Below are positions 1 through 64,000 of a stretch of DNA of 64,000 nucleotides, piece by piece. Within the stretch, counting starts at the first letter, position 1. Every line of letters begins with the position of its first letter. The DNA is from Arthrobacter sp. NicSoilC5 (GTDB taxonomy: Bacteria > Actinomycetota > Actinomycetes > Actinomycetales > Micrococcaceae). The DNA is taken from contig NZ_AP024660.1 in the NCBI RefSeq assembly GCF_019977395.1, positions 1,922,001 through 1,986,000 of the forward strand. Direction: 5' to 3'. A program made the position numbers and the translations under genes. A model generated the notes under the pieces. The model was not told the DNA's origin. It ran no database searches and saw only the letters and a program-made list of their open reading frames with translations.

Positions 1-936
1 GCGGTTCCCCTGTGGCTGGCCACCGGCTGGTCCTGGGACGCCATGATGCACTACGTGGTCCTGTGCGTCCTGCACCTGCTGTTCGTGCAATCACTGGTGC
101 TGGCCAACGTGGCCAACCGCCGTGGCCTGTGGGCTGCCGCCTGGTCCGGCTACGCGGCCGCACTGTTCCTCGCTCCCGCCGCCTGGTGGCTGCCGCCTGT
201 GGTCGGAACCGTCACGCAGCTCGTTGCCATGCGCTCGGGCCTGCGCCACCTGGGCATCACCAAGCACCTGGGCGCACGGGTGTTCGGTGCTGACCTGGTC
301 CGCGGCCTGCTTATGGGTGCGGTCCTCTGGGCTGACAAGTATGCGCTGTTCCTGGTGACAGGCGGGGCATTCCAGGTTGTGGCTGTTTTCGCTGCCATGC
401 TCCCGGCAGTCATCGCCTACAACTTCTACTTCGTGCACTTGGCACCTGGCGTGGACCGGGCCCTCGGCAGGCTGCACAAGGACATCGCCACCGCCCCGGT
501 CAGCGTCCTGAAGGGCAGCTCCAGCCGGCTGGTCCGTGTCCTGGACCGCTCGGTGGTCCTCACCGGAGCCATCGCCGGGCTGCTGACCCTCTCGGTGTCG
601 CTGGCAGTGTCCGGCCTGGACCCGGCCAACACGTTACTGACGGTTGCCGCCGCCCTGGCCTCGTGGTCCTTCATGATGCTCACGCTCCTGAACTACGAGC
701 TGGACTTCATCGGGGAGAAAATCACGCCCCAGATCCTCGGCGCCGTGCACCTGGCCGTGTGCATCGCAGCCTTCGCCGGCGGAGCCCACCTGATCGGCAC
801 CTCGCTGCATTCCGCCAGCTACCTGATCCTGGGGGCCGCTGACTTCGTCCTTATCGCCGTCGGCTGGTCGCTCTACAAGCGGCACTGGAGCCAGCCCGAA
901 TACACCCTCTTTTGGCGGCACGCCACCACGTGGTGA
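1..936 (+). CDS. PelG-like polysaccharide membrane transporter (5' end outside window)
   Basis: The reading frame is open from base 1, so the gene starts upstream; about 312 C-terminal residues are visible. They form many hydrophobic segments in succession (roughly eight membrane helices), with short basic loops and a C-terminal end rich in Trp and Arg. The gene lies 77 bases ahead of a clear PelF-type glycosyltransferase. PelG is an inner-membrane protein of the MOP flippase type, usually near 450 residues, which works with PelD and PelE in Pel export. The family call rests on membrane topology, length and this neighbour rather than on a diagnostic motif. A different polysaccharide transporter is the main alternative. 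Confidence 0.55.
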   Translation, partial: AVPLWLATGWSWDAMMHYVVLCVLHLLFVQSLVLANVANRRGLWAAAWSGYAAALFLAPAAWWLPPVVGTVTQLVAMRSGLRHLGITKHLGARVFGADLVRGLLMGAVLWADKYALFLVTGGAFQVVAVFAAMLPAVIAYNFYFVHLAPGVDRALGRLHKDIATAPVSVLKGSSSRLVRVLDRSVVLTGAIAGLLTLSVSLAVSGLDPANTLLTVAAALASWSFMMLTLLNYELDFIGEKITPQILGAVHLAVCIAAFAGGAHLIGTSLHSASYLILGAADFVLIAVGWSLYKRHWSQPEYTLFWRHATTW

Positions 937-1013
937 CGTGGCTCCCGCCACCGCACGTCCCTCAGTCAGTCCGAAACTCTTGAGCCTTCAGAACACCAGG
1001 TGAGGAAACAACC

Positions 1014-2756
1014 ATGTACTCGACCCTTAAGAACCTAAAGACCCGCTGGAACAGCAATCCGGCCCCGTCAGTGCTTTCGGCGGGACCGGCAGCCGCCCCG
1101 GCGCCCCGGGATGTCGAGTACCAGGACGTAGACGTGGCCATCGTGATGGAGTCCACCTACCCCTACCTCAAGGGCGGCGTCTCGGCAGTGGTGCACGACA
1201 TCGTCACGCACAACCCGGACCTCAGCTACGGCATCATCCACATCACCTGGGACTCCAGCGCGCCGCTGACGGACCTCTACGGCATGCCCGGGAACGTCCG
1301 CTGGGTCCGGACGGTCTTCCTCAGCATGGAGGAACACCGGCACGACTACATGTCGGTGACCGTCAAGGACCTGGGCATGGACTCCAAACAGCGCGAAGAA
1401 CTCTCTCACCGGCTTTTTGACGCCATCTACGCCCTGTCAGAACACGGCGAAGTGGAGCCGCTGTGGGACCTGATTGACGAGGGCCTCAACAAGCGGACCC
1501 GGCAGTACCCCCTGTGGGCCCTGCTCGGATCCCGGGAATTCATGCAGGCGCTGCAGGACCGGATGCCGCAGCTGAACCTGCCGCTGGCCGAATCCTTCTG
1601 GGTGCTGCGGAACTTCTTCTCCCTGGCCTATGCCATCACCGGCGAGACCATGCCCCGCGCCAAGGTCTACCACGCCCACACCACCGGCTACGCATCCCTG
1701 CTGGGGGCAGCGGCCGCGCGGGACCACGACACCGCCTTCCTGCTGACCGAACACAACCTGTATGTCCGGGACACCGTGAACACCCTGCTGGACCGCAACA
1801 TGGCCCTGTCCATCACGGCCGATGACTACCGGCTCTTCGACGTCACGGCGGAACAGCGCGCCTGGATGGCCTGGTGGACGGAAATGGGACGCTTCTGCTA
1901 CCCCAGCGCCCGCCTGATTACCTACCTCTACCCCAGCGCCATCACAGAGGCAGCCCGCCTGGGAACGGACATCGACAAGTCCGTCGTGGTGCCCAACGGC
2001 ATGGTCATCGAGGAGTTCGACGGGAAGTACCGGGCGCGCCGGCAGGTCCTGGAAAACCTCCGGCAGGACTCCGCGGAGCACGTCTGGCGCCTGGTCTACA
2101 TCGCCCGCGTGGTGCCCATCAAGGGGCTGCTTGACCTGCTTTCGAGCATGGAGGTCCTCACGCAGCGCGGCTATCCCAACCTGCACCTGGACGTCCTGGG
2201 CCCCACCGAGCACGTGCCCGAATACTACGAAGCGTGCCTGGCCAAGATCGAGGCCCTGGGCCTGCAGGACAAGGTCACCATCCACGGCACCGTCAACGTC
2301 AGGGAAATGCTTGACCAGTTCGACCTGCTGGTGCTCCCCAGCTATAACGAGGGCCAGCCCATCGTCATCCTGGAGGCCATGGCCGCCGGCATTCCCACGG
2401 TGGGCTCCGACGTTGGCGGCGTGGCCCAGCTCATCGCCGATGACCTGCTGACCACGGACGGGAAGACCATCGGCGCCTGCGGCGAAACGGTGACCCCGGG
2501 CAACGTGGTGCAGATGGCGGACGCGGTCCAGGCCGTCATCGGCAACCTGGACTCCTACGGCGAGTATGCAGCCAACGCCCGGACCCGCGTGCAGGAGTTC
2601 TTCCAGATGCACGAGGTGATGTCGTCCTACAACCAGATTTACCGCGCCCTCGGAGACCTGCCGGTGGTGGAGCCGGCTGCGGCGGACGTAACAGCGCTGG
2701 ACATGGCGGCTGCGGAAGAGCTGCCCACCGAAGCCCTTACCGTGGTGCCGCTGTGA
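1014..2756 (+). CDS. pelF: PelF-type family 4 glycosyltransferase
   Basis: This 580-residue cytoplasmic enzyme should polymerise a Pel-like polysaccharide from UDP-activated sugar. After a variable first 40 residues comes the PelF opening VAIVMESTYPYLKGGVSAVV with its glycine-rich donor-side loop. Other marks are HAHTTGYASLLG, LTEHNLYVRDT, the mid-protein VVPNGM, a RVVPIKG basic motif, and the GT4 E-x7-E signature in EGQPIVILEAMA. PelF proteins are normally 500-580 residues. The ATG follows GTGAGGAAACAACC, a usable ribosome binding site. It overlaps the next gene by four bases (GTGA), so the two are translationally coupled. The first 40 and last 30 residues are Ala/Pro-rich and probably disordered. 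Confidence 0.85.
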   Translation: MYSTLKNLKTRWNSNPAPSVLSAGPAAAPAPRDVEYQDVDVAIVMESTYPYLKGGVSAVVHDIVTHNPDLSYGIIHITWDSSAPLTDLYGMPGNVRWVRTVFLSMEEHRHDYMSVTVKDLGMDSKQREELSHRLFDAIYALSEHGEVEPLWDLIDEGLNKRTRQYPLWALLGSREFMQALQDRMPQLNLPLAESFWVLRNFFSLAYAITGETMPRAKVYHAHTTGYASLLGAAAARDHDTAFLLTEHNLYVRDTVNTLLDRNMALSITADDYRLFDVTAEQRAWMAWWTEMGRFCYPSARLITYLYPSAITEAARLGTDIDKSVVVPNGMVIEEFDGKYRARRQVLENLRQDSAEHVWRLVYIARVVPIKGLLDLLSSMEVLTQRGYPNLHLDVLGPTEHVPEYYEACLAKIEALGLQDKVTIHGTVNVREMLDQFDLLVLPSYNEGQPIVILEAMAAGIPTVGSDVGGVAQLIADDLLTTDGKTIGACGETVTPGNVVQMADAVQAVIGNLDSYGEYAANARTRVQEFFQMHEVMSSYNQIYRALGDLPVVEPAAADVTALDMAAAEELPTEALTVVPL

Positions 2757-3835
2757 CGGGAGTGGGTGCGTGGATCCGCTACGGCGATCCCATTTCTCCG
2801 GCGCAGATCGATTTCGCCGCGGAGCACTACCGCGCGGCCATCCTCCAGCCGTGGGAGCTGGACGCGGCAGCCGAGCTCAAGCGCCGCCGCCCGGACATGA
2901 CGGTGCTCTGCTACAAGTGCCTGTCCTCCACCCGTGCCTATGAACCGGGGCCCATCTTCAGTTCCGGGGTGACGTACCGGGAGGCAGAGGACGACGGCGG
3001 CACATGGTTCGCCACGCGGCTGGACGGCGCGCGCATCGAGTGGAACGGGTACGGCGGACACTGGCAGATGAAGGTGTGGGACCCGGAGTACCGTGCCCGC
3101 TGGGTGCAGAACGTCACCAGCGAGCTGGCAGGCTCTCCCTTTGACGGCGTGATGGCGGACAACGACGTCTTTGACGACTACTACGGCATCCGGCCCCCGG
3201 TGCAGGACGCGGCATCCATGGCCGACTTCCGGGACGGCCTGGACAAACTGGTCCACGCTGCGGGGGCTGCATTGAACGGCGTGGGCAAGGTCCTGGTGCC
3301 TAACATTGCCGAATCCCGGCGCCTGCCGGGCCGCTGGGATTCCCACGCGGCGTACGGCGGCGGCTTCGAGGAGGTGTGGCTGGGCTACGGGCCGGCGAAC
3401 CTGTTCGATCCCCGCACGGCCGAGGCACAGCTTGCCCAGGCAGACGGGCCCGGAATTTCGATCCTGCGCGTCCCCACCGACGGCGATGACGCCCACCCCA
3501 ACTTCCGGTATGGGCTGGCGGCGTTCTGGATCTTCGGCGGCGGCGCGGGTTCCTACACGGCGACCGGCCACGACGACTACAGCCGCACCCAGCACATCGA
3601 GGAACTGGACTGGCCCCTTGGGCACCCCGAGGGGCAGCCCCAGGGCCGCCGGCACGTATGGTCGCGGACCTTCAGCGGCGGCTGGGCGGCAGTGAACTTC
3701 AACAACGACGGCCGCAGCCGGCGCCGCATCAAAGTCCCGTCCGGGCTGGTTGATGCCGCCGGGCAACCGGCACCCCACCATGTGGTCCTGGCCCCGCAGA
3801 GCGGGGTTGTCTATCAGCGAGGGCAGAGACATTAA
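2753..3835 (+). CDS. putative glycoside hydrolase of the Pel-like locus (GHL15/TIM-barrel type)
   Basis: 360 residues without a signal peptide. The start is GTG, sharing four bases with the pelF stop. Acidic stretches such as GVMADNDVFDDYYG, aromatic stretches such as AFWIFGGG, and an opening of the type WIRYG...AILQPWEL suggest a TIM-barrel glycosidase of the poorly studied GHL15/DUF4015 or GH114-like group. That family name is my recollection and was not tested. In Pel systems a hydrolase (the PelA hydrolase domain) trims the polymer; position inside pelF-galE suggests an equivalent role. With no secretion signal it might act inside the cell or leave by another route. Confidence 0.6.
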   Translation: MTGVGAWIRYGDPISPAQIDFAAEHYRAAILQPWELDAAAELKRRRPDMTVLCYKCLSSTRAYEPGPIFSSGVTYREAEDDGGTWFATRLDGARIEWNGYGGHWQMKVWDPEYRARWVQNVTSELAGSPFDGVMADNDVFDDYYGIRPPVQDAASMADFRDGLDKLVHAAGAALNGVGKVLVPNIAESRRLPGRWDSHAAYGGGFEEVWLGYGPANLFDPRTAEAQLAQADGPGISILRVPTDGDDAHPNFRYGLAAFWIFGGGAGSYTATGHDDYSRTQHIEELDWPLGHPEGQPQGRRHVWSRTFSGGWAAVNFNNDGRSRRRIKVPSGLVDAAGQPAPHHVVLAPQSGVVYQRGQRH

Positions 3836-4859
3836 GGTTCTAGTTACCGGCGGCGCCGGGTACATCGGGTCCCACACCATCCTCCAGCTGCTGGAGGCCG
3901 GGCACGACGTCACGGCGGTGGACAACCTCAGCAATTCCCAGATGGAGTCGCTGCTGCGCGTCCAGAAACTCGCCGGACGCAGCCTGGCCTTCCACGAGGC
4001 CGACATCACGGACCCCGCGGCGCTGGACGGGGTGTTCGCCGCCGCCGGGGCTGAGGCGGTGATCCACTTCGCGGGTTTGAAGGCCGTGGGCGAATCGGTG
4101 TCCCAGCCCCTGCGCTACTACCGGAACAACGTCACCGGGACGCTGAACCTGCTGGAGGCCATGGACGCCCATGACGTGCGGACCCTCGTCTTCAGCTCCT
4201 CCGCCACGGTGTACGGGAGCAACCCTCAGATGCCGCTCAAGGAGGACAGCAGGCTGGGGGCCACCAACCCCTACGGCCGGACCAAGCAGCAGATTGAAGA
4301 GATCCTCACGGACGTGCAGGCCTCTGACGGCCGGTGGCGGCTGGCCCTCCTCCGCTACTTCAACCCGGTGGGCGCCCACCCGTCCGGCCAGATCGGCGAG
4401 GACCCGCAGGGTCCCCCGAACAACCTCTTCCCGTACGTCACCCAGGTGGCGGTGGGCCGCAGGGACATGCTGAACGTCTTCGGCGGCGACTACCCAACAT
4501 CCGACGGCACCGGGATCCGCGACTACATCCACGTAATGGACCTGGCCGCCGGACACCTGGCGGCACTGAATTACCTCGCTGCCCGCGAGGGGGTCCACAC
4601 CTGGAACCTGGGCAGCGGCAGCGGCCACTCCGTCCTGGAAATCATCCGCGCCTTTGAAAAGGCTGCGCAGACTGCCATCCCCTACAGCCTGGCGGAGCGG
4701 CGCCCGGGAGACGCCCCGGTCAGCCTGGCGGATCCGACGGCGGCCTTCCGCGACCTGGGGTGGAAGGCTGCGGAGACGCTGGAGAACATGTGCGCCGATG
4801 CCTGGCGTTGGCAGCAGAACAACCCGAACGGGTACCGCATGGAGGCGGCAGCCAGTTAG
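3831..4859 (+). CDS. galE: UDP-glucose / UDP-GlcNAc 4-epimerase
   Basis: A short-chain dehydrogenase-type epimerase interconverting UDP-Glc/UDP-Gal and possibly UDP-GlcNAc/UDP-GalNAc. It shows the NAD-binding GGAGYIGSHT at the extreme N-terminus, SSSATVYG, the catalytic YGRTK (YxxxK) and LRYFNPVGAHPSG. Homology begins at the Lys-Val-Leu-Val-Thr stretch, whose preceding codon is ATT at 3831. Starting there gives 342 residues, the normal GalE length, overlaps the upstream TAA, and places GAGGGCAGAG just upstream. Other in-frame choices are TTG 3807 and ATG 3780, which lack a good binding site. Pel is GalNAc-rich in studied species, so this gene probably supplies the PelF donor. Confidence 0.9.
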   Translation: MKVLVTGGAGYIGSHTILQLLEAGHDVTAVDNLSNSQMESLLRVQKLAGRSLAFHEADITDPAALDGVFAAAGAEAVIHFAGLKAVGESVSQPLRYYRNNVTGTLNLLEAMDAHDVRTLVFSSSATVYGSNPQMPLKEDSRLGATNPYGRTKQQIEEILTDVQASDGRWRLALLRYFNPVGAHPSGQIGEDPQGPPNNLFPYVTQVAVGRRDMLNVFGGDYPTSDGTGIRDYIHVMDLAAGHLAALNYLAAREGVHTWNLGSGSGHSVLEIIRAFEKAAQTAIPYSLAERRPGDAPVSLADPTAAFRDLGWKAAETLENMCADAWRWQQNNPNGYRMEAAAS

Positions 4860-4893
4860 CAGTCGGCGGCCGCGGCTTGGCGGTGGTCGGTGG

Positions 4894-6375
4894 TCAGGAT
4901 GCGGGGAAGTAGTTGCGTCCCAAGGTTAGCCATCCGGGCAGCGTCTGGTCCTGGGCAGCGTTGGCAAAGCGCAGCGGGACGCCATTGGCCAGCGGGTTCA
5001 CCGGCCGCAGCACCAGCGTGTAGTAGCCGGCGGGGAGGCCGGCGGTGCTGAGGGGCGCTCCCAGGGTGGGTGCCATGCCGGGTTTGATCGAGGTGAGCCG
5101 CCAGGAAGTGGTCCAGGTCCTGGCGATCTTCCCGTCGCCGCCCACGGCAGCCACCTGCACCGGCCAGTCATAGTAGAACGGCGCCGCACCCGTGTTGCGG
5201 ATGGTGACGCTGAGGTCGCTCTGTCCCTTCACGGTTCCGGGCGTCAGGGAAAAGCCGGTGGCCTGGAACCGGTAGCCCAGCGATTGGGAGGCTGCGGCAG
5301 CATTGCTTTGGGCAGCCCCTGCGTACGCTGGGCTGAAGGCGTACTGGTTGAGCAGCCACGAGGCGTGCGTTGCCGCCACGCTCCCCGGAAAGTCCTTCTG
5401 GGCCGGGTCGGCCACCCAGGGGCACGGGACGGCGTCGAAAAGGCAGGGCTGCAGCTCGGGGCGGAGTTCGCCGCCCACCGGCTGGGTGAGCCATTTGCCG
5501 GTTGCGCCGGCCTGCTGCAGTTTGTCCACGAAGCTCCAGCCGGTTCCGGGCATGGTTTCGGCGGCAAACGAGTCGTCGTGGTAGCCCACGCTGAGGCTGC
5601 TGTTCGCGGTGGTGGGGTACCGCACCTGCAGCTTGGTCCTGGTGAAGGCGGCCGTGTAGGCCTGCAGGACAAGTTGTTGCTCGGTGGCCGAGGCAGACCA
5701 GTTTTCCGGCGAGGCCCACCCGTCGTGGGGGTAGGTGTGCCATTCGCCCCAGAACCCCAGCAGGCCCGCCTGGATGAAGCCGATGCGCCGGTCGCCGTCG
5801 TATTTTGACCCAAAGGCCGCGATGAAGCCGTCCAGCGCCTGTGCCAGGCGCGGGTCGTCGTAGTCGGGGGAAACGCTGATGCCCTGGTTGCCGTAGTCGG
5901 TGTAGGAGTGGGTGGCCAATCCGGCGTCCAGGAGGTATTTGGGAACGCCGGTTGGCTTGCCGGGGTAGTCGAGGTAGAACCTGAAGACGGCCTGGTGTCC
6001 GCGGGCGGCAATGGCGTTCAGCTGGGATTCCAGGGCGGACCAGTCGTAGTTGCCGGGTCCCGTGACCACTGCGTTCACCGGAATGTAGAACCATTCCATG
6101 GAATAGGGCAGGGAACCGTACTTCCCGGCGTAGGGGACAAAGCCCTGCAGCGGGTTGCTGGCCGGCGCCGGACCGGCCGCCAGGGAAACCCACTCCCCCG
6201 GTTTGATGTCTGCGGCTGTCGCGCTGGGTACAGTGCCGGCGGAAGGGATGGTGAGGGATATCAGCCCCGCCAACAAGGACAACGCCGCGGCAGGTTTTGC
6301 TATCCCTTTGGCCTTTCCGCGCGGGCGGACAATATTCGGAAACGGAACAGCACCCAGCCTGTGCAACGCTTTCAC
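4894..6375 (-). CDS. secreted DUF4874/DUF4832 domain protein
   Basis: 493 residues beginning with GTG after GGAAGAAGCTTCA. The N-terminus has a basic stretch then a hydrophobic core ending near Ala-Thr-Ala-Ala-Asp, consistent with a Sec signal peptide or anchor. The DUF4874-like half has GLLGFWGEWHTYP, and the DUF4832-like half has SVGYHDDSFAAE. These domains occur together in presumed extracellular carbohydrate-active proteins whose activity is unproven; the Glu of WGEW looks like a catalytic acid. The last 120 residues form a beta-rich module. It converges on galE with 34 bases between the stops, so it belongs to a separate transcript but may act on the same polymer. Confidence 0.65.
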   Translation of the reverse strand: MKALHRLGAVPFPNIVRPRGKAKGIAKPAAALSLLAGLISLTIPSAGTVPSATAADIKPGEWVSLAAGPAPASNPLQGFVPYAGKYGSLPYSMEWFYIPVNAVVTGPGNYDWSALESQLNAIAARGHQAVFRFYLDYPGKPTGVPKYLLDAGLATHSYTDYGNQGISVSPDYDDPRLAQALDGFIAAFGSKYDGDRRIGFIQAGLLGFWGEWHTYPHDGWASPENWSASATEQQLVLQAYTAAFTRTKLQVRYPTTANSSLSVGYHDDSFAAETMPGTGWSFVDKLQQAGATGKWLTQPVGGELRPELQPCLFDAVPCPWVADPAQKDFPGSVAATHASWLLNQYAFSPAYAGAAQSNAAAASQSLGYRFQATGFSLTPGTVKGQSDLSVTIRNTGAAPFYYDWPVQVAAVGGDGKIARTWTTSWRLTSIKPGMAPTLGAPLSTAGLPAGYYTLVLRPVNPLANGVPLRFANAAQDQTLPGWLTLGRNYFPAS

Positions 6376-6587
6376 TGAAGCTTCTTCCTAAGGGCGGTGC
6401 CAGGGCACCTGCGAGACCAAGAACTGCACGAAAGTCGCCCAGTGCGACGGCGCTAATTCAAACTGAAAACGCAGGGCTCCACAAGTGGCCAAGGGGTTTC
6501 CATCATTTCTCAACGCGCCCCGGTCCCCAACACGATGAGCCTTCCGGCCTGCCGCGGTCCTTCCTGGCTGGGTCATGGCCCATTTTT
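6376..6587. other. intergenic region upstream of the DUF4832 gene
   Basis: 212 bases between two minus-strand genes. It should contain the promoter of the DUF4832 gene. No clear operator, hairpin or small gene was recognised. Confidence 0.3.
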
Positions 6588-7079
6588 TCAATCGGTTCGT
6601 GGTCCAGCAGCAGCACTGATGGAGGGACGCTGCCCGGACCTGTAGGCAGAGGCTATGACGGGTTCGAGTTCGTCCATCACCGTATGGTTGCCGGGGAGCA
6701 CCACATGGGCCAGAAATTCGGATTCGAGTGTTGCAACACCGGCTGCCGCCGCTGCGAGTTTGGCGTCGGTGGACAAGGCGAAGGCGTGCCAGAACCTCCG
6801 GGCATCGAGTTCGAGCACTTTTGCGCTAACCTCCTTGCCGGGGACGTCGGACACTCCACCCGGAACAGCAGGGCTTCGCTCGGTCTGCGGTAATGAGAGG
6901 ACAATCCGAAATTGCCTTCCGCTGGCTCTGAACGAGATGGCGTTGAGGTGGCCACGTTGGCTGAAGAGAACATCGGTTGCCCCGAAGTCAAGAAGCGAGC
7001 GTTCCACGTGTTCCCGCGAAGCTCCAACACTGAAGGAATCACCGCGCGTGTAAAAACTCCGGGAATCGTAGGTTGCCAT
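6588..7079 (-). CDS. phage/mobile-element-type conserved protein, function unknown
   Basis: 163 residues. The order of blocks, FGAT followed by a short beta segment ISFRASGRQFRIVLSLP, then an Arg/Trp helix, then ESEFLAHVVLPGNHTVMDEL and a final AYRSGQRPSI, fits a small family I recall from phages and integrative elements, where the equivalent blocks read like EEEFLAHIVLP and AYESGRMP. No catalytic motif is evident and no function is known to me. It is the last of three consecutive minus-strand small genes separated by about 100 bases each. No integrase or attachment site is visible nearby. The family assignment is by pattern memory only. Confidence 0.6.
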   Translation of the reverse strand: MATYDSRSFYTRGDSFSVGASREHVERSLLDFGATDVLFSQRGHLNAISFRASGRQFRIVLSLPQTERSPAVPGGVSDVPGKEVSAKVLELDARRFWHAFALSTDAKLAAAAAGVATLESEFLAHVVLPGNHTVMDELEPVIASAYRSGQRPSISAAAGPRTD

Positions 7080-7144
7080 ACTCCAACTATGCCCCGCCCG
7101 GCCCCCTTTCGGTCGCAGGGGCCTCGCCCAGTACGTTAATGGCT

Positions 7145-7176
7145 GGACCCCGGCCCGGTTTGGGTGGCCGGGGTCC
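7145..7176 (-). terminator. hairpin after the 88-residue protein gene
   Basis: GGACCCCGGCC (7145-7155) pairs exactly with GGCCGGGGTCC (7166-7176) around a 10-base loop, eight bases beyond the stop at 7184. There is no strong T run on the minus-strand side, so it may be an attenuating hairpin rather than a full intrinsic terminator. Confidence 0.5.
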
Positions 7177-7183
7177 CGTGGGT

Positions 7184-7450
7184 TTAGGGCTGTACAGAGT
7201 CGAAGAACCGGTAGGTCGGCTGTGCCGGGGACGGTTCTTCCTGGCGCGTTTTGGACCGGATGAACTCGATGTTTTCCGGTGACAGGACAGTTTCGCCGTG
7301 ACTATCAGAATCAGCGTCCTCTCCGGATTCGGCATTTATTTCTGCCGAGATGGTCCGGGGCAGAATTACACAACCAGGATTGTCGAGGAGCCACTGCTTG
7401 CTGGCCGGGGACAGCCGGTGCCAGTACTTCTCAAGGTGCATGGAAGTCAT
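7184..7450 (-). CDS. small acidic hypothetical protein (88 aa)
   Basis: Not recognised. It begins with ATG after AAAGGAAACA, a good ribosome binding site. The N-terminal 35 residues look folded and helical (YWHRLSPASKQWLLDNPG), followed by an acidic Asp/Glu/Ser stretch, another short helix and a Pro-rich tail. The opening resembles other small actinobacterial proteins but gives no functional clue. It sits between the phage-type protein gene and the 146-residue gene, same strand, with gaps of about 100 bases, so shared transcription is possible. Confidence 0.5.
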   Translation of the reverse strand: MTSMHLEKYWHRLSPASKQWLLDNPGCVILPRTISAEINAESGEDADSDSHGETVLSPENIEFIRSKTRQEEPSPAQPTYRFFDSVQP

Positions 7451-7546
7451 TGTTTCCTTTGCGGGTTTGGGTTTGTGTGGAGACTTTGAGGAGGCGCGCC
7501 TATGCGCGTGTCCCTACTGTCGACTCCGCGGTGCTGGTTACGGGTG

Positions 7547-7987
7547 TTAGTCGAAGTGGATTTCTGCCGCGGATTGACGGATAGCTTCAAGTCGTTGTTC
7601 CTCAAGCAGCCCCAGGGCATCCATTTCTTCAGACCTGTGGGCGCGCTCGGCTTCGGCCTGTACGGAGATGTCCCTTAGTATCGTGCCCACGAGGTGGGCA
7701 AGCCCTGACTTGAGGTCCTGCAGATTGGTGTTGGTGATCAAAAGGCGGCGGTCGGAGACCCGCAGTTCGACGTCACTGTATCCTTCCTCCGCAAGGCGCT
7801 TGGTGACGCTCTTGTCGTGCAACAAATCGAGTTCCCGCGGCTGGGGCCTGCGGGAAAAAACGACGGGGACGGTGTACCGGGAGGCGGCCGTTGCCGTACC
7901 GAGGTCGTGAGGCAGGGCGGAAGCGAGGACGCCGCTGAGCGCGAGGCGCCCCTCGACGTGGACAGGCTGTTCTTGGGTGGTGGTCAT
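7547..7987 (-). CDS. hypothetical protein (146 aa)
   Basis: No family recognised. Residues about 35-100 look like an alternating strand/helix fold with YSDVELRVSDRRLLITNTNL, and the last 45 residues form a charged helix ending AAEIHFD. No signal peptide or membrane helix. It is the first gene of the three-gene minus-strand group at 6.6-8.0 kb, with about 420 bases of non-coding DNA upstream. The ribosome binding site is weak. The frame is long and has ordinary local codon use, which supports it as a gene. Confidence 0.5.
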   Translation of the reverse strand: MTTTQEQPVHVEGRLALSGVLASALPHDLGTATAASRYTVPVVFSRRPQPRELDLLHDKSVTKRLAEEGYSDVELRVSDRRLLITNTNLQDLKSGLAHLVGTILRDISVQAEAERAHRSEEMDALGLLEEQRLEAIRQSAAEIHFD

Positions 7988-8407
7988 GGCATTGCGCCAA
8001 CGTTTCTTGGAGATGCACTGTCAGAACCGCAGATACGGGCGGATTGACTGTGACTGGGGTTCTAGGGACTCGAAACCGGGCCCCTTATATTGGGAGGGCA
8101 CGGGCTGAAGGGCCGGCCTGCGTAGCAGGACGGCCAGGGCCGCCCTCGTTGTCCCAACTCATCACCACGTGTTCAGCGCAGTGACGGGATGTCACAGTCG
8201 CCGATGCGCCGGCGGCGCACGCGGAGTTGGTTTCATTGCCCGGGAAACCGGATGTCCAGTCACAACGTCCCGATACTCTGACTGTACGCCCTCGTGGGCC
8301 GCGACCGGTGAAAACCCACCAATCAGTTCTGTCCGCTTCCAAACCCGGACCTGCCCCTGGCTACGTCCCGTTCCCACAATCCACAGACACAGCAAGGGTG
8401 CCGAGGG
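7988..8407. other. non-coding gap between the small-gene group and the lipid kinase
   Basis: 420 bases. Short open frames occur on both strands but none has a recognisable product or binding site. It should hold the promoter of the gene starting at 7987. I see nothing else definable. Confidence 0.3.
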
Positions 8408-9316
8408 TCAGATAACAGCCAGGGCGCCCTTCGCGCTCTCCACCAGCACCTGCGTGGCCGCCGGAAGGTGGATGACTTCGCCGTCGATCTGGCAAGGGAC
8501 AGCATCCCGCGTGGTGAAGGAATAGCTGCTGACGCTGGGCTGGTGGCCCAGTCCCAGCGTCACAGCCCGCAGGGTCATCAGCGCCATCTTCCAGCGCCCG
8601 GCATGCGGCAGCGTCACGACCTCGAACAGGCCATCGTCGGGGCTGCCCATCTCGCTGACCGTCCCGTACTTGGCCATACGCGAAATGTTGGCGAGGATCA
8701 GGCTGTCGAAGCGCGCGGTGGCCCCGTCTGCACGGACGAGTTCAAAGGGCCTCAACGCAGAGAGTGTGCGGGCGACGGACAGGAGTTCGAGGATTTTCCC
8801 CTTGCCGCCCCGCTCGATGCCGATCGCCATCAACGGTGTGAGCCCGAAACCTATGTAGGAGTGGGCGTACTGAATCCGCTCGCGGTGTTCCCCGCCGAAC
8901 GTGATGCGCAACAGGTCGATGTGGCGGACCGGGCCTTGGCGGACGGCCTCCGGCAACGGCGGCGCGGGCATGCTGCGGTGATGGTCATTGGCGTTTCCTG
9001 CCGCAACAACAGTGCACACCGCCCTGCTGCCCGGAACGTCCATTACCCCGTTGACGACCTCGTGGTATCCGCCATCACCACTGACGGAAACAATGAGAGG
9101 GGTTCCCTTCGCCGCCACGGAGCGTGCAAGATCACGGGCGTGCCCGGCAAACTCCGTTGGCAGCAACTCAATCGGCAGCTGCGGCAATCCGGCAGTCAGA
9201 CCCTGTCGTAATTCATCGATCCTGGCAACCATGCCGGGCTTACCCGGATTGAAGACCAGGACTACCCGATCAAAACGGTCCACGGGCGCCCTCACTCGAC
9301 ATAGCCGCCCTTCCAA
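8408..9316 (-). CDS. diacylglycerol kinase family lipid kinase
   Basis: A member of the DAGK/YegS/sphingosine kinase fold that phosphorylates a lipid with ATP at the membrane face. The N-terminal domain has VVLVFNPGKPG and the nucleotide-binding loop SVSGDGGYHEVVNGVM, matching the GGDGT region of the family; the beta-sandwich domain follows (ANISRMAKYGTVSEMGSPDDG and a final QIDGEV...ALAV). About 300 residues is the usual size. Starts are uncertain: TTG at 9316, or GTG at 9283, which is preceded by GTGAGGGCGCCC and removes an Arg-rich lead. The lipid substrate cannot be read from the sequence. It lies 59 bases after a response regulator on the same strand. Confidence 0.85.
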   Translation of the reverse strand: MEGRLCRVRAPVDRFDRVVLVFNPGKPGMVARIDELRQGLTAGLPQLPIELLPTEFAGHARDLARSVAAKGTPLIVSVSGDGGYHEVVNGVMDVPGSRAVCTVVAAGNANDHHRSMPAPPLPEAVRQGPVRHIDLLRITFGGEHRERIQYAHSYIGFGLTPLMAIGIERGGKGKILELLSVARTLSALRPFELVRADGATARFDSLILANISRMAKYGTVSEMGSPDDGLFEVVTLPHAGRWKMALMTLRAVTLGLGHQPSVSSYSFTTRDAVPCQIDGEVIHLPAATQVLVESAKGALAVI

Positions 9317-9375
9317 CCGCTGTCACCCAGATTCTGCTCCGGCAGAGGAGTGCCAGTGGGAAACTGTCCGGCCCC

Positions 9376-10335
9376 TTAGTTCTGGCCCCGCTCGGGAGCG
9401 TTGTCAGTGCCGCGCGGGGTTGGCCTTGAGGTGGTGGCCTCAGGGCCATGCACGTTCGTCCGTCGTTCCTGCAAGAGTCTAACGGCGTGAGGCCGGGCGC
9501 GGGTAGCCGCCAGGGAATCAGCAAGTCGCATGGCGTCCAATAAAAGCATTCTGTTGGACGGCGGAACACTGCCCGCCTCGCTGGTGCAGATAACCAGCGC
9601 CGCGGTGACTTCCGCGATCAGGTCTGTGTCACGGCTGCTCCGGTACTCCTGGGCGAGGTCCCCTGTGTGCTCAAGTTCCCCGGAGACGAACACCGCGACC
9701 TCGGTTCTGCGCGACATGTCGAATTTCATCAGCACCGATGAGACCATGTTTTTCACGGTCTTTTCGGCCAAAAACATTTCCTGGCCGATCTGGCCGTTGG
9801 TCAACCCCCGGGCAACCCCGCCCGCCACCTTCATTTCCTGCTTTGAAAGCATCCCCAACCGGGCGTCGGGCCCGTTCGTTCCGTCAGCCTGGATCGGAGC
9901 CAGGATGCCGGTCTGGAAACGACGGCTGTAGGCTGTGTACCCCTGGATGGCCCGCCGGATCAGCCTGAGCTGCTCCTCATTGTCATCCTGTTGTGACAGA
10001 CACCCCCATGCGCCGGCCAGGATAGCCCCGATCAGCACCGATTCGTCAGTTTCACCCGTCATCAGGACGCACCGGATGTTGGCACCGGCAGCTGCGATAG
10101 TTCGGCAAAGCCCGGCACCGGAACCATCGGGAAGATCATCGTCGATGATGGCCAGATCCGGGCGTACCGCAGGGATCCGCCGCGCCGCCTGGTGGGCAGA
10201 CGCCGACTCACCGGCAAGGCTGAACCCGTTAACCTCCAGCAGCCTCCGCAAACCCCGCCGGACGAGCTCTTCGCCAGTCACGACATACACGCTCCCAGAA
10301 GAAGCCGCTGAACCGGGCTTATGGCCAGTCGCCAT
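9376..10335 (-). CDS. LuxR/NarL-family response regulator (orphan)
   Basis: 319 residues. An N-terminal receiver domain has the acidic IIDDDLPDGSG with the likely phosphoacceptor Asp near residue 65, and a central LuxR helix-turn-helix shows LSKQEMKVAGGVARGLTNGQIG and VKNMVSSVLMKFDMSRRTE. About 100 residues follow the DNA-binding domain; this is longer than usual, is Arg/Thr/Pro-rich, and may be partly disordered. No histidine kinase is in the window, so it is an orphan regulator here. The same strand order with the OmpR-type regulator upstream and the lipid kinase downstream suggests a loosely linked signalling group. Confidence 0.85.
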   Translation of the reverse strand: MATGHKPGSAASSGSVYVVTGEELVRRGLRRLLEVNGFSLAGESASAHQAARRIPAVRPDLAIIDDDLPDGSGAGLCRTIAAAGANIRCVLMTGETDESVLIGAILAGAWGCLSQQDDNEEQLRLIRRAIQGYTAYSRRFQTGILAPIQADGTNGPDARLGMLSKQEMKVAGGVARGLTNGQIGQEMFLAEKTVKNMVSSVLMKFDMSRRTEVAVFVSGELEHTGDLAQEYRSSRDTDLIAEVTAALVICTSEAGSVPPSNRMLLLDAMRLADSLAATRARPHAVRLLQERRTNVHGPEATTSRPTPRGTDNAPERGQN

Positions 10336-10527
10336 ATTCGCTTCCGTTCATTCGCCCTTCGAAACCCCAAAGGCGGTTGTTAGTCTCCTGCTGCCACTCT
10401 GGCCCACCACGAAAAGGAGAACAGCCACCTGCCCCACAGGTATCTGCTGGAAAAGCGAACGAACTTGCCGACTCACTTACAGGCTAGCCCCATAAGCAGA
10501 GTCCCAGCACCCCGTCCGGAACGTTAT

Positions 10528-11331
10528 TTAGTTCTCCTGGTCCATGGGTGCTGCCAGCCGGTAGCCAAATCCGTGAACTGTCTCGATCCAGCGCGGCTTT
10601 GCTGCACTGTCGCCCAGTTTCCTGCGCAAATTGGCGATGTGCACCTGGATTACCTGTTCATCTGGGGCACGGTCCGTGGAGTCGTCCACGCTTTGTCCCC
10701 CGCGCATCGACTGTGCAAGGTCTTCCTTGCTCAGAACCACCCGTCCGTTGATGAGGATGGTGTTCAGCAGCTCAAACTCGGAGGCGGTAAGTCCGCGAAT
10801 TTCCGCCCCGTCCACGCTCACGGTCCTGGTGGAGACATGCAGGTGCAGGCCGTTGTGGGCCAGGGCTGCAGGGCCGTCCTGGACATCAGGCGGCGCGTCC
10901 GGCCCGGTTGCCGGCGCCGGCTGCAGGGACGAGGCCGTCAAGTGTGGAGTGTCGGTGCGGAGCCGGGGGCGCCGCAGCAGTGCCTCCACCCGGTACCTCA
11001 GCTCGCGGGCGCGGAAGGGTTTGGTGAGGTAATCGTCGGCGCCGGCCTCCAGCGCCAGGATGGTGTCCAGTTCCTGGCTGCTGGCTGTCAGGATCAGCAC
11101 GTAGGCATTGCTGAATGTACGGATGCGCCGGGTCACTTCAAATCCGTCGATGTCCGGCAGTCCGAGATCAACCACCACCACTTCGGGGCTGTGTTTATTG
11201 ACGGCGTCAACTCCGGCCTGCCCATGGTCGAATGCATGGATGCCGAATCCTGCCTCACGCAGAATTCCGGACACCACAACACTGATGTCCGGATCGTCCT
11301 CCACAACCACTACCGTCCCGCGCTCCAACAA
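10528..11331 (-). CDS. OmpR/PhoB-family response regulator (orphan)
   Basis: 267 residues. The receiver domain has VVVVEDDPDISVV, the phosphoacceptor region VVVDLGLPDIDGFEV and the Lys of YLTKPFRARELRYRV. After a Pro/Ala-rich linker of about 40 residues comes a winged helix with LTASEFELLNTILING and HIANLRRKLGD, closing with IETVHGFGYRLA. The start is TTG at 11331 or 11328, preceded by TCGGGGGAA. No sensor kinase gene adjoins it, so its input is unknown. About 600 bases of non-coding DNA lie upstream. Confidence 0.9.
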   Translation of the reverse strand: MLERGTVVVVEDDPDISVVVSGILREAGFGIHAFDHGQAGVDAVNKHSPEVVVVDLGLPDIDGFEVTRRIRTFSNAYVLILTASSQELDTILALEAGADDYLTKPFRARELRYRVEALLRRPRLRTDTPHLTASSLQPAPATGPDAPPDVQDGPAALAHNGLHLHVSTRTVSVDGAEIRGLTASEFELLNTILINGRVVLSKEDLAQSMRGGQSVDDSTDRAPDEQVIQVHIANLRRKLGDSAAKPRWIETVHGFGYRLAAPMDQEN

Positions 11332-11833
11332 TTCCCCCGATCAAATCCTTGGCCAAACCCGGCTGATTTCCGCAGACAACAAATTCCAAAACTTAATGTG
11401 CCCGCAGCCAAGCTCTTTTTGGCCCTTTTCTACGGTAGTAGGCATTCGAAGCCGTGCATGTGGCGGATCGGTCCAAAGTTATGCAACTCACGCAATTCGT
11501 CATTTCCGCCTGTCCCGCGCCCCTGCGCCGGCGCATGCCGGAGCTCCATCGAATTGCAGAATAAGGGCATTTGCCGGGGACGGGCCCCCGTAGTGGCTAC
11601 CTGTCTTCCGGGAGGGGACTACTTGCCCTCACGCGCACTCACACCATGAAGCCGCAGGTCAACCCGCAGTTTACCCAATGGTAAGCAGGGTTACTACGCA
11701 AGCGAAGTTGATGACGTGGCGGCCCGGCAAGATGGCGACCCTACCTGCCCTGGCCCATCCTGACAGGAGTCTCCGCGTCCACGTTCCGGTTGCTGGGTAA
11801 TTGCTGGGAGCCGCCGCAGGAGGGGGATAAGGA
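11332..11833. other. long non-coding region between divergent genes
   Basis: About 500 bases between the OmpR-type regulator and the leader of the 68-residue protein gene. It must hold both promoters. Short frames cover it on both strands but none has a recognisable product. Confidence 0.3.
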
Positions 11834-11905
11834 ATGGCCATATTGAATACTGGTGCATTTGAGAATCGCCGTGGTTCAATGGCCATTGTGCCCCACGGCA
11901 CAATG
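11834..11905 (+). promoter_or_regulatory. leader with repeated ATGGCCAT and a 9-bp inverted repeat
   Basis: The palindrome ATGGCCAT occurs at 11834-11841 and again at 11879-11886, each preceded by A. A perfect inverted repeat, CATTGTGCC (11884-11892) and GGCACAATG (11897-11905) with a 4-base spacer, ends 32 bases before the ATG at 11938. It could be an operator or an mRNA hairpin in the leader. The first ATGGCCAT also follows AGGAGGGGGATAAGGA, so a 62-codon frame (11834-12022) could be translated over the start of the main gene. Confidence 0.4.
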
Positions 11906-11937
11906 AGGCCCCAACGAGCATCAGGAGGACAGACAGT

Positions 11938-12144
11938 ATGGCTGGAATCAACGCGAAGTTCGACAAGGAATATCTCGACAAGGGCATCGATGATCTGGCT
12001 AAAGCGCCGGTCGAGGCCCTGAAGGGACTGTCCGAGAGCGACGCCCAGAAGCTCAAAGAGGCCCTGAATATCAAGACCGTCAAGGATCTGGGCACCAACA
12101 AGTTCTTCATCTGGGCGCACTCGGTCGCCAAGCTCGCGGAGTAG
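11938..12144 (+). CDS. small helix-hairpin-helix-like protein (68 aa)
   Basis: A 68-residue, Lys/Asp/Glu-rich, soluble protein with no signal peptide. Residues about 25-60 (LKGLSESDAQKLKEALNIKT then VKDLGTNKFFIWA) read like the HhH fold seen in DUF4332-type and nucleic-acid-binding proteins: a Gly-Leu-Ser turn, a helix, then a second helix. A very strong ribosome binding site (AGGAGG, nine bases before ATG) and a strong terminator directly downstream suggest a separate, well-expressed transcript. Function is unknown to me; DNA binding or a stress role would be guesses. Confidence 0.75.
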   Translation: MAGINAKFDKEYLDKGIDDLAKAPVEALKGLSESDAQKLKEALNIKTVKDLGTNKFFIWAHSVAKLAE

Positions 12145-12164
12145 CGCGCCCCCTCGCAGTTCGA

Positions 12165-12198
12165 AGCAAAGCCCCTGGCCTCCACCAGGGGCTTTGCT
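12165..12198 (+). terminator. intrinsic terminator after the 68-aa protein gene
   Basis: A perfect 14-bp stem, AGCAAAGCCCCTGG (12165-12178) with CCAGGGGCTTTGCT (12185-12198), has a 6-base loop and is followed by GTTTA. It starts 20 bases after the stop codon. Confidence 0.85.
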
Positions 12199-12317
12199 GT
12201 TTAACCCCGCAGCCGGCGTTCCGGGCCTCCTCCACATCCTGAAGTTGATTACCTGCCCATGGGGGTGGTTCCTTACAGTGGAGGGTGGCAACTGTAAAGG
12301 GAAGGGTGGCGAGTGGC

Positions 12318-12908
12318 ATGAGTGCTCCGTTCCGCGTCCCCCGTGCCATAGCGTTCACCGCCTCCATGCTGATCCTCGCCGCAGGGGCCCACGTTCTCGC
12401 AGGGGGCCTGCTGCCGCAGCCGGCCATCGTCGCAGGAATCGTGGCGCTGGTCCTGGCGCCGGTCACGATCCTGTCAAAGACCAAGATCAGCATGCCCGCG
12501 ATGATCGGCCTCCTGGGCTCCAGCCAACTGGTCCTGCACTGGGCCTTCGACGCGTTGTCGGTGTCCGCTTCGTTCACTCCCACCGCCGGCGGCCACGTCC
12601 ATGACGCCTCAGCGGTGTCGCCTGCGGGCGCGGTCCTGATGCCGGAACATGCCGCCGTACCGGGTGCCCTGATGCTGGCCCTGCACGCCGCGGCAACCCT
12701 GGCCACGGCGTTGGTCCTGGCCAAGGGCGAAGCAGCCGTCTGGGCCTTGGCCGCCTGGCTGCGGCCACTGGTCCGGATCCTGTCCGCCGTCGCCATTCCT
12801 GAGTGGCCGCACCTTCCCGCGCCGGCCGCCGTCGTGATTCCGTCCCGGTGGCGGAACCTGCGCCTGCCTGCGCTGCGCGGGCCGCCGGCCTTCCACGCCG
12901 CAACCTAA
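12318..12908 (+). CDS. membrane protein with metal-ligand-like His motif, upstream of ycnI
   Basis: About 196 residues from ATG 12318 (GTG 12306 and 12285 are alternative starts; GGAAGGG lies just upstream). Four or five hydrophobic helices are separated by a loop with GGHVHDASA and further His and Met residues (MPEHAAV, ALHAAATLA), a plausible copper-binding set. It directly precedes ycnI and copC on the same strand. Function is not established; a role in copper handling or in presenting copper to YcnI/CopC is inferred from context. The C-terminal 40 residues are basic and Pro/Ala-rich, probably cytoplasmic. Confidence 0.7.
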   Translation: MSAPFRVPRAIAFTASMLILAAGAHVLAGGLLPQPAIVAGIVALVLAPVTILSKTKISMPAMIGLLGSSQLVLHWAFDALSVSASFTPTAGGHVHDASAVSPAGAVLMPEHAAVPGALMLALHAAATLATALVLAKGEAAVWALAAWLRPLVRILSAVAIPEWPHLPAPAAVVIPSRWRNLRLPALRGPPAFHAAT

Positions 12909-13048
12909 CGCGGCTTCCGACTTTCCGCGCCGCCCCCACCTGCCCACAGGCACCTGCCCCTGGCAGGCATGGGCGGGCCGCGTTGTCCCTTTTTTCTGCG
13001 CCGCCGCCGTACGCGGTCCTTTTTGGCGCACCCTTTGGAAGGCTTGCT

Positions 13049-13783
13049 TTGAACACCTCATTCCGCCGTACCCTCAAGTCCCTCACCGCCGCCGCTGCCG
13101 CCGCGGGAATCATCGCTACAGGCGCCACCGCCGCGTCCGCCCACGTGAGCGTGGACCCGGATGACACCGCCGCGAACGGCTACTCCCACCTGACGTTCAA
13201 CGTCCCCAACGAGTCCCCCACCGCGAAGACCACCAAGCTCGAGGTCACGCTGCCCACCGATACGCCGTTCACCTCCGTCTCCGTCAAGCCTGTGGAAGGC
13301 TGGACCGCGCAGGTGGTCACGGGAGACCTGCCCAAGCCGGTCACGGTGGCCGGCGCCACGGTCACCAAGGCGCCGGTCTCGGTGGTCTGGACCGCGGACG
13401 AAGCCCACCAGCTGGGCCAGAACCAGTACCAGTCCTTCTCGCTGTCCGTGGGCCGGCTGCCCGCCGAGGGCACCAAGGTCACCCTGAAGGCAGCCCAGAG
13501 CTACACCGACGGCAGCGTGGTGAAGTGGGACGAAGAGAGCGCTGAGGGGCAGCCGGAGCCCAAGCATCCGGCCCCGTCCTTCGTGACAACGGCCGACGAC
13601 GGCGCTGCCGCCGCCGGTGCGTCAGCGGCACCGGGCGCCGAGGCAGTGTCGGAGACGAAGCAGGTTTCCACCGACGCCACGTCCGTGTGGGGCCTGGTCC
13701 TGGGCGCGGCAGGCTTCGTGCTCGGCGCAGCGGCCCTGGGGCTGGTCCTTGCCGGACGCCGGACCCGCACTGCCGGCAAGTAG
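13049..13783 (+). CDS. ycnI: YcnI-type copper-binding membrane-anchored protein (DUF1775)
   Basis: 244 residues from TTG 13049, chosen because GGAAGG lies six bases upstream and the signal peptide begins there; the longer open frame upstream is arginine-rich and unlike the family. The signal peptide ends Ala-Ser-Ala before HVSVDP, leaving an N-terminal His as in the monohistidine copper site described for B. subtilis YcnI. The DUF1775 beta-sandwich follows, with VEGWTAQV and WTADEAHQL. The C-terminus carries an Ala/Gly-rich linker, one membrane helix and a basic tail. CopC is 13 bases downstream, so both likely handle Cu(II) outside the membrane. Confidence 0.9.
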   Translation: MNTSFRRTLKSLTAAAAAAGIIATGATAASAHVSVDPDDTAANGYSHLTFNVPNESPTAKTTKLEVTLPTDTPFTSVSVKPVEGWTAQVVTGDLPKPVTVAGATVTKAPVSVVWTADEAHQLGQNQYQSFSLSVGRLPAEGTKVTLKAAQSYTDGSVVKWDEESAEGQPEPKHPAPSFVTTADDGAAAAGASAAPGAEAVSETKQVSTDATSVWGLVLGAAGFVLGAAALGLVLAGRRTRTAGK

Positions 13784-13796
13784 AGCGGGGAAACGA

Positions 13797-14363
13797 ATGA
13801 ATCCAACGTCCCGCAAGGGCCCGGCGGCCTGGCTGGCATGGGTGCTGCTGGCGCTCACCACAGCCGCGTTCGTGCTCGCTTCATCGGCACCGGCGCAGGC
13901 GCATGACTCCCTGGAATCCAGCAACCCGGCCGATGGTTCCACGGTCAGCGCGATGCCCGCGAAGATCGAGCTGACCTTCGACCACACCCCGATCGCCATC
14001 AACTCGATCGTGCGGGTGGAGGACGCCACCGGCACCGACCAGGCGGACGGGCCGGTTCAGATCGTGGACAACCAGGTCAGCCAGCCGGTCAAACGGGGCG
14101 CTCCCGAAGGAAAGTACACCGTGGTGTGGCGGGTGGTGTCCCCCGACGGGCACCCCATCGAGGGAACCTTCACCTTCACAGCCGGCGGACCGAACACCGC
14201 ACCCGCCGCCGCCGTTGCCACGCCTGCTGCTGCTGCGGCGAGCTCCGGGCTGCCGGGGCAGCTGGTTGTGGTGGGGATCGTCGCGGGCGTGCTGGTCATC
14301 GGGCTGCTGGTTGCCGGGGTCATGATCAGGCGCCGGCTGCGGAACCCGGAAAACGAGGCCTGA
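13797..14363 (+). CDS. copC: CopC-type copper resistance protein with C-terminal anchor
   Basis: 188 residues. The signal peptide ends Ala-Gln-Ala, so the mature chain starts HDSLESSNPADGSTV; in CopC the N-terminal His is a Cu(II) ligand. The matching second site Asp-Gly-His-Pro is present in VSPDGHPIEG, followed by the closing beta strand TFTFTAGG. An Ala/Pro linker and a single membrane helix end in RRRLRNPENEA, so the domain is held on the outer face. It sits 13 bases after ycnI and is followed by a hairpin terminator, so ycnI-copC ends a transcript. CopD-like domains are absent here. Confidence 0.9.
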   Translation: MNPTSRKGPAAWLAWVLLALTTAAFVLASSAPAQAHDSLESSNPADGSTVSAMPAKIELTFDHTPIAINSIVRVEDATGTDQADGPVQIVDNQVSQPVKRGAPEGKYTVVWRVVSPDGHPIEGTFTFTAGGPNTAPAAAVATPAAAAASSGLPGQLVVVGIVAGVLVIGLLVAGVMIRRRLRNPENEA

Positions 14364-14371
14364 TAATGGCC

Positions 14372-14415
14372 AGCGCCGGCACGGCAACCGCCAGAAATGT
14401 AGCCGTGCCGGCGCT
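14372..14415 (+). terminator. hairpin terminator after copC
   Basis: AGCGCCGGCACGGC (14372-14385) pairs perfectly with GCCGTGCCGGCGCT (14402-14415) across a 16-base loop, just beyond the copC stop. It is followed by CCTCGGCTTTTGG, a weak T run. Confidence 0.65.
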
Positions 14416-14487
14416 CCTCGGCTTTTGGGGCGTGCAGCGCTAGGGTGGGCCTTGCCCGGTCCACACCTGCACACACCAGGAGTCCCC

Positions 14488-15255
14488 ATGCCCAAGCCCA
14501 CTATCGCCCCCGGTGATCCCTGCTGGATCGACCTCATGACGTCCCGCCCGGAAAGGTCCCGCGAGTTCTACACCCGGCTGTTCGGGTGGACCTATGAAGA
14601 GGGCGACCAGGAGACATACGGCGGCTACATCACGGCCTTCGCCAATGGATCGCCGGTGGCCGGGATGATGAAGAACGACGACGACTCCGGATATCCCGAC
14701 GTCTGGACAACGTACCTGCGCGTAGAGGACATTCACGCCACGGCGGAGGCGGCGCTGGCCGCGGGCGGCCAGGTGCTCATGCCGCCCATGGAGGTTCCCG
14801 GACAAGGACACATGGCGATGATCGCGGACGTGGGCGGAGCAGCAGTTGGCGCCTGGCAGTTCGGCGGCCACACCGGATTCCAGTCCACGGGCGAACCCGG
14901 GACCCCATACTGGCATGAACTCCACACCCGCAACTACGCCCCGTCCGTGAAGTTCTACCAGGACGTCTTTGGCTGGGATACCGACGTCATGAGCGACACC
15001 GAGGACTTCCGCTACACCACGCTGGGGTCCGGACGGGACTCCCGGGCCGGCATCATGGACGCCTCCAGCTACCTGCCGGAGGGAGTGCCGTCCAACTGGC
15101 AGACCTACTTCGCGATTGAGAACACCGACGCGGGCGTTGAGATCGCCACGTCACTGGGAGGCCAGGTGGTCCACCCCGCCGAGGACACCCCGTTTGGGCG
15201 CATTGCAGCCCTGACCGACCCCACAGGTGCACTGTTCAGGATCGCCCAGCGCTAG
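14488..15255 (+). CDS. two-domain VOC (glyoxalase-like) protein
   Basis: 255 residues made of two vicinal-oxygen-chelate domains, each opening with a helix of the form PERSREFYTRLFGW and APSVKFYQDVFGW. This arrangement is that of the mycobacterial CFP30B group; substrates are unknown. Strands such as MAMIADVGGAAVGAWQ and the closing ALTDPTGALFRIAQ match the family. The ATG at 14488 follows CCAGGAG. The upstream hairpin and downstream 41-base gap suggest its own promoter. Metal ligands cannot be assigned with confidence from sequence alone. Confidence 0.85.
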   Translation: MPKPTIAPGDPCWIDLMTSRPERSREFYTRLFGWTYEEGDQETYGGYITAFANGSPVAGMMKNDDDSGYPDVWTTYLRVEDIHATAEAALAAGGQVLMPPMEVPGQGHMAMIADVGGAAVGAWQFGGHTGFQSTGEPGTPYWHELHTRNYAPSVKFYQDVFGWDTDVMSDTEDFRYTTLGSGRDSRAGIMDASSYLPEGVPSNWQTYFAIENTDAGVEIATSLGGQVVHPAEDTPFGRIAALTDPTGALFRIAQR

Positions 15256-15296
15256 GTCCGGGTTTCCTCCGGCCCTGGAGGGGGTAAGGTCTGTCC

Positions 15297-16211
15297 ATGA
15301 TCCAGGCTGCGGCCGTGTCCGCGCTGACGTCCTACCACTGGCTCGGGATTCCCATCGCCGCCGCCGGCGCCGTCCTGCTTGCCCTGGGGACGCTGTTCCA
15401 GCACCGCGCCGTGGAAAACCAACCGGCGGCATCCGGACGCGCGGCAGGCAGCATGGGCGGTGGACGCCTCCAGGCGCTGGTCCGGAAACCAGCATGGCTG
15501 GCAGGGACGGCGATGCTGGGCGCCGCGATCCTGCTCCAGCTGACCAGCCTCCGGTTCTCGCCCCTGATCGTGGTGCAGCCCATCGGTGCCGTGGCCCTGG
15601 TGGTGACCACGCTGGCCACCGCCCGGATGACCCGCAGGTCCCCCGGGCGCCGGGCGCTCACCGCCGTCGCCCTCTGCGTTGGCGGGGTGGGGGTCTTCGT
15701 TGCCGTGGCAGCGCTGTCCGCGGAGGACGTGGAGATCAGCGACCGGCACCTGGTGACCATCCTGATCGTCCTCGCCGTCGTCCTGGTGTGCGTCGCCGTG
15801 GCCTATCTCTTGTGGCGGCACAGCTCGCACGCCGTGGTCTTCACCGCCGGTGCCGGAATCCTGTTCGGGTTCGTCGCGGCGCTGGCCAAGACCGTGATCG
15901 CCCGCCTGTTCCAGGGCGATTTCGAATGGCTGTCCCTGATCTGCCTGGCGGGGCTCGTGGTCGCGGGCCTGGCCGGCAGCTTCCTGGTCCAGAACGCCCA
16001 CACCCGGGGCACGCCCGAGCTGGTGGTGGCCGGGCTGACGGTCATCGATCCACTCGTCGCCGTCGCCATCGGCATCACCATCCTGGGCGAGGCCGACGCA
16101 GCCCCGCCGCTGGCGATCGTCCTGTTCCTCCTGTCGGGGGCCACCGCCGTCGCCGGTGTCCTGCTGCTGGCTACCGTCAAGAAGCCCGTCGAGCCAGGAA
16201 TCATGCGGTAA
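15297..16211 (+). CDS. DMT-superfamily (EamA/NIPA-like) membrane transporter
   Basis: 304 residues with about nine to ten membrane helices and little extramembrane sequence. The first helix, GAVLLALGTLFQHRAVEN, and the second-half QPIGAVALVVTTLATARM match the drug/metabolite exporter type; the arrangement recalls actinobacterial NIPA-like proteins associated with Mg2+ transport. The substrate cannot be assigned. Its stop at 16211 converges with the hemerythrin gene, 14 bases apart, with no terminator seen between. Confidence 0.75.
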   Translation: MIQAAAVSALTSYHWLGIPIAAAGAVLLALGTLFQHRAVENQPAASGRAAGSMGGGRLQALVRKPAWLAGTAMLGAAILLQLTSLRFSPLIVVQPIGAVALVVTTLATARMTRRSPGRRALTAVALCVGGVGVFVAVAALSAEDVEISDRHLVTILIVLAVVLVCVAVAYLLWRHSSHAVVFTAGAGILFGFVAALAKTVIARLFQGDFEWLSLICLAGLVVAGLAGSFLVQNAHTRGTPELVVAGLTVIDPLVAVAIGITILGEADAAPPLAIVLFLLSGATAVAGVLLLATVKKPVEPGIMR

Positions 16212-16225
16212 CACCACCCACGGTT

Positions 16226-16738
16226 TTATTCGTGCTCGCGGACGTATTCCTCGGGGCTTACATCCTGCGGTTCAATCCCCGCGGCATGTTGTGATTCGAA
16301 AATGCTGAACGCCAGGCCCAAGCGGTGCCGCAGCTCCAGCGACGCGTGCTGCCGGAAATCGGTCAGGCCTTCACGTTCCTCCTCTGCCATGTGGTCGCCG
16401 TTGGCTTCATTGGCCTTCGCCACCGCCGCCCACCACTCCGGAGTACCCGTTGGGTGCTTGGAAACGTCAGCGATGGCGTCCCGGATTTCGTTGTGGTCGT
16501 GGATGGCATCGGTGGTTTCGTCCTCGGCCGAGTCTTTTCCGCCTGCGCCCTTCCCCAGTTCCAGCAGTTCCGGGTAGAAGAGCTCCTCTTCTGCCTTGGC
16601 ATGGACTTCCAGCAGGATGCGCATCCGCTTCCACACCGCTTCCAGGTCCGGCTGTTCGCAGTTGTGCATTTCATCGAGCAGGGCGAACAGGCGACGTTGC
16701 TCGTGGTGGTCATTCAAAATCACTTCAACGATGTCCAT
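16226..16738 (-). CDS. hemerythrin-like HHE domain protein
   Basis: 170 residues; start ATG 16738, the first codon of the recognisable domain (MDIVEVILNDHHEQRRLF), preceded by GAAAGGACCCCC. Iron-ligand-like His/Glu residues recur in the expected order: NDHHEQ, VHAKAEEELFYPE, IHDHNEIRDAI and GDHMAEEER. Proteins of this kind bind a di-iron site and are linked to O2, NO or oxidative stress sensing. The last 30 residues, ending in SPEEYVREHE, are an acidic tail. It is divergent from the cation exchanger gene, with 183 bases shared between them. Confidence 0.9.
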   Translation of the reverse strand: MDIVEVILNDHHEQRRLFALLDEMHNCEQPDLEAVWKRMRILLEVHAKAEEELFYPELLELGKGAGGKDSAEDETTDAIHDHNEIRDAIADVSKHPTGTPEWWAAVAKANEANGDHMAEEEREGLTDFRQHASLELRHRLGLAFSIFESQHAAGIEPQDVSPEEYVREHE

Positions 16739-16921
16739 GGGGGTCCTTTCGCAGGGCAGGTACGCAACAACCCTTACCCCCAACGAGCCCATCTGCCACC
16801 ACCTACCACCCGTCGGAACACGATTCCCAGCGCATTCCCAGCAAACAACCACGGATGCGGGCCACCCGCTGGGTACGTCTTCGCTGGGACGCTGATAAGA
16901 ACCACGCAGGGAGGACGAGAC

Positions 16922-17986
16922 ATGGAAGCACTGCCCCTGGCGGTACTGCTCCTGATTTTCGCCGGTGCCGCGGCGGTGATCTGGGTGGCCGGCATCCAAC
17001 TCTCGAAGCAGACGGATGTCCTTGATGACCGGCTCCGCCTTGGTTCGGCGCTGGGCGGGCTGATCCTGCTGGCCATCGCCACCAACCTGCCGGAGATCGC
17101 CATCACCGTCAGCGCTGCCCTGTCCAACAACATCGGCGTGGCGGTAGGGAACATTTTGGGTGGTATCGCCATCCAGACTGTGGTGCTGGTGATCCTGGAC
17201 GTGTTTGGCACCAGGGGCACCGATCCGCTCAGTTACAAGGCGGCGTCCCTGACCCTGGTCATCGAAGCCGTCACGGTCATCGCGGTGCTGGGCGTGGTGA
17301 TCGCCGGCAGCCAAATGCCGGGCTCGCTGGTGGCGTTGCACCTGACCCCCGCCGCGGTGCTGATCGCCGTGATCTGGATCCTGGGGCTGGTCCTGGTCCA
17401 GCGCTCCCAAAAGGGGCTGCCCTGGCACCAGCAGGGCGACGCCCCCGGCGGCCAGGACCAGCCCAAAGGACACTCCAAGAAGAAGGCCGCAGATAAGAAC
17501 CGGCACATCAGCACAGCTAAGTCAGCCTTGATCTTCACCATGGCGGCCCTAGCAACCCTGGGCGCCGGCGTCGTCCTTGAGCGCAGCGGTGACGCCATCG
17601 CCGGGCATATCGGCCTGTCCGGCGTCCTGTTCGGCGCCACTTTCCTGGCCCTGGCCACGTCCCTGCCCGAGATCTCCACCGGCCTGGCATCCGTGAAGCA
17701 GGGCGACTACAAGCTGGCCTTCAGCGACATCTTCGGCGGCAACGCGTTCCTCCCGGTCCTGTTCCTGGTGGCGGTCCTCATCACCGGCAAACCGGTCCTG
17801 CCCCAGGCCCAGGCGACGGACATCTACCTCACCGCCCTGGCGATCCTGCTGACCCTGGCCTACCTGCTGGGCCTGCTGTTCCGCCCGAAAAAGAAGCACC
17901 TGGGCATGGGCATGGACTCACTGGTGGTCCTGGTCCTGTACCTCGTGGGAGTCGCCGGACTGTTCGCCGTGGCCACCATGTCCTGA
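16922..17986 (+). CDS. Na+/Ca2+ exchanger-type (CaCA) cation antiporter
   Basis: 354 residues, ten to eleven helices, with the two alpha-repeats of the CaCA family. Repeat 1 is LAIATNLPEIAITVSAALSN followed by NILGGIAIQT, and repeat 2 is LALATSLPEISTGLASVKQG followed by FGGNAFLPVLF; both keep the Pro-Glu ion-binding pair. The halves are joined by a cytoplasmic Lys/Gln/Gly-rich loop. Start ATG 16922 follows AGGGAGGACGAGAC. The exchanged ion (Ca2+, Na+ or H+) is not determinable. It converges with the glutamine amidotransferase gene downstream. Confidence 0.9.
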   Translation: MEALPLAVLLLIFAGAAAVIWVAGIQLSKQTDVLDDRLRLGSALGGLILLAIATNLPEIAITVSAALSNNIGVAVGNILGGIAIQTVVLVILDVFGTRGTDPLSYKAASLTLVIEAVTVIAVLGVVIAGSQMPGSLVALHLTPAAVLIAVIWILGLVLVQRSQKGLPWHQQGDAPGGQDQPKGHSKKKAADKNRHISTAKSALIFTMAALATLGAGVVLERSGDAIAGHIGLSGVLFGATFLALATSLPEISTGLASVKQGDYKLAFSDIFGGNAFLPVLFLVAVLITGKPVLPQAQATDIYLTALAILLTLAYLLGLLFRPKKKHLGMGMDSLVVLVLYLVGVAGLFAVATMS

Positions 17987-18005
17987 CCGCCACCGACGCA
18001 CACCT

Positions 18006-18875
18006 TCAGGACGTTTGCGACGCCGCCGCGGACGGATCCAGGTCGGCGAGCGTGAGCGGGTGGGCAGGTTGGTCCGGGAACGGGAAGGTGCAGGTCACCG
18101 CCAGGTCCGGACCAACGTGCACCAGCTCCCCCGGCGCCAGGGGACGCCATCCGGGGTTGTGGTCCATGGGTTCGGTGGCAAAGAGGACGGACCGGGCAGC
18201 GGACAGTTCCGTGCTTCGCGAGTGGATCCGGTGGCTCCGCGCATCCAACGGTGCCACCGGGGCCGGCTCCGCGGACGGGTCGCGTTCCAGGATGAACAGC
18301 GGGTGGGTTGCCGGGTAGCGGAGCGCCCAGAGATCGGTGGCCGTGGTGACGATCAGGTTCAGGGCCAGGACAGGAAGCTCCGCGGCGATCCAGCCCACCG
18401 CACGTGCGATTCCTTCCGTCACGTCCCCGCCAGCGCGCCGGGTCTCAGCGGTGATCAGGGCGAAGAGCCGTTCGCTGTCGGTCTGTCCCTGCACCAGCTC
18501 CACCACGCCCAGCTCTACCAGCCGCGCGTCGAGCCGGTCCAGCCCGTGGAAGGCGCCGTTGTGGGCGAACAGCCGCCCGTCCTGCTCGAACGGGTGCGTG
18601 TTCACCAGGGTGTGCGCGCCCGTGCTGGCGTACCGGACGTGGGCCAGGAAGGTGGTGCTCACCAGCTGCCGGGCCTCCCGGGCAAAGGCGTGGTCCTCCC
18701 ATGCGGCGAGCGGCCGTTTGCTGACCCGCGCGCCGCCGTCGGCCTCAAACGTGCCGATCCCCGCGCCGTCGGGCTCCCTCCTGCTCTGCTGGGACAGGCT
18801 GTCCGGGGCGTCCAGCAGCCAGAAGGTGGCGCGGACCGGCCGGGACCCGGCGTGGAGGCCGAACAACCGGCACAT
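18006..18875 (-). CDS. class II glutamine amidotransferase (YafJ/EgtC-like)
   Basis: 289 residues. The chain begins MCRLFGLHAG, giving Cys2 as N-terminal nucleophile after Met removal, and continues with the class II marks LFAHNGAFHGLDRLDARL, LAHVRYASTG and the DSERLFALI region. Such enzymes release ammonia from glutamine or a gamma-glutamyl compound. Related EgtC acts in ergothioneine synthesis, but no egt genes are present here. The gene starts 16 bases after gadB on the same strand, so the two probably form an operon. The natural substrate is unknown. Confidence 0.85.
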   Translation of the reverse strand: MCRLFGLHAGSRPVRATFWLLDAPDSLSQQSRREPDGAGIGTFEADGGARVSKRPLAAWEDHAFAREARQLVSTTFLAHVRYASTGAHTLVNTHPFEQDGRLFAHNGAFHGLDRLDARLVELGVVELVQGQTDSERLFALITAETRRAGGDVTEGIARAVGWIAAELPVLALNLIVTTATDLWALRYPATHPLFILERDPSAEPAPVAPLDARSHRIHSRSTELSAARSVLFATEPMDHNPGWRPLAPGELVHVGPDLAVTCTFPFPDQPAHPLTLADLDPSAAASQTS

Positions 18876-18891
18876 GGCCGCTCCTCACAAG

Positions 18892-20292
18892 CTAGTGGTG
18901 GAATGCTTCCTTCTGCTGCTCCGTCGGCATGGGCCCCGTCAGCGCATCCAGGTAGGCCACTTCCTTCTGGAGGTCGGCCAGGAAGCTGGCGGCAAGGTCG
19001 CGGGTGAAGCCGTTGCGGACCACGATCCGCTGCACCGTGATGCTGCTGAGCCCGTCCGGCAGCGGGTAGGCCGGGACCAGCCAGCCGTTCATGCGCAGGC
19101 GCTCGGAGAGGTGGTGCAGGTTCCAGTTCTTGGTGTGGCCGTCGGTGAGCTGCCAGGCGAAGACCGGGATGTCGGACCCGTCACTCCAGAGGGTGAAGGC
19201 GTCCATGGCGCCGATCTCGTGGGACAGGTACCGGGCCACGTCACGGCAGCTGGCCTGCACGGACCGGTAGCCGGCAAAGCCCAGCCGGAGGAACAGGTAG
19301 TACTGCAGCAACACCTGGGCGCCGGGCCGGGAGAAGTTCAGGGCGAAGGTGGGCATGTCCCCGCCCAGGTAGCTGACGTGGAACACCAGGTCCCCGGGCA
19401 GTGCGTCAGCGTCCCGCCACACGATCCAGCCCAGGCCCGGGTACACCAGCCCGTACTTGTGGCCGGAGGTGTTGATGGAGGCAACCCTGGGGAGCCGGAA
19501 GTCCCACACCAGTTCCGGCTGCAGGAACGGCGCCACCATGGCCCCGGACGCGCCGTCCACATGAATGGGGATGTCCAGGCCGGTGCTCGCCTGGATGGCG
19601 TCCAGCGCGGCGGAAATCCGTTCCACGGGTTCGTAGGCGCCGGTATAGGTCACGCCCATGATCGCCACCACGCCGATGGTGTTCTCATCCACGTAGCGTT
19701 CCAGGTCATGGCCGTCCAGCGTGGGGTGGTCGGCGGACACGGGCACGTAGCGGGCTTCCACCTCGAAATAGTTGCAGAACTTCTCCCAGCACACCTGCAC
19801 GGCGGAGCTGAGGACGATGTTGGGTGAGTCGGTGGGCTGCTTGGCGGCACGACGGCGGTGTTGCCACCGGCGTTTGAGCGCCAGGCCACCGAGCATGCAC
19901 GCCTCAGACGAACCAACAGTTGAGGTGCCGACGGCGGCGGCCGGGTCCGGGGCGTTCCACAGGTCCGCGAGCATCCGCCAGCACCGGGTTTCGATCAGCG
20001 CCGTCTGGGGGTATTCGTCCTTGTCGATCATGTTCTTGTCGAACGTTTCCGCATAGAGCTGGGAGGCTTCCCGCTCCATCCAGGTGCCCACGAACGTGGC
20101 CAGGTTCAGGCGGGAGTTGCCGTCCAGCATCACCTCGTCGTGGACCACCTGGTAGGCGGTGCCGGGCAGGGATTCCCCGTCCGGGATGGTGAAGCGGGGG
20201 AAGATGGTGGACTCCCCCGGCCGGCCGAAAAGGGGGTTTAGCTCTACGCTCGCCGCGGGCTCATGCCGTGCGCTCCGGTGTGACCTGGCCAT
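18892..20292 (-). CDS. gadB: glutamate decarboxylase (PLP)
   Basis: 466 residues, the size of E. coli GadB. It converts glutamate to GABA with CO2 release, consuming a proton in the cytoplasm. The PLP lysine lies in SGHKYGLVYPGLGWIVWR near residue 275, with the substrate/phosphate region VGSSEACMLGGLA and HVDGASGAMVAPF before it. The C-terminus ends PTEQQKEAFHH; the final His pair is where E. coli GadB has His465, which seals the active site at neutral pH. No GABA antiporter is in the window. It is transcribed together with the glutamine amidotransferase, most likely as a pair. Confidence 0.95.
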   Translation of the reverse strand: MARSHRSARHEPAASVELNPLFGRPGESTIFPRFTIPDGESLPGTAYQVVHDEVMLDGNSRLNLATFVGTWMEREASQLYAETFDKNMIDKDEYPQTALIETRCWRMLADLWNAPDPAAAVGTSTVGSSEACMLGGLALKRRWQHRRRAAKQPTDSPNIVLSSAVQVCWEKFCNYFEVEARYVPVSADHPTLDGHDLERYVDENTIGVVAIMGVTYTGAYEPVERISAALDAIQASTGLDIPIHVDGASGAMVAPFLQPELVWDFRLPRVASINTSGHKYGLVYPGLGWIVWRDADALPGDLVFHVSYLGGDMPTFALNFSRPGAQVLLQYYLFLRLGFAGYRSVQASCRDVARYLSHEIGAMDAFTLWSDGSDIPVFAWQLTDGHTKNWNLHHLSERLRMNGWLVPAYPLPDGLSSITVQRIVVRNGFTRDLAASFLADLQKEVAYLDALTGPMPTEQQKEAFHH

Positions 20293-20526
20293 GTCCGCTT
20301 CCTTCGCCCGCCGTCGTGGCAGGCTTGCCCCTGCCGTTGCAGATCCGCTGTTCCCAGCACTCCGTATTATTCATGCACCCGGGGAGAACGGCAGCAGGCA
20401 CGGCGTTGCTATCAATCCCTGAATCCGCCGTTCGCAGCTTTAAGACTTTTGCTTGTTCTTACAACCGAAATGGGCTTGATAGCATCACTAAGCTCCAGTA
20501 TCACAATTTTCCGCGAAAGTAGACCC
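20293..20526. promoter_or_regulatory. divergent region between gadB and the acyltransferase
   Basis: 234 bases separate the gadB start from the acyltransferase ATG, so both promoters should lie here. No motif was recognised with confidence. Confidence 0.35.
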
Positions 20527-21687
20527 ATGCCGCGACTCCCGCAGTCCACGTCGGCCGTGCTGAACACAGCCCGGCCGAGGCTTCTCCTCCTCGACTGCCT
20601 GCGTCTCACGGCGGCCATGGGGGTGGTGCTCTACCACTACACAGCTTTCGCCGGCTCGGAGTTCTGGGGTGTTCCTGCCAAGGAGGTGTTTCCGCGCCTG
20701 TCTGGAATCACTGCTTACGGCGCGCTGGGGGTCCAGCTATTCTTCATCATCAGTGGATTCGTGATCCTCATGTCTGCTTACGGGCGGTCTGTAGGCCAAT
20801 TTGCCGCTTCCCGCATCTCGAGGCTCTTCCCGGCCTATTGGACTGCAGTAATCCTGGCGGCAGTCCTGCTTCTCGTCATCAGCCCCGGGAACCTGAATAC
20901 GGTGTCGTGGGCTGATGCCGCACTCAACCTCACCATGCTGCAGCAGGCCGTCAATGTCCCGTCCTTGGACGGGGTTTATTGGACCCTCTGGGTCGAGTTG
21001 CTGTTCTACGTGACCATTGCTCTCTTTCTCTGGCGCGGAATGACGGAGCGGAAACTGCTCGCATTCATTTTTCTCTGGCCACTCCTTGGGATGCTCTCCA
21101 TCCAAGCGGACGCCGAAATGGTTCAGGCACTCCTCATCCCCGTTTATTCACCGCTTTTTGCTGTCGGCATGGGTATCTACCTGATCCATGCTTATGGACA
21201 TAACCTGGTTCGTTGGCTGGCCGTCGCCGTCAACGTCCTGCTCTCCTGCCACCAGACATCGGTGGGTTTCCTCCCCGCCATGTCTCACAGCACAGGCCAG
21301 GACCTTTCGCTTGGGGTGATGTGGCTGGCGATCCTGGCCTTCGTCGCTGTTGTGGCCCTGATCACCACCACCCCGCTGCGCCACCGCGGTTGGAAATGGA
21401 TGAGCGTGGCCGGAGCGTTGACGTACCCCTTGTACCTGGTTCATGAGATGTGGGGCTGGTGGATCATCAGGACCGTGCATCACGCCCTCGGCCCTTGGCC
21501 TTCCGTTGCCCTCGCCGCGGCCTTCGCCGTCACGCTGGCGTGGCTGATCCACAGACTGATCGAGCGGCGCTTCGCATCACCGTTCAAGAAGGCCCTCAGC
21601 CGGGGACTCTCACCGGCACCTGTTCATCCCGATCGATCCCTGAGCGACGCAAACGCAACGCCGGTCATGAGCTCTTCCCTAAGCTGA
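20527..21687 (+). CDS. OafA-type membrane acyltransferase
   Basis: About 386 residues from ATG 20527 (TTG 20449 and ATG 20470 extend it; the extension is not family-like). Ten or so helices begin RLLLLDCLRLTAAMGVVLYHY, which holds the family's Arg-Leu and the conserved His of the first helix. FFIISGFVILMSAY is the second signature of the acyltransferase 3 family. Such proteins transfer acetyl or other acyl groups to envelope sugars. The last 40 residues are cytoplasmic and Ser/Pro-rich. A ribosome binding site is weak (GAAAGTAGACCC). The acceptor sugar is unknown. Confidence 0.8.
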   Translation: MPRLPQSTSAVLNTARPRLLLLDCLRLTAAMGVVLYHYTAFAGSEFWGVPAKEVFPRLSGITAYGALGVQLFFIISGFVILMSAYGRSVGQFAASRISRLFPAYWTAVILAAVLLLVISPGNLNTVSWADAALNLTMLQQAVNVPSLDGVYWTLWVELLFYVTIALFLWRGMTERKLLAFIFLWPLLGMLSIQADAEMVQALLIPVYSPLFAVGMGIYLIHAYGHNLVRWLAVAVNVLLSCHQTSVGFLPAMSHSTGQDLSLGVMWLAILAFVAVVALITTTPLRHRGWKWMSVAGALTYPLYLVHEMWGWWIIRTVHHALGPWPSVALAAAFAVTLAWLIHRLIERRFASPFKKALSRGLSPAPVHPDRSLSDANATPVMSSSLS

Positions 21688-22194
21688 AAGCCTGAACCAT
21701 CGCGCTGCGTTTCCCCTTGGCGGTTGACGCGAACTCCACGGAAGACACCTCCAGTACCCGCCCACCGCGACGGCCTGGACCCGCCAGACGTACGACGGCG
21801 GCCGGGGCTGGGGAACCGGCGGCAGCCCCTGTAAAGCGTGCGGTGTGGACCGCGGCCCGGTCGCCCGGAGTTCCGCCGCGGCTCATAACGACTGACCGGC
21901 CCGGCGGAAAGCAAAACGTGCCGCCGCCTCAACTTGGGGGGTTATGAGGCAGCGGCACTGCATCCAAGGTACTCCCGGACACATCCGATCAGCCGGGATC
22001 CGGCCGTCACGGCCGAAACCTTGACGAATTTTTTACGCCGCGGTTCCACGTCCGGCACTCCGCACCATTAGCGCGCTGGGACGGGCGGCAGCATGCACAG
22101 CGCCTGCACAGGGCCGCCCTAAACCAGTGACAGGCAAGGCCCCGATGCTTGGTGTATTCCCTCCAGCGGGAGGGCCAACATCTAAGGAGCCCCC
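21688..22194. other. non-coding region with an imperfect hairpin
   Basis: 507 bases without a convincing gene. GTGCCGCCGCCTCA (21918-21931) pairs with TGAGGCAGCGGCAC (21945-21958) with one mismatch, which may terminate transcription from either side. The last 150 bases should hold the promoter of the PepSY protein gene; its start follows TCTAAGGAGCCCCC. Confidence 0.45.
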
Positions 22195-22611
22195 ATGAAA
22201 AACAGCATGAAGTCAACGCTGGCCGGCCTGGCCCTGGCAGCAGCGATCGGCGGCGGCGCCCTGGCAACCACCGCGTTGCCGGCGAATGCCGCCAGCACCG
22301 ACTCAAGCCAGTCGGGCTCAACCCAGTCCACGGCCCAGGCGCAGCCGCGCGACGAGTCGAAGGGCGGCCACCAGGCCAACGGGATCACGGAAACGCTGCT
22401 GACCGGTGACACGGCAACGAAGGTTACCGACGCCGCGCTGGCCGCCAACCCCGGCGCCACGATCCAGCGGGTGGAAAACGATGCCGAAGGTACCGTGTAC
22501 GAGGCGCACATCATCACGGCGGACGGCACGCGCGCCACCGTCTACCTGGACGCCTCCTTCACCGTGACCTCCACGGAAACCGGCGGTCCTGGCGGTGGCA
22601 TGAAGGGCTGA
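22195..22611 (+). CDS. secreted PepSY-domain protein
   Basis: 138 residues. A Sec signal peptide ends near PANAAS; a Ser/Gln/Thr-rich linker follows. The C-terminal 75 residues are a PepSY domain, with a helix VTDAALAANPGA followed by strands VYEAHIITADGTR and TVYLDASFTVTST. PepSY modules are thought to inhibit or regulate extracellular peptidases. Expression is probably separate, since the ATG follows AAGGAGCCCCC and the next gene converges from the opposite strand, its stop touching this one. Confidence 0.85.
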   Translation: MKNSMKSTLAGLALAAAIGGGALATTALPANAASTDSSQSGSTQSTAQAQPRDESKGGHQANGITETLLTGDTATKVTDAALAANPGATIQRVENDAEGTVYEAHIITADGTRATVYLDASFTVTSTETGGPGGGMKG

Positions 22612-22962
22612 CTAAACGCGTGCGGAACGCCGGATGATGATGATCCGGACGGCAACTCCCGCGATAACCATGAAGACTCCCAGGGCCATGAGGGTCCAGA
22701 CCGGGACGGAATCGGCGTCGATGTTCTTGTAGCAGACGGCCGCCGCCCCAATACCGGCCTTCTGCAGGCCTATCAGTTCCGCCGCATGGCTCTCCCGCAG
22801 CAGCGGACTGCCACAGAGGGGGCCCGATGGCTGGAGTCCGATGACGAAGCCGAGGATGTACACGTCCAGTCCGGCAGCAACAATCCACATCCACATCCGC
22901 CGCCGCCACAGCCCTTGGTTCCCGGGGGCAGTGGGCTTCGCGGGAGAATCGTGCATTGCCAT
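22612..22962 (-). CDS. small membrane protein, function unknown
   Basis: 116 residues. A basic, Trp-rich N-terminus (GLWRRRMWMWI) leads into a first membrane helix; a Cys-containing outside loop of about 45 residues (GPLCGSP and AAAVCYKN, possibly a disulfide) is followed by a second helix and a basic tail IIIIRRSARV. No family recognised. It converges with the PepSY gene: its stop begins directly after the PepSY stop. Upstream are 157 bases shared with the divergent repeat protein. Confidence 0.65.
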   Translation of the reverse strand: MAMHDSPAKPTAPGNQGLWRRRMWMWIVAAGLDVYILGFVIGLQPSGPLCGSPLLRESHAAELIGLQKAGIGAAAVCYKNIDADSVPVWTLMALGVFMVIAGVAVRIIIIRRSARV

Positions 22963-23119
22963 GGTTCGAGCATAATCGGCCCTCCGAACGGGCGGGTAAG
23001 GACCGGGTGAAAGTCAGAGCCTGCATTCAGCTTTTCCCCAGCCTGCGCTCTTACAGTGAACGCGTGCCGGTCCATGCAGTCGGGCCTGGGCGCACGCGCA
23101 AATTGTGGAAGGACACACC

Positions 23120-23860
23120 GTGGTGAAGCCATCAATCCCGTCAATGAAGACCCGCATCGGAGTCGGAGCGGCAGCTCTCCTGGCCGCCGGCGCCATGGCC
23201 GCGGCGGGCGTGGGTGCCGCGTCCGCATCACCCAGCACAACGGCGCCGGTCTCGGCCGCATCCACGTCCTCTGCTGCCACCGGCGGGGCAAAGGCGGAAA
23301 AGGGCGCCGGAGGACTGCAGGCGTTCCTGAGCCTGAACGCGGACAGCCCGCAGGCTGCCGGGGACCGTGCGGCCAAGGCAGCCGCGGCCCTGGTCAACCA
23401 CCCGCAGCTGTTCGCCAAGCTGCCCGCGGCCCTGCAGGCGGACGTGACCACGCTGAAGGATGCCGCTCCGGCGGACCGGGTGAAGGACGCCTACAAGATC
23501 AAGACCACCGCCCTCTCCGGCGGGTACGGCGCCGAGATCCAGAAGCGTGCCGAGGCGCTCGAGAAGACCGCCACCGGCCTGGCCGGCCTGCGCCAGGAGC
23601 TGCGGACCGCGTTCAGCTCTGATAACCCCGGCGCTGGGCTGCAGCAGGTGGCGGACCAGCTCATCAGCCACCCGAAGGTGTTCGCCAAGCTCCCCGCGAA
23701 TCTTCAGGCGGACCTGACGGCCCTCAAGGACGCCGCCCCGGCAGACCTGGACGCCCAGGCGAACAAGATTAAGGACACCGCGCTGAACGGTGGCTACGGT
23801 GCAAAGGTGCAGAAGATGGCGGAAGCGCTGCAGAAGAAGGCTGCGACGCCCAAGACGTAG
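23120..23860 (+). CDS. secreted helical protein with two tandem repeats
   Basis: About 246 residues from GTG 23120, preceded by GGAAGGACACACC; GTG 23123 is nearly equivalent. A signal peptide ends near ASASPSTT. After a Ser/Ala-rich linker come two similar units of about 90 residues. Each contains a Leu/Ala-rich helix, a HP-x-x-FAKLP core, LKDAAPAD and a GGYGA turn, ending in a Lys-rich helix. It looks extracellular and helical, with no catalytic motif. Family unknown; a hydrophobic-surface or cell-wall-associated role is possible but unsupported. A strong hairpin follows. Confidence 0.8.
   Translation: MVKPSIPSMKTRIGVGAAALLAAGAMAAAGVGAASASPSTTAPVSAASTSSAATGGAKAEKGAGGLQAFLSLNADSPQAAGDRAAKAAAALVNHPQLFAKLPAALQADVTTLKDAAPADRVKDAYKIKTTALSGGYGAEIQKRAEALEKTATGLAGLRQELRTAFSSDNPGAGLQQVADQLISHPKVFAKLPANLQADLTALKDAAPADLDAQANKIKDTALNGGYGAKVQKMAEALQKKAATPKT
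23326..23857 (+). repeat. tandem coding repeat, period 270 bp
   Basis: Matching protein blocks recur 270 bases apart: NHPQLFAKLP near 23396 and SHPKVFAKLP near 23666, then TLKDAAPAD and ALKDAAPAD, then SGGYGAEIQK and NGGYGAKVQK. The two units are roughly 23326-23595 and 23596-23857 and have diverged at the protein level. Confidence 0.75.
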
Positions 23861-23885
23861 GGAGGCCGCGCCGGGAAAGTTCGAC

Positions 23886-23917
23886 GGCGGGTCCCCGGCT
23901 GAGGCCGGGGACCCGCC
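23886..23917 (+). terminator. hairpin after the repeat protein
   Basis: GGCGGGTCCCCGGC (23886-23899) pairs exactly with GCCGGGGACCCGCC (23904-23917) with a TGAG loop. There is no T run. It lies 25 bases after the stop and 20 bases before the next gene's first start codon. Confidence 0.6.
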
Positions 23918-23937
23918 CACGTCGTGGCATTACTGCG

Positions 23938-25056
23938 GTGCAGCAGGAATCGTCCAGTCGTAATTGCGCGGACGGGGATCGCGGCAGCACCATGCACGCC
24001 AACGAGGACCGGTTTGATGCCCTGATGCTCCGCCAGCGGTCCATGGTGGACCTCCGCGGCCTGACCACCTCCACCACCGTGCTGGGCCATTCCCTGGCGA
24101 TGCCGCTGATGGTGGCGCCCATGGGCATGCTCACCATCTTCCACCCGGGATCGGACCCGGCCGTGGCCAGGGCAGCGGTCCGGGCAGGCTCAATTTTCAT
24201 CCACAGCGCCTGGGCGGGCTGCTCGCTGGAGGAGGTGGCCAAGGTGGCGCCGGACAACCTGTGGGCACAGATCGCCTTCTGGAAGGACCCGGCGGAGACG
24301 GCCAGCTACATCAGCCGGGCACGGGCCGTGGGCGTGGAGACGCTGGTGGTGGCGGGCGACGTCGGGTCCTCCAGCAAGCGCGAACGGGACCTTCACCACG
24401 GGCTGTCCATGCCGCCGCACCCGCCGGTGGCGGACTACTTCAACGCGGCCACCCGCCCGGCCTGGCTGTGGCACTGGCTCACCGGCCGGAAGATGACGTA
24501 CGGGAACTACCAGATCAACGGCCGCCCGCTGCGCATGGATGAGATGAACAACTGGATGGCGTCCAACAAGAACCCGGGCGCCAACTGGGAGGACTTCGCC
24601 AGGCTCCGTTCCGAGTGGAAGGGGAACCTGGTGATCAAGGGCATCATGGACGCCGAGGACGCGGCCCGGGCCGTGGACGAGGGCGCGGACGGCATCTTCG
24701 TCTCCAACCACGGCGGGCGGCAGTTCGACTCCCAGCCCGCCACCATCGACGTCCTGCCCTCCATCGTTGACGCCGTGGGCGGCCGCGCGGAGATCTACCT
24801 CGATGGCGGCATCCGCCGCGGGCACGACATCGTCAAGGCAGTCGCCCTCGGCGCCAAGGCGGCCCTTGCCGGCCGGCCGTTCGCCTACGCGCTGGCCACC
24901 GGCGGGGAGCCGGCGGTGGACCGGGTGTTCGGGATCCTCCAGGAGGAGTTCAAGGGCGCCATGGGATTCGTGGGCAAGTCCTCGGTGGCGGACTTGGACA
25001 GCAGCATCTTCGCGGCGCAGGCCCAGCACGCGGCGGCCGAGGGCATGCTCGTGTAA
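23938..25056 (+). CDS. FMN-dependent alpha-hydroxy-acid oxidase/dehydrogenase, N-terminus apparently shortened
   Basis: At most 372 residues (GTG 23938), or 354 from ATG 23992. Family homology starts at GSTMHANEDRFDALMLRQRS and runs to the end: the FMN/substrate region PLMVAPMGMLTIFHP, the active-site Lys in LVIKGI, catalytic His in SNHGGRQFDSQP, and DGGIRRG. What is absent is the usual first 30-40 residues, including the Tyr-Ile/Leu-x-Gly-Gly-Ala segment that contributes a substrate-binding Tyr. The bases before 23992 encode nothing like it, and a terminator sits just upstream. The gene may be damaged or may use a shorter N-terminus. Lactate is a common substrate of the family. Confidence 0.75.
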   Translation: MQQESSSRNCADGDRGSTMHANEDRFDALMLRQRSMVDLRGLTTSTTVLGHSLAMPLMVAPMGMLTIFHPGSDPAVARAAVRAGSIFIHSAWAGCSLEEVAKVAPDNLWAQIAFWKDPAETASYISRARAVGVETLVVAGDVGSSSKRERDLHHGLSMPPHPPVADYFNAATRPAWLWHWLTGRKMTYGNYQINGRPLRMDEMNNWMASNKNPGANWEDFARLRSEWKGNLVIKGIMDAEDAARAVDEGADGIFVSNHGGRQFDSQPATIDVLPSIVDAVGGRAEIYLDGGIRRGHDIVKAVALGAKAALAGRPFAYALATGGEPAVDRVFGILQEEFKGAMGFVGKSSVADLDSSIFAAQAQHAAAEGMLV

Positions 25057-25083
25057 GGCATCCCCGGCCACCGATAGGCATAC

Positions 25084-25114
25084 GATGCCCGCCCGCTCCC
25101 GCGAGGCGGGCATC
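25084..25114 (+). terminator. intrinsic terminator after the FMN oxidase
   Basis: GATGCCCGCC (25084-25093) pairs with GGCGGGCATC (25105-25114) around an 11-base loop and is followed by TTGCATT. It lies 27 bases after the stop. Confidence 0.7.
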
Positions 25115-25164
25115 TTGCATTGCGGGTCAGGAGTGCGACGGCGGCGCGCACCGAGCGGGAAGCG

Positions 25165-25371
25165 CTAGTTGATGAGGTAAGAGTCCTCAGGCTCTGCGGG
25201 ACCGACGACCTTCTTCGCAAAAGGCAGGCTACTCACCACGGCCTTGACTCCAATCGCCGGGAGCAGCACTGCTGCGGCAGTCACCGACAGGGCGGTGAAA
25301 CCTACCATCTCCAGCGTCTTGCGCTTAGGTAGGCGGCGACGCTGGCGCCCACCGTCCATGAGTTCCATCAT
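25165..25371 (-). CDS. small single-pass membrane protein (up to 68 aa)
   Basis: Very basic N-terminus (GGRQRRRLPKRK), then one hydrophobic helix VGFTALSVTAAAVLLPAIGV and a short tail ending EDSYLIN. Start could be ATG 25371, 25368 or 25359. It lies 78 bases downstream of the MinD-like ATPase gene on the same strand and is the last of a group of small membrane proteins around it. No family recognised. Confidence 0.55.
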   Translation of the reverse strand: MMELMDGGRQRRRLPKRKTLEMVGFTALSVTAAAVLLPAIGVKAVVSSLPFAKKVVGPAEPEDSYLIN

Positions 25372-25449
25372 GATGACGAGCTTAGGGTTCCGCAGCGAGG
25401 ATTACCCCGGTACCGGATACCTGTCTTTGGACCGAAGCACTACTGGAGA

Positions 25450-26820
25450 CTACCGGTACCCGTCCACGATGGCGGCGGCTATCTCCTTGTACGCCCGCCG
25501 AGTCTCGGGCTTCAGCACGTCGAGGGTCACCAGGTCGCCGTCGGCCACGCCGCGGTCGTGGGGCACAGCAATTAGTTCACGGCAGATCCCGGACAGATGC
25601 TCCTCGATGGCGTCCTTGTCCACGCGGGAGGACACCTCGTCTTTGTCCGTGATCACCACAATCGCGTTGCGGGCCAGGTCCTCATACCCGTGGCTGGCCA
25701 GCCAGTGGAGGGTGCTCCGGGCACGCTTGGCACCGGACACCGCGTAACCGGCGGCGATCACCAGGTTGTCGGCCGACTGCAGGATCCCGCTCATCGCGTT
25801 GTGCGTCACACCGGTGCCGCAGTCGGTCAGGGCCACGGAGTAGTAGCTGGAGATGAGTTTGCGAATCCGCAGGTATTCCTCAGCCGTCAATGAGTCCGAG
25901 ACTTCCGGGTCCTGCTCTCCCGCGATCAAATGCAGCCGGCCCGCGTGGTGCATGTAGCGGGCGAGGGCCGTCAGCGAGTCGACTGAGTCGATGTTCTCCA
26001 GCAGGTCCGTGATGGTCCGCGGGCTGGACTGCTGGTAGATGCCCTCACCCAGCGCGCGCTCCACCAGATCGCCTGAATCGGGGTTGGCGTCGATGGCGCA
26101 GGGAGCGTCCCCGCGGTATTCGGCCAAAGTCAGACCGACACCCACAGTGGTGGAGGTCTTGCCGATACCGCCCTTGAGGCTCAGGATCGCCGTGTTGTAG
26201 CTGCCTTGGAGCTGGCGCGAGATCCGTCGGCCCAGCTCGTCCTCCTGACGCTGCTTCCGCCCGGGGCCTAGGTTCCAGGCGCCACCGGTCAGGTTGTACA
26301 GGGCTCCGCGGATGCCTCCACGGGGGCGCGGCTTCTGCTCCTTGACGAACAGGCCCGGCGAGCTGATGAAGTCCGGCATGGGGCTGTCCGCGATTCCGTC
26401 GGCCACGGTGGGCCGGCTCCGGCGGAAGGACGGAGCGTCCGACGGCGGCACGGAAGCTTCGGGAGCAGGCTCGGCTGTGCGTTCGGCCAGTGGAGTGGCG
26501 GGCGGCACGGAAGCGATCGGGGGCGCAGAGGGTGCGGCAGCGGGGGGCGCGGGTTGCTTTGCGGGCTGTGCTGGGGATGGGTCGCGGGACGGTTTCGTGG
26601 CGTCGGCCGCGGCAGCCGCTTCAGCCCAGGAGGACCGGCGCGTCACCGGCTTCCCGGCATCGTTGGAACTGGTCATATCGGGTCTTACGGCTGGCATGGT
26701 TCCTGTCCAGGCATCCTCCACTGAGCCGTCGGCACGACGAAGGTCGCGGCGTCGACGCAATTGCGGCTGCCCTGCATCCTCTGCTTGGGCGCCTGCATTC
26801 TGATCCGCCGGATCTGGCAT
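25450..26820 (-). CDS. MinD/ParA-like ATPase with long Pro/Ala-rich N-terminus
   Basis: 456 residues from ATG 26820 (after CCGGGGGGACAGAC). The first 160 residues are charged, then Pro/Ala-rich and probably disordered. A basic segment GGIRGALYNLTGG precedes the ATPase domain. The deviant Walker A is SLKGGIGKTSTTVGV, with Lys near residue 216 and the second Lys near 221, then APCAIDANPDSGDLVERALG and the SVALTDCGTGV switch region. The layout is like the MinD-like EspI proteins linked with actinobacterial type VII secretion, but no EccC, EccB or WXG100 gene is in the window. It is preceded by two tiny membrane protein genes and followed by a third, suggesting a membrane-associated complex. Confidence 0.8.
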   Translation of the reverse strand: MPDPADQNAGAQAEDAGQPQLRRRRDLRRADGSVEDAWTGTMPAVRPDMTSSNDAGKPVTRRSSWAEAAAAADATKPSRDPSPAQPAKQPAPPAAAPSAPPIASVPPATPLAERTAEPAPEASVPPSDAPSFRRSRPTVADGIADSPMPDFISSPGLFVKEQKPRPRGGIRGALYNLTGGAWNLGPGRKQRQEDELGRRISRQLQGSYNTAILSLKGGIGKTSTTVGVGLTLAEYRGDAPCAIDANPDSGDLVERALGEGIYQQSSPRTITDLLENIDSVDSLTALARYMHHAGRLHLIAGEQDPEVSDSLTAEEYLRIRKLISSYYSVALTDCGTGVTHNAMSGILQSADNLVIAAGYAVSGAKRARSTLHWLASHGYEDLARNAIVVITDKDEVSSRVDKDAIEEHLSGICRELIAVPHDRGVADGDLVTLDVLKPETRRAYKEIAAAIVDGYR

Positions 26821-26917
26821 GTCTGTCCCCCCGGACGTTTTCGGCAAACGGTTCTGCGGCACTGGTTCAATCAGTAAGTCTAGGTGCTGGGTCCGGGTTG
26901 CCCAGCCAGCTTACTTC

Positions 26918-27037
26918 TTAGTGGTGAGTGAGGGCGGCCGCTACCACGGCAACGGTGAGTGCCAGGAGAACGGCAAGTACAGCGTAGCCAACCCATTTGG
27001 GGCGGCCTTTATGGGGGTTGATATCGACATACGGCAT
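26918..27037 (-). CDS. 39-residue single-pass membrane protein
   Basis: Read directly from the sequence. ATG 27037 lies three bases after the TGA of the preceding gene (TGATCATG), so translation is probably coupled. The product opens MPYVDINPHKGRPKWVGYAV, followed by a hydrophobic helix rich in Leu, Val and Ala and ending in two His. Its stop is 97 bases ahead of the ATPase start. A single helix and a basic N-terminus of about 15 residues fit a small membrane subunit. Confidence 0.6.
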   Translation of the reverse strand: MPYVDINPHKGRPKWVGYAVLAVLLALTVAVVAAALTHH

Positions 27038-27039
27038 GA

Positions 27040-27192
27040 TCAGCGTTGATTACCTCTGGGTGCGGGTGCGGGCCGGATGGGGATCCGGAGTGTGCGGCGC
27101 TTAAGCCGCAGCATCTGATAGAGAACTGCAAGAGGGATCAACAAGCTGCCGAGCAGCGCGGAGAGCGCCAGTGCATAGTCAGAAATAGCCAT
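27040..27192 (-). CDS. 50-residue single-pass membrane protein
   Basis: Start ATG 27192 follows ACGGAGGCTGTT, a strong ribosome binding site; the upstream in-frame extension is not needed. The chain begins MAISDYALALSALLGSLLIP, forms one membrane helix and ends with a basic, Pro-rich cytoplasmic tail (RLKRRTLRIPIRPAPAP). It is the first gene of the minus-strand group leading into the MinD-like ATPase. No family is recognised. Confidence 0.65.
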   Translation of the reverse strand: MAISDYALALSALLGSLLIPLAVLYQMLRLKRRTLRIPIRPAPAPRGNQR

Positions 27193-27589
27193 AACAGCCT
27201 CCGTTGGTGATAGTGAGCCCCCATAGACCCAACCATTGGACAAAGAAATTGACAAATTGAGTCAATAACTCAAGGTTTGCTCAAGAAACGGGCGCCACCT
27301 AACCGTGGCTCATGATTCTGAACTCTACGATGGGAGACAAAACCGCAGACCACGAGGGGGTTTCGCTTTGCCTGAAGATCATTCCACGGACAAGTCCGTG
27401 TCCCGGCACGAGGAGATAGCGGAGCGGGTCAGGTCCTGAGGGAGCGGCGGTGCTGGCCGTGGGGGGATCGGGGTGGCCAGCATCTCCAACGGCCTGGCGC
27501 AGCGGGCCCGCACCCCGACTGCTGACCAAAGCCAGGGCGCAGGGACGGGGACGGACCTGGCCACGTCCGGAGTACCCGCCTGCCTGGTG

Positions 27590-28639
27590 GCGGACCGTTC
27601 CAGCGGGCCTGGGGCCGCACCAGGGCGGGCTGTTCGGGGTAGACCTGGATACGTCCGCCAAGCCCCTGGCGCAGTATGCCGCCGACTGACCTGGGCCACA
27701 AGCCCGCTGTCACGGTCACGTTCGTTGATTTCCCGTACAGGGACCACGACCGTGCCGACCTGCAGCAGGTTGCCGCGCAAATCCGCACCGACGGGCAGTT
27801 GATGTTGCTGACGCCAGAACCCAAGCAGGGCCTGGCCGCCGTCACCGTTGACGCCGTCGCCGCCCTGGTGAAGGACCTGGCAGCCCTCAATAGCCGGGGC
27901 GTCCCGGTGCAGGTCCATCTTGGCCAGGAGATTAACGTCTTCCGGTTACCGTGGGCCAAGCAGCAGGTGGACTACCCGGGGGCGTTCACCAAGGTGGCCA
28001 CAGCCGTCCACGCCGGGGCTCCCAGTTCGGCCATGATGTGGGCGCCGTCCTATGCCGGCGGCTACGCCTACCCGGGTCGGATGAATGATGCCAGGCCGGG
28101 GACGCCGGATTTCGCGGCCCTGGACACCAACCAGAACGGCGCCCTGACCATCGCCGATACCCCGTACGCCCACTATTACCCGGGGGATGCCGCGGTGGAC
28201 TGGGTGAACCTATCTCTCTTCCATTGGGGTGTCACGTATCCGTGGGGCGTTCGCGGCCCAACTAACGGGCAACTACAACGGCCCGGGCGGGGACGAGCGC
28301 CCGCTCCCCGACTTCTACGGCGAGTACGCCGTGAAGCACGACAAGCCGCTGGCCATCCTGGGCACGGCCCCCCTGTACAACCCGCCCGTGGGCGCCCCGG
28401 CCGAGACGGAGATCAAGAAAGCCTGGTGGGACCAGGTGCTCGGCGCCCAGACGCACGCCCAGTTTCCCAACCTGAAGATGGTGGCCTGGTACGAGTGGGA
28501 CAAGGACGAGGCCGAGGTCAACGGCCAGATCGACTGGACGCTCACCAGCACCCCCGCCATCCGGGAAGCCTTCAGGGCGGCACTGCCGGACTGGCTGCAG
28601 TACGGCACCGCAACCAGCTGCCGCCCGGCGGGGTCCTGA
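27590..28639 (+). pseudogene. GH26-like glycoside hydrolase, broken by frameshifts
   Basis: One hydrolase homology runs through three reading frames. Frame 3 gives LGPHQGGLFGVDLDTSAKP up to about 27688; frame 1 continues from GHKPAVTVTFVDFPYRD through VPVQVHLGQEINVF, MMWAPSYAGGYAYPG and LFHWGVTYPWG to about 28245; frame 2 resumes with FAAQLTGNYNGPGGDERP, KPLAILGTAPLYNPP and MVAWYEWDKDEAEVNG, ending at 28639. HLGQEIN with its Glu fits the acid/base site of GH26-type enzymes. Two frame changes, and apparently missing codons at the second, make a working product unlikely. It was probably a polysaccharide-cleaving protein of the neighbouring locus. Confidence 0.75.
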
Positions 28640-28689
28640 TTCACGATAATGTGGCCTTCTTCGGAGACAACGGCATCGGCTACGGCCAT

Positions 28690-29506
28690 GTCTACAAAGC
28701 TGGCCTTCGCGCCGTTCGGGAAAGCGGTCGGCATCGCCGCCACAGCAGCCTACAGGTTTAGGAAGCTCGATGCCGCCTACGCGGGCAACGCCGTGCAGGT
28801 TCGCCGGTCCAGCGACAACACGACGCTGGACACCGGCTTCGCAGCAAGCGCCGACTCGGATACCGAAACGCTCCTGGCTTTCGAGGGGTCACAGTCTGCC
28901 TACATTGATAATGTTGTACGACTAGTCTGGCAATGGGGCGAACGTCGCACAGGCGACTCCATCCAAGCAGCCGGCAATTGTCTCGGCAGGCACCTTGAAC
29001 ACGATGAACGTCCGCCCGAGATCGATCTTCAACGGGACGGTAACGAACCTGACCGGGGCCAGCGCTATCCCGTCCGCCACGGGCGCGACGGTCATGGCTG
29101 TGGCGCAGACGCAGAGCAAGGCGACCGAACAGGCGCATACTCCAGTCCGGCGGAAGCTAGACAGACTAGGCTCCTTGTGCAGTTCGCGAACGCAACGAGC
29201 CGTGGCATTGTTGTGTTCAATGACGCTGTACCGGAATCAGCACGGGTTGTTCTGCTCCCGACTTGCCAACCGGGCGAAGATGAGCTTCGCAGACTACGGC
29301 GCCACGCGAAGAACTTCACGAACGGCGGCATCACGACAGCCATCACAATGAGTACCCGTGGGACGACAACCCTCACCCGATGCCACATTTGTTCACGTGG
29401 CGGAACCACCAAATGGAACCTCGGCGCTATCTTTGAAGTTGGCGGATACTACACCCAGCCGACCGACACTGGGCACCAAGCTGGAGAGGCCAATGAGAAG
29501 GCCTAG
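28690..29506 (+). pseudogene. arabinofuranosidase-B/LamG-like protein remnant
   Basis: Frame 2 begins with AYRFRKLDAAYAGNAVQVRR and SSDNTTLDTGFAASADSD, a sequence style typical of alpha-L-arabinofuranosidase B-like domains in phage tail and wall-polysaccharide proteins. The expected continuation (KQPAIVSAGTLNTMN, GASAIPSATGATVMAVAQT) is in frame 3 from about 28950 to 29120, and later blocks (RLLVQFANATSRGIVVFND) return to frame 2. At least two frameshifts and no clear start are seen, so the gene is dead. It follows the GH26-like pseudogene directly. Confidence 0.6.
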
Positions 29507-29533
29507 TTAGCGACCCCAAAAGGAGCTAGTCAG

Positions 29534-29578
29534 CTAACACGAAGGGCGGAAGCAGCACGCCCCGACCCTTCGTGTTAG
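29534..29578 (-). terminator. terminator of the putative rhamnosyltransferase gene
   Basis: A perfect 13-bp inverted repeat, CTAACACGAAGGG (29534-29546) and CCCTTCGTGTTAG (29566-29578), begins three bases beyond the stop at 29581. On the minus strand it is followed by CTGACTAGCTCCTTTT. It also separates the pseudogene area from the polysaccharide locus. Confidence 0.75.
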
Positions 29579-29580
29579 AT

Positions 29581-30405
29581 CTAGGCCCCCTGCCGCACCA
29601 CGCGATTTAGCGCCACCCGAAAAGCCCACGCGATCCGGTGAGGCTTGCGGAGGACATGCACGGCTAGTGACGCTAGGTTCTTCGCCTGCCCTGCCCGAAG
29701 CGCAAGCTTCGATACGGGAGCGGCCTCCAAGTTCACAGTGAAATGCTGGCGAAGCAGTGAGGGGTCAGCCTGAATACCCACCAGCGCGTTTCCAAGATTC
29801 AGGTCATGCACCATCTGGAGCCACATGGGATGCGCATGGACCTGTCGGATCGGGCCGTAATCGGCAATCTTGTCGTGGCGGCCAACGTAAACGCCCCTCA
29901 AGCCATCCTCTCGCTTCTCAATGAGCGAGATGAATGGGGAAGCCGGATCGGACCGGCTGTACAGAAAGCCATCCTTACTGAACTGGACGCCAGACTGGAA
30001 ATTTATGAACTCGAACGCCTGCCTTTCGAACTGCGACTGTGTCACTTCTACGTAGTCCCTGGCAATTGCATCGTCATTATCGACGCGGCTGGTAATAATC
30101 CATGGCGATACAGCCAGTTGGGCAACGTGGTCCGCAATACCTTGCGGGCTGATGCCTCCGCCTTCCAGCCATACCGGTGTGAAGATACCCTCGGACAGGC
30201 GGTCGATCTCGGCCTGAAACCACGGCTCCCGGTCACCGTCGAGGAACACCAGCCACCGGAAATTCTGGCTTGTCTGTCCGGTTATCGATGGCAAGCATAG
30301 CGCCTCGAAGTAGTGGAGTCGGTGACGCAGCCAGCTTTCACTCGCCGGCACGGCGCCCTGGCGGATGTTGAATCGGGTCAGGATGAAGTGCTCAAAGTCA
30401 GGCAT
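29581..30405 (-). CDS. putative rhamnosyltransferase-family glycosyltransferase
   Basis: About 274 residues from ATG 30405, preceded by TTTTTGGGGGAACTCCAT. The opening FEHFILTRFNIR, the nucleotide-sugar region RWLVFLDGDREPWF and the metal-binding VDNDDAIARDYV follow the Pfam putative rhamnosyltransferase family (GT-A fold). The later YVGRHDKIADYGPIRQVHAHPMW is likewise typical of it. No signal or membrane segment. It lies at the outer, convergent edge of the polysaccharide locus, separated from it by about 880 bases and a metallo-hydrolase gene. The donor is not proven to be a rhamnose nucleotide. Confidence 0.8.
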   Translation of the reverse strand: MPDFEHFILTRFNIRQGAVPASESWLRHRLHYFEALCLPSITGQTSQNFRWLVFLDGDREPWFQAEIDRLSEGIFTPVWLEGGGISPQGIADHVAQLAVSPWIITSRVDNDDAIARDYVEVTQSQFERQAFEFINFQSGVQFSKDGFLYSRSDPASPFISLIEKREDGLRGVYVGRHDKIADYGPIRQVHAHPMWLQMVHDLNLGNALVGIQADPSLLRQHFTVNLEAAPVSKLALRAGQAKNLASLAVHVLRKPHRIAWAFRVALNRVVRQGA

Positions 30406-31283
30406 ATGGAGTTCCCCCAAAAAGATTCGATTGCGGATAGTCTACGGCCTAAAGCTGTGGCCGCACCTGCCCTTTTTTATTTACCCTTGACGTTCTCTCA
30501 CCCAAGCGCGTAAGCGTTCAGAGCTCCGAACAAGAACCCTAGGTAGAGCAGTACACCGCAACCGATCATAAAGCCTTCCGTGATCCCTCATGAATGTATG
30601 TGAAGACCATAACGAAGGTCCCGGTCATCAACTCAAAGACCGCCAACCCGCCTTAGCACGGCACGCGGTACGTCTTGCGCATCCGTGTCGCCTGTCTGCT
30701 CTTCAGTGCTCATCGGGACTTGAATCGAACCACTTATGGGCTGCGTTTAGCGGCCAGATAAATCCGGTGATGTACCAGCAAAAATGTTGCGCCCCATCCC
30801 ATCGGAGGCAGGGGGCAGGGTGCCACCGGCTGGTGTGGGAGGCAGCCGGCCCTGCCTGCAGTGGCTGCGGCGGTTACTGGAGCGGCCGGGGGCTGTCGCC
30901 GGCGCGGCGGCGCAGCCGCAAGCTGGAGCAGGACGGCGTGAGACTAAAGCTCACTGCCGGGTAACGTAATAATGTGCCTCCATACTTGCGGGGCTTACTC
31001 AATTACCCTGCCGACTACCCTCAAGGTTGGTTAGGGAGGGTACTTGCGCGGGCGAGGTGTGCATATGGGGGCTATGCGCAGAACGAGCGGCGTCGGCGTT
31101 CCATGGCCACCGCACCACTCCGATGGCGGCCACCGCCAGGGTAGACAGTGCCACGTATGAGATCAACCGCAGCCTGCGCTGCCGTGTAGCCCGCATCGAA
31201 TAGTGAACGTCGCAACTTCCCCCTCATGCACATGCGCGGGCTATCAGCATTTAAGCTCGAGATTGGCTGGGTACTGTGATTTA
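30406..31283. other. long region without a confident gene
   Basis: 878 bases between the rhamnosyltransferase start and the metallo-hydrolase stop. Short frames overlap on both strands with no recognisable domains. One weak candidate (30999-31196, minus) is listed separately. The area is between pseudogenes and a transferred-looking locus, so degraded sequence is likely. Nothing else can be supported. Confidence 0.3.
30999..31196 (-). CDS. possible 65-residue basic membrane protein
   Basis: Weak candidate. A basic start (MRATRQRRLRLI) followed by a hydrophobic stretch SYVALSTLAVAAIGVV would suit a small membrane protein or signal anchor, but no ribosome binding site precedes the ATG and the remainder has no recognised feature. 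Confidence 0.2.
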   Translation of the reverse strand: MRATRQRRLRLISYVALSTLAVAAIGVVRWPWNADAARSAHSPHMHTSPAQVPSLTNLEGSRQGN

Positions 31284-32108
31284 TTACGAGGCGTGGCTGT
31301 TGCGCCAGTTTTCTTGGAGCCGCTTAATGAACCACCGGGACTGCTCGGGGCCGTATGGCAGAACGGGAATGGCTTTGGTGGCGTCGTTAGGGGTGTCTCG
31401 GATGGACTGCCGGGCCTGGCGGACAGCCGTTGTCATGGTGTTGGCCATGGTTTTCACGAACTGGTCGCTGCACGGCTTTCCATGACCCGGTATCAGGAAT
31501 TCGTAGCGGTGCCGGAGGGCTGAGATGTGGCGGAGGGCATCAGCCCATTCCTCGGGGTAAGAGTCCTCGAAGGAGGGGTGGGCGCCGTGTTCCACCAAGT
31601 CGCCCACAAAGAGCGTCGTGGGCGTCCCTATGAGGAGGTCTCCATCAGTGTGGCCCCGCCCAAGGTAGAATAGAGTCGCAGTGAGGCCGCCGAGGTCAAC
31701 CAGGACGGGCTGGTCCTTGACGATGGCGTTGGGAACCACAAGCTCCACGTTCCCGCCCTCACCGGCGGCCATCTCCGGCTCCAGGGTTCCAACGTGAGGG
31801 CGCTGCACATCGCCGCGCTGGTCGATTTCGGTGGCACAGTTCTGGTGGGCCCAGAACTCTGTCACACCAGCTTCGGCAAAGACTGCGTTACCGAAGAAGT
31901 GGTCGTAGTGGGCATGGGTGTTCACCACCACGAGGGGAAGGTCGGTCTTTGCCCTGACCGCTTCCAGAATTTCGCGACCCTGACCAGGGCCACAGCCAGT
32001 ATCGATGACCATTGCGCGTTCGGAGCCAACGATCAGGCCCGTGTTTACCAAGGATCCTTCAGTGACACGTACATAGTTGTCCGTGCCGACTTCGAGCCAT
32101 TCCGACAT
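31284..32108 (-). CDS. MBL-fold metallo-hydrolase
   Basis: 274 residues from ATG 32108, preceded by CGGAGAAACA; the longer open frame upstream lacks family similarity. The zinc ligands are complete: THAHYDHFFGN (HxHxDH), GRGHTDGDLL, the Asp of LFVGDLVEHGAH and LIPGHGKP. The fold suits lactonases, glyoxalase II and beta-lactamase relatives; no feature fixes the substrate. The final 40 residues form helices. It stands alone between the possible membrane ORF and the acetyltransferase. Confidence 0.88.
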   Translation of the reverse strand: MSEWLEVGTDNYVRVTEGSLVNTGLIVGSERAMVIDTGCGPGQGREILEAVRAKTDLPLVVVNTHAHYDHFFGNAVFAEAGVTEFWAHQNCATEIDQRGDVQRPHVGTLEPEMAAGEGGNVELVVPNAIVKDQPVLVDLGGLTATLFYLGRGHTDGDLLIGTPTTLFVGDLVEHGAHPSFEDSYPEEWADALRHISALRHRYEFLIPGHGKPCSDQFVKTMANTMTTAVRQARQSIRDTPNDATKAIPVLPYGPEQSRWFIKRLQENWRNSHAS

Positions 32109-32550
32109 TGTTTCTCCGTACCTCCGGCGAAGCAGTCTGCGTTCGTCTTGGTGACCGATTCTACCCGCGACAGCTGCGGACGCTGACTTTGCGCCCCTGG
32201 TGGCGGGGCTGAGGGAAGATCGAATGGTCTGCACGAATGTTTCTAGGGAACGAAAACAACCTTCGAGGCCCTGACCTTCGGAAGAAGCAATGATTCTTGA
32301 AGCCGGCCGACCGTTCTCGCGGCGATCCACACCGAAATAGACAACGTCAGCTTGACCTCCTGCCAGCGCAGTACGGAATGGTCCCTGCCACACCATCCGA
32401 AGATGCATTGATCTGGCTCAGGAATAATGCAGACGCCGCAAACAGAGTGGATGCATGCGGGTAAGCCACAGTAAAAGGCTAAAGTAGGCCCGAGACAGGT
32501 TTGCGGTGCTACCCTCAGCCCCATTCGACAAATCGAAGGGAGCGCTTGGG
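32109..32550. other. non-coding gap upstream of the metallo-hydrolase
   Basis: 442 bases. Frames here, including an upstream extension of the metallo-hydrolase frame, lack recognisable protein features. The region should contain the metallo-hydrolase promoter. Confidence 0.3.
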
Positions 32551-33192
32551 TTAAATAAACCAGGGGGCGCCGCTCTTTGCATCACTCCACTCATAGGTCA
32601 GGTCACGGTTGCGCTGCCCAATGACCTTAGCCGGGATCCCGCCGACGATTGCGTACGGTGGCACATCCTTGGTTACGACCGATCCCGCGGCAACGACCGC
32701 GCCCTCCCCCACAGTCACGCCAGGCAGAATTGTGGACCGGAAGCTCAACCAGGCACGGTCGCCGACTACAACAGGGCCCCCGACATTACCGAATTCGGGG
32801 TCCCGGTGGTCATGTTGCAAGGTCCAGATAGCGACCTCGCTGGAAATATTCACGAGGTCGCCGATCATTATGCCTCGCCGCCCGTCCAGCGAGGACCAGA
32901 GCCCCACCACACTGTTTTCCCCCACTGTAATTTTTTTTGCCCCACGAATCTCTCGCCACCGGTAAAGCTGCGCGGACTCGGCGAGATTCAGGCCGAGTAC
33001 TCTCTTCGCCAAGGTGTTGCGAACGCCGCGGACTGGTACCCTACCGAGCGCATCAGAAAAGAGGAACTGAATACCGGCTACAGCCTGCCGAATCTTCGAC
33101 GCGTAAGGTGATGCCTTTATTGCTTCTCTAAGATTCACAGGAATACGCTCTTCATGGAACCAATGTTTGAAACCTTTCGGAGCCTTGCACAT
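32551..33192 (-). CDS. hexapeptide-repeat (LbH) O-acetyltransferase
   Basis: 213 residues. After about 90 helical N-terminal residues comes a left-handed beta helix with hexapeptide spacing (ITVGENSVVG, IMIGDLVNISSEVAI, PVVVGDRAWL, ILPGVTVGEGAVVAAGSVVT) and the closing IVGGIPAKVIG. The His pair in WTLQHDHRDPEFG is placed like the catalytic His of the WbbJ/CysE class. It probably transfers acetyl from acetyl-CoA to a sugar of the nearby polysaccharide. Codon use is A/T-richer than that of the metallo-hydrolase downstream. Confidence 0.85.
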   Translation of the reverse strand: MCKAPKGFKHWFHEERIPVNLREAIKASPYASKIRQAVAGIQFLFSDALGRVPVRGVRNTLAKRVLGLNLAESAQLYRWREIRGAKKITVGENSVVGLWSSLDGRRGIMIGDLVNISSEVAIWTLQHDHRDPEFGNVGGPVVVGDRAWLSFRSTILPGVTVGEGAVVAAGSVVTKDVPPYAIVGGIPAKVIGQRNRDLTYEWSDAKSGAPWFI

Positions 33193-33308
33193 GGGCGTTC
33201 CACGTCAAGATGGAGCGTCGCGGAATCTCTGATCCCCCGAGCGCCCGCGCTCAAAGCACAGGCTGATTGAGGGAAAACATCGGTGGCTATGGTTCTCACG
33301 GGGTTATC

Positions 33309-33716
33309 CTAGTCTGCGCTGGGCCGGTTATTTGCTGGGCTGAAAGCAGAGGCGTAAAGGCATCCGAAAACGAAAGACTCTGCGAGAATCACAGCACATA
33401 ATGCCCAAAAGATGGGCTGTCCCTTGCCAGGGAGCGCCACAACAAGAACCATTCCCACTGTTACGAAGGCAAGTACTCCAAGAACACAGAGGGTACGCCG
33501 ACCTAGCAGCCTCTGGCTCCCACCAGCAACGGTTTGCTTCTCAGCTTCTTCCACGCTCACAAGGAACAGTCTACCGACAACATTCGATATTCCGAGCCTC
33601 ACGTCTACCTGCAGGCCAACCCAGTAGCGCACAGGTAACGGCGATATAGCGAGACGTGGCAATGATTCCCTTTGAACATGTCTCCCCAAGAAGCGGGACA
33701 CCAAAAATGCCGACAT
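33309..33716 (-). CDS. possible small membrane protein of the polysaccharide locus
   Basis: At most 135 residues. The C-terminal 65 contain two hydrophobic helices (LCVLGVLAFVTVGMVLVVAL and WALCAVILAESFVFGCLY), preceded by a charged segment SVEEAEKQTV that would suit a shorter protein starting at an internal GTG. No family recognised, and no good ribosome binding site at the first ATG. It lies between the polymerase and acetyltransferase on the same strand. Confidence 0.4.
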   Translation of the reverse strand: MSAFLVSRFLGRHVQRESLPRLAISPLPVRYWVGLQVDVRLGISNVVGRLFLVSVEEAEKQTVAGGSQRLLGRRTLCVLGVLAFVTVGMVLVVALPGKGQPIFWALCAVILAESFVFGCLYASAFSPANNRPSAD

Positions 33717-33998
33717 AAGCTAGTGTCTCGACGCAGAAGATCCGCGTAACCCCCGTCGTCTCTGAGACCGGGCTGTCATAGAATTCTTCAGGAAAGACGT
33801 GCTGGCATCAAAGAATCAGCAGGTCAACTATCGCGTATGACCAGCCTGCTTCGGTGAACTAGTTAGCCCAGTTCGTGAATAGTGACCCGGCCTACGTCGT
33901 TCAAAAACCAGGACGGTAGCGGCTGACCAGATCCGTTCGCGACTTTAGGAACGCCTCCAAATTCGGCTGCGAGATCCCAACTGCAGGCAAGTACATCC

Positions 33999-35483
33999 TT
34001 AGGTGCGCATCAACCGCCCACGCAGCAGCTGTGTCGATTTCTCGGCTTTCAGATTTGCTAGCACCTTCTCATCGGATTTCTTCGAAAGCCCATATTCATT
34101 CAAAGCACCACTCTTAGCCGCGATATCAGCTATTCCTACGGCGCATAACCAAAGAAGACCGCAGAGACCGGTCACAGTTGAAACGAAGGGCACAGTAACA
34201 CTTAGAACGGCGACGGCAACTAACGAAGCAACTAGCGAACGTCGTAGTCGCTCTCTAGTGGAGAGTAGACGCAACGAGAGAATAAAAAAACCGCTCACAA
34301 AACAAATAAGACCCAAGTATCCGGATTTCAAAATGATGTTATTGTAGGCATTATGGGTCAAGTTTTTCACTTGGTGAATTGCGGAGTCATTGAATGAAAC
34401 AGACGACCCGGGACCGGTTCCAATCAAAACCACAAGCGGGTCCTGGTTGTAGATTCGATCCAACGTATCCGCCTCTACGACGCGGTATTGCACCGAAGAT
34501 TGCCCAAGTCTCTCAGCGACATTGAACCGCGCCGTTGTATCTGCATTGGCAAGACCCGTAGTCTGCTGGCCGCCCAAGGCGGCAATAGCGCCAGCAATCA
34601 AAGCAACGGTAACCAAAGTCCGCTTTAGCGACGTTAACGCTCTCCAGTTTAGAAGGAGTGCAATCAACGCGCCCGCAGCCGCCGCAATCACAATGCTCAG
34701 CGTCTGGCTAGCCAGTATCTCACCCACAAGCAAAAGATAGGACAAGAGTCGACTTCCAAGGGCCAATGGAGCCGAGCCCGCTACCAACAGGACAATGACA
34801 ATAGGAATCAGAATCTCGCCACCGGGCCTTACGTCGCCGGCACCTCCTGCAGATACATTCACAAGCAAGTAGCTGCCAGGGGAAATTAACTTCAGCCGAG
34901 TGAGTACCAACGCTAGTATTGCAACAGCCGAGGCCGCGTATGCAGCATAGACACCAACTCGCAGTAAGAAACCAATTCCTTCACGTGTAGCAAGAACCCA
35001 CATTGGAATTAAAACAAAAAAAGCGGACAATACTCGCAAATCGACCAGCGGCGACCCGAAAATGACACTTCCTATTTGCGGCATTAAAGTTCTGACGAGC
35101 ATCCAAGTCGGCCAGAGTAAGATCGGCAGCCACATAGACAATGTGGCAGGCAGTGGTCTAAGGCTTTTGTTGCGAATAAAACAAGACGCAAAAATGCTCA
35201 AAATAATTAGTACATCAATTTCGGTAACCGTCACGCCCCCCAGAGATGTCTCAAACAGTCGCGTCCCGGGACGGATGATTAAAACAAGCGTGATGGAGAC
35301 GACGGCAGTTGTTTTTGGAAAGAGTACCGATACCAAAAGTACAGCACAAGCAAGGGGCGCGATCGGAAGCGCTCCGGGTGACAAAGTAAGAACAAGGGTC
35401 GCTGCCGCCGCAATGACTATCAGTGTCGCATATGACACAGAAAACTTCGGTGCCATCGCACGAGGCTTCTTAGGAGGTATCAA
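33999..35483 (-). CDS. Wzy-like O-antigen ligase/polymerase membrane protein
   Basis: 494 residues with about eleven membrane helices. The large loop after the middle helices, around NVAERLGQSSVQYRV, ending near a GTGPGSSVSFND segment and HNAYNNIILKSGYLGL, is the arrangement of the O-antigen ligase (Wzy/WaaL) family; HNAYNN resembles the conserved HN-x-Y motif. In a Wzx/Wzy system it joins repeat units outside the membrane. The start is uncertain (TTG 35483 or ATG 35456). The C-terminal tail has a run of Lys/Glu residues. It follows the Wzz/BY-kinase on the same strand. Confidence 0.8.
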   Translation of the reverse strand: MIPPKKPRAMAPKFSVSYATLIVIAAAATLVLTLSPGALPIAPLACAVLLVSVLFPKTTAVVSITLVLIIRPGTRLFETSLGGVTVTEIDVLIILSIFASCFIRNKSLRPLPATLSMWLPILLWPTWMLVRTLMPQIGSVIFGSPLVDLRVLSAFFVLIPMWVLATREGIGFLLRVGVYAAYAASAVAILALVLTRLKLISPGSYLLVNVSAGGAGDVRPGGEILIPIVIVLLVAGSAPLALGSRLLSYLLLVGEILASQTLSIVIAAAAGALIALLLNWRALTSLKRTLVTVALIAGAIAALGGQQTTGLANADTTARFNVAERLGQSSVQYRVVEADTLDRIYNQDPLVVLIGTGPGSSVSFNDSAIHQVKNLTHNAYNNIILKSGYLGLICFVSGFFILSLRLLSTRERLRRSLVASLVAVAVLSVTVPFVSTVTGLCGLLWLCAVGIADIAAKSGALNEYGLSKKSDEKVLANLKAEKSTQLLRGRLMRT

Positions 35484-35628
35484 GTCTCTAAATTCCTTAG
35501 GCGCAGTTATGAGTTAGTAGCAAAGAATGCCAGCATCTTGCAACATCTTTGCCTGGAGAGACCACAGAACATTAATTGCTTTATAATTTGCACTTCTCAA
35601 AACTGTCCTGGCAGGGAAGGAATCGGTA

Positions 35629-37200
35629 TCACGGGTAATCTGTATTTTGATCTAATCTCGCCGCTGCTGGAAATCGACTTTTGCGATTCGTCTCATCATA
35701 ATTAGCCCAAGCATTCAAATCGGCATCGGATCGAGATTTTTCACCTCTCTTCTTGGGAAGCGCAGGGTTTGAAGATGCGTCATCTTTCGAGTAGTAAGTG
35801 TAGGAATAGGAATCAGGGCCTTTTCCAGGCAGTCGATTTAACACCAGACCCAAAACGTTAGCACCGACTAGGTCGAGTGATTTGAGGGATTTCTGAAGGT
35901 CTTGTCGCCTTATTCGCTGCGAGCCAACCACGACTGCGACCCCACCCACATGTTGAGCAAGGACGGCAGCATCGGTCACCGGAAGGAGCGGAGGGGCGTC
36001 GATGATGACGGTATCGAATGCGTCCTCAAGGCCTTGAATGAGCCGTCGCATCTCTTCTGATCCCAGAAGTTCGCTGGGATTGGGAGGGATGCGTCCCGAC
36101 GTCAATACGTAGAGATTGTCTGTACCCCACGAATGCAGAAGTTCATTCACGTCTGCCATGCCGACAAGAGCAGTCGTCAAACCGGCTGTTGCATCGAGGC
36201 CAAGATACTCGCCGACCATCGGCCGACGAAGGTCCGCATCGATCAGACACACCGAGTGGCCGGCCTGCGCCAATGCGATTGCCAAGTTTATTGCCGTCGT
36301 GCTCTTTCCCTCCCCCGGAAGAGATGAACTGACCAAGACAGTCTTGGCATGACCGGTGATATTGGCGAACTGCAAGTTTGTCCGAAGCTGGCGATACGAC
36401 TCAGCTCGACGGCTGTGTGGAGGCGACTGAGTAAGTAGCGGCCTTCTCGTTGCGTCCGGATCGAAAGCAATTCCGCCGAGAATTGGCAGCGTAGTTATCT
36501 CCAGGACATCAGATTCACCACGCACCTTTGTGTCAAGGGCCTTCCGGCCGAGCGCTAGGGCCAAGCCACATACTAAGCCCATGCAAGATCCTAGAATCAG
36601 GTTTAACTTGGTATTTGGACTAGTTGGGTTTCCTGGAGGTGTGGCAGGCGTGATGACGGATAGCTTTACAGGTGACGCACCGCCTAATTTTGGCCTCTCT
36701 AGGTCATCAACAACCTTGATCAGACTGCTTGCTATAGCCTGCGCAACAGCGGCGGCTTGCACCGGTGAGTTGTCGAGAACCGAAATATTAATGACGACAG
36801 TATCTAAGTCAGTGCTTGCCTTCACCTGCTTCGCAAGTTGTTCGGCTGTAATCTCAAGTCCCAGTGAGTCGATGACTGGTTGAAGGACGACCGGCGTTGT
36901 AGCTGTCTTGACATAGGACTGGACGCGTCCTTGGCTGAATGTATTTCCTTGCTGTAGCTCTGTCACAGTTCCCGAACTCTGAATTGCCACGAACAGTTCT
37001 GTCTGAGCCGAGTAAGTCGGTTTGCTGAGGATCGAGAGAGCACCGCCTCCCAACAGACCAGCCAGCGTGACGGCTACAATCAGAGCCCAGCTACGTCGGA
37101 CAACGTGCAAGTAGTCTTTCAGGTCCAAGCTGGGTCCCCCCGTGTTATTCTCGCCGTCGCCGGTCGACGTCGAGTGATTCAAGTTATGCAGTCCACGCAA
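35629..37200 (-). CDS. Wzz-domain tyrosine autokinase (BY-kinase), copy 1
   Basis: 523 residues in one chain. The N-terminal Wzz part has two membrane helices around residues 35-55 and 205-225, with an extracellular section between. The kinase part has Walker A SSLPGEGKSTTAINLA, A' VCLIDADLRRPMVGEY and Walker B VIIDAPPLLPVTDA. A Tyr-rich stretch, SYSYTYYSKDD, near residue 455 is the likely autophosphorylation cluster, though about 60 more residues follow. It probably sets chain length and assembly of the polymer. The start may be TTG 37200. No cognate phosphatase is visible. It begins after an 800-base gap. Confidence 0.92.
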   Translation of the reverse strand: MRGLHNLNHSTSTGDGENNTGGPSLDLKDYLHVVRRSWALIVAVTLAGLLGGGALSILSKPTYSAQTELFVAIQSSGTVTELQQGNTFSQGRVQSYVKTATTPVVLQPVIDSLGLEITAEQLAKQVKASTDLDTVVINISVLDNSPVQAAAVAQAIASSLIKVVDDLERPKLGGASPVKLSVITPATPPGNPTSPNTKLNLILGSCMGLVCGLALALGRKALDTKVRGESDVLEITTLPILGGIAFDPDATRRPLLTQSPPHSRRAESYRQLRTNLQFANITGHAKTVLVSSSLPGEGKSTTAINLAIALAQAGHSVCLIDADLRRPMVGEYLGLDATAGLTTALVGMADVNELLHSWGTDNLYVLTSGRIPPNPSELLGSEEMRRLIQGLEDAFDTVIIDAPPLLPVTDAAVLAQHVGGVAVVVGSQRIRRQDLQKSLKSLDLVGANVLGLVLNRLPGKGPDSYSYTYYSKDDASSNPALPKKRGEKSRSDADLNAWANYDETNRKSRFPAAARLDQNTDYP

Positions 37201-37995
37201 TTCTACCTATCTATCCCTCCATCGCTGCGCCATGTCGGCAACCCGAACCGTCGACATCGGCCGGGATGATCTCATTAGGTCACTAGTCCTTCTACGTCGG
37301 TGTCGCAGGGCCACGCGCGGGGAATCACCGGACTGATGATCTGGCCCTCGGCACGATGGCGGCTTTGCCCATGAAAATTCGTTGCAATCCCGCTGTTCGG
37401 CAGGCATCTACAAGGCGTCGAACAAACAAAATGCCAAGCCAGCCATGCCGCGCGGTCGAAGTAGGCCGCCAAACACTAGTGGCTGACGGCACACAATCGC
37501 CGCCAGCCCCAAGGCCGTCCGCTCAAGACGCGCTAGAAGGGATAGGAGCCGAGCCTGGGACCGAATTCTGCAGAATCTTTGTCTGCAAGACATAGAGAAC
37601 AGAGTTTGCTGCCTCGCGTCGCAGCTGGAGCGAGTTTCGCATGGCACTTCCTGCAAACAGCTTCCGGATGAGCTTTTGAGTCACTCTTGGGTTTTTCCAC
37701 GTAGGATATCTGGGCGGCCCTCAGTATCTTGGTCCGAAGCGCAACGATGATTCTCATACGCCGAACCTAGCGGCCTTCAAGAACTCTCTGAAGAGTAGCC
37801 GGTACCTACTTCTTAGCTTATGTACTACCTGCTACTAAGATGGCTCACCTTTGGATACTCGCTCTCTGCGCAAGGCCGCCCACGACTGGCATACCCAGAC
37901 GGCAAATGCGGATAATCGGGCAACAACTAAAAGTGTGGCATGAATTTCGATGACCAGAATCTGATGATATCTCCGCCTGATGCGCAGATGTAGAA
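37201..37995. other. 800-base gap between the two halves of the polysaccharide locus
   Basis: No confident gene. The minus strand between 37533 and 37757 holds a weak zinc-ribbon candidate (listed separately). The region probably holds the promoter for the Wzz/BY-kinase and polymerase genes. No insertion-sequence ends or terminal repeats were recognised. Confidence 0.35.
37533..37757 (-). CDS. possible zinc-ribbon-like 74-residue protein
   Basis: Contains two CxxC pairs 14 residues apart (CRKCHAKLAP and LCSLCLADKD), the spacing of a small zinc ribbon. The start has no good ribosome binding site and the rest is unremarkable. Alternatively it is chance frame in non-coding DNA. Confidence 0.25.
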   Translation of the reverse strand: MRIIVALRTKILRAAQISYVEKPKSDSKAHPEAVCRKCHAKLAPAATRGSKLCSLCLADKDSAEFGPRLGSYPF

Positions 37996-39255
37996 TTACC
38001 GATCTGCAAACAGTAATTTTGCCCGCGCCGGGGTCAGAATGAAGAAATGCCAAAGAGGAACTCGGGCAAGATGCTTGCGGGCTAGAACAAGGAGAGCGAT
38101 CAGACTTAGGCAATTCCCGAAGAAGTTCGCAGCAGCAGCAGCAAATATTCCATATACTGGGAACAAAAGAAGAACGGCGCCGGCAGTAGTTATAAGAGCG
38201 ATAGCCTCTCCAATAAATGGCGCACCGGGGCGGCCAGCACCAACTAAGCAGAAAGTCAGTACAATGACACCCGACAGGGGAATTTGGGCCCCAGCAAGCA
38301 TGACCATCAAGGGCACAGCTGAATTGAACGCTGGTCCGAGTACCAGCGGAACTACCCAGCCCAAATTTAGACTCAGGACTACAGCCCCTCCAAATGTGAG
38401 CAACTGAACCAGTGCAACCGTTCGGGCGATCCCCTCGTTGTCGCCGGTTGCCACCTTATTTCGAGCGGGGATACCCACCGCAGTAGGAATAGCGTTGAGG
38501 ACTGAAGCTACGGTCGTAGCTACCGCGTAATAGCCTAAATCTGTTTTGGCTGCCATCGCGGTAAGGAGAAGTAGATCAACGCGCTGATTTAGCAGCCCTA
38601 GAGCCCCTGTCGTCCATCCTCGTAATCCGAAAGACACAGCTTCCCTGACGTTTCCGAAGTCTAGCTGTCCTTTAGGTCTTATAGCTTTACCTAAGAGGGG
38701 CAGCAGCAGACCGACTAAGCTACTTAAAATCAACAGAGTGCCGACCGTCAGGGCGTTTGCGGAAAAAAATGACATGATCAGCAAGCCACAAATAGTCAGA
38801 GCCTGCGGGAGTATCTTCGTAATTGCCACATAGCTCCACTTGGATAGACCCATGCAAATGGCTACAAGGCAATAACCAAATATAAACAGTGGGGTGGAGG
38901 AAGCATACAAAGCGAGAAGCCACCACGCATCCGTCTCGGGACGCGCAAGAAATTGCACCAAGAGAATATACGGCCATATCGCAACGCACCCGATCGCAGT
39001 GCTGAGAACTAGAGCGAGCTTGGCCGCTTTACCTCCGTTGCCGTCCCTAGCAGCGCGCCGAGCAAAATAGTCTGGGAGACCAAGGCACAAGAGCATCGAC
39101 AGTACCGTCCCAGGCACAATCGCTGTGGCCAGCTCTCCCCTTCCTTCTGGACCGAGAATGCGAGCTTGGATGGCAGCTGAAAACACACCTAGCCCCATGG
39201 CAAAGATGTTCGTGACTGTCAGCATACTGCTCGGTCGGCGCAGGAGCGCAAGCAT
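37996..39255 (-). CDS. Wzx-type polysaccharide repeat-unit flippase
   Basis: 419 residues with about twelve to fourteen membrane helices, a MOP-family topology. The opening LRRPSSMLTVTNIFAMGLGV, with GPEGRGELATAIVPGT shortly after, is typical of Wzx/MATE-like lipid-linked sugar flippases, as is the later PLVLGPAFNSAVPLMVML. It turns undecaprenyl-linked repeat units across the membrane. ATG 39255 (TTG 39258 adjoins it) follows TAGGAGAC. It lies between the WecG-like gene and the 800-base gap. Codon use is A/T-richer than in the flanking chromosome. Confidence 0.85.
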   Translation of the reverse strand: MLALLRRPSSMLTVTNIFAMGLGVFSAAIQARILGPEGRGELATAIVPGTVLSMLLCLGLPDYFARRAARDGNGGKAAKLALVLSTAIGCVAIWPYILLVQFLARPETDAWWLLALYASSTPLFIFGYCLVAICMGLSKWSYVAITKILPQALTICGLLIMSFFSANALTVGTLLILSSLVGLLLPLLGKAIRPKGQLDFGNVREAVSFGLRGWTTGALGLLNQRVDLLLLTAMAAKTDLGYYAVATTVASVLNAIPTAVGIPARNKVATGDNEGIARTVALVQLLTFGGAVVLSLNLGWVVPLVLGPAFNSAVPLMVMLAGAQIPLSGVIVLTFCLVGAGRPGAPFIGEAIALITTAGAVLLLFPVYGIFAAAAANFFGNCLSLIALLVLARKHLARVPLWHFFILTPARAKLLFADR

Positions 39256-39503
39256 CAACGAAGTCTCCTAGCACGAGCAAAAATATTGAGAACAAAGGAA
39301 GCCGCAAGAGCCGCATACGCCGTGCAAGAGTGCAATCCAAGGCCTACTTCATTCATATATCTTGAAAAAATAATTTCACGCAATTGTTGGCAAAACAAAG
39401 ATAGCGGAAGTGCTTATAGGCCACTGGAGACTAGCACCCCTGGCCGGTTGCTATCTAACCGCAACCTCTGAAAGATTTCGGCTAGAAAAAGATGTTCCGC
39501 CAA

Positions 39504-40217
39504 TTATAGTCTCTTCTTTGAAGAGATACGCGAAGCTAAAGCTTCAAAAAGCAAAGTCGGCATCACTGAAGCGGCTTGAGCTATTCGGGGAACGAAACGT
39601 TTGGGATCCTGGAGTGTCCTCTGGAGCCATTCAAGGCCTAACGATTGAAATATACCGGGAGGAGGTTTTCGGAGCCCAACCGCAGTTTCTATGGAGCCAC
39701 CCACTCCGATGACCGTCACCTCCGCAGCGTCTGCAATTCTCCGCCCCCAGAGCTCTTGCTTCGGGCTTCCCAAGGCAATGAAAACGAGAGAAACGGAATG
39801 CCTTCGGATACTTTCTATGACACTCGCCAATCTTTCCTCATCGATTGTGGTGGCAAACTCTCCACCGAAACAAATCCATCCTGGTTTTGCCTCGTGGACC
39901 CTATCCAGCGATTCTTGAGAAGAACCTAAAATCGCAATTTTATGTATGGTCGGTTTACTAAAGTGCCACTGCACTATCGAACGCCCAGTTACCAGCGGAA
40001 GATTTCTCCCTGCAAGCTTCAGACAAACATTTAACCAGCGGCCATCAATAGTGACCGCATCAGCTTCCCTGACAGCAGCTGCGAAAGCAGGACTCCGGCG
40101 TGCAAGCCACAACTGCCACGGTGCCAACGTAATAACCTGGCGTGATCCCGGCCTAATAGCCGATGTCAACGATCGTTCGTCCGCCACGTTTTCCACAAGC
40201 GACAAGAGAGACTTCAC
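39504..40217 (-). CDS. WecG/TagA/CpsF-family glycosyltransferase
   Basis: 237 residues, GTG start overlapping the upstream stop by four bases (GTGA). The order of blocks is that of GT26: AVTIDGRWLNVCLKL with its Asp, GRSIVQWHF, the helix LGSPKQELWGRRIAD and the closing GLEWLQRTLQDPKR with its Arg. Family members add a sugar to a lipid-linked acceptor (ManNAcA in WecG, ManNAc in TagA). Its donor cannot be told from sequence. Its position near the end of the glycosyltransferase run fits an early or late extension step. Confidence 0.9.
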   Translation of the reverse strand: MKSLLSLVENVADERSLTSAIRPGSRQVITLAPWQLWLARRSPAFAAAVREADAVTIDGRWLNVCLKLAGRNLPLVTGRSIVQWHFSKPTIHKIAILGSSQESLDRVHEAKPGWICFGGEFATTIDEERLASVIESIRRHSVSLVFIALGSPKQELWGRRIADAAEVTVIGVGGSIETAVGLRKPPPGIFQSLGLEWLQRTLQDPKRFVPRIAQAASVMPTLLFEALASRISSKKRL

Positions 40218-41320
40218 GACCCTTGAACCACTCTTTCGTAGATTTCGGAGATGCGAAGACTCGTTGCTTCCCAGGAGTATTGTTGAACAGCTCGCTCGTG
40301 CGCGGAATTCTGAAGTTCCTTGAGCTCATCCGAGAGGGCGAGCTCATCAAGGCGGAGGCGGAGATCTTCGACGTTGCCCCAGCGGAAAGGCTCCGTGATG
40401 CCTCCGCTGATCTCGGGGAGAGCCCCAGAATCCGACACCAGTGGCACGCAGTAATTAGCCATCCCCTCGACAAGTGCCCTCGAAAACTGCTCGCTCCAGC
40501 CCTCAAGCTCGTGGGACGGGACGCAGATAACGTCTGAGCGGCGCATGATTGCGGCAGCCTCATCTATCGAAACAGCCCCTGTGAAAGTAATCCTGCCTGC
40601 CAAGCTTGGGAGTTCAGCGACCCGGGCCCTCAAACCGCTTTCTAAGGGACCGGTCCCAACAAGCGTAAGGTTCACATGACGCTGGCATTTGGCAACCGCC
40701 GCAACAAGGTCCTGCACACCCTTACGCTCAATAAGCCGACCAACGCACACGACTTCCAGAATATCTGCAGGAGAAGAATCGACACGCGGTTCCTTTGGAA
40801 CCGCCACCCCATTGCCCACAACCGTAATGGGGCGGCGAAAATTCTTTTGTCGAAGTACCTCAGCGGCTTGCGCAGACGGAACATACGCCTCGGCGCTCAC
40901 ACGGAAAACGTAGCTTTGAAATGCGGAAAAGGGGAATGGATATCTTTTGTACTCATTTTGGCTCGATCTAAAGATCACTCTTGCCCTCGATCGAGCCAGG
41001 CTTCTGCCGATAAGGATAGACATCGCTGCAAGGCTGTACGGCTCTTCATGAATATCAATTACATCGGCACGAAATTTCAGCATAGACGCTGCAATCCGAA
41101 ATGGATTGTAAAAAAAGAACGGATTGCGACGCAGCCCGTAAAGGCCAATGGGCGTCACCTTAATAGAGTCATTACGACGCAAGGCAACTGTAGCAGTTGG
41201 CAGTTCCCGAAAGACCTTGGGCACCAAGAGGTGGACGTCGTGTCCCAGAGCCGCGAGTTCTTCATCTCTGCGCTGGTAAGCGGGCACACCTCCCCCATGG
41301 AAAATCCTAAGTACTTTCAT
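40214..41320 (-). CDS. family 4 glycosyltransferase
   Basis: 368 residues. The N-terminal donor-side region starts VLRIFHGGGVPAYQRRDEEL, and the C-terminal half has the sugar-nucleotide part VVGNGVAVPKEPR, VVCVGRLIERKGVQDLVAAV and the GT4 region SHELEGWSEQFSRALVEGMA. Catalysis is retaining, with GT-B fold. It overlaps the preceding GT2 gene by 14 bases and the following WecG-like gene by four, so all are one transcript. Linkage and donor are unknown. Confidence 0.88.
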   Translation of the reverse strand: MKVLRIFHGGGVPAYQRRDEELAALGHDVHLLVPKVFRELPTATVALRRNDSIKVTPIGLYGLRRNPFFFYNPFRIAASMLKFRADVIDIHEEPYSLAAMSILIGRSLARSRARVIFRSSQNEYKRYPFPFSAFQSYVFRVSAEAYVPSAQAAEVLRQKNFRRPITVVGNGVAVPKEPRVDSSPADILEVVCVGRLIERKGVQDLVAAVAKCQRHVNLTLVGTGPLESGLRARVAELPSLAGRITFTGAVSIDEAAAIMRRSDVICVPSHELEGWSEQFSRALVEGMANYCVPLVSDSGALPEISGGITEPFRWGNVEDLRLRLDELALSDELKELQNSAHERAVQQYSWEATSLRISEIYERVVQGS

Positions 41321-42146
41321 CGCTTCTCCTTATGCCTTCGAAATACTGTCTCAAGCTAAGCCGGCGATCACCGAATCTCGGGTCGATTGAAATCTTCGAC
41401 AGATTGGTTAGCACCGCGATCAGACCCTCGAGATAAGTAAAGTGCTTGAACATGTAACGTGTATGCCCCACCATTCGCTCAACAGAGCGCCATCGATCCG
41501 TCACTCCTAAAGAACTCGCACCGCCAGGCGTCTCCACCACTACGTCGCGGCTCACGGCAGTGCGTCCACCCGAGTCTTTCAGCCGCCTGTGCAGGTCCAT
41601 CTCTTCACAAAACATGAAGAAGTCGCTATCGAAGCCGCCGAGAGCTTCAAACTTGGACGCCGTGAGAGCCATACAACACCCGCTTATGGTCTCGGCAAAG
41701 ATCAACGTTCCGTCTTCTGAATATCCACGATCTCTACGCCGCCATGGTGGCCTAATCGTCCGACCCCACGTCATTTTCTCGCGACCATCAGGACCAACAA
41801 CCCGAGGGCCCACGCAGTCCAAATCCCCGGCTTCCGCTATCGACACTAGGGTCAGGAGTTGCTCAAAACTCACCGACACGTCAGGATTCACAAATGCCAG
41901 CCATCGACCAGTTGCAGCCGCTGCACCTAAATTCGAACCTCTGCCGTAACCAATATTCTTTTCACTGACTACAACAGTGGCCCCAGCCTCCCTCGCGACT
42001 TGGACAGTGGTTTCAGTATCAGCCGATCCGGAATCCACGATTATGATCTCACAATCAGGATGATGACTAAGATCTAACCTCTGGACAAAATCACTCAGAA
42101 TATGACTCGAATTGTAGGTGACAGTCACGAGCGAAAGTCTCATCAC
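41307..42146 (-). CDS. family 2 glycosyltransferase
   Basis: 279 residues, GT-A fold, inverting. It has SLVTVTYNSSHILSDFV, IIIVDSGSADTETTV, a DxD-like FVNPDVSVSFE and FFMFCEEMDLHRRLKDSGGR. These features are typical of rhamnosyl- or galactofuranosyl-like GT2 enzymes of polysaccharide loci. It overlaps the upstream GT4 gene by four bases and the downstream one by 14. Donor not assignable. Confidence 0.9.
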   Translation of the reverse strand: MMRLSLVTVTYNSSHILSDFVQRLDLSHHPDCEIIIVDSGSADTETTVQVAREAGATVVVSEKNIGYGRGSNLGAAAATGRWLAFVNPDVSVSFEQLLTLVSIAEAGDLDCVGPRVVGPDGREKMTWGRTIRPPWRRRDRGYSEDGTLIFAETISGCCMALTASKFEALGGFDSDFFMFCEEMDLHRRLKDSGGRTAVSRDVVVETPGGASSLGVTDRWRSVERMVGHTRYMFKHFTYLEGLIAVLTNLSKISIDPRFGDRRLSLRQYFEGIRRSDEST

Positions 42147-43159
42147 TCGATCCCGCCCAGAACTGCATTAGCGACGGCGGTCCAGTCAGTTAAACCTACA
42201 TTCGCAAGATTCCAGGAAGAAATTTGATGGCGAAACTCCTGATCTTCCACGAGTCGTCTAATACTCTGCGCAATAGATGAAACCGAATACGGATCAAAAG
42301 TACTGGGAACTCGAGAACTTCCGTAAACAAATCCAAGGTTTCCCAGCGCGCTAACGACGGTGGGTGCGCCCGCAGCGGCTAGATCCAGGGCAGGTATGCA
42401 AAGTCCCTCGTCAAAAGATGGCTGAACGTAGCCCGAGCATCCAGCAAGAAGGGATTCATACGCATAATCGTCCAAACCCGACACTACCTGAACCGACTCG
42501 TCCAAACCTAGCCTCTTGATGGTGTCCCGTATTTCAGGACTAGCCGCTCCAGGGCGCCCACAGAGGACCATGCGCCACCCGCTCACACCAGCCTCACGCC
42601 AAGCCTCCACAAGTCTTGCAAGATTCTTGTGGGGTTCCTGCGCAGCGACACACAGTAAGTACCGATCGTCTGGGGCGGGTGTCCACTTGATCGGATGAAT
42701 GGCCTGAATTGGCAACGGCAAGACGGAGGTCGACAGTCCAGCCTCCGCAAGCTCGTTTGCCGTGTACTCCGATATTGCGACGATCTCGCGACACCTGACT
42801 GCGTACTTCGTCGTCAAATCTCGTATCAAATGCTTCGAGTAGAACTGAGGAACCCGCAAAAAACCGATGTCCATAAAGACAGGGATGGATCGAACAGCAG
42901 AAATGAACGGCACTGTTTGTCTCGGAATAATGATGCGGTCTGCCCTATGGCGTAGAGCGGCAAGGGGGAGACTGAGGTGCATAAAGCCCTTAGAGGGCAA
43001 AATGATATCGATTTCGTCATGCGCTCTATCGCCAGCAATGACGAGATCTAGCTTGCCATCTTGTGCCAGTCGTCGAAAGCCCTCAACCAAGCCCAAAGTG
43101 ATATCACGCACGCCCGACGGCTTCGAAGTCAGAAGTCGTCCATCAAAAATTAGCTTCAT
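42143..43159 (-). CDS. family 4 glycosyltransferase
   Basis: 338 residues. The N-terminal FDGRLLTSKPSGVRDITLGL and C-terminal YLLCVAAQEPHKNLARLVEA, LVLCGRPG-type segment and EX7E-like FDEGLCIPALDLAAAGAP fit GT4 enzymes, GT-B fold. It overlaps its neighbours by four bases on both sides (ATGA). Codon use is A/T-richer than the chromosome at either end of the window. Donor and acceptor unknown. Confidence 0.88.
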   Translation of the reverse strand: MKLIFDGRLLTSKPSGVRDITLGLVEGFRRLAQDGKLDLVIAGDRAHDEIDIILPSKGFMHLSLPLAALRHRADRIIIPRQTVPFISAVRSIPVFMDIGFLRVPQFYSKHLIRDLTTKYAVRCREIVAISEYTANELAEAGLSTSVLPLPIQAIHPIKWTPAPDDRYLLCVAAQEPHKNLARLVEAWREAGVSGWRMVLCGRPGAASPEIRDTIKRLGLDESVQVVSGLDDYAYESLLAGCSGYVQPSFDEGLCIPALDLAAAGAPTVVSALGNLGFVYGSSRVPSTFDPYSVSSIAQSIRRLVEDQEFRHQISSWNLANVGLTDWTAVANAVLGGIE

Positions 43160-43965
43160 TTGAGAGCCCCAACTTTCGGCCGTCTAATGCTCGCAAGCTT
43201 CTCCACAGCCTCGGCTATGGTGACCGCAACATTTCCCGGAACTCCAAGCCACTTCCGAGAATAGATTCTTCGACTCTGATCGCTGTACTTTTTCAATAAT
43301 TGAGACGGCTCTTTACCATGACCCTGGTCATGAATTGCCTTCGCACCGGAGACCGTTGCGACTCGAAGGTCCGCCTCCCATGCCTTGCGGCATATGTCCA
43401 CATCTTCAAAGTAGAGAAAGTACTCAGACGAAAATCCTCCGATTTTTTCGAATGCGCTCCTTCTCCACAGCATAACTGCCCCGCAAACCCAACCCACATT
43501 CAATATTTCATTGTCAGCAGGTATCTGCTCTCTTACCACTCGTGAAGCGATGGTCCAGGGCGTAGGCAAGGCCCGCGCAGACGAAACAGGCCGCCCGTCG
43601 CTGGTGACAAGCTGAGGGCCGACGCACGCTAGTCGACTGTCCGAGGCCAAAGCAGCCTCCAGGACCGGCAGTGTGTCGGGTCCTAGCTGCACATCGGGAT
43701 TGACGATTAAAAGAAATTCGTTTCCACTGTCGAAACTCTTGATGCCTTGATTCATTGCTGCGCCAAATCCGATGTTTTCATCATTGGCAATAACCCTGAG
43801 GGGTCCGCCCCACTGCAAACCCTCGGCCACTGCAGGCGACCCATCCGAGGAAGCGTTGTCTACGATGACGACTGACCCGTTAAGGTGCATTCCAGAAAGG
43901 CTGGATGCGAGCCTCGGAAGGTATTGGCTCGAGTTATATGAAACGACTACGACATCAAGGCCCAT
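43156..43965 (-). CDS. family 2 glycosyltransferase
   Basis: About 269 residues from ATG 43965, preceded by GGAAAGATTAAC; ATG 44019 and 43998 are longer options. VVVVSYNSSQYLPRLASSLS, VIVDNASSDGSPAVAEG, the acidic LLIVNPDVQLGPDT and FLYFEDVDICRKAWEADL are the GT2 marks of rhamnosyltransferase-like enzymes. It overlaps the next GT4 by four bases. A similar enzyme lies two genes downstream; the two are distinct in sequence. Confidence 0.9.
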   Translation of the reverse strand: MGLDVVVVSYNSSQYLPRLASSLSGMHLNGSVVIVDNASSDGSPAVAEGLQWGGPLRVIANDENIGFGAAMNQGIKSFDSGNEFLLIVNPDVQLGPDTLPVLEAALASDSRLACVGPQLVTSDGRPVSSARALPTPWTIASRVVREQIPADNEILNVGWVCGAVMLWRRSAFEKIGGFSSEYFLYFEDVDICRKAWEADLRVATVSGAKAIHDQGHGKEPSQLLKKYSDQSRRIYSRKWLGVPGNVAVTIAEAVEKLASIRRPKVGALK

Positions 43966-44043
43966 GTTAATCTTTCCAAAATCGATGTTTCCGATCATAA
44001 AAGCGCTGCAATGATCCAATCTCCTGAGAGATATTACTGCTAG

Positions 44044-45147
44044 TCAAGAGATGCCGCTTGTAATCCAATTCTTCATCTCTGAAGCAAATACGCTTTTGTC
44101 GAACCTCCAAGCTTGCGCTACGCACTCAGCGCCGCCGAGCGATATCGCCGAATGAACCGCATCAGCGAGATGCTGGGATTCAAAGCTTTCAAGCAGGTAT
44201 CCCGTTTTGCCGTGAATGACGGTTTCAGCTGCGCCACCCACGGCATTTGCAAGCACAGGTGTTCCTGTGGCCATCGCTTCGACCGGCATTATCCCAAAGT
44301 CCTCAACCGGAGGGAAAACGTACAAGAGCGATCGGCGGTAAAGCTCGCGAAGCATCTGGAACGATGGCGCTTCGACAAATGTTACGTGGCCAGGATATTG
44401 GGCCGCACAATGCTCTAAAAAGCGAAGGCTGGGCCCGCTACCGGCAAGGACAACGGGAATACCTGCGGCAGCGCCAGCCTTGATGACGAAATCGAGTCGC
44501 TTGTATGGGATGAAACGGGAAGCCCCGAGAATGAACTCTGAGGGAAGCTGATGCAGCAGCTCTTCCTCCCTAGAGGACAAGGTAATCTCTCCACCGGCGT
44601 AATCTGCCACGCTTACAGGCGGATAGATGACTTTTGCACTTCGGCCCCAACACTTCTCAATTCGGTCTCTAACGAAATGACTTATGCCGGCTATGGAAGA
44701 GGGTTCCTGGGCCCGAGCCTTGTCGAGACGCCTGAGCGGCACCGCGGCAGCGCGGGCCGCTAGTGACTCCCCGCGCTCGTCCAACTCCGGGGTCCAGATA
44801 TAACGGGCCGGTGTGTAGGCGTATATAAATTTCGAAGCTTCACGAGCGGGACCTGAAAACCTCGCATGATGGGCGAATAGATGCGAACTGCACAAAATCC
44901 ACTCCGCATCTTCGATTCCCAAATTGCGCCACGTGATTGGCATGAAGGGAACTGCAAACTTCTTATTCTTACGAAGTGGAGTCCGCGCTAGCCACGTCTC
45001 TGTTACACGCCCTTCCGAAAATCTTTGCGGGGCATCATCCCATAGAGACCGAATCGGTGCATCGGGAAATATCTCCGCAATTTCTTCCATGACCTTTTCG
45101 GCTCCGCCATGAGGTTCGAGCCACTCGTGTACTATTATGCCGCTCAT
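44044..45147 (-). CDS. family 4 glycosyltransferase (mannosyltransferase WbaZ-like)
   Basis: 367 residues. The start IIVHEWLEPHGGAEKVMEEI, the acceptor-side FIYAYTPARYIWTPELDERG and the C-terminal FPPVEDFGIMPVEAMATGTP with GT4 E-x7-E are typical of the WbaZ/ManB-adjacent mannosyltransferase type. A GDP-mannose donor would suit the two Gmd-like genes just upstream, but this is inference. It overlaps the upstream epimerase-family gene by four bases. Confidence 0.85.
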   Translation of the reverse strand: MSGIIVHEWLEPHGGAEKVMEEIAEIFPDAPIRSLWDDAPQRFSEGRVTETWLARTPLRKNKKFAVPFMPITWRNLGIEDAEWILCSSHLFAHHARFSGPAREASKFIYAYTPARYIWTPELDERGESLAARAAAVPLRRLDKARAQEPSSIAGISHFVRDRIEKCWGRSAKVIYPPVSVADYAGGEITLSSREEELLHQLPSEFILGASRFIPYKRLDFVIKAGAAAGIPVVLAGSGPSLRFLEHCAAQYPGHVTFVEAPSFQMLRELYRRSLLYVFPPVEDFGIMPVEAMATGTPVLANAVGGAAETVIHGKTGYLLESFESQHLADAVHSAISLGGAECVAQAWRFDKSVFASEMKNWITSGIS

Positions 45148-46139
45148 ACCTCGGGCTCCTGGTAGGCCGGTGTCGACAGGGATCGCTTTTCAAGTATGAT
45201 GTCGTTTCGCACCATACGTGCGACCATCTCATCAAAAGCTACTGTTGGTTTCCATCCCAGCAAACGTTGAGCTTTCGAGGAATCTCCACGCATCTCGTTA
45301 GCATCCGCAGGCCGGACAAACCTCTGATCAATCTCTACATATTGTTGCCAGTCGCTTATGCCCACGGCGCCAAAAGCACTAGAGACAAAGTCAGCAACAG
45401 TATGAGACTGCCCCGTAGCAATAACGAAGTCCTGGGCATCGGAATAAGTTGCAATTCGATACATTGCATCGACATAGTCAGGGGCCCAACCCCAATCACG
45501 TCGAGCTTCCAAATTGCCCAATAGTAGGGAATCAGCTCGACCTAGGGCGATGCGGGCCACTTGAGAGGTTATCTTTCTGGTGACGAACGTTACTGGCCGA
45601 CGCGGAGACTCATGATTATACAGAATTGCCGAAGCCGCAAACATTCCCCGATTGCGGTAAATCTGCACCAAATTGTGGGCCAGCGCCTTAGAAGCGCCAT
45701 AAGGAGAAACCGGGCAAATTATGCAGTTTTCATGCTGAGGAATCTCCGTGGCGTTACCGAAAATTTCCGCGCTCGAGGCCTGCACGAAGCGGATGTCGTT
45801 TCCAGTCGTTTCACGAAGGCGCCACGTCGCCTCAAGAAGCGCAGCCACGGCTGTCGAATTCACGGAGACAGTTTCTGCCGGATCCTCCCAAGAGCGAGCT
45901 ACCGAACTGCTTCCTGCGAGGTTGAAGACGACGTCTGGCAAAGCAAGTTCAAGCGCTCCCTGCAGACTCTCATGATCGGTCAGGTCACCCGGATGGCTAC
46001 TGACTCCCATCGGCAGCTGCGCTGCTGCGGCCTGATCATTCCTTGTCAAAGCATGTACGGACCATCCTAGATCCAGAAGTTGCTCAGCGAGGTAACTTCC
46101 ATCTTGGCCGCCAACTCCAGTTATAAATGCTGTCCTCAC
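45144..46139 (-). CDS. GDP-mannose 4,6-dehydratase-like NAD(P) sugar-nucleotide enzyme (Gmd paralogue)
   Basis: 331 residues. An extended SDR with FITGVGGQDGSYLAEQLLDL, ASSAEIFG, the catalytic PYGASKALAHN (YxxxK), YNHESPRRPVTFVTRKITSQ and NLEARRDWGWAPDYVDAMY. The last two blocks are signature parts of Gmd, and the active-site Glu of the Ser-x-Glu motif is kept. It follows the clearer gmd gene with a two-base gap, so they are tandem paralogues. It may be a second dehydratase, a 4-reductase/epimerase (Rmd- or GDP-fucose synthase-like), or a neofunctionalised enzyme. Confidence 0.7.
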   Translation of the reverse strand: MRTAFITGVGGQDGSYLAEQLLDLGWSVHALTRNDQAAAAQLPMGVSSHPGDLTDHESLQGALELALPDVVFNLAGSSSVARSWEDPAETVSVNSTAVAALLEATWRLRETTGNDIRFVQASSAEIFGNATEIPQHENCIICPVSPYGASKALAHNLVQIYRNRGMFAASAILYNHESPRRPVTFVTRKITSQVARIALGRADSLLLGNLEARRDWGWAPDYVDAMYRIATYSDAQDFVIATGQSHTVADFVSSAFGAVGISDWQQYVEIDQRFVRPADANEMRGDSSKAQRLLGWKPTVAFDEMVARMVRNDIILEKRSLSTPAYQEPEV

Positions 46140-46141
46140 TG

Positions 46142-47125
46142 CTACCGGACTAATGCAGATTGTTCAGCGAGGTCATTTTCGACCATCATCTGAATCAATT
46201 CCTGGAATGCAACCTGAGGCTTCCATCCCAAAACTGCCTTAGCCTTCGAAGGATCCCCAATCAAAAGGTCAACTTCAGCCGGACGCATAAACCGAGGATC
46301 TTGGCGAACATAGGGTTCCCAGTCTTCGACGCCGATACTCTCGAAGGCAACATTCAGCAGGTCACGAATGGAGTGAGTCTCCCCTGTAGCGATTACATAG
46401 TCATCGGCTTCCGGCTGTTGGAGCATACGCCACATAGCCTCGACGTAATCCCCGGCGAAACCCCAGTCTCGCTTTGCATCGAGATTACCAAGCACAATTT
46501 CTTTCTGAATTCCCAGCTTGATCCTCGCAACTGCCTGAGTAACCTTTCTGGTTACAAATTCCGGTCCGCGGCGGGGGGATTCGTGATTAAAAAGAATGCC
46601 GCTCGAAGCGTGCATTCCGTATGACTCACGGTAGTTAATGGTCATGTAATGGCCGAAGACTTTGGCTACGCCATAGGGGGATCTGGGCCAGAGCAGAGTG
46701 CTTTCGCTCTGAGGGACCTGCTGAACCTTCCCAAACATCTCCGACGACGAGGCCTGATAGAACTTGACGCGATCGATGTCATCGCCGGCATACTGTCGTG
46801 TTGCCTCGAGCATGTTCAGCACTCCCTTGCCCGTAACATCCGAGGTCAACGACGCATTCTCCCAGGAGTAGGCGACGTAGGATATCGCTCCGAGATTATA
46901 GACCTCGTCCGGAACAGCAACATTAAGTACTCGCGTCAGTCCGGCGACGTCCGACAGGTCACCGGGGAGAAGTTTCACTTCAGGTGCGACAGCAGCAACC
47001 AGATCCCTCTTGGGATTATTTTGTCCACGAATCAGGCCAAAAACTTCGTAACCCTTTGCAAGCAGCAGTTCAGATAAATAAAGCCCGTCCTGTCCCGTTA
47101 TACCCGTAATGAGTGCCCTTGGCAT
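46142..47125 (-). CDS. gmd: GDP-mannose 4,6-dehydratase
   Basis: 327 residues from ATG 47125 (the longer open frame is Arg-rich and unlike the family). It converts GDP-mannose to GDP-4-keto-6-deoxymannose. The NADP-binding ITGITGQDGLYLSELLL, QASSSEMFG, YGVAKVFGHY (YxxxK), NHESPRRGPEFVTRKVTQAV and NLDAKRDWGFAGDYV all match. It is the first gene of the minus-strand glycosyltransferase run, with 364 bases of intergenic DNA to the divergent priming enzyme. The 4-keto product needs a reductase to become rhamnose, fucose or talose; see the paralogue downstream. Confidence 0.92.
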   Translation of the reverse strand: MPRALITGITGQDGLYLSELLLAKGYEVFGLIRGQNNPKRDLVAAVAPEVKLLPGDLSDVAGLTRVLNVAVPDEVYNLGAISYVAYSWENASLTSDVTGKGVLNMLEATRQYAGDDIDRVKFYQASSSEMFGKVQQVPQSESTLLWPRSPYGVAKVFGHYMTINYRESYGMHASSGILFNHESPRRGPEFVTRKVTQAVARIKLGIQKEIVLGNLDAKRDWGFAGDYVEAMWRMLQQPEADDYVIATGETHSIRDLLNVAFESIGVEDWEPYVRQDPRFMRPAEVDLLIGDPSKAKAVLGWKPQVAFQELIQMMVENDLAEQSALVR

Positions 47126-47489
47126 GCTTCCCCCTGTGTAAATAGAGCCGTCCCCGGATATCCACGGACATCGATGGTTGTGATTGACCCGCCGACGACG
47201 TTCACCGCGCGATATACGAGCGGCCTCGTCAAACAAGAGCCTTAGATGCACCTGCTTCAGGCTACGGCGCCCGGTCCTTAGGCAATAGTAGCCCGTCTGC
47301 CTCGGGGGAAGAAAAGTTGTGAACTTTACGCTCTTGGGGTTGCCTCCCACGTTTTCCACCCTAGACAGTAGGCGATAGCTCCGTAATCGGCCTTGAGACA
47401 CTGCCCTGTCCGAGTCAACAACCGGGCACCGCTATGATTGCTCGCGGGGTCCTGTGCCCAGATGTTCAGTTGCAGTAGATGGGGAAAGC
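47126..47489. promoter_or_regulatory. divergent promoter region of the polysaccharide locus
   Basis: 364 bases between gmd (minus) and the priming transferase (plus). It should carry the main promoters for both directions. No operator or terminator is recognisable, so regulation cannot be stated. Confidence 0.5.
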
Positions 47490-48926
47490 ATGGGGGGCAG
47501 CAAGAGCTGGAGAGCGCGTTACGCTCGGCGGCTGGCCGTGATCGACGCATTTGTTATTACGTGGGCCGTTGCAGGTGCGTACATATTGCGCTTTGGACTG
47601 GATTCGGAGAAAGGCCTCCAGAACCAGGACGCTACTTATGTGGCGACCTCTTTTGTTCTGGGAATCACTTGGTGGCTCATGCTGGGCGCCTGGAGTAGTC
47701 GCGAGAGCCGGATATTAGGGGCGGGCGCCGACGAGTATAAACGCGTGGCCGCCGCATCGCTGTGGTTGTTCGGATTCATAGCGATCATCTCCTACGTGCT
47801 CAGGATCGACACCGCGCGCGGTTACGTGGGCGTGGCCCTTCCAGTGGGTCTTCTTGGTTTACTTATTTCGCGTTGGTTACTCCGGCAGCATCTAACCCTT
47901 GACCGGGCCCGGGGCCACAGTATGTCGACCCTGCTTCTTCTCGGGGGACCCAGCGCCATAGCTCATTTAGCTTCATCCCTTGAACGTTCCAAACACGCGG
48001 GATACGTCCCAATCGCAGCGTATGCCCCTACGAATTCTCCCGACTCCTATGCCGACTCAATAGCGGGACTTCCTCTGCTGGGCTGCAGTCCGGACGCGAC
48101 CTCGATCTTATCGGCAATTGACTCCTGTAAGGCTGACGCGGTCGCGGTTTCAGCAGGGGTTCAGCTACATCCCCAGACATTGAGACATCTGGGCTGGGAG
48201 CTCGCCGCACGTAACGTGGGCCTGATAATGGCGCCCGCTCTAACAGATATAGCTGGCCCCCGTATCCACACCCAGCAGGTAGCGGGGCTTCCCCTAATTC
48301 ACGTTACGACTCCTACTCTTGAGGGTGGACAGCGTGTAGCAAAGCGCCTGTTTGATATAACAATGGCAGGCCTACTCATCATCTGCACTGCCCCCATAAT
48401 GCTTTTACTAGCACTTCTTATAAGGCTGGATAGTCGAGGACCGATACTATTTCGGCAAGAGCGAGTTGGAATTGAAGGTGTTCCATTCCACATGCTCAAG
48501 TTTCGTTCCATGGTTCAAGATGCAGAGTCCAAGTTGCCTGAATTAATAGACCTCAATGAGGGCAGTGGCGTGCTCTTCAAGATGAAGAATGACCCGCGAG
48601 TAACGCGGCTCGGGCGAGTACTGCGCAGATATAGCATGGATGAGCTACCCCAGTTATATAACGTTTTCGCCGGGTCAATGAGCCTGGTCGGACCACGACC
48701 ACCACTACCACGCGAAGTCCAATCGTACGAATACGATGTCCGGCGGCGACTATTGGTGAAACCCGGACTTACAGGTCTCTGGCAAGTTAGCGGCAGATCC
48801 AACCTCTCTTGGCAAGATTCTGTACGACTCGACCTCTACTATGTCGAGAACTGGTCGCTGGCCGGTGACCTCATCATCCTGCTGCGAACTGTCCGAGCTG
48901 TATTTGGGAGTTCCGGTGCGTACTAA
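47490..48926 (+). CDS. initiating phosphoglycosyl transferase (WbaP/WcaJ/CpsE type)
   Basis: 478 residues from ATG 47490 after TGGGGAAAGC. Four or five N-terminal membrane helices ([18 protein letters not shown], then [12 protein letters not shown] and more) precede a CoA-binding-like middle and the catalytic C-terminus: [36 protein letters not shown] segment, [28 protein letters not shown] and [14 protein letters not shown]. It moves sugar-1-phosphate to undecaprenyl phosphate and starts repeat-unit synthesis. It shares an apparent operon with ugd, 44 bases away. Confidence 0.93.
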
Positions 48927-48970
48927 CCACTCTCACTTTGGCCATCCACCCCTCGGGGAAGGAATAAGTA

Positions 48971-50284
48971 ATGCGAATATCAGTAATCGGCTGCGGCTAT
49001 CTCGGAGCGGTCCATGCGGCTTGTATGGCAAAGCTGGGACACGAGGTAGTCGGCATCGACGTTGACGAAAATAAAATTCGTGCACTCTCGGAGGCACGAG
49101 CGCCCTTCTTTGAACCCGCATTGGATGACCTTCTTAAAGAAGTGCAAGCTACTGGACGCCTGTCCTTTACTTCCGATATGGCCGCAGCACACGGAAGTGC
49201 AGTGCATTTCATCTGCGTCGGGACTCCGCAAAAGAAAGGAGAAAATGCCGCAGATCTCAGCTACGTTGATGCAGCAACATTTGCTCTTCTCCCCCATCTC
49301 GAGGCAGGCGATGTCGTCGTAGGAAAGTCGACTGTACCCGTTGGTACAGCAACTCGATTAGCGGCGCTCATACAAGGGGCTGAACCAGGTACCCATTTGA
49401 TGTGGAACCCAGAGTTTTTGCGCGAAGGGCATGCAGTTTCAGATACTCTCCGCCCGGATCGGCTTGTTTATGGCGTAACAGGAGGGTCGGAGGAACACGA
49501 GGCCGTCCAGACTCTGGATGCGGTTTACGCCACTCAACTTGATTCGGGCACGCCTCGATTGGTTACCGACTTGCCGACCGCTGAGTTAGTTAAAACGGCT
49601 GCCAATTCCTTCCTTGCTACCAAAATTTCGTTCATCAATGCCATGGCAGAACTCTGTGACGCTGCCGGTGCCGACGTGACACTACTGGCCGATGCGATCG
49701 GCATGGATGAAAGGATCGGCCGAAAATTTTTGAATGCCGGAATCGGATTCGGTGGGGGGTGCCTTCCCAAGGACATACGTGCGTTCATGGCGCGTGCTGG
49801 CGAGCTTGGCGCGGACCAAGCACTCACGTTCCTGAGAGAGGTTGACGCCATCAATATGAGACGTCGAACTCGCGTCGTGGAATTGACCCGGGAAATTTGT
49901 GGCGGATCGCTTTTGGGACAGCGGATTACCGTCTTAGGAGCAGCTTTCAAACCCGAAAGTGACGATGTAAGAGATTCTCCCGCGCTCAGCATCGCCGCTC
50001 AACTTCAACTCCAGGGGGCTGTAGTGACTGTAACTGATCCCGAGGCACTACAAAACGCCGCGCTGCGCTTTCCCGAATTGCACTATGAAAAATCTACGGA
50101 CGCGGCCCTTAACCGTGCAGATGCTCTCCTGCTCTTAACTGAATGGCGGGAATACCAATGTCTGGATCCATACGAGACAGCGACTAGAGTGTCTCGCACG
50201 AAAATACTCGACGGAAGAAACGTACTGGATGCTACCAAGTGGCGAGCAGCTGGATGGATGTACCGAGGGCTGGGCAGGCCCTGA
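48971..50284 (+). CDS. ugd: UDP-glucose 6-dehydrogenase
   Basis: 437 residues. It oxidises UDP-glucose to UDP-glucuronate, giving the locus an acidic sugar. ISVIGCGYLGAVHAACMA (NAD site), NPEFLREGHAV, the catalytic Cys in GIGFGGGCLPKDI near residue 260 and LGAAFKPESDDVRDSP (third domain) are diagnostic. It precedes the DUF4012 gene with two bases between stop and start. GalU, whose product feeds it, is in the 54 kb group. Codon use is intermediate between the low-GC locus and the chromosome. Confidence 0.95.
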   Translation: MRISVIGCGYLGAVHAACMAKLGHEVVGIDVDENKIRALSEARAPFFEPALDDLLKEVQATGRLSFTSDMAAAHGSAVHFICVGTPQKKGENAADLSYVDAATFALLPHLEAGDVVVGKSTVPVGTATRLAALIQGAEPGTHLMWNPEFLREGHAVSDTLRPDRLVYGVTGGSEEHEAVQTLDAVYATQLDSGTPRLVTDLPTAELVKTAANSFLATKISFINAMAELCDAAGADVTLLADAIGMDERIGRKFLNAGIGFGGGCLPKDIRAFMARAGELGADQALTFLREVDAINMRRRTRVVELTREICGGSLLGQRITVLGAAFKPESDDVRDSPALSIAAQLQLQGAVVTVTDPEALQNAALRFPELHYEKSTDAALNRADALLLLTEWREYQCLDPYETATRVSRTKILDGRNVLDATKWRAAGWMYRGLGRP

Positions 50285-50286
50285 CT

Positions 50287-52155
50287 ATGAATGATGGTGG
50301 ATTGCAGCAGACGAATCCAGCCTTTGGAGAAGCCGACACCCGTAAATGCAGGCGCCGTGCAAGACGTCGCCTTCTTCTGAGAACTGGCATCGCCCTTGTC
50401 GCTCTCGTTCTGGTGCTGGGCGGCAGCACTGCATGGATAAGTCTCAAGGCGACTTCCGTCAAGGCAAACCTGGAAGCCGCATCGAATCTTGTCCCACAGT
50501 TGAAGCAAGAAATTGCTGTATCGGACTCGGATTCGGCTGCCGACACCGTGGCGCAGCTGCGGGACTACACGTCCAAAGCGCGAAGCGACGCAGAGGATCC
50601 CATATGGACCGTCGCCTCAGGACTTCCATGGCTGGGACCCAATCTTGCTGCCGTTTCGGAAGTGGCACGCACCGCGGATGACGTCGCCGTCCTCGGCCTG
50701 ACACCATTGGTCAATGTATACGAGTCCCTAAACTGGGATGCTCTGATGCCTTCGGGCGCCGGATCGAATCTCGAACCGATTAGGGCGGCCGCCCCAACTG
50801 TAGCTTCATCTTCGTACGCGGTGCAGGTGTCCTCCGAAAGGCTTCAGGGGATAGACACATCGCAACTCTTGCCACAAGTGACAACCCCACTGGTAAAAGC
50901 GAGTGCAGAACTAAATCAAGTAGTCGGAGCTCTGAGTTCGGCTGCGGATGCTGCCAGCATAGCTCCAGCCATGCTTGGCGCCGACGGGCAGAGGAGCTTT
51001 TTGCTCATAATTCAGAATAACGCCGAAGCCCGGGCTTCCGGAGGAATACCCGGCGCCTTGGCCATCCTCAGTCTTGACCACGGCAAACTGTCACTGGGCG
51101 CACAAGGGAGTGCCGCCGACGTCGGAATTATGAACCCAAGTTTGCCTGTAGATCCAGAGCAACAACAAATTTTCTCCACAAGGCTTGGCAAGTATATCCA
51201 GGACGTGAATTTAACGCCTGATTTTCCCACAGCTGCCGCAACTGCTAGGGAGATGTGGGAGAAGAAGACCGGACAACGCGTAGATGGAGTTATTTCCATT
51301 GACCCTGTCGTCCTCAGCTATGTCCTTCAATCTACGGGACCAATTTCAGTCGACGGCCCCGAACTGGCGGCGGTCAAGTCGTCAGGCCTGCCAGCGCAGC
51401 TGACTGGTGCCAATGTTGTGGCAACTCTGCTTTCAGATGTTTATGCAAAAATCCAACAGCCAAAACTGCAGGACGCTTATTTCGCCGGAGTGGCCAAAGA
51501 GATTTTCGCCGCCCTTTCTAGCGGCAAGGGAGAAGCCAAAGGACTCATCAGCGGGATCACACGCGGGGCGCAAGAAGGTCGTGTCCTTGTGTGGTCAGCT
51601 GACAAGTCCGAGCAGTCCATAATTTCAAAATACGCGTTGAGCGGCTCTGTTTCCGGGCCCAGTATTTCGCCGGCCCAATTCGGCGTCTACTTTAACGACG
51701 GCACGGGGGCCAAAATGGATTACTACGTCAAGCACACGGTGCAGTTAATCAAGCAGTGCCAGAAGGATGGCTACGAACAGACGACGGTTCGTATCGAAAG
51801 TACGAACACCGCACCCTCTGATGCAGCAACCTCACTCCCGAGATATGTAACGGGCGGAGGTGCCTTCGGCGTACCTCCGGGTACCGTGCAAACCAACGTC
51901 GTTTCCTATGGGCCCGCTCAGGCGAACGTGGAATCAGCAACCGTCCAAGGCCAGAAGGCCCCGTTTGCCCCCTACCTTCACGCCAACAGGCCGGTGGGCG
52001 TGGTTGCCCAGCAACTCGCTCCAGGTGAAAGCAAGACCGTGGAGTTCACCTTCGGTAAAATCGTTCAGCACACGGAGCCTAACGTGGTTGTCACACCTAC
52101 GGTCCAACCTGTAAAGGACGTTGTCCTTCCGACGGAAAATGCGTCCTGCGGCTAA
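50287..52155 (+). CDS. DUF4012 membrane-anchored extracellular protein
   Basis: 622 residues. A basic N-terminus (RKCRRRARRRLLLRTG) and one membrane helix near residues 30-50 anchor an extracellular body. DUF4012 begins near FLLIIQNNAEARASGGIPGA, followed by the conserved TPDFPTAAATAREMW and GVISIDPVVLSYVLQSTGPI. Close relatives are found in actinobacterial polysaccharide loci, and their function is unknown. ATG 50287 directly follows the ugd stop (50284), so the two are cotranscribed. A role in export, wall attachment or polymer anchoring is an inference from its context. Confidence 0.85.
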   Translation: MNDGGLQQTNPAFGEADTRKCRRRARRRLLLRTGIALVALVLVLGGSTAWISLKATSVKANLEAASNLVPQLKQEIAVSDSDSAADTVAQLRDYTSKARSDAEDPIWTVASGLPWLGPNLAAVSEVARTADDVAVLGLTPLVNVYESLNWDALMPSGAGSNLEPIRAAAPTVASSSYAVQVSSERLQGIDTSQLLPQVTTPLVKASAELNQVVGALSSAADAASIAPAMLGADGQRSFLLIIQNNAEARASGGIPGALAILSLDHGKLSLGAQGSAADVGIMNPSLPVDPEQQQIFSTRLGKYIQDVNLTPDFPTAAATAREMWEKKTGQRVDGVISIDPVVLSYVLQSTGPISVDGPELAAVKSSGLPAQLTGANVVATLLSDVYAKIQQPKLQDAYFAGVAKEIFAALSSGKGEAKGLISGITRGAQEGRVLVWSADKSEQSIISKYALSGSVSGPSISPAQFGVYFNDGTGAKMDYYVKHTVQLIKQCQKDGYEQTTVRIESTNTAPSDAATSLPRYVTGGGAFGVPPGTVQTNVVSYGPAQANVESATVQGQKAPFAPYLHANRPVGVVAQQLAPGESKTVEFTFGKIVQHTEPNVVVTPTVQPVKDVVLPTENASCG

Positions 52156-52333
52156 GTCCGTAACAGCGCGGTTAACACTATGTAAACCGACTGGATTGAG
52201 GTTGGTCACAGCTAGTTATGGATGGTAACGTCTTTTTGGGATATCTATCCGTAGTTCCGTACATGGTCTCGTGCGGAGGGGGAATCTCCCCAAAATCGGG
52301 TACCACAACTTAAACGTCTCCGGGGGGACACAC

Positions 52334-52930
52334 ATGAAGAAGACTCTTGCTGCGCTCGCACTTGCCGGCTCCATCGCACTCGTCGGTTCCGCGCCTGCCA
52401 TGGCCGCAACCTACCCTGCCCTGCCGCCGCAGGCCGCCGTTTCGGACGGCACTGTTGGCCCGGGTGAAACCTTCGTCTTCCGCGGCCAGGGCTTCCTTGC
52501 CGGCGAAGGCCTTACCATCACCGTCACGCCGGGTCAGGCTCCCGCCTCCAACGGTGCCGGCCTGGGCCGCTCCGTCGGCGTCAAGATTCCTGTCTTCCAG
52601 GCACCGCAGACCCTGTCCGCAACGGCTGACGCTCAGGGCGCAGTCTCCCTGCCGATCTCCATCAGCGAAGCAGGCACCTACTCCCTGACCGCCACCGGCA
52701 ACACCTCCGGTGTCACCGTTGGTCCCGTCACCGTTACCGTGGCTGCCTCGCTGGCCAACACTGGCGGCAACGCTGCCGGCAGCGCTCCGCTGGCAAACAC
52801 CGGCTTGGCCAACACCGGCGCCGACTCCGGCCTGATCCTGTGGACCCTTGTGGGCGCAGGCGCACTGGCCGCCGGTGCAACCTCCGTTGTGGTGGTTCGC
52901 CGCCGCGCCAAGGCTGAGGTTTCCGCCTAA
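52334..52930 (+). CDS. secreted wall-anchored protein with LANTG motifs
   Basis: 198 residues. A signal peptide (ALALAGSIALVGSAPAMA) is followed by a small beta domain from SDGTVGPGETFVFRGQGF to VGPVTVTVAAS, similar to immunoglobulin-like export modules. The C-terminus has LANTG, repeated (ANTGG, PLANTGLANTGAD), then a hydrophobic helix and basic tail VVRRRAKAEVSA. This is the Leu-Ala-x-Thr-Gly type recognised by class E sortases in high-GC Gram-positives; no sortase is in the window. It is preceded by ACGGGGGGACACAC and followed by a very strong terminator. Confidence 0.85.
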   Translation: MKKTLAALALAGSIALVGSAPAMAATYPALPPQAAVSDGTVGPGETFVFRGQGFLAGEGLTITVTPGQAPASNGAGLGRSVGVKIPVFQAPQTLSATADAQGAVSLPISISEAGTYSLTATGNTSGVTVGPVTVTVAASLANTGGNAAGSAPLANTGLANTGADSGLILWTLVGAGALAAGATSVVVVRRRAKAEVSA

Positions 52931-52954
52931 GCACAAGGCTCCATAGCACCAACG

Positions 52955-52994
52955 AAGGTGGGTGCATCTCCGGGAACGGAGATGCACCCACCTT
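52955..52994 (+). terminator. strong intrinsic terminator
   Basis: An 18-bp perfect stem, AAGGTGGGTGCATCTCCG (52955-52972) and CGGAGATGCACCCACCTT (52977-52994), has a GGAA loop and is followed by TTGCTTTT. It begins 24 bases after the LANTG protein stop. Confidence 0.9.
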
Positions 52995-53085
52995 TTGCTT
53001 TTGGGTCAGGACTCCGCTTTAGGTTTCCGCAACCTTGAATTCAACAAGCTCAACCACCGATGCTTTTGTGATAACTATTAGGGCT

Positions 53086-53232
53086 ATGGGGAGACATTGG
53101 CGCAAAGCACCGAGAGAGTACGACTTTTCCGTGCCGTTACCCCGGCCACAGGTGCTGGGCTACGCCCTACTTGTCCTCCTCGCGGCCTGCGCCCTAGGCA
53201 CTGCGGCATTCGCCCTCCTGCGGTCGTCCTGA
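53086..53232 (+). CDS. possible 48-residue membrane protein ahead of vanZ
   Basis: From ATG 53086 the frame encodes a basic N-terminus (GRHWRKAPREYD), a short Pro-rich bridge and one helix LGYALLVLLAACALGTAAFA, ending seven bases before the VanZ start. A ribosome binding site is weak (ATTAGGGCT). It may be a genuine small membrane protein coupled to VanZ, or an unproductive leader. ATG 53035 would give 65 residues. Confidence 0.45.
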   Translation: MGRHWRKAPREYDFSVPLPRPQVLGYALLVLLAACALGTAAFALLRSS

Positions 53233-53239
53233 GGCCTTC

Positions 53240-53695
53240 TTGAAGCACCTTCGCAACAGCCGGCTGTGGCAGCCGATCCTCTTGGCCATGGTGGTACCGC
53301 TGGCCCTGGTCGCGTTCTGGCCGTCACCCGTAGACAAACCCGTCTCAGGACAACTCGCCGCCACACTGGGATTCCTCCACCACTACGGCGTTCCCCGCTG
53401 GGTCAACTACAACTTCGTAGAGGCCTCAGCAAATATCGCCCTATTCATCCCCCTCGGATTTGTAGCCGCGCTGGCATTTCCTTCCAAAAGATGGTGGCAA
53501 ATCGGCGCGCTAGGCATGCTGATGTCCGGCTGCATCGAACTGGGACAGTTACTGTTTCTTCATGACCGCTTTGCAAGCCCGTCAGACGTCACGACAAATA
53601 CGTCAGGGGCTGTCATTGGAGCCCTAATAGCTGCTCTGGCGATGCAAAAAGGGAGGCCCGCCGCCTTCCGGCAACGGACCTCCCAAGAACAGTAA
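53240..53695 (+). CDS. VanZ-family membrane protein
   Basis: 151 residues, TTG start after CTGAGGCCTTC. Three or four helices with LVAFWPSPVDKP near the N-terminus, the family region NFVEASANIALFIPLGF, and SGCIELGQLLFL before an SPSDVTTNTSGAVIGALI end. VanZ proteins give low-level glycopeptide resistance in some hosts; most, like this one, have unknown roles. It converges with galU; its last codons overlap a hairpin that acts as galU terminator. Confidence 0.85.
   Translation: MKHLRNSRLWQPILLAMVVPLALVAFWPSPVDKPVSGQLAATLGFLHHYGVPRWVNYNFVEASANIALFIPLGFVAALAFPSKRWWQIGALGMLMSGCIELGQLLFLHDRFASPSDVTTNTSGAVIGALIAALAMQKGRPAAFRQRTSQEQ
53646..53684 (-). terminator. terminator of galU (minus strand)
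   Basis: On the minus strand, GGGAGGTCC (53684-53676) pairs with GGGCCTCCC (53659-53651), allowing one G-T pair, and is followed directly by TTTTT (53650-53646). It lies 21 bases past the galU stop and inside the end of the VanZ coding region. Confidence 0.65.
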
Positions 53696-53705
53696 AGCTT
53701 CGAAA

Positions 53706-54596
53706 TTACCCGATGAAGCCCTTCATCCAGGTTTTCAGGTCCTCACCGAATTCCACGCGCTCGGACGCGAGGGTGATGACGGCTTTGAGGTAGCTCAGCT
53801 TGTCACCCGTGTCGTAGCGACGGCCTTTGAAGACCACGCCGTACACGCCGGAGCCTTCGCCCTCGCCCGCTGCGAGGGTCTGCAACGCGTCGGTCAGCTG
53901 GATCTCGTTGCCGCGGCCCGGCTCGGTGGTCTCCAGGACGCTGAACACGTTGTGGTGCAGCACGTAGCGGCCGATGACGGCCAGGTTGGAAGGTGCTTCG
54001 GCAACGGCTGGCTTCTCCACCAAACTGTTGACGCGGACGTAGTCCTCGCCGTCCACCGGAGAGATGTCTGCACAGCCGTAAGCGCTGATCTGTGTGGGAT
54101 CAACCTCGATCAGGGCGATCACCGACCCCCCGGTCTTCTGTTGCACCTCCATCATGGTGCTCAGCAGGTCCTCTGCCTCGTCGATGAGGTCGTCACCCAG
54201 GAGCACGGCGAAGGGCTCGTCACCCACGTGCTGCTGGGCGCAGAGCACAGCGTGGCCCAGGCCTTTGGCCTCACCCTGGCGGACGTAGTGGATGGGGCCC
54301 AGATTGGAGGCGTACTCCACCAAGCCCAGCTTGTCCTTGTCGCCCTTGGCCTCCAGGGCTGCCTCCAGCCCCGGTTCGCGGTCGAAGTGATCCTCCAACG
54401 CGCGTTTGTTACGGCCAGTGATCATCAGCAGATCTGAGAGGCCAGCATTAATTGCTTCCTCCACCACATACTGAATGGCCGGGCGGTCAACCACCGGCAA
54501 CATTTCCTTCGGCATTGCCTTGGTGGCGGGCAGGAAGCGCGTTCCCAATCCGGCAGCAGGAATGACGGCTTTGGTTATAGCTTTCCCCGTAGTCAT
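53706..54596 (-). CDS. galU: UTP-glucose-1-phosphate uridylyltransferase
   Basis: 296 residues. It makes UDP-glucose from UTP and Glc-1-P in the cytoplasm, the precursor for Ugd and GalE. The nucleotide-binding AAGLGTRFLPATKAMPKEML and VDRPAIQYVVEEAINAG are unmistakable, and LLGDDLIDEAEDLLSTMMEV and NSLVEKPAVAEAPSNLAVIG follow in order. The length is standard. It is last in the minus-strand group and ends in a T-run terminator; 59 bases separate it from the nucleotidyltransferase. Confidence 0.96.
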   Translation of the reverse strand: MTTGKAITKAVIPAAGLGTRFLPATKAMPKEMLPVVDRPAIQYVVEEAINAGLSDLLMITGRNKRALEDHFDREPGLEAALEAKGDKDKLGLVEYASNLGPIHYVRQGEAKGLGHAVLCAQQHVGDEPFAVLLGDDLIDEAEDLLSTMMEVQQKTGGSVIALIEVDPTQISAYGCADISPVDGEDYVRVNSLVEKPAVAEAPSNLAVIGRYVLHHNVFSVLETTEPGRGNEIQLTDALQTLAAGEGEGSGVYGVVFKGRRYDTGDKLSYLKAVITLASERVEFGEDLKTWMKGFIG

Positions 54597-54655
54597 AGGT
54601 GAACCTTAACAAATTTGTTGGGCGAAACGGCAATTGAATGCTGATCTCGTCAGGC

Positions 54656-55570
54656 TCAATCACCGTTAGATCGGAGTTTCCTGAGGTCCCCAGTGAGGCG
54701 GGGCAGGGCGACTAGAAAGCGTACCCACCTGGCGCCATGTTGTCGGAAACGTCCCGGAAGGGACATATCCGCGTAAATGTTCGCGCCCAGGAGTACTTCT
54801 CTGCCGGGACGCACGGCGCGCCACAGTATGTTTGGTTTTTCCCCCCACGGTGCCTGGACGATGGCTATGATCCGAGCGCTCCCAGGCGCCTGCGCGGCAA
54901 CGCGGTTGCGCCACTCTCGGGAAGGCTCCGGCCATGCCGGGGCAATGGGTTCGGGCAGAAGACCCTCAAGGAAGGGCCTCACGGCCGCCAAGGCGCCGGT
55001 GGCTGAAGCGAGCTCCAGGAGCGCCTCTGCCTGGGAATCCCGTCGAGTCAGAACGGCCAAGTACTCAAGCTCCTGTCGGCATGCCGGCAGCTCATGCGAC
55101 CGCAGGGCGTGCAACGCCAGAAACAGGATGCCGAGAGCCTTCGTAGGGACCCTAAGCCGTTGCCCTGCGAGCTGCATGTGGACAGTGTTTGCCCACAGCG
55201 CCTCAAAACAGTCATAAGCGGTCCTTTCCATTCCGGGGAAGCGAAAGTGCACGTCGATACAGCAAGGCCACGCTGCGTGGTGGACAGTGACCGAGTGCTT
55301 CGGGAACGTCCTATCATCCGGGTCCGCCGGGCGTTGCCGCCATCCGCGTTCATGGAGCCCCTGCAGCAACTCCTCTACTTTGGAGGGGTCCACGAAAACG
55401 TCCACATCCGCAGAGATTTTGGCTTCTCGCAGCCCCTGGGTGACGCTTGCTGGCCCCTTGATGAAGAAGACCCGGATGCCCAGGCTGCCCGCCAGCCGCG
55501 CCACGAGGGCGTGGCCGAGGAGCACGCCCTCCGGAATCATGAGCTGGTTTTCGTGGCGGGCAGAAGTCAT
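54656..55570 (-). CDS. NTP_transf_5-type nucleotidyltransferase
   Basis: 304 residues from ATG 55570. The fold begins with FFIKGPASVTQGLREAKISA and the metal-binding acidic pair ADVDVFVD, then a separate Asp strand VHHAAWPCCIDVHFRFPG. The family (uncharacterised nucleotidyltransferase) is found in polysaccharide loci and in lasso-peptide and HprK/PqqD systems, and its substrate is unknown. Start lies seven bases after the Wzz/BY-kinase stop. The C-terminal 130 residues are helical with basic residues at the end. Confidence 0.75.
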   Translation of the reverse strand: MTSARHENQLMIPEGVLLGHALVARLAGSLGIRVFFIKGPASVTQGLREAKISADVDVFVDPSKVEELLQGLHERGWRQRPADPDDRTFPKHSVTVHHAAWPCCIDVHFRFPGMERTAYDCFEALWANTVHMQLAGQRLRVPTKALGILFLALHALRSHELPACRQELEYLAVLTRRDSQAEALLELASATGALAAVRPFLEGLLPEPIAPAWPEPSREWRNRVAAQAPGSARIIAIVQAPWGEKPNILWRAVRPGREVLLGANIYADMSLPGRFRQHGARWVRFLVALPRLTGDLRKLRSNGD

Positions 55571-55577
55571 GGCACGC

Positions 55578-57143
55578 CTAGATCCTGGCCCTGCGCCCGA
55601 CGAGGTCGGTTTCCACTGCGGCGCGACTGTCCGTTTCGGAAAAATTGTCAACCGCTTCCGGTTCCGCAGGCAACGGTGTGGGCCTCGAGGTATAAGTCCC
55701 GTAGTAAGAGTAGGCATCCGTGCCCTTGGTGGGAACGTAGTTGAGGACGGCTCCCAGGACGCGTCCCTTCACCTTTTCAAGGTTCCCCAAGGACTGGTCC
55801 AGCTGTTCTTGGGTGGTCCTGCCGGTGCGAATCACGAGGATGGCACCGTCGGCTGCCCGGGACAGGACGGCAGCATCGGTCACCGGAAGAAGCGGCGGTG
55901 CGTCGATGAGAACCACGGCATCTTTCGCCAAGGTGGCCAGCAAGTTCTTCATCGCCCGGGACCCAAGCAGTTCGCTGGGGTTGGGAGGGATCCGCCCCGA
56001 TCCCAACACCGAGAGGTTCGGCAGGGCTCCCCACGGCTGCAGGACGTCGGCCAGATTGGCCGTGCCCGTGAGCACATCGGTGACCCCAACACCGGGAACA
56101 AGGTTGAAAACGTCCACCAGCGTTGGCCGGCGGAGGTCGCCGTCGACCACCACGACGTTTTCACCCGCTGCTGCCATAGTTACTGCAAGATTGGCTGTCA
56201 CAGTCGATTTGCCCTCGGTCTGGAGCGAACTGGTGACCACGATAACCCGGGGTGGTTGGTCCACGTCCAGAAAGCTGAGGTTCGTACGCAGTTCGCGTAG
56301 AGCCTCAGCCATGGCGCCCCCGGCGTCATGCATCTGCGCCGCGGAGCCGGCGTCCACGATGGTGCTGTTGCCGTCCAGCCGGTGGTCCACCGGGAGGGTG
56401 CCGATGACGGGGACGCCGAACAGCCGTTCAATATCCCCAGCCCTGCGGATCCGGCGGTCCAGGTGGCGGCGGATCAGGGCATAGGCCACGCCATGGGCCA
56501 ACCCGGCGAGGGCGCCAAGGGCCAGATTGAGCTTAGTGTTAGGCGACGTGGGGCTGGCGGGCAGGACGGCTTTACCCAGTGGGAGGACACGGACAGCCGT
56601 GGCTGCACCGGCTTGTGTTCCGGCGTCGGGCGTTGTTGCGGCGCCGGAAACCGCCTCGGCGGAGGGCGCTGTCTCGATGGCCTCTACCTGCGCTGCAAGG
56701 CCATTCACCCAGGCGTCCGCTACCCGCTGGGCGGTTGCGGGATCAGTCGACTGTGCGGTGACCCTGATCTCTGCCGTGTCCAGCGGAACTTTGACGCTGA
56801 TGCTGCCGAGCAGGGCATCAGCAGTGGTCTTGAGGTCAAGCGCATGGATGACACGGTCAGCGACGAGCCGTGACTTTGCCACCGACTCGTAGTTCTTGAC
56901 CTTGGCCTTGGCCAGGCTGTCGCCGGCCAGCGCGAGGCTGACGTTGTCCGAGCCCGGCGTGACCACGATGCCGCTGGAATCGGAGGAGTAGACCTTTGGC
57001 TGGAGAGCAGTCCATCCCGCGGCTGCCAGGGTGGCCAGCAGGGTGAAGGCCACAATGGCCTTCCAGTACGTCCGGAGGACATTCAAATAGTCTGCCAGGT
57101 CCAGCCCTACGGATACCTCGGCCGGGGCTGCTGTTGTGCTCAT
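55578..57143 (-). CDS. Wzz-domain tyrosine autokinase (BY-kinase), copy 2
   Basis: 521 residues, starting after AGGAAACCACC. The Wzz half has two helices at about residues 30-50 and 205-225; the kinase half has SSLQTEGKSTVTANLAVTMA (Walker A), VVVVDGDLRRPTLVDVF (A') and VLIDAPPLLPVTDAAVL. The C-terminal Tyr cluster is SYYGTYTSRP near residue 480. Its linker between domains includes a segment with a Pro/Ala-rich insert (AVSGAATTPDAGTQ). It is distinct from the copy at 35.6 kb; codon use here is chromosome-like. Two kinases may serve different polymers. Confidence 0.92.
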   Translation of the reverse strand: MSTTAAPAEVSVGLDLADYLNVLRTYWKAIVAFTLLATLAAAGWTALQPKVYSSDSSGIVVTPGSDNVSLALAGDSLAKAKVKNYESVAKSRLVADRVIHALDLKTTADALLGSISVKVPLDTAEIRVTAQSTDPATAQRVADAWVNGLAAQVEAIETAPSAEAVSGAATTPDAGTQAGAATAVRVLPLGKAVLPASPTSPNTKLNLALGALAGLAHGVAYALIRRHLDRRIRRAGDIERLFGVPVIGTLPVDHRLDGNSTIVDAGSAAQMHDAGGAMAEALRELRTNLSFLDVDQPPRVIVVTSSLQTEGKSTVTANLAVTMAAAGENVVVVDGDLRRPTLVDVFNLVPGVGVTDVLTGTANLADVLQPWGALPNLSVLGSGRIPPNPSELLGSRAMKNLLATLAKDAVVLIDAPPLLPVTDAAVLSRAADGAILVIRTGRTTQEQLDQSLGNLEKVKGRVLGAVLNYVPTKGTDAYSYYGTYTSRPTPLPAEPEAVDNFSETDSRAAVETDLVGRRARI

Positions 57144-57188
57144 GGTGGTTTCCTAAACTCAAGTAATTGTGCTCGGCGTGCTGGAGAT

Positions 57189-58406
57189 TCAGCTGCCGGC
57201 CCGATCGAGAATGGACATAGCGACGAGTTGCTCTACCGCTCCCGCGATGGCGGCCCGGTAGCCTTCCGGTTTGCCGTGCACCCGTGCCACGTAATCAGTC
57301 AGCTGGCCCAGGCTGACAGGGCCCGCGCAGGCTTCCCAGACCGCCGGACCGATGCCGGACAGGCGCACGATCTGGTTGTCCAGCATGACGAGCAGGTCCC
57401 CGCCTATGGACACGGCATCCTGCGGAGCGGTGCGGTGAATGCTGCCAGCCGGCGTGCGCGGTTCCTCGGCACCCGGAACTACTACCGGTTCCCACTCCGC
57501 GTACGCCGCCGCTTGTGGGCTGAACAGGGGCTCCAGGGCAGCCGGGAGGTCTGCAGCCTCGCTGTAGGTCACCTGCCACACTCCCCCAACGCTTTGGATG
57601 AGGCGGCACAGCGACTGCAGGGGATCCACGACTTCTTTCTGCGAGGAGGAGTCCGGGATCAGGGCCAGCACCGCATCTGCCAATGGGACCCGCTCGAGCA
57701 CCGGGGTTACCGGACGGTCCCCACGGACCCGGTTCAGCAGCACGATCGACTGGATGTAGGGCGACGCCGGCGCCAACTGCAGCCCAAACTCGTCCGGAGA
57801 TGCCTGCCGTTTTGGAGAGCCTGCCTCCTGCTTCACGGACAGCGGTTTGGGATACGGAACCACGGAACCGTCCCAGGCAATGGCAACCGTCTCGTCCGAG
57901 ACGTAGCCATAGGTCCTGGCGAGTACAGAGGCCGCGGTGGTCTTCCCGGTTCCCGACCTGGCCACCAACGCCACCACTGCCCCGGTAGCTGGATGCGCGA
58001 CCCCGCAGGCGTGGAGCATGGTCAGCTCTCCGGCGTTAGCCATGATGGCGGCAACGGTAAGCCGGGACGTCAGGTTTTCTGCCAGCTCCTCGAAGGAGCC
58101 GGCTGCAAGTTGGAACGTTGCCGCAGGATGGTTGGCAGAGGTGCTGCAGACCGAGGCGGTGAAGCGGCTTCCCGTCGCGGGCTCCGGCGGCACTGGTGGC
58201 AGCTGAGGTTCCCCGGTACTGATGCACCGTGCCCATGCCGACCTCATACTGACGCGCTGCTGCCAGCTAACCCCGTGGCCCCAGCGGACCACGAACTGCT
58301 GCCCCAAAACATCCAAGGGCAGAAGATCACTGCCCTTTGCCAGTTCCTCGAGCAGGCGCTGCTCCCAGGCCAGCTCTACGCTTCCCGTGATTCCCGCTGC
58401 CATCAT
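57189..58406 (-). CDS. HprK-like P-loop kinase fused to a PqqD-like domain
   Basis: About 405 residues from ATG 58406 (58403 is equivalent), seven bases past the PqqD gene stop; the upstream frame extension overlaps that gene and is rejected. The Walker A is VARSGTGKTTAAS near residue 150, with YGYVSDETVAI as the acidic loop. These mark the HPr kinase/phosphorylase-related group (HprK-rel). The final 75 residues (LLVMLDNQIVRLSGIGPAVW, then LGQLTDYVARVHG) are a PqqD-like recognition domain fused on. A fusion of kinase and PqqD-like domains is notable. Its protein or sugar target is unknown. Confidence 0.75.
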   Translation of the reverse strand: MMAAGITGSVELAWEQRLLEELAKGSDLLPLDVLGQQFVVRWGHGVSWQQRVSMRSAWARCISTGEPQLPPVPPEPATGSRFTASVCSTSANHPAATFQLAAGSFEELAENLTSRLTVAAIMANAGELTMLHACGVAHPATGAVVALVARSGTGKTTAASVLARTYGYVSDETVAIAWDGSVVPYPKPLSVKQEAGSPKRQASPDEFGLQLAPASPYIQSIVLLNRVRGDRPVTPVLERVPLADAVLALIPDSSSQKEVVDPLQSLCRLIQSVGGVWQVTYSEAADLPAALEPLFSPQAAAYAEWEPVVVPGAEEPRTPAGSIHRTAPQDAVSIGGDLLVMLDNQIVRLSGIGPAVWEACAGPVSLGQLTDYVARVHGKPEGYRAAIAGAVEQLVAMSILDRAGS

Positions 58407-58410
58407 GCCG

Positions 58411-58704
58411 TTAGTGGGAAACGCCGCGGGCAGCCTCGATGAGACGCTGCTCTTCGAGGGTGGCAAGGAAGCTTTCCACCTGGGCCTGCATCTGCCCCGA
58501 TTGATCCTCGAAGGTTGCCTCAAGTTCGACGAGGATGTCCTTCTCACTGCGCTGTCCATCGATCAGGTCCCAGATCACAGCCGCAGTGCCCTCCAGGACC
58601 ACAGGCTGGGTTGCATCGAGGTGCAGCAGGGCAACACGGGACCGGGGCTTGGTGCAGACTTCTGCGACCAAGCCGCCACGTTTCCAGACCATGCTTGTGG
58701 TCAC
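58411..58704 (-). CDS. PqqD-family (RiPP-recognition-like) protein
   Basis: 97 residues, GTG start overlapping the upstream stop by four bases. A beta-hairpin, VALLHLDATQPVVLEGTAAV, leads to the hallmark helix IWDLIDGQRSEKDILVELEA, followed by a long C-terminal helix FLATLEEQRLIEAA. PqqD proteins bind substrate peptides and bring them to enzymes; here the enzyme is probably the HprK-like kinase directly downstream, which carries its own PqqD-like domain. No PqqE or radical SAM enzyme is near. Confidence 0.8.
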   Translation of the reverse strand: MTTSMVWKRGGLVAEVCTKPRSRVALLHLDATQPVVLEGTAAVIWDLIDGQRSEKDILVELEATFEDQSGQMQAQVESFLATLEEQRLIEAARGVSH

Positions 58705-59300
58705 CCAGCCTTCGGCAGAACGATCGTAGTGCTCGGGGCCGATGGCATTTGGGTGGAAATTCCGTTTTGGACGTAGGTAATCACGGTGGTGACCGTGTAA
58801 GTGCCTGAATCTTGTTTCTTGCCCGTGTAGCTGTAACCGCTGAAAGCAAAATCGAGAGTGGTGGCACCCGCGGGCAGCGTAGCGCTGAACTCGGCTGCGT
58901 TGCTCTGCGGCCGCGTGATGGCCAGAGTCGAAGCCCCTATGCTGACAGTCGAGAAGGAAATTGCAGGTGCAGCTGACGATGGCGGTGTGATCGTAAGTAC
59001 GACCCTGACCTGGCCGGTGACGCCGCTGAGGTTCTTGAGGCTCAGAAGAGCCGGTAATACCATTCCTGTCCGGTCATGGGCAGTACTTACCGTCGACGTC
59101 ATGTTCTGGGTACCGGAAGTAAACGAGCCAGTTGCCGGAGTTGCGGTAGGCGTGGGCGTTGGCCCGGATGCCGCAGCAGCAGGAGCAGCGATGGCGGTGG
59201 CAATGACCGGGAGCGACCAGGCGACCCCGGCGGCGACCCGGCGCCGACTTATGCCGCCGTTTTCTTCCTGACCGATTTCCTCGTTCAAAACCTCAGACAA
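58701..59300 (-). CDS. exported protein with twin-Arg signal, first gene of PqqD-HprK group
   Basis: 199 residues, TTG start preceded by TCTGGGGGCACAA. An acidic lead of 16 residues (MSEVLNEEIGQEENGG) precedes ISRRRVAAGVAWSLPVIATA, a twin-arginine-like signal ending near AAPAAAASG. The mature part is Thr/Ser-rich, then a beta domain with VRVVLTITPPS, STVSIGASTLAITRP and TTLDFAFSGYSYTGKKQD. It shares a four-base overlap with the PqqD gene. It might be a surface component or the substrate recognised by PqqD; both are inference. Confidence 0.65.
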   Translation of the reverse strand: MSEVLNEEIGQEENGGISRRRVAAGVAWSLPVIATAIAAPAAAASGPTPTPTATPATGSFTSGTQNMTSTVSTAHDRTGMVLPALLSLKNLSGVTGQVRVVLTITPPSSAAPAISFSTVSIGASTLAITRPQSNAAEFSATLPAGATTLDFAFSGYSYTGKKQDSGTYTVTTVITYVQNGISTQMPSAPSTTIVLPKAG

Positions 59301-59465
59301 TTGTGCCCCCAGAGTAGGTTTCCGGATGCGTCTGCCCAGGTGAGACCGGCAGGGCGCATCGACCGGTTTGCCCGGCTTCGCCTACTCTTGCGAACGCAAA
59401 TAAAGATTTCTGAAACGGCCTTGCAAGGTTTACTCAAGAATTCGGCAAGGCTTCATAAAGGAGAA

Positions 59466-60257
59466 TTACACCAGCGGAATTCCCGTGAACTTCGGCTCCC
59501 GCTTCTCCTGGAACGCCCGGAATCCCTCTGCGTAGTCCTCGGTCTTGCAGAGGCGCGCCTGCTCCTCGTTTTCCTCCTGCATGGCCTGCCACAGGCCCAG
59601 CCGCTGGTCGCGGATGTGCGCCACCAGCTCCTTGGAGGCAACAAAGGCGCCCGTGGCGCCGACAGCAACCCGCGAGACGATCTCCCGCGTGGACGCCAGC
59701 AAGGAGTCAGCAGGCATGGCACGGCTGAACATCCCCTGCGCCACCGCCTCCGCACCGGAGATCAGGTCCGCCGTGTAGATCAGGTCCAGCGTCCGGTGCA
59801 TGCCCAGCCGCTCCGTGAAGTACCAGTGCCCGCCCGAATCCAGCGTGGCCCCCAGCTTGGCGAACGGCGAGCCGAACTTCGCGTTCTCCGCCACGTACAC
59901 CACGTCGGTGGCCAGCAGGAGCCCCAGCCCCACTCCCAGGCACGCGCCCTGTGCCGCAGCAAACGTCGGCGCAGGGAAGGAAGCCATCCTCTGCAGCAAA
60001 GGCTCCACCAGCCCGCCCAGGTACGCGGCGGCGTCATCGCTCTCCGGGGTGACCCCCGCGATGTCCCGGCCCGCGCAGAAGGCGCGTCCCTCTCCCCTGA
60101 GCAGCAGCGCCCGCACCTCACCGCGTGAGGCGGCGGCAGCAGCGTCGTCGTACGCCTGTGCTAAATCCCGCAGCGCCTGCTCATCGAGCGAGTTCAGCTT
60201 GTGCGGTGCGTCCAGCACTACCTCGGCGATGCCGTTGCTGATGGAAAGGGAAATCAT
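59466..60257 (-). CDS. paaG: enoyl-CoA hydratase/isomerase, PaaG-like
   Basis: 263 residues, crotonase fold. The oxyanion-hole segments are LLLRGEGRAFCAGRDI and APTFAAAQGACLGVGLGLLL. The catalytic region GATLDSGGHWYFTERLG keeps Asp where PaaG isomerases have Asp and lacks the second Glu typical of hydratases, so isomerisation of ring-epoxyphenylacetyl-CoA is the likely reaction. It lies 29 bases downstream of paaE on the same strand. A general enoyl-CoA hydratase (PaaF-like) is the alternative. Confidence 0.8.
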   Translation of the reverse strand: MISLSISNGIAEVVLDAPHKLNSLDEQALRDLAQAYDDAAAAASRGEVRALLLRGEGRAFCAGRDIAGVTPESDDAAAYLGGLVEPLLQRMASFPAPTFAAAQGACLGVGLGLLLATDVVYVAENAKFGSPFAKLGATLDSGGHWYFTERLGMHRTLDLIYTADLISGAEAVAQGMFSRAMPADSLLASTREIVSRVAVGATGAFVASKELVAHIRDQRLGLWQAMQEENEEQARLCKTEDYAEGFRAFQEKREPKFTGIPLV

Positions 60258-60286
60258 GGGGCTCCTTGGTTGGGGCGGAAAACGGA

Positions 60287-61513
60287 TTAGACGTCGAAGT
60301 CGACCGTGACTTCCTTGCTGGTGGGGTGGCTCTGGCAGGTCAGGACGTAGCCCTTGTCCAGCTCATCCTGCTCCAGCGCGTAGTTTTCGTCCATGGTCAC
60401 GCTGCCGGTGACCACCTTGGCCCGGCAGGTGCCGCACACTCCCCCGGCGCACGCGAACGGCACATCCGGGCGCACCCGCAGCGCCGCGTTCAGGATCGAC
60501 TCGCGGGCGTGCGTGGGGCTGGCCACCTCGCCCTGCAAACCGTCCAGCTTGAACGTGATCTTGTACGCCTCCTTGGACTCGTCCACCACCACGGGACGGC
60601 CGGCGTGGCCCTCCGGGCGGTCCGGCTTTCCGGAGGTGAACAGCTCGAACCGGACGTTCTCCGGCTTCACCCCGCGCTCGGCCAGGGTGTCCCGGCACAG
60701 CTGGACCAGTTCGAACGGCCCGCACAGGAACCACTCGTCCACATCGTCCGCGTGCAGGGCGGTGCCCAGCAGCTGCTGCAGCTTCTCCGAATCGATCCGG
60801 CCGGACAAGAGCGGCGCGATCCGCTGCTCGCGGCTCAGCACGTGGTGGATGGCCAGCCGCTGCGGGTACTTGTCCTTCAGGTCCGCCAGCTCCTCCAGGA
60901 ACATCACGTCCATGGCGGCCTTGTTGGCGTAGATCAGGTCGAACCGGGTCTCCGGGTTGGCCGCCAGCAGCGTCCGGGCGATGGCGATCACCGGGGTGAT
61001 GCCGGACCCGGCCGCGATGGCCACGAAGTTCCCCGACTCCCCCGCGAGGTCCTCCGGGTGGTTCATGGAGTTCATAACGTTCTGCTCCACGGCCTGCCCG
61101 TCCCGGCCGTGCTTGGACACGAACGCGCCCATGGGGCTCATCACGTCCAGGGTGTCCCCCGCCTTCAGTTCGGCGTTGGCCCACGTGGAGAACAACCCGC
61201 CCAGGTCCTTCTTGATGGCCACGCGGATCTCGCTGGTGCCGTCCGCGAAGCTGCGCGGCTCGGCGCAGATGGAGTAGCTGCGGCGGATTTCCTTCGGCTC
61301 GCCGGTTTCGTCCGGCAGCGAGGTGCGCAGGGCCACGTACTGGCCGGGCAGGTAGTCGAACTTGCCGGCGAGCTCGGCCGGCACATGGAAGCTGACCTCA
61401 ATGGCATCGTCGGTGAGCCGGCGCACCTCCTTCACCGCAAGGGTGTGGAAGGACGGACGACGGCGGCCGGTCACCTCAGCCTCTTCGGCGGCGGTCTGGC
61501 GGACAACAGGCAT
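60287..61513 (-). CDS. paaE: phenylacetyl-CoA 1,2-epoxidase reductase subunit
   Basis: 408 residues from ATG 61513. A ferredoxin reductase: FAD domain with GQYVALRTSLPD and RSYSICAEPRS, NAD domain with AAGSGITPVIAIARTLLA and FLCGPFELV, and a C-terminal plant-type [2Fe-2S] domain with Cys in CAGGVCGTCRAKVV and a last Cys in YVLTCQSHP. It passes electrons from NADPH to the PaaA di-iron centre. It starts 10 bases after paaD. The order on the strand is paaA-B-C-D-E, as in other actinobacteria. Confidence 0.95.
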   Translation of the reverse strand: MPVVRQTAAEEAEVTGRRRPSFHTLAVKEVRRLTDDAIEVSFHVPAELAGKFDYLPGQYVALRTSLPDETGEPKEIRRSYSICAEPRSFADGTSEIRVAIKKDLGGLFSTWANAELKAGDTLDVMSPMGAFVSKHGRDGQAVEQNVMNSMNHPEDLAGESGNFVAIAAGSGITPVIAIARTLLAANPETRFDLIYANKAAMDVMFLEELADLKDKYPQRLAIHHVLSREQRIAPLLSGRIDSEKLQQLLGTALHADDVDEWFLCGPFELVQLCRDTLAERGVKPENVRFELFTSGKPDRPEGHAGRPVVVDESKEAYKITFKLDGLQGEVASPTHARESILNAALRVRPDVPFACAGGVCGTCRAKVVTGSVTMDENYALEQDELDKGYVLTCQSHPTSKEVTVDFDV

Positions 61514-61523
61514 GGGGGCTTCC

Positions 61524-62054
61524 TTACAGGACTTTGAAGTAGTCGAACGGTTCCTTGCAGTCCTGGCACACATACAGCGCCTTGCAGGACGTGGAACCGA
61601 AGCGGGTGAGTTCCTTGGTGTTGAGGCTGTTGCACTGCGGGCACTTCACGGCCAGGCTCAGCCGGATGGGGCCGGAGTGGCCGCCGGCCCGGGAGTTACC
61701 GCTGGGCGGGGCGATGCCGTATTCCTGCAGCTTCTGCTTGCCGGCCTCGGTCATCCAGTCCGTGGTCCACGCCGGGGCCAGGACCAGGTCCACGTGCACG
61801 TCCCCGTAGCCTTCCTTCTTGAAGGCGGTGTGGAGATCGTCACGGATGGCGTCCATGGCCGGGCAGCCCGAGTACGTGGGCGTGATGGTCACGGTGACCT
61901 CGCCGCCCGCCACGTCCACCTTCCGGAGGATGCCCAGGTCCGCGATGCTGAGCACCGGGATCTCCGGGTCCACCACGGTGGCCGCGATGTCCCAGGCCTT
62001 CTGCTCCGGGGTACGGGTCCGGGATTCAAAATCCGAGATGTACACGGCAGTCAC
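61524..62054 (-). CDS. paaD: phenylacetyl-CoA epoxidase subunit PaaD
   Basis: 176 residues. It belongs to the MIP18/SufT-like DUF59 fold: TVVDPEIPVLSIADLGILRK, then a C-terminal zinc-binding tail with CPQCNSLNTK and CQDCKEPFDYF (two CxxC pairs). The tail is typical of PaaD, needed for epoxidase maturation, possibly iron-sulfur related. It overlaps paaC by four bases (ATGA). Confidence 0.93.
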   Translation of the reverse strand: MTAVYISDFESRTRTPEQKAWDIAATVVDPEIPVLSIADLGILRKVDVAGGEVTVTITPTYSGCPAMDAIRDDLHTAFKKEGYGDVHVDLVLAPAWTTDWMTEAGKQKLQEYGIAPPSGNSRAGGHSGPIRLSLAVKCPQCNSLNTKELTRFGSTSCKALYVCQDCKEPFDYFKVL

Positions 62055-62959
62055 CAGCTGGCCCCGGGATGCTCGCGGGCCAGCACCTGCATCTCCGCGA
62101 GGATGTAGCCCAGGTGCTCGGAGTGCTTGCCGTACCGGCCGCCGCCCGGGGCTGCGGGCACGTCCGGAACCTCGATTTCGGCTTCGGCCAGGACCTCGGC
62201 GATGAGGCGGTCAAAGTCTTCCCGCAGGCTGGAAGGCGCGACGGCGGCACCCGCCTCAGCGAGCCGCTGCGTCAGGTCATCGTCCTGGAACAGTTCGTTG
62301 ACGTACGGCCACATGGTCCGCAGGCCGTGGATCATCCTGGTGCGCGATTCGTCCGTGCCACCGGCGAGGCGCAGGACCCACTGGGTGCTGTGGTCGCGGT
62401 GGTAGTCCACTTCCTTGACGGCCTTGGCGGCGATGGCGCCCAGGGTGGCGTCCGTGGATTCGGTGAGGCGGCGGTAGAGCTCGTACTGGTAGTAGCTCAC
62501 CACGAACTGGCGGGCGATGGTGGCTGCGAAGTCCCCGTTGGGCTGCTCGAACAGCTGCACGGAGCGGAACTCGTGCTCGCGGCGGAAGTAGGCCAGGTCA
62601 TCCTCGGACTTGGCCGTGCCGTCCTCGTTGGGCATGCCGGCGCCGGCGTAGGTGAGGAAGCTGCGGGCGTGGCCCAGCTGGTCCAGGGCGATGTTGCCCA
62701 GGGCGATGTCCTCTTCCAGCTCGGGTGCACGGGAGATCCAGTGGCCCAGTCGCTGCGCGAGGATCAGGGCGTCGTCGCCCAGGCGGAGGGCGTACTCGGC
62801 GACGTCTTCGGTGGGCTTGGCCAGGCCGGTCTTGACCTCGAGCGCGATGTCCTCCGGGCGGAGGGCGTTGCCGGGGGTGATCCGGGTGGCGGAGGCGTTG
62901 CTGTCTCCGCCGGCAACACCGGTGGAGATGTCGCCGTGGCCTGTGGTGGGTGCGTTCAC
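62051..62959 (-). CDS. paaC: phenylacetyl-CoA epoxidase structural subunit PaaC
   Basis: 302 residues. The ferritin-like helical fold starts at YALRLGDDALILAQRLGHWI and keeps ELEEDIALGNIALDQLGHAR and FRREHEFRSVQLFEQPNGDF. About 35 residues precede the core, with a Gly/Asn/Ser-rich section, longer than E. coli PaaC (about 250). PaaC pairs with the catalytic PaaA without its own di-iron site. It overlaps paaB and paaD by four bases each. Confidence 0.94.
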   Translation of the reverse strand: MNAPTTGHGDISTGVAGGDSNASATRITPGNALRPEDIALEVKTGLAKPTEDVAEYALRLGDDALILAQRLGHWISRAPELEEDIALGNIALDQLGHARSFLTYAGAGMPNEDGTAKSEDDLAYFRREHEFRSVQLFEQPNGDFAATIARQFVVSYYQYELYRRLTESTDATLGAIAAKAVKEVDYHRDHSTQWVLRLAGGTDESRTRMIHGLRTMWPYVNELFQDDDLTQRLAEAGAAVAPSSLREDFDRLIAEVLAEAEIEVPDVPAAPGGGRYGKHSEHLGYILAEMQVLAREHPGASW

Positions 62960-63333
62960 AGGTGCTTCACTCCTTCGCTCTTGGTGTAGTACGTGGCGTG
63001 CCGGTAGTCCTTGCCCTGCGGGGACTCGAAGAAGGAGCCCTTGGAGTCGGGGTCGCTGGCGGCGATGGCGTCAGCGGGGACCACCCAGATGGAGACGCCC
63101 TCGTTGCGGCGGGTGTAGAGGTCCCGTGCGTTCCGGAGGGCCATGGCGGCGTCCGGGGCGTGCAGGGAGCCGGCGTGGACGTGGCTCAGGCCGCGGCTGG
63201 ACCGGACGAAGACCTCCCAGAGGCCCCAGGTGGAGCGGTCGTGGTGATCCGGTGCCGGGCTGGCTTTAGGGGCTTCGCGGTTGATCTCGACTGCACCGCT
63301 TGCGGGGGTTTCCGGGTTGCCGTGGGGGCTCAT
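62956..63333 (-). CDS. paaB: phenylacetyl-CoA epoxidase subunit PaaB
   Basis: 125 residues. The conserved core is [20 protein letters not shown], followed by [20 protein letters not shown] and [11 protein letters not shown]. About 30 residues, Pro/Ala/Lys-rich, precede it, an extension beyond the 95 residues of E. coli PaaB. The small beta/alpha protein bridges PaaAC heterotetramers. ATG 63333 overlaps the paaA stop by four bases. Confidence 0.95.
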
Positions 63334-64000
63334 GCTGCGTATTCCTTCGTCTTCTTTGACTGTTTTGCTGCGTAGGCGGCTGCTGCCTCGCGGACCCAGG
63401 CGCCGTCGTCGTGCGCTGCCCTCCGGCGCTCAAGGCGCTGGGCGTTGCAGGGGCCGCGGCCGGCCAGGACTTCGTGGAACTCGTCCCAGTCCAGCGGACC
63501 GTGCTCCCACTTCCTGGTGTCCTCGTTGAAGCGGATCTGGTCATCCGGGAGGGTGAGGCCCAGGACCTTGACCTGCTCCACCATCATGCCCACGAACCGG
63601 CTGCGGAGCTCGTCATTGCTGAACCGCTTGATGTTCCAGGCCATGGACTGCTTGGAGTTGGGGGAATCGTCATCCGGCGGCCCGAACATCATCAGGGCCG
63701 GGGCGTACCAGCGGTTCACGGCATCCTGGGCCATCTGCTTCTGCGCGGGGGTGCCGTTGGAGAGTTCGAGGAGGATCTCGAAGCCCTGGCGCTGGTGGAA
63801 GGACTCTTCCTTGCAGACGCGCACCATGGCGCGGCCGTAGGGGCCGTACGAGGCGCGGCACAGCGGGACCTGGTTGCAGATGGCTGCGCCGTCCACCAGC
63901 CAGCCGATGGCGCCCATGTCTGCCCAGGTGCGGGCCGGGTAGTTGAAGATGCTGGAGTAGCGGGCCTTGCCGGCGATGAGGTCGTCCATCATCTTGTCCC
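63330..64000 (-). CDS. paaA: phenylacetyl-CoA epoxidase catalytic subunit PaaA (5' end outside window)
   Basis: The frame stays open to the window edge, so the N-terminus lies beyond base 64000; about 222 residues are present. [40 protein letters not shown] (EExxH of the di-iron site) and [16 protein letters not shown] identify it. The closing residues [11 protein letters not shown] and the downstream overlap with paaB complete the operon order. PaaA carries the di-iron oxygenase site of the epoxidase. Confidence 0.96.

Follow-up and report, generated by a model that had tools for sequence, protein, structure and literature searches.

Operon and gene identities

We identified five genes forming one minus-strand operon in the window (the whole analysed stretch, 64,000 nucleotides of the Arthrobacter sp. 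NicSoilC5 genome). In order, they encode a twin-arginine exported protein (EXP), a stand-alone PqqD, an HprK-like kinase (KIN), a BY-kinase and an NTP_transf_5 protein (NTP5). The EXP and PqqD genes overlap by four bases and a seven-base gap separates PqqD from KIN; coordinates and profile matches confirm the genes, strand and order first predicted, these junctions included. GalU is a neighbour gene that we do not claim as a pathway member. Polysaccharide genes flank the operon, which places it in an exopolysaccharide locus. We found no signal peptidase gene in the operon and no ABC transporter (MsbA-like exporter) among the nine window genes scanned between 50 and 59 kb; nor did the scanned genes of the window include a macrolactam synthetase or a B2 peptidase.

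Table 1. Positions of the module's genes and sequence features in the window
Feature	Position	Strand	Remarks
GalU, adjoining sugar-nucleotide gene	53706..54596	-	TIGR01099 340.7 bits
NTP_transf_5 (NTP5)	54656..~55570	-	PF14907 48.3 bits, cut-off 31.2
BY-kinase (Wzz + CpsD type), operon partner in the genus	55578..57143	-	TIGR01007 166 bits
KIN, HprK-like kinase with PqqD-like tail	57189..58403	-	
PqqD-like domain at KIN C-terminus, residues 343-395	57219..57377	-	
Stand-alone PqqD, proposed RRE	58411..58704	-	PF05402 48.5 bits, cut-off 23.4
EXP, twin-Arg exported protein with Tat-type signal, proposed substrate	58701..59300	-	TTG start, 199 aa
Conserved 27-residue signal RRRVAAGVAWSLPVIATAIAAPAAAAS, EXP residues 19-45	59166..59246	-	
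WSLPVI, residues 28-33, candidate RRE-binding motif WxxPx[IV]	59202..59219	-	Motif as defined in PMC13381572
Ser45, predicted +1 after AxA, Trp+17, proposed phosphorylation site	59166..59168	-	Putative modification

The HprK label of the window's KIN is weak by sequence. The HPr-rel-A system pairs the same protein types (TIGR04352, HprK-related kinase A, and TIGR04353, PqqD), but the window's proteins score 25.8 and 21.9 bits, both under the curated cut-offs of 200 and 35; a literature search found no paper on the HPr-rel-A substrate. No Pfam kinase model matched KIN, and the best 60 of 184 matches to solved structures contained P-loop matches only. The predicted kinase identity is firmer in divergent relatives: three kinases of a distant family, f27, adjoining EXP-type genes, reach 78-89 bits against TIGR04352 and match Hpr_kinase_C at E values of 2e-6 to 1e-4, all under cut-off. 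His131, Lys154, Asp170 and Glu171 of KIN are invariant across 15 aligned relatives, and the catalytic motif is also kept in f27. The second PqqD-like domain proposed for the KIN C-terminus falls under the Pfam cut-off in the window (18.9 bits), but a profile-profile comparison backs it (88% probability, E 2.9e-6), as do the precomputed PF05402 labels that some relatives carry.

The best PDB match of the stand-alone PqqD is the Trp-preferring RRE PbaB1 (9X90_B, E 0.0086), whose Trp-holding Gln is kept in 30 of 35 PqqD relatives and whose pocket Phe is kept in all 35. By alignment, the two residues are replaced by Gly and Ala in f27 PqqDs, though f27 signals keep WxxP, and by Ala and Ala in the fused KIN domain; we therefore limit the pocket argument to the Arthrobacter-type stand-alone PqqD.

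EXP carries a twin arginine followed by a hydrophobic stretch and an AxA site, as expected of a predicted Tat substrate, and WSLPVI lies inside the hydrophobic core of this signal. The consensus of EXP-type signals, RRxVVxGxAWSxPVIxxAxAxPAxAAS, is conserved beyond the twin arginine and hydrophobic core, extending to W-x-x-P-x-[IVL], a second Pro and a Ser/Thr. The latter occupies Trp+17 in 109 of 111 distinct signals, with Thr instead of Ser in about 3%. By sequence, EXP has no solved-structure relatives below E 0.9.

We considered and rejected three other elements. The 16-residue acidic lead with its terminal GG, proposed in the original prediction as a PqqD-recognised leader, does exist, but among 79 sequences only S2, E3, L5 and G16 (the second G) reach 90% conservation. 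Its acidic stretch and first G differ among relatives, and the lead as a whole changes from relative to relative and from one subtype to another; conservation lies in the 27-residue signal. A GAQ or GAH precedes MSEVLN in many EXP relatives, but we discarded GAQ as part of a leader since the ribosome-binding region that serves the TTG start (GGGGG, 59306-59310) runs through it. A C-terminal Ser modified in the manner of lasso peptides was set aside because EXP C-termini differ.

Distribution across actinobacterial genomes

Of 40 stretches retrieved from the genus, 25 keep the five-gene order and 37 have an EXP-type gene near KIN. Using EXP profiles built partly from KIN-adjoining genes (A1 for the genus, A4 for the family, A5 for the class), we found both genes, KIN only, EXP only and neither in 43, 4, 2 and 101 of 150 genus genomes, in 52, 2, 5 and 138 of 197 family genomes, and in 18, 14, 6 and 356 genomes of the class set. 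In most sets the search scored only part of the candidates, so absences may be misses. The class figures include 13 weaker KIN genomes (E between 1e-8 and 1e-19) that the class main table leaves out. In the genus, KIN matches at E 3e-6 or weaker were treated as P-loop noise, leaving 47 of the 74 genomes with any match. Nearly all candidates were scored in the follow-up genome searches. Within the family, the 13 genera (of 32) with KIN are also those with EXP-type genes. The co-occurrence check on which the original prediction had staked itself came out in its favour, with EXP-type genes in 43/47 genus and 52/54 family KIN genomes. NTP5 is likewise present in 43 of the 47 genus KIN genomes. For its model, PF14907, we dropped 14 under-cut-off matches whose open frames measured 638-847 aa; 46 of 57 genomes were left, four of them kept under cut-off (G047, G111, G114 and G118).

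The stand-alone PqqD was detected in 38 of 54 family KIN genomes, compared with 3 of 143 others; the search gave no match in the remaining 16, and in five loci of the genus (L039-L043) EXP and KIN occur with no PqqD nearby. A related-locus search of genome contigs returned three loci.

From co-occurrence and gene order, we conclude that the arrangement is beyond chance. Its co-occurrence with KIN across genus and family makes EXP the likeliest substrate of the module, in agreement with one of the two targets first proposed. Alternatively, KIN may act in the polysaccharide pathway, on the BY-kinase or on a sugar or lipid precursor, with EXP a separate surface protein encoded beside it. The presence of BY-kinase, GalU and NTP5 genes and of polysaccharide genes around them would suit such a target, but EXP-type genes in the family co-occur with KIN without adjacency (copies outside the genus are mostly distant from it), and several kinases outside the genus have no BY-kinase match within 9 kb. 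We consider this explanation distinctly unlikely, and nothing that we found favours the BY-kinase, the other target originally suggested.

It is more improbable still that the two genes were simply co-inherited in some clades without a joint function. The genome sets consist of relatives, and Fisher values for co-occurrence take no account of phylogeny; against this, patchy presence agrees genome by genome in the genus, G208 and G230 retain KIN only as fragments, and adjacency recurs in f27. There, all seven genomes with a weak KIN match have an EXP-type gene, a separate PqqD and a kinase adjoining. The f27 signals space the twin arginine and Trp by 15, compared with 9 elsewhere; Trp+17 is Ser in five of seven and Val in two, and Trp+19 is Ser in all seven. 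In genomes lacking an intact KIN, EXP-type signals have Ser/Thr at Trp+17, or the equivalent position (one such signal has Leu for Trp), in 12/12 cases outside family f11 and in 0/4 within it; G020 gave no signal match with A5 and the G208 signal was left out.

Relation to characterised systems

HprK-like kinases paired with PqqD-type proteins had been described in the original prediction as known from other phyla solely through annotation and lacking a target; targets are in fact reported for lasso peptides (PMC9266682) and for linear polyphosphorylated peptides (LPP; PMC13381572). The WxxPx[IV] of the EXP signal resembles the leaders bound by the PqqD-type RREs of both pathways. LPP (PMC13381572) is the closest characterised system. 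It is described as Bacillota-restricted and comprises an RRE, an HprK-like kinase (LppK), an NTP transferase, a signal peptidase (SipW-like archaeal-type SpI) and an MsbA-like exporter. LppK phosphorylates Ser 18 residues after the leader-motif Tyr, does not accept Thr as a phosphorylation site, and acts on precursors with the leader consensus YxxPxVLxHQxIxFETxxS.

LPP has in common with the proposed system a discrete PqqD-type RRE, a kinase that in the window is tentatively HprK-like, an NTP transferase and a polysaccharide locus, as well as variable-length precursors with a conserved N-terminal region containing [Y/W]xxPx[hydrophobic], a signal peptidase I-type protease and a Ser soon after cleavage (Tyr+18 there, Trp+17 here). 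The window differs in its twin-arginine signal, WxxP motif, whole proteins, actinobacterial host and extra PqqD-like domain on the kinase. Beyond WxxPx[IV], the remainder of the LPP consensus is absent from EXP signals. Neither the exporter nor the SipW-like peptidase described for LPP is in the window's operon, and the neighbouring signal peptidase of one relative is of bacterial type (TIGR02227 95.6 bits, compared with 17.7 for TIGR02228). The module appears to be an actinobacterial variant of LPP, linked to Tat and serving whole proteins.

Lasso peptides of the paeninodin/pseudomycoidin type also combine an RRE (B1), a Ser-phosphorylating HprK-like kinase and an NTP transferase associated with hexoses on the phosphate (PMC9266682 and PMC7533575). 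The phosphosite described there is a C-terminal Ser, and the scanned window genes contain no macrolactam synthetase or B2 peptidase.

Proposed modification of tagged exported proteins

We propose, with a probability of about 0.6, that the module's enzymes act on the exported protein encoded with them. By analogy with the Bacilli peptide pathway, tagged proteins are probably phosphorylated before export. The cytoplasmic stand-alone PqqD, acting as a discrete RRE, would bind WxxPx[IV] and present the precursor to KIN, which, as LppK does, would phosphorylate, perhaps repeatedly, the near-invariant Ser/Thr at Trp+17, +1 of the predicted AxA site. NTP5 might build on this phosphate, for instance by adding a sugar; PsmN seems to act in this way on pseudomycoidin. 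Tat export and removal of the signal by signal peptidase would then yield a surface protein whose N-terminus is modified, fitting the exopolysaccharide genes around the operon. Several points tell against the proposal: the weak family assignment of the window's KIN, the loci and genomes with no PqqD match, the missing pocket residues of the f27 PqqDs and the fused domain, the absence of a signal peptidase gene from the operon, the Val at Trp+17 of two f27 signals, the Ser/Thr that most signals keep in genomes where KIN was not detected, and the Thr of some signals, a residue that LppK does not accept.

Alternatively, PqqD and KIN could escort one class of Tat signals, proofreading them as a chaperone that lets go through ATP hydrolysis; EXP would remain covalently unchanged and the Ser would merely suit the peptidase. 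We regard this as unlikely. The conserved element is the signal itself and 23 of 81 loci have a signal peptidase I gene no more than 5 kb from KIN, as an escort might predict, but it leaves the NTP5 gene that accompanies KIN unexplained, and the HprK-like catalytic residues are invariant in a kinase whose counterparts in similar gene sets phosphorylate precursors.

Outside the genus, up to 14 EXP-type proteins occur per kinase, with the signal their sole shared part, and one kinase may serve several such proteins. Soil actinobacteria seem to have a PqqD and kinase that read one export tag on differing secreted proteins. Exosortase/PEP-CTERM sorting similarly uses one enzyme set for many proteins that are unrelated apart from a short homologous signal; here, however, the signal is N-terminal and Tat-like, and a kinase takes the place of the transpeptidase. 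Modification guided by an RRE is known for peptides. If modification of EXP is correct, it would serve whole exported proteins, the export signal being the leader, with one enzyme set for many cargoes as in a sorting system. The actinobacterial HprK/PqqD/NTP_transf_5 trio gains a candidate substrate family and one candidate residue, and the reading hints at why such trios occur in polysaccharide loci. More speculatively, and we think this rather doubtful in full, the Tat signal would double as an RRE leader for genome-wide tagging: PqqD would read WxxPx[IV], the HprK-like kinase would (poly)phosphorylate the Ser that becomes N-terminal, and NTP5 or glycosyltransferases would add to it, giving many different exported proteins phospho-glycan N-termini possibly linked to exopolysaccharide.

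Among 23 EXP-type proteins searched against NCBIfam, no signal model was found and matches were at chance level. Eight of ten EXP-type proteins gave no Pfam match; the other two have RCC1 repeats (L165) and an RCC1-like match under cut-off (L213).

The operon and its conservation

The original prediction placed six genes in series here, from the exported twin-Arg protein (EXP) to GalU, and all six were found where it placed them.

Genes of the operon in the window
Feature	Coordinates	Strand	Arrangement
EXP	59300-58701	minus	four-base overlap with PqqD
PqqD	58704-58411	minus	after EXP
KIN (HprK-like kinase with PqqD-like tail)	58403-57189	minus	seven bases past PqqD
BY-kinase	57143-55578	minus	after KIN
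NTP_transf_5	about 55570-54656	minus	after BY-kinase
GalU	54596-53706	minus	after NTP_transf_5

Past GalU, VanZ-like, LPXTG-type and DUF4012 genes lie on the opposite strand and, still further out, numerous ORFs resemble (by eye) glycosyltransferase or sugar-nucleotide genes; those upstream of EXP resemble what we take to be phenylacetate genes. The source genome has one PF05402 match and one clear EXP, and named relatives of KIN come from Arthrobacter and Pseudarthrobacter. The LPXTG-type protein (52331-52930) scores 19.9 bits with TIGR01167 (cut-off 15.9) and has counterparts at 47-94% identity beside GalU/VanZ in many genus loci. A second BY-kinase-like ORF (35629-37200, by eye) lies in the same polysaccharide region of the window.

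KIN was detected (E of 1.4e-20 or better) in 47 of 150 genus genomes, and 40 stretches were taken around these kinases. The order EXP-PqqD-KIN-BY-kinase-NTP_transf_5 is intact in 25 of the 40, and an EXP-type gene, encoding the 27-residue signal of EXP, lies close to KIN in 37 (exceptions L032, L038 and L044). PqqD was not found nearby in five stretches (L039-L043); in six (L045-L050), PqqD and BY-kinase are some 5-8 kb away. Across the 25 intact loci, identity to the window is 58-77% for the best KIN and 78-88% for the BY-kinase, with matches to EXP outside the signal mostly at 30-50%. Locus L064 carries a duplicated module, with two tandem kinase and BY-kinase sets, two PqqDs and one NTP_transf_5 gene.

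Co-occurrence across genomes

Genomes with both KIN and EXP-type genes, KIN only, EXP only and neither number 43/4/2/101 in the genus (n=150), 52/2/5/138 in the family (n=197) and 18/1/6/369 in the class (n=394; KIN at E < 1e-40), the three sets overlapping in some genomes. Fisher values for the association, which ignore phylogeny, are 2e-30, 4e-39 and 5e-25, respectively. Among 32 family genera, the 13 with KIN are the same 13 as those with EXP. A recheck of the 13 EXP-only genomes revealed an intact KIN in none and KIN fragments in G208 and G230; that of 20 KIN-only or weak-KIN genomes newly revealed a clear EXP match in G265, so that the family table becomes 53/1/5/138. The short KIN-like fragments (L257, G208:C22:167944-168090; L258, G230:C4:201355-201567), in genomes that retain EXP-type signals, are perhaps decayed kinase genes.

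The family contains 203 EXP-type matches over 57 genomes, with more than one in 45 and a maximum of 11; the class-set maximum is 14 per genome. Among 12 non-genus loci read gene by gene, an EXP-type gene lies <2.6 kb from KIN only in L150, and some kinases (L161-L163) have unrelated genes around them. NTP_transf_5 and KIN occur together in 43 genus genomes, KIN only in 4 and NTP_transf_5 only in 3; the four KIN genomes without NTP_transf_5 are the same four that are without EXP. In type-B genomes (for example, G060), NTP_transf_5 lies tens of kilobases from KIN. Stand-alone PqqD is present in 38 of 54 KIN genomes versus 3 of 143 others.

The signal and its proposed recognition

We collected 111 distinct 27-residue signals, chosen by RR/RK, seven residues, WxxP and a core without charged or polar residues. 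W10 and P13 are invariant, as imposed by this selection; P22 is also invariant and was not imposed. Position 7 is Gly in 81%, position 15 is Ile, Val or Leu in about 96%, and position 26 is Ala in 90%. At position 27, all but two of the signals (109 of 111; both exceptions from locus L164) carry Ser or Thr, with no conservation in the residue just past it. To our knowledge, ordinary Tat signals do not require such conserved motif positions. By sequence, the segment fits [Y/W]xxPx[L/V/I/F/A], given in PMC13381572 as the motif by which PqqD-type recognition elements (RREs) bind leaders of lasso peptides and of linear polyphosphorylated peptides (LPP). The same signal also precedes different mature parts, with RCC1 repeats in L165:11483-13096 and an RCC1-like region below cut-off in L213:406-2076; in a 317-aa EXP-type protein (L042:10372-11325), the mature part resembles, by eye, one domain in two copies.

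The best structure match of the window PqqD is 9X90 chain B (E 0.0086), followed by TbiB1 (0.23) and PqqD 3G2B (0.38). PMC13381572 identifies 9X90 as PbaB1, an RRE with a preference for Trp: Gln79 and Glu75 grip this residue, and Phe83 splits the pocket. With these sites putatively assigned by counting residues along the ungapped match, 35 PqqDs have Gln (30), His (4) or Glu (1) at the Gln79 site, Phe in all 35 at the Phe83 site and mixed residues at the Glu75 site. As counter-evidence, the PqqD-like domain fused to KIN aligns with Ala at both the Gln79 and Phe83 sites, and PqqDs of the distant family f27 have Gly and Ala there, although f27 signals nonetheless contain WxxP.

Family f27 serves as an independent branch. 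In the class set, seven of its genomes have a KIN match (E 2e-11 to 2.5e-9), and each was inspected; an earlier weak signal match existed in four and none in three. In all seven, an EXP-type gene, a separate PqqD (60-66 bits with PF05402, two scanned) and the kinase (78-89 bits with TIGR04352, three scanned) adjoin one another, with a family-2 glycosyltransferase-like ORF next in four (Pfam check done for L250). The RR-to-Trp spacing is 15 versus 9 elsewhere. Five of the signals nonetheless have Ser at Trp+17, the other two having Val there, and Trp+19 is Ser in all seven. Given this changed spacing and the mostly retained Ser at Trp+17, what is conserved is the distance between Trp and the hydroxyl residue.

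Proposed working and processing

The Tat pathway exports proteins already folded, and there is therefore time for cytoplasmic modification. We propose that modification would occur in the cytoplasm ahead of Tat export, and that an RRE on the hydrophobic core may also keep the signal masked before the kinase acts. Our search of the open-access literature, with subscription papers and preprints outside its coverage, found no paper on the actinobacterial module or its signal.

According to PMC13381572, the LPP kinase LppK phosphorylates core Ser3 up to four times, the RRE brings the precursor to the SpI-like peptidase LppS, precursor without phosphate is cleaved poorly, the NTP transferase LppN has no visible effect in the host used, and LPP are described as restricted to Bacillota. 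The terms ‘twin-arginine’ and ‘Tat’ are absent from that paper. From Tyr-16 to Ser3 there are 18 residues in LPP, as described there, against 17 from Trp to Ser in the window system. By analogy, the window system appears to be an LPP variant, LPP-like in its working, and not an LPP member: the LPP-type peptidase is not among the operon genes, the exporter is not among the nine window genes scanned at 50-59 kb, and the signal does not show the full leader consensus of LPP.

A survey of 81 locus neighbourhoods found no signal peptidase I gene near the window's operon; 23 of the 81 loci have such a gene no more than 5 kb from KIN, and in 12 the distance is no more than 1.3 kb. Pfam Peptidase_S26 was confirmed in the three scanned, and their position near KIN suggests a processing partner.
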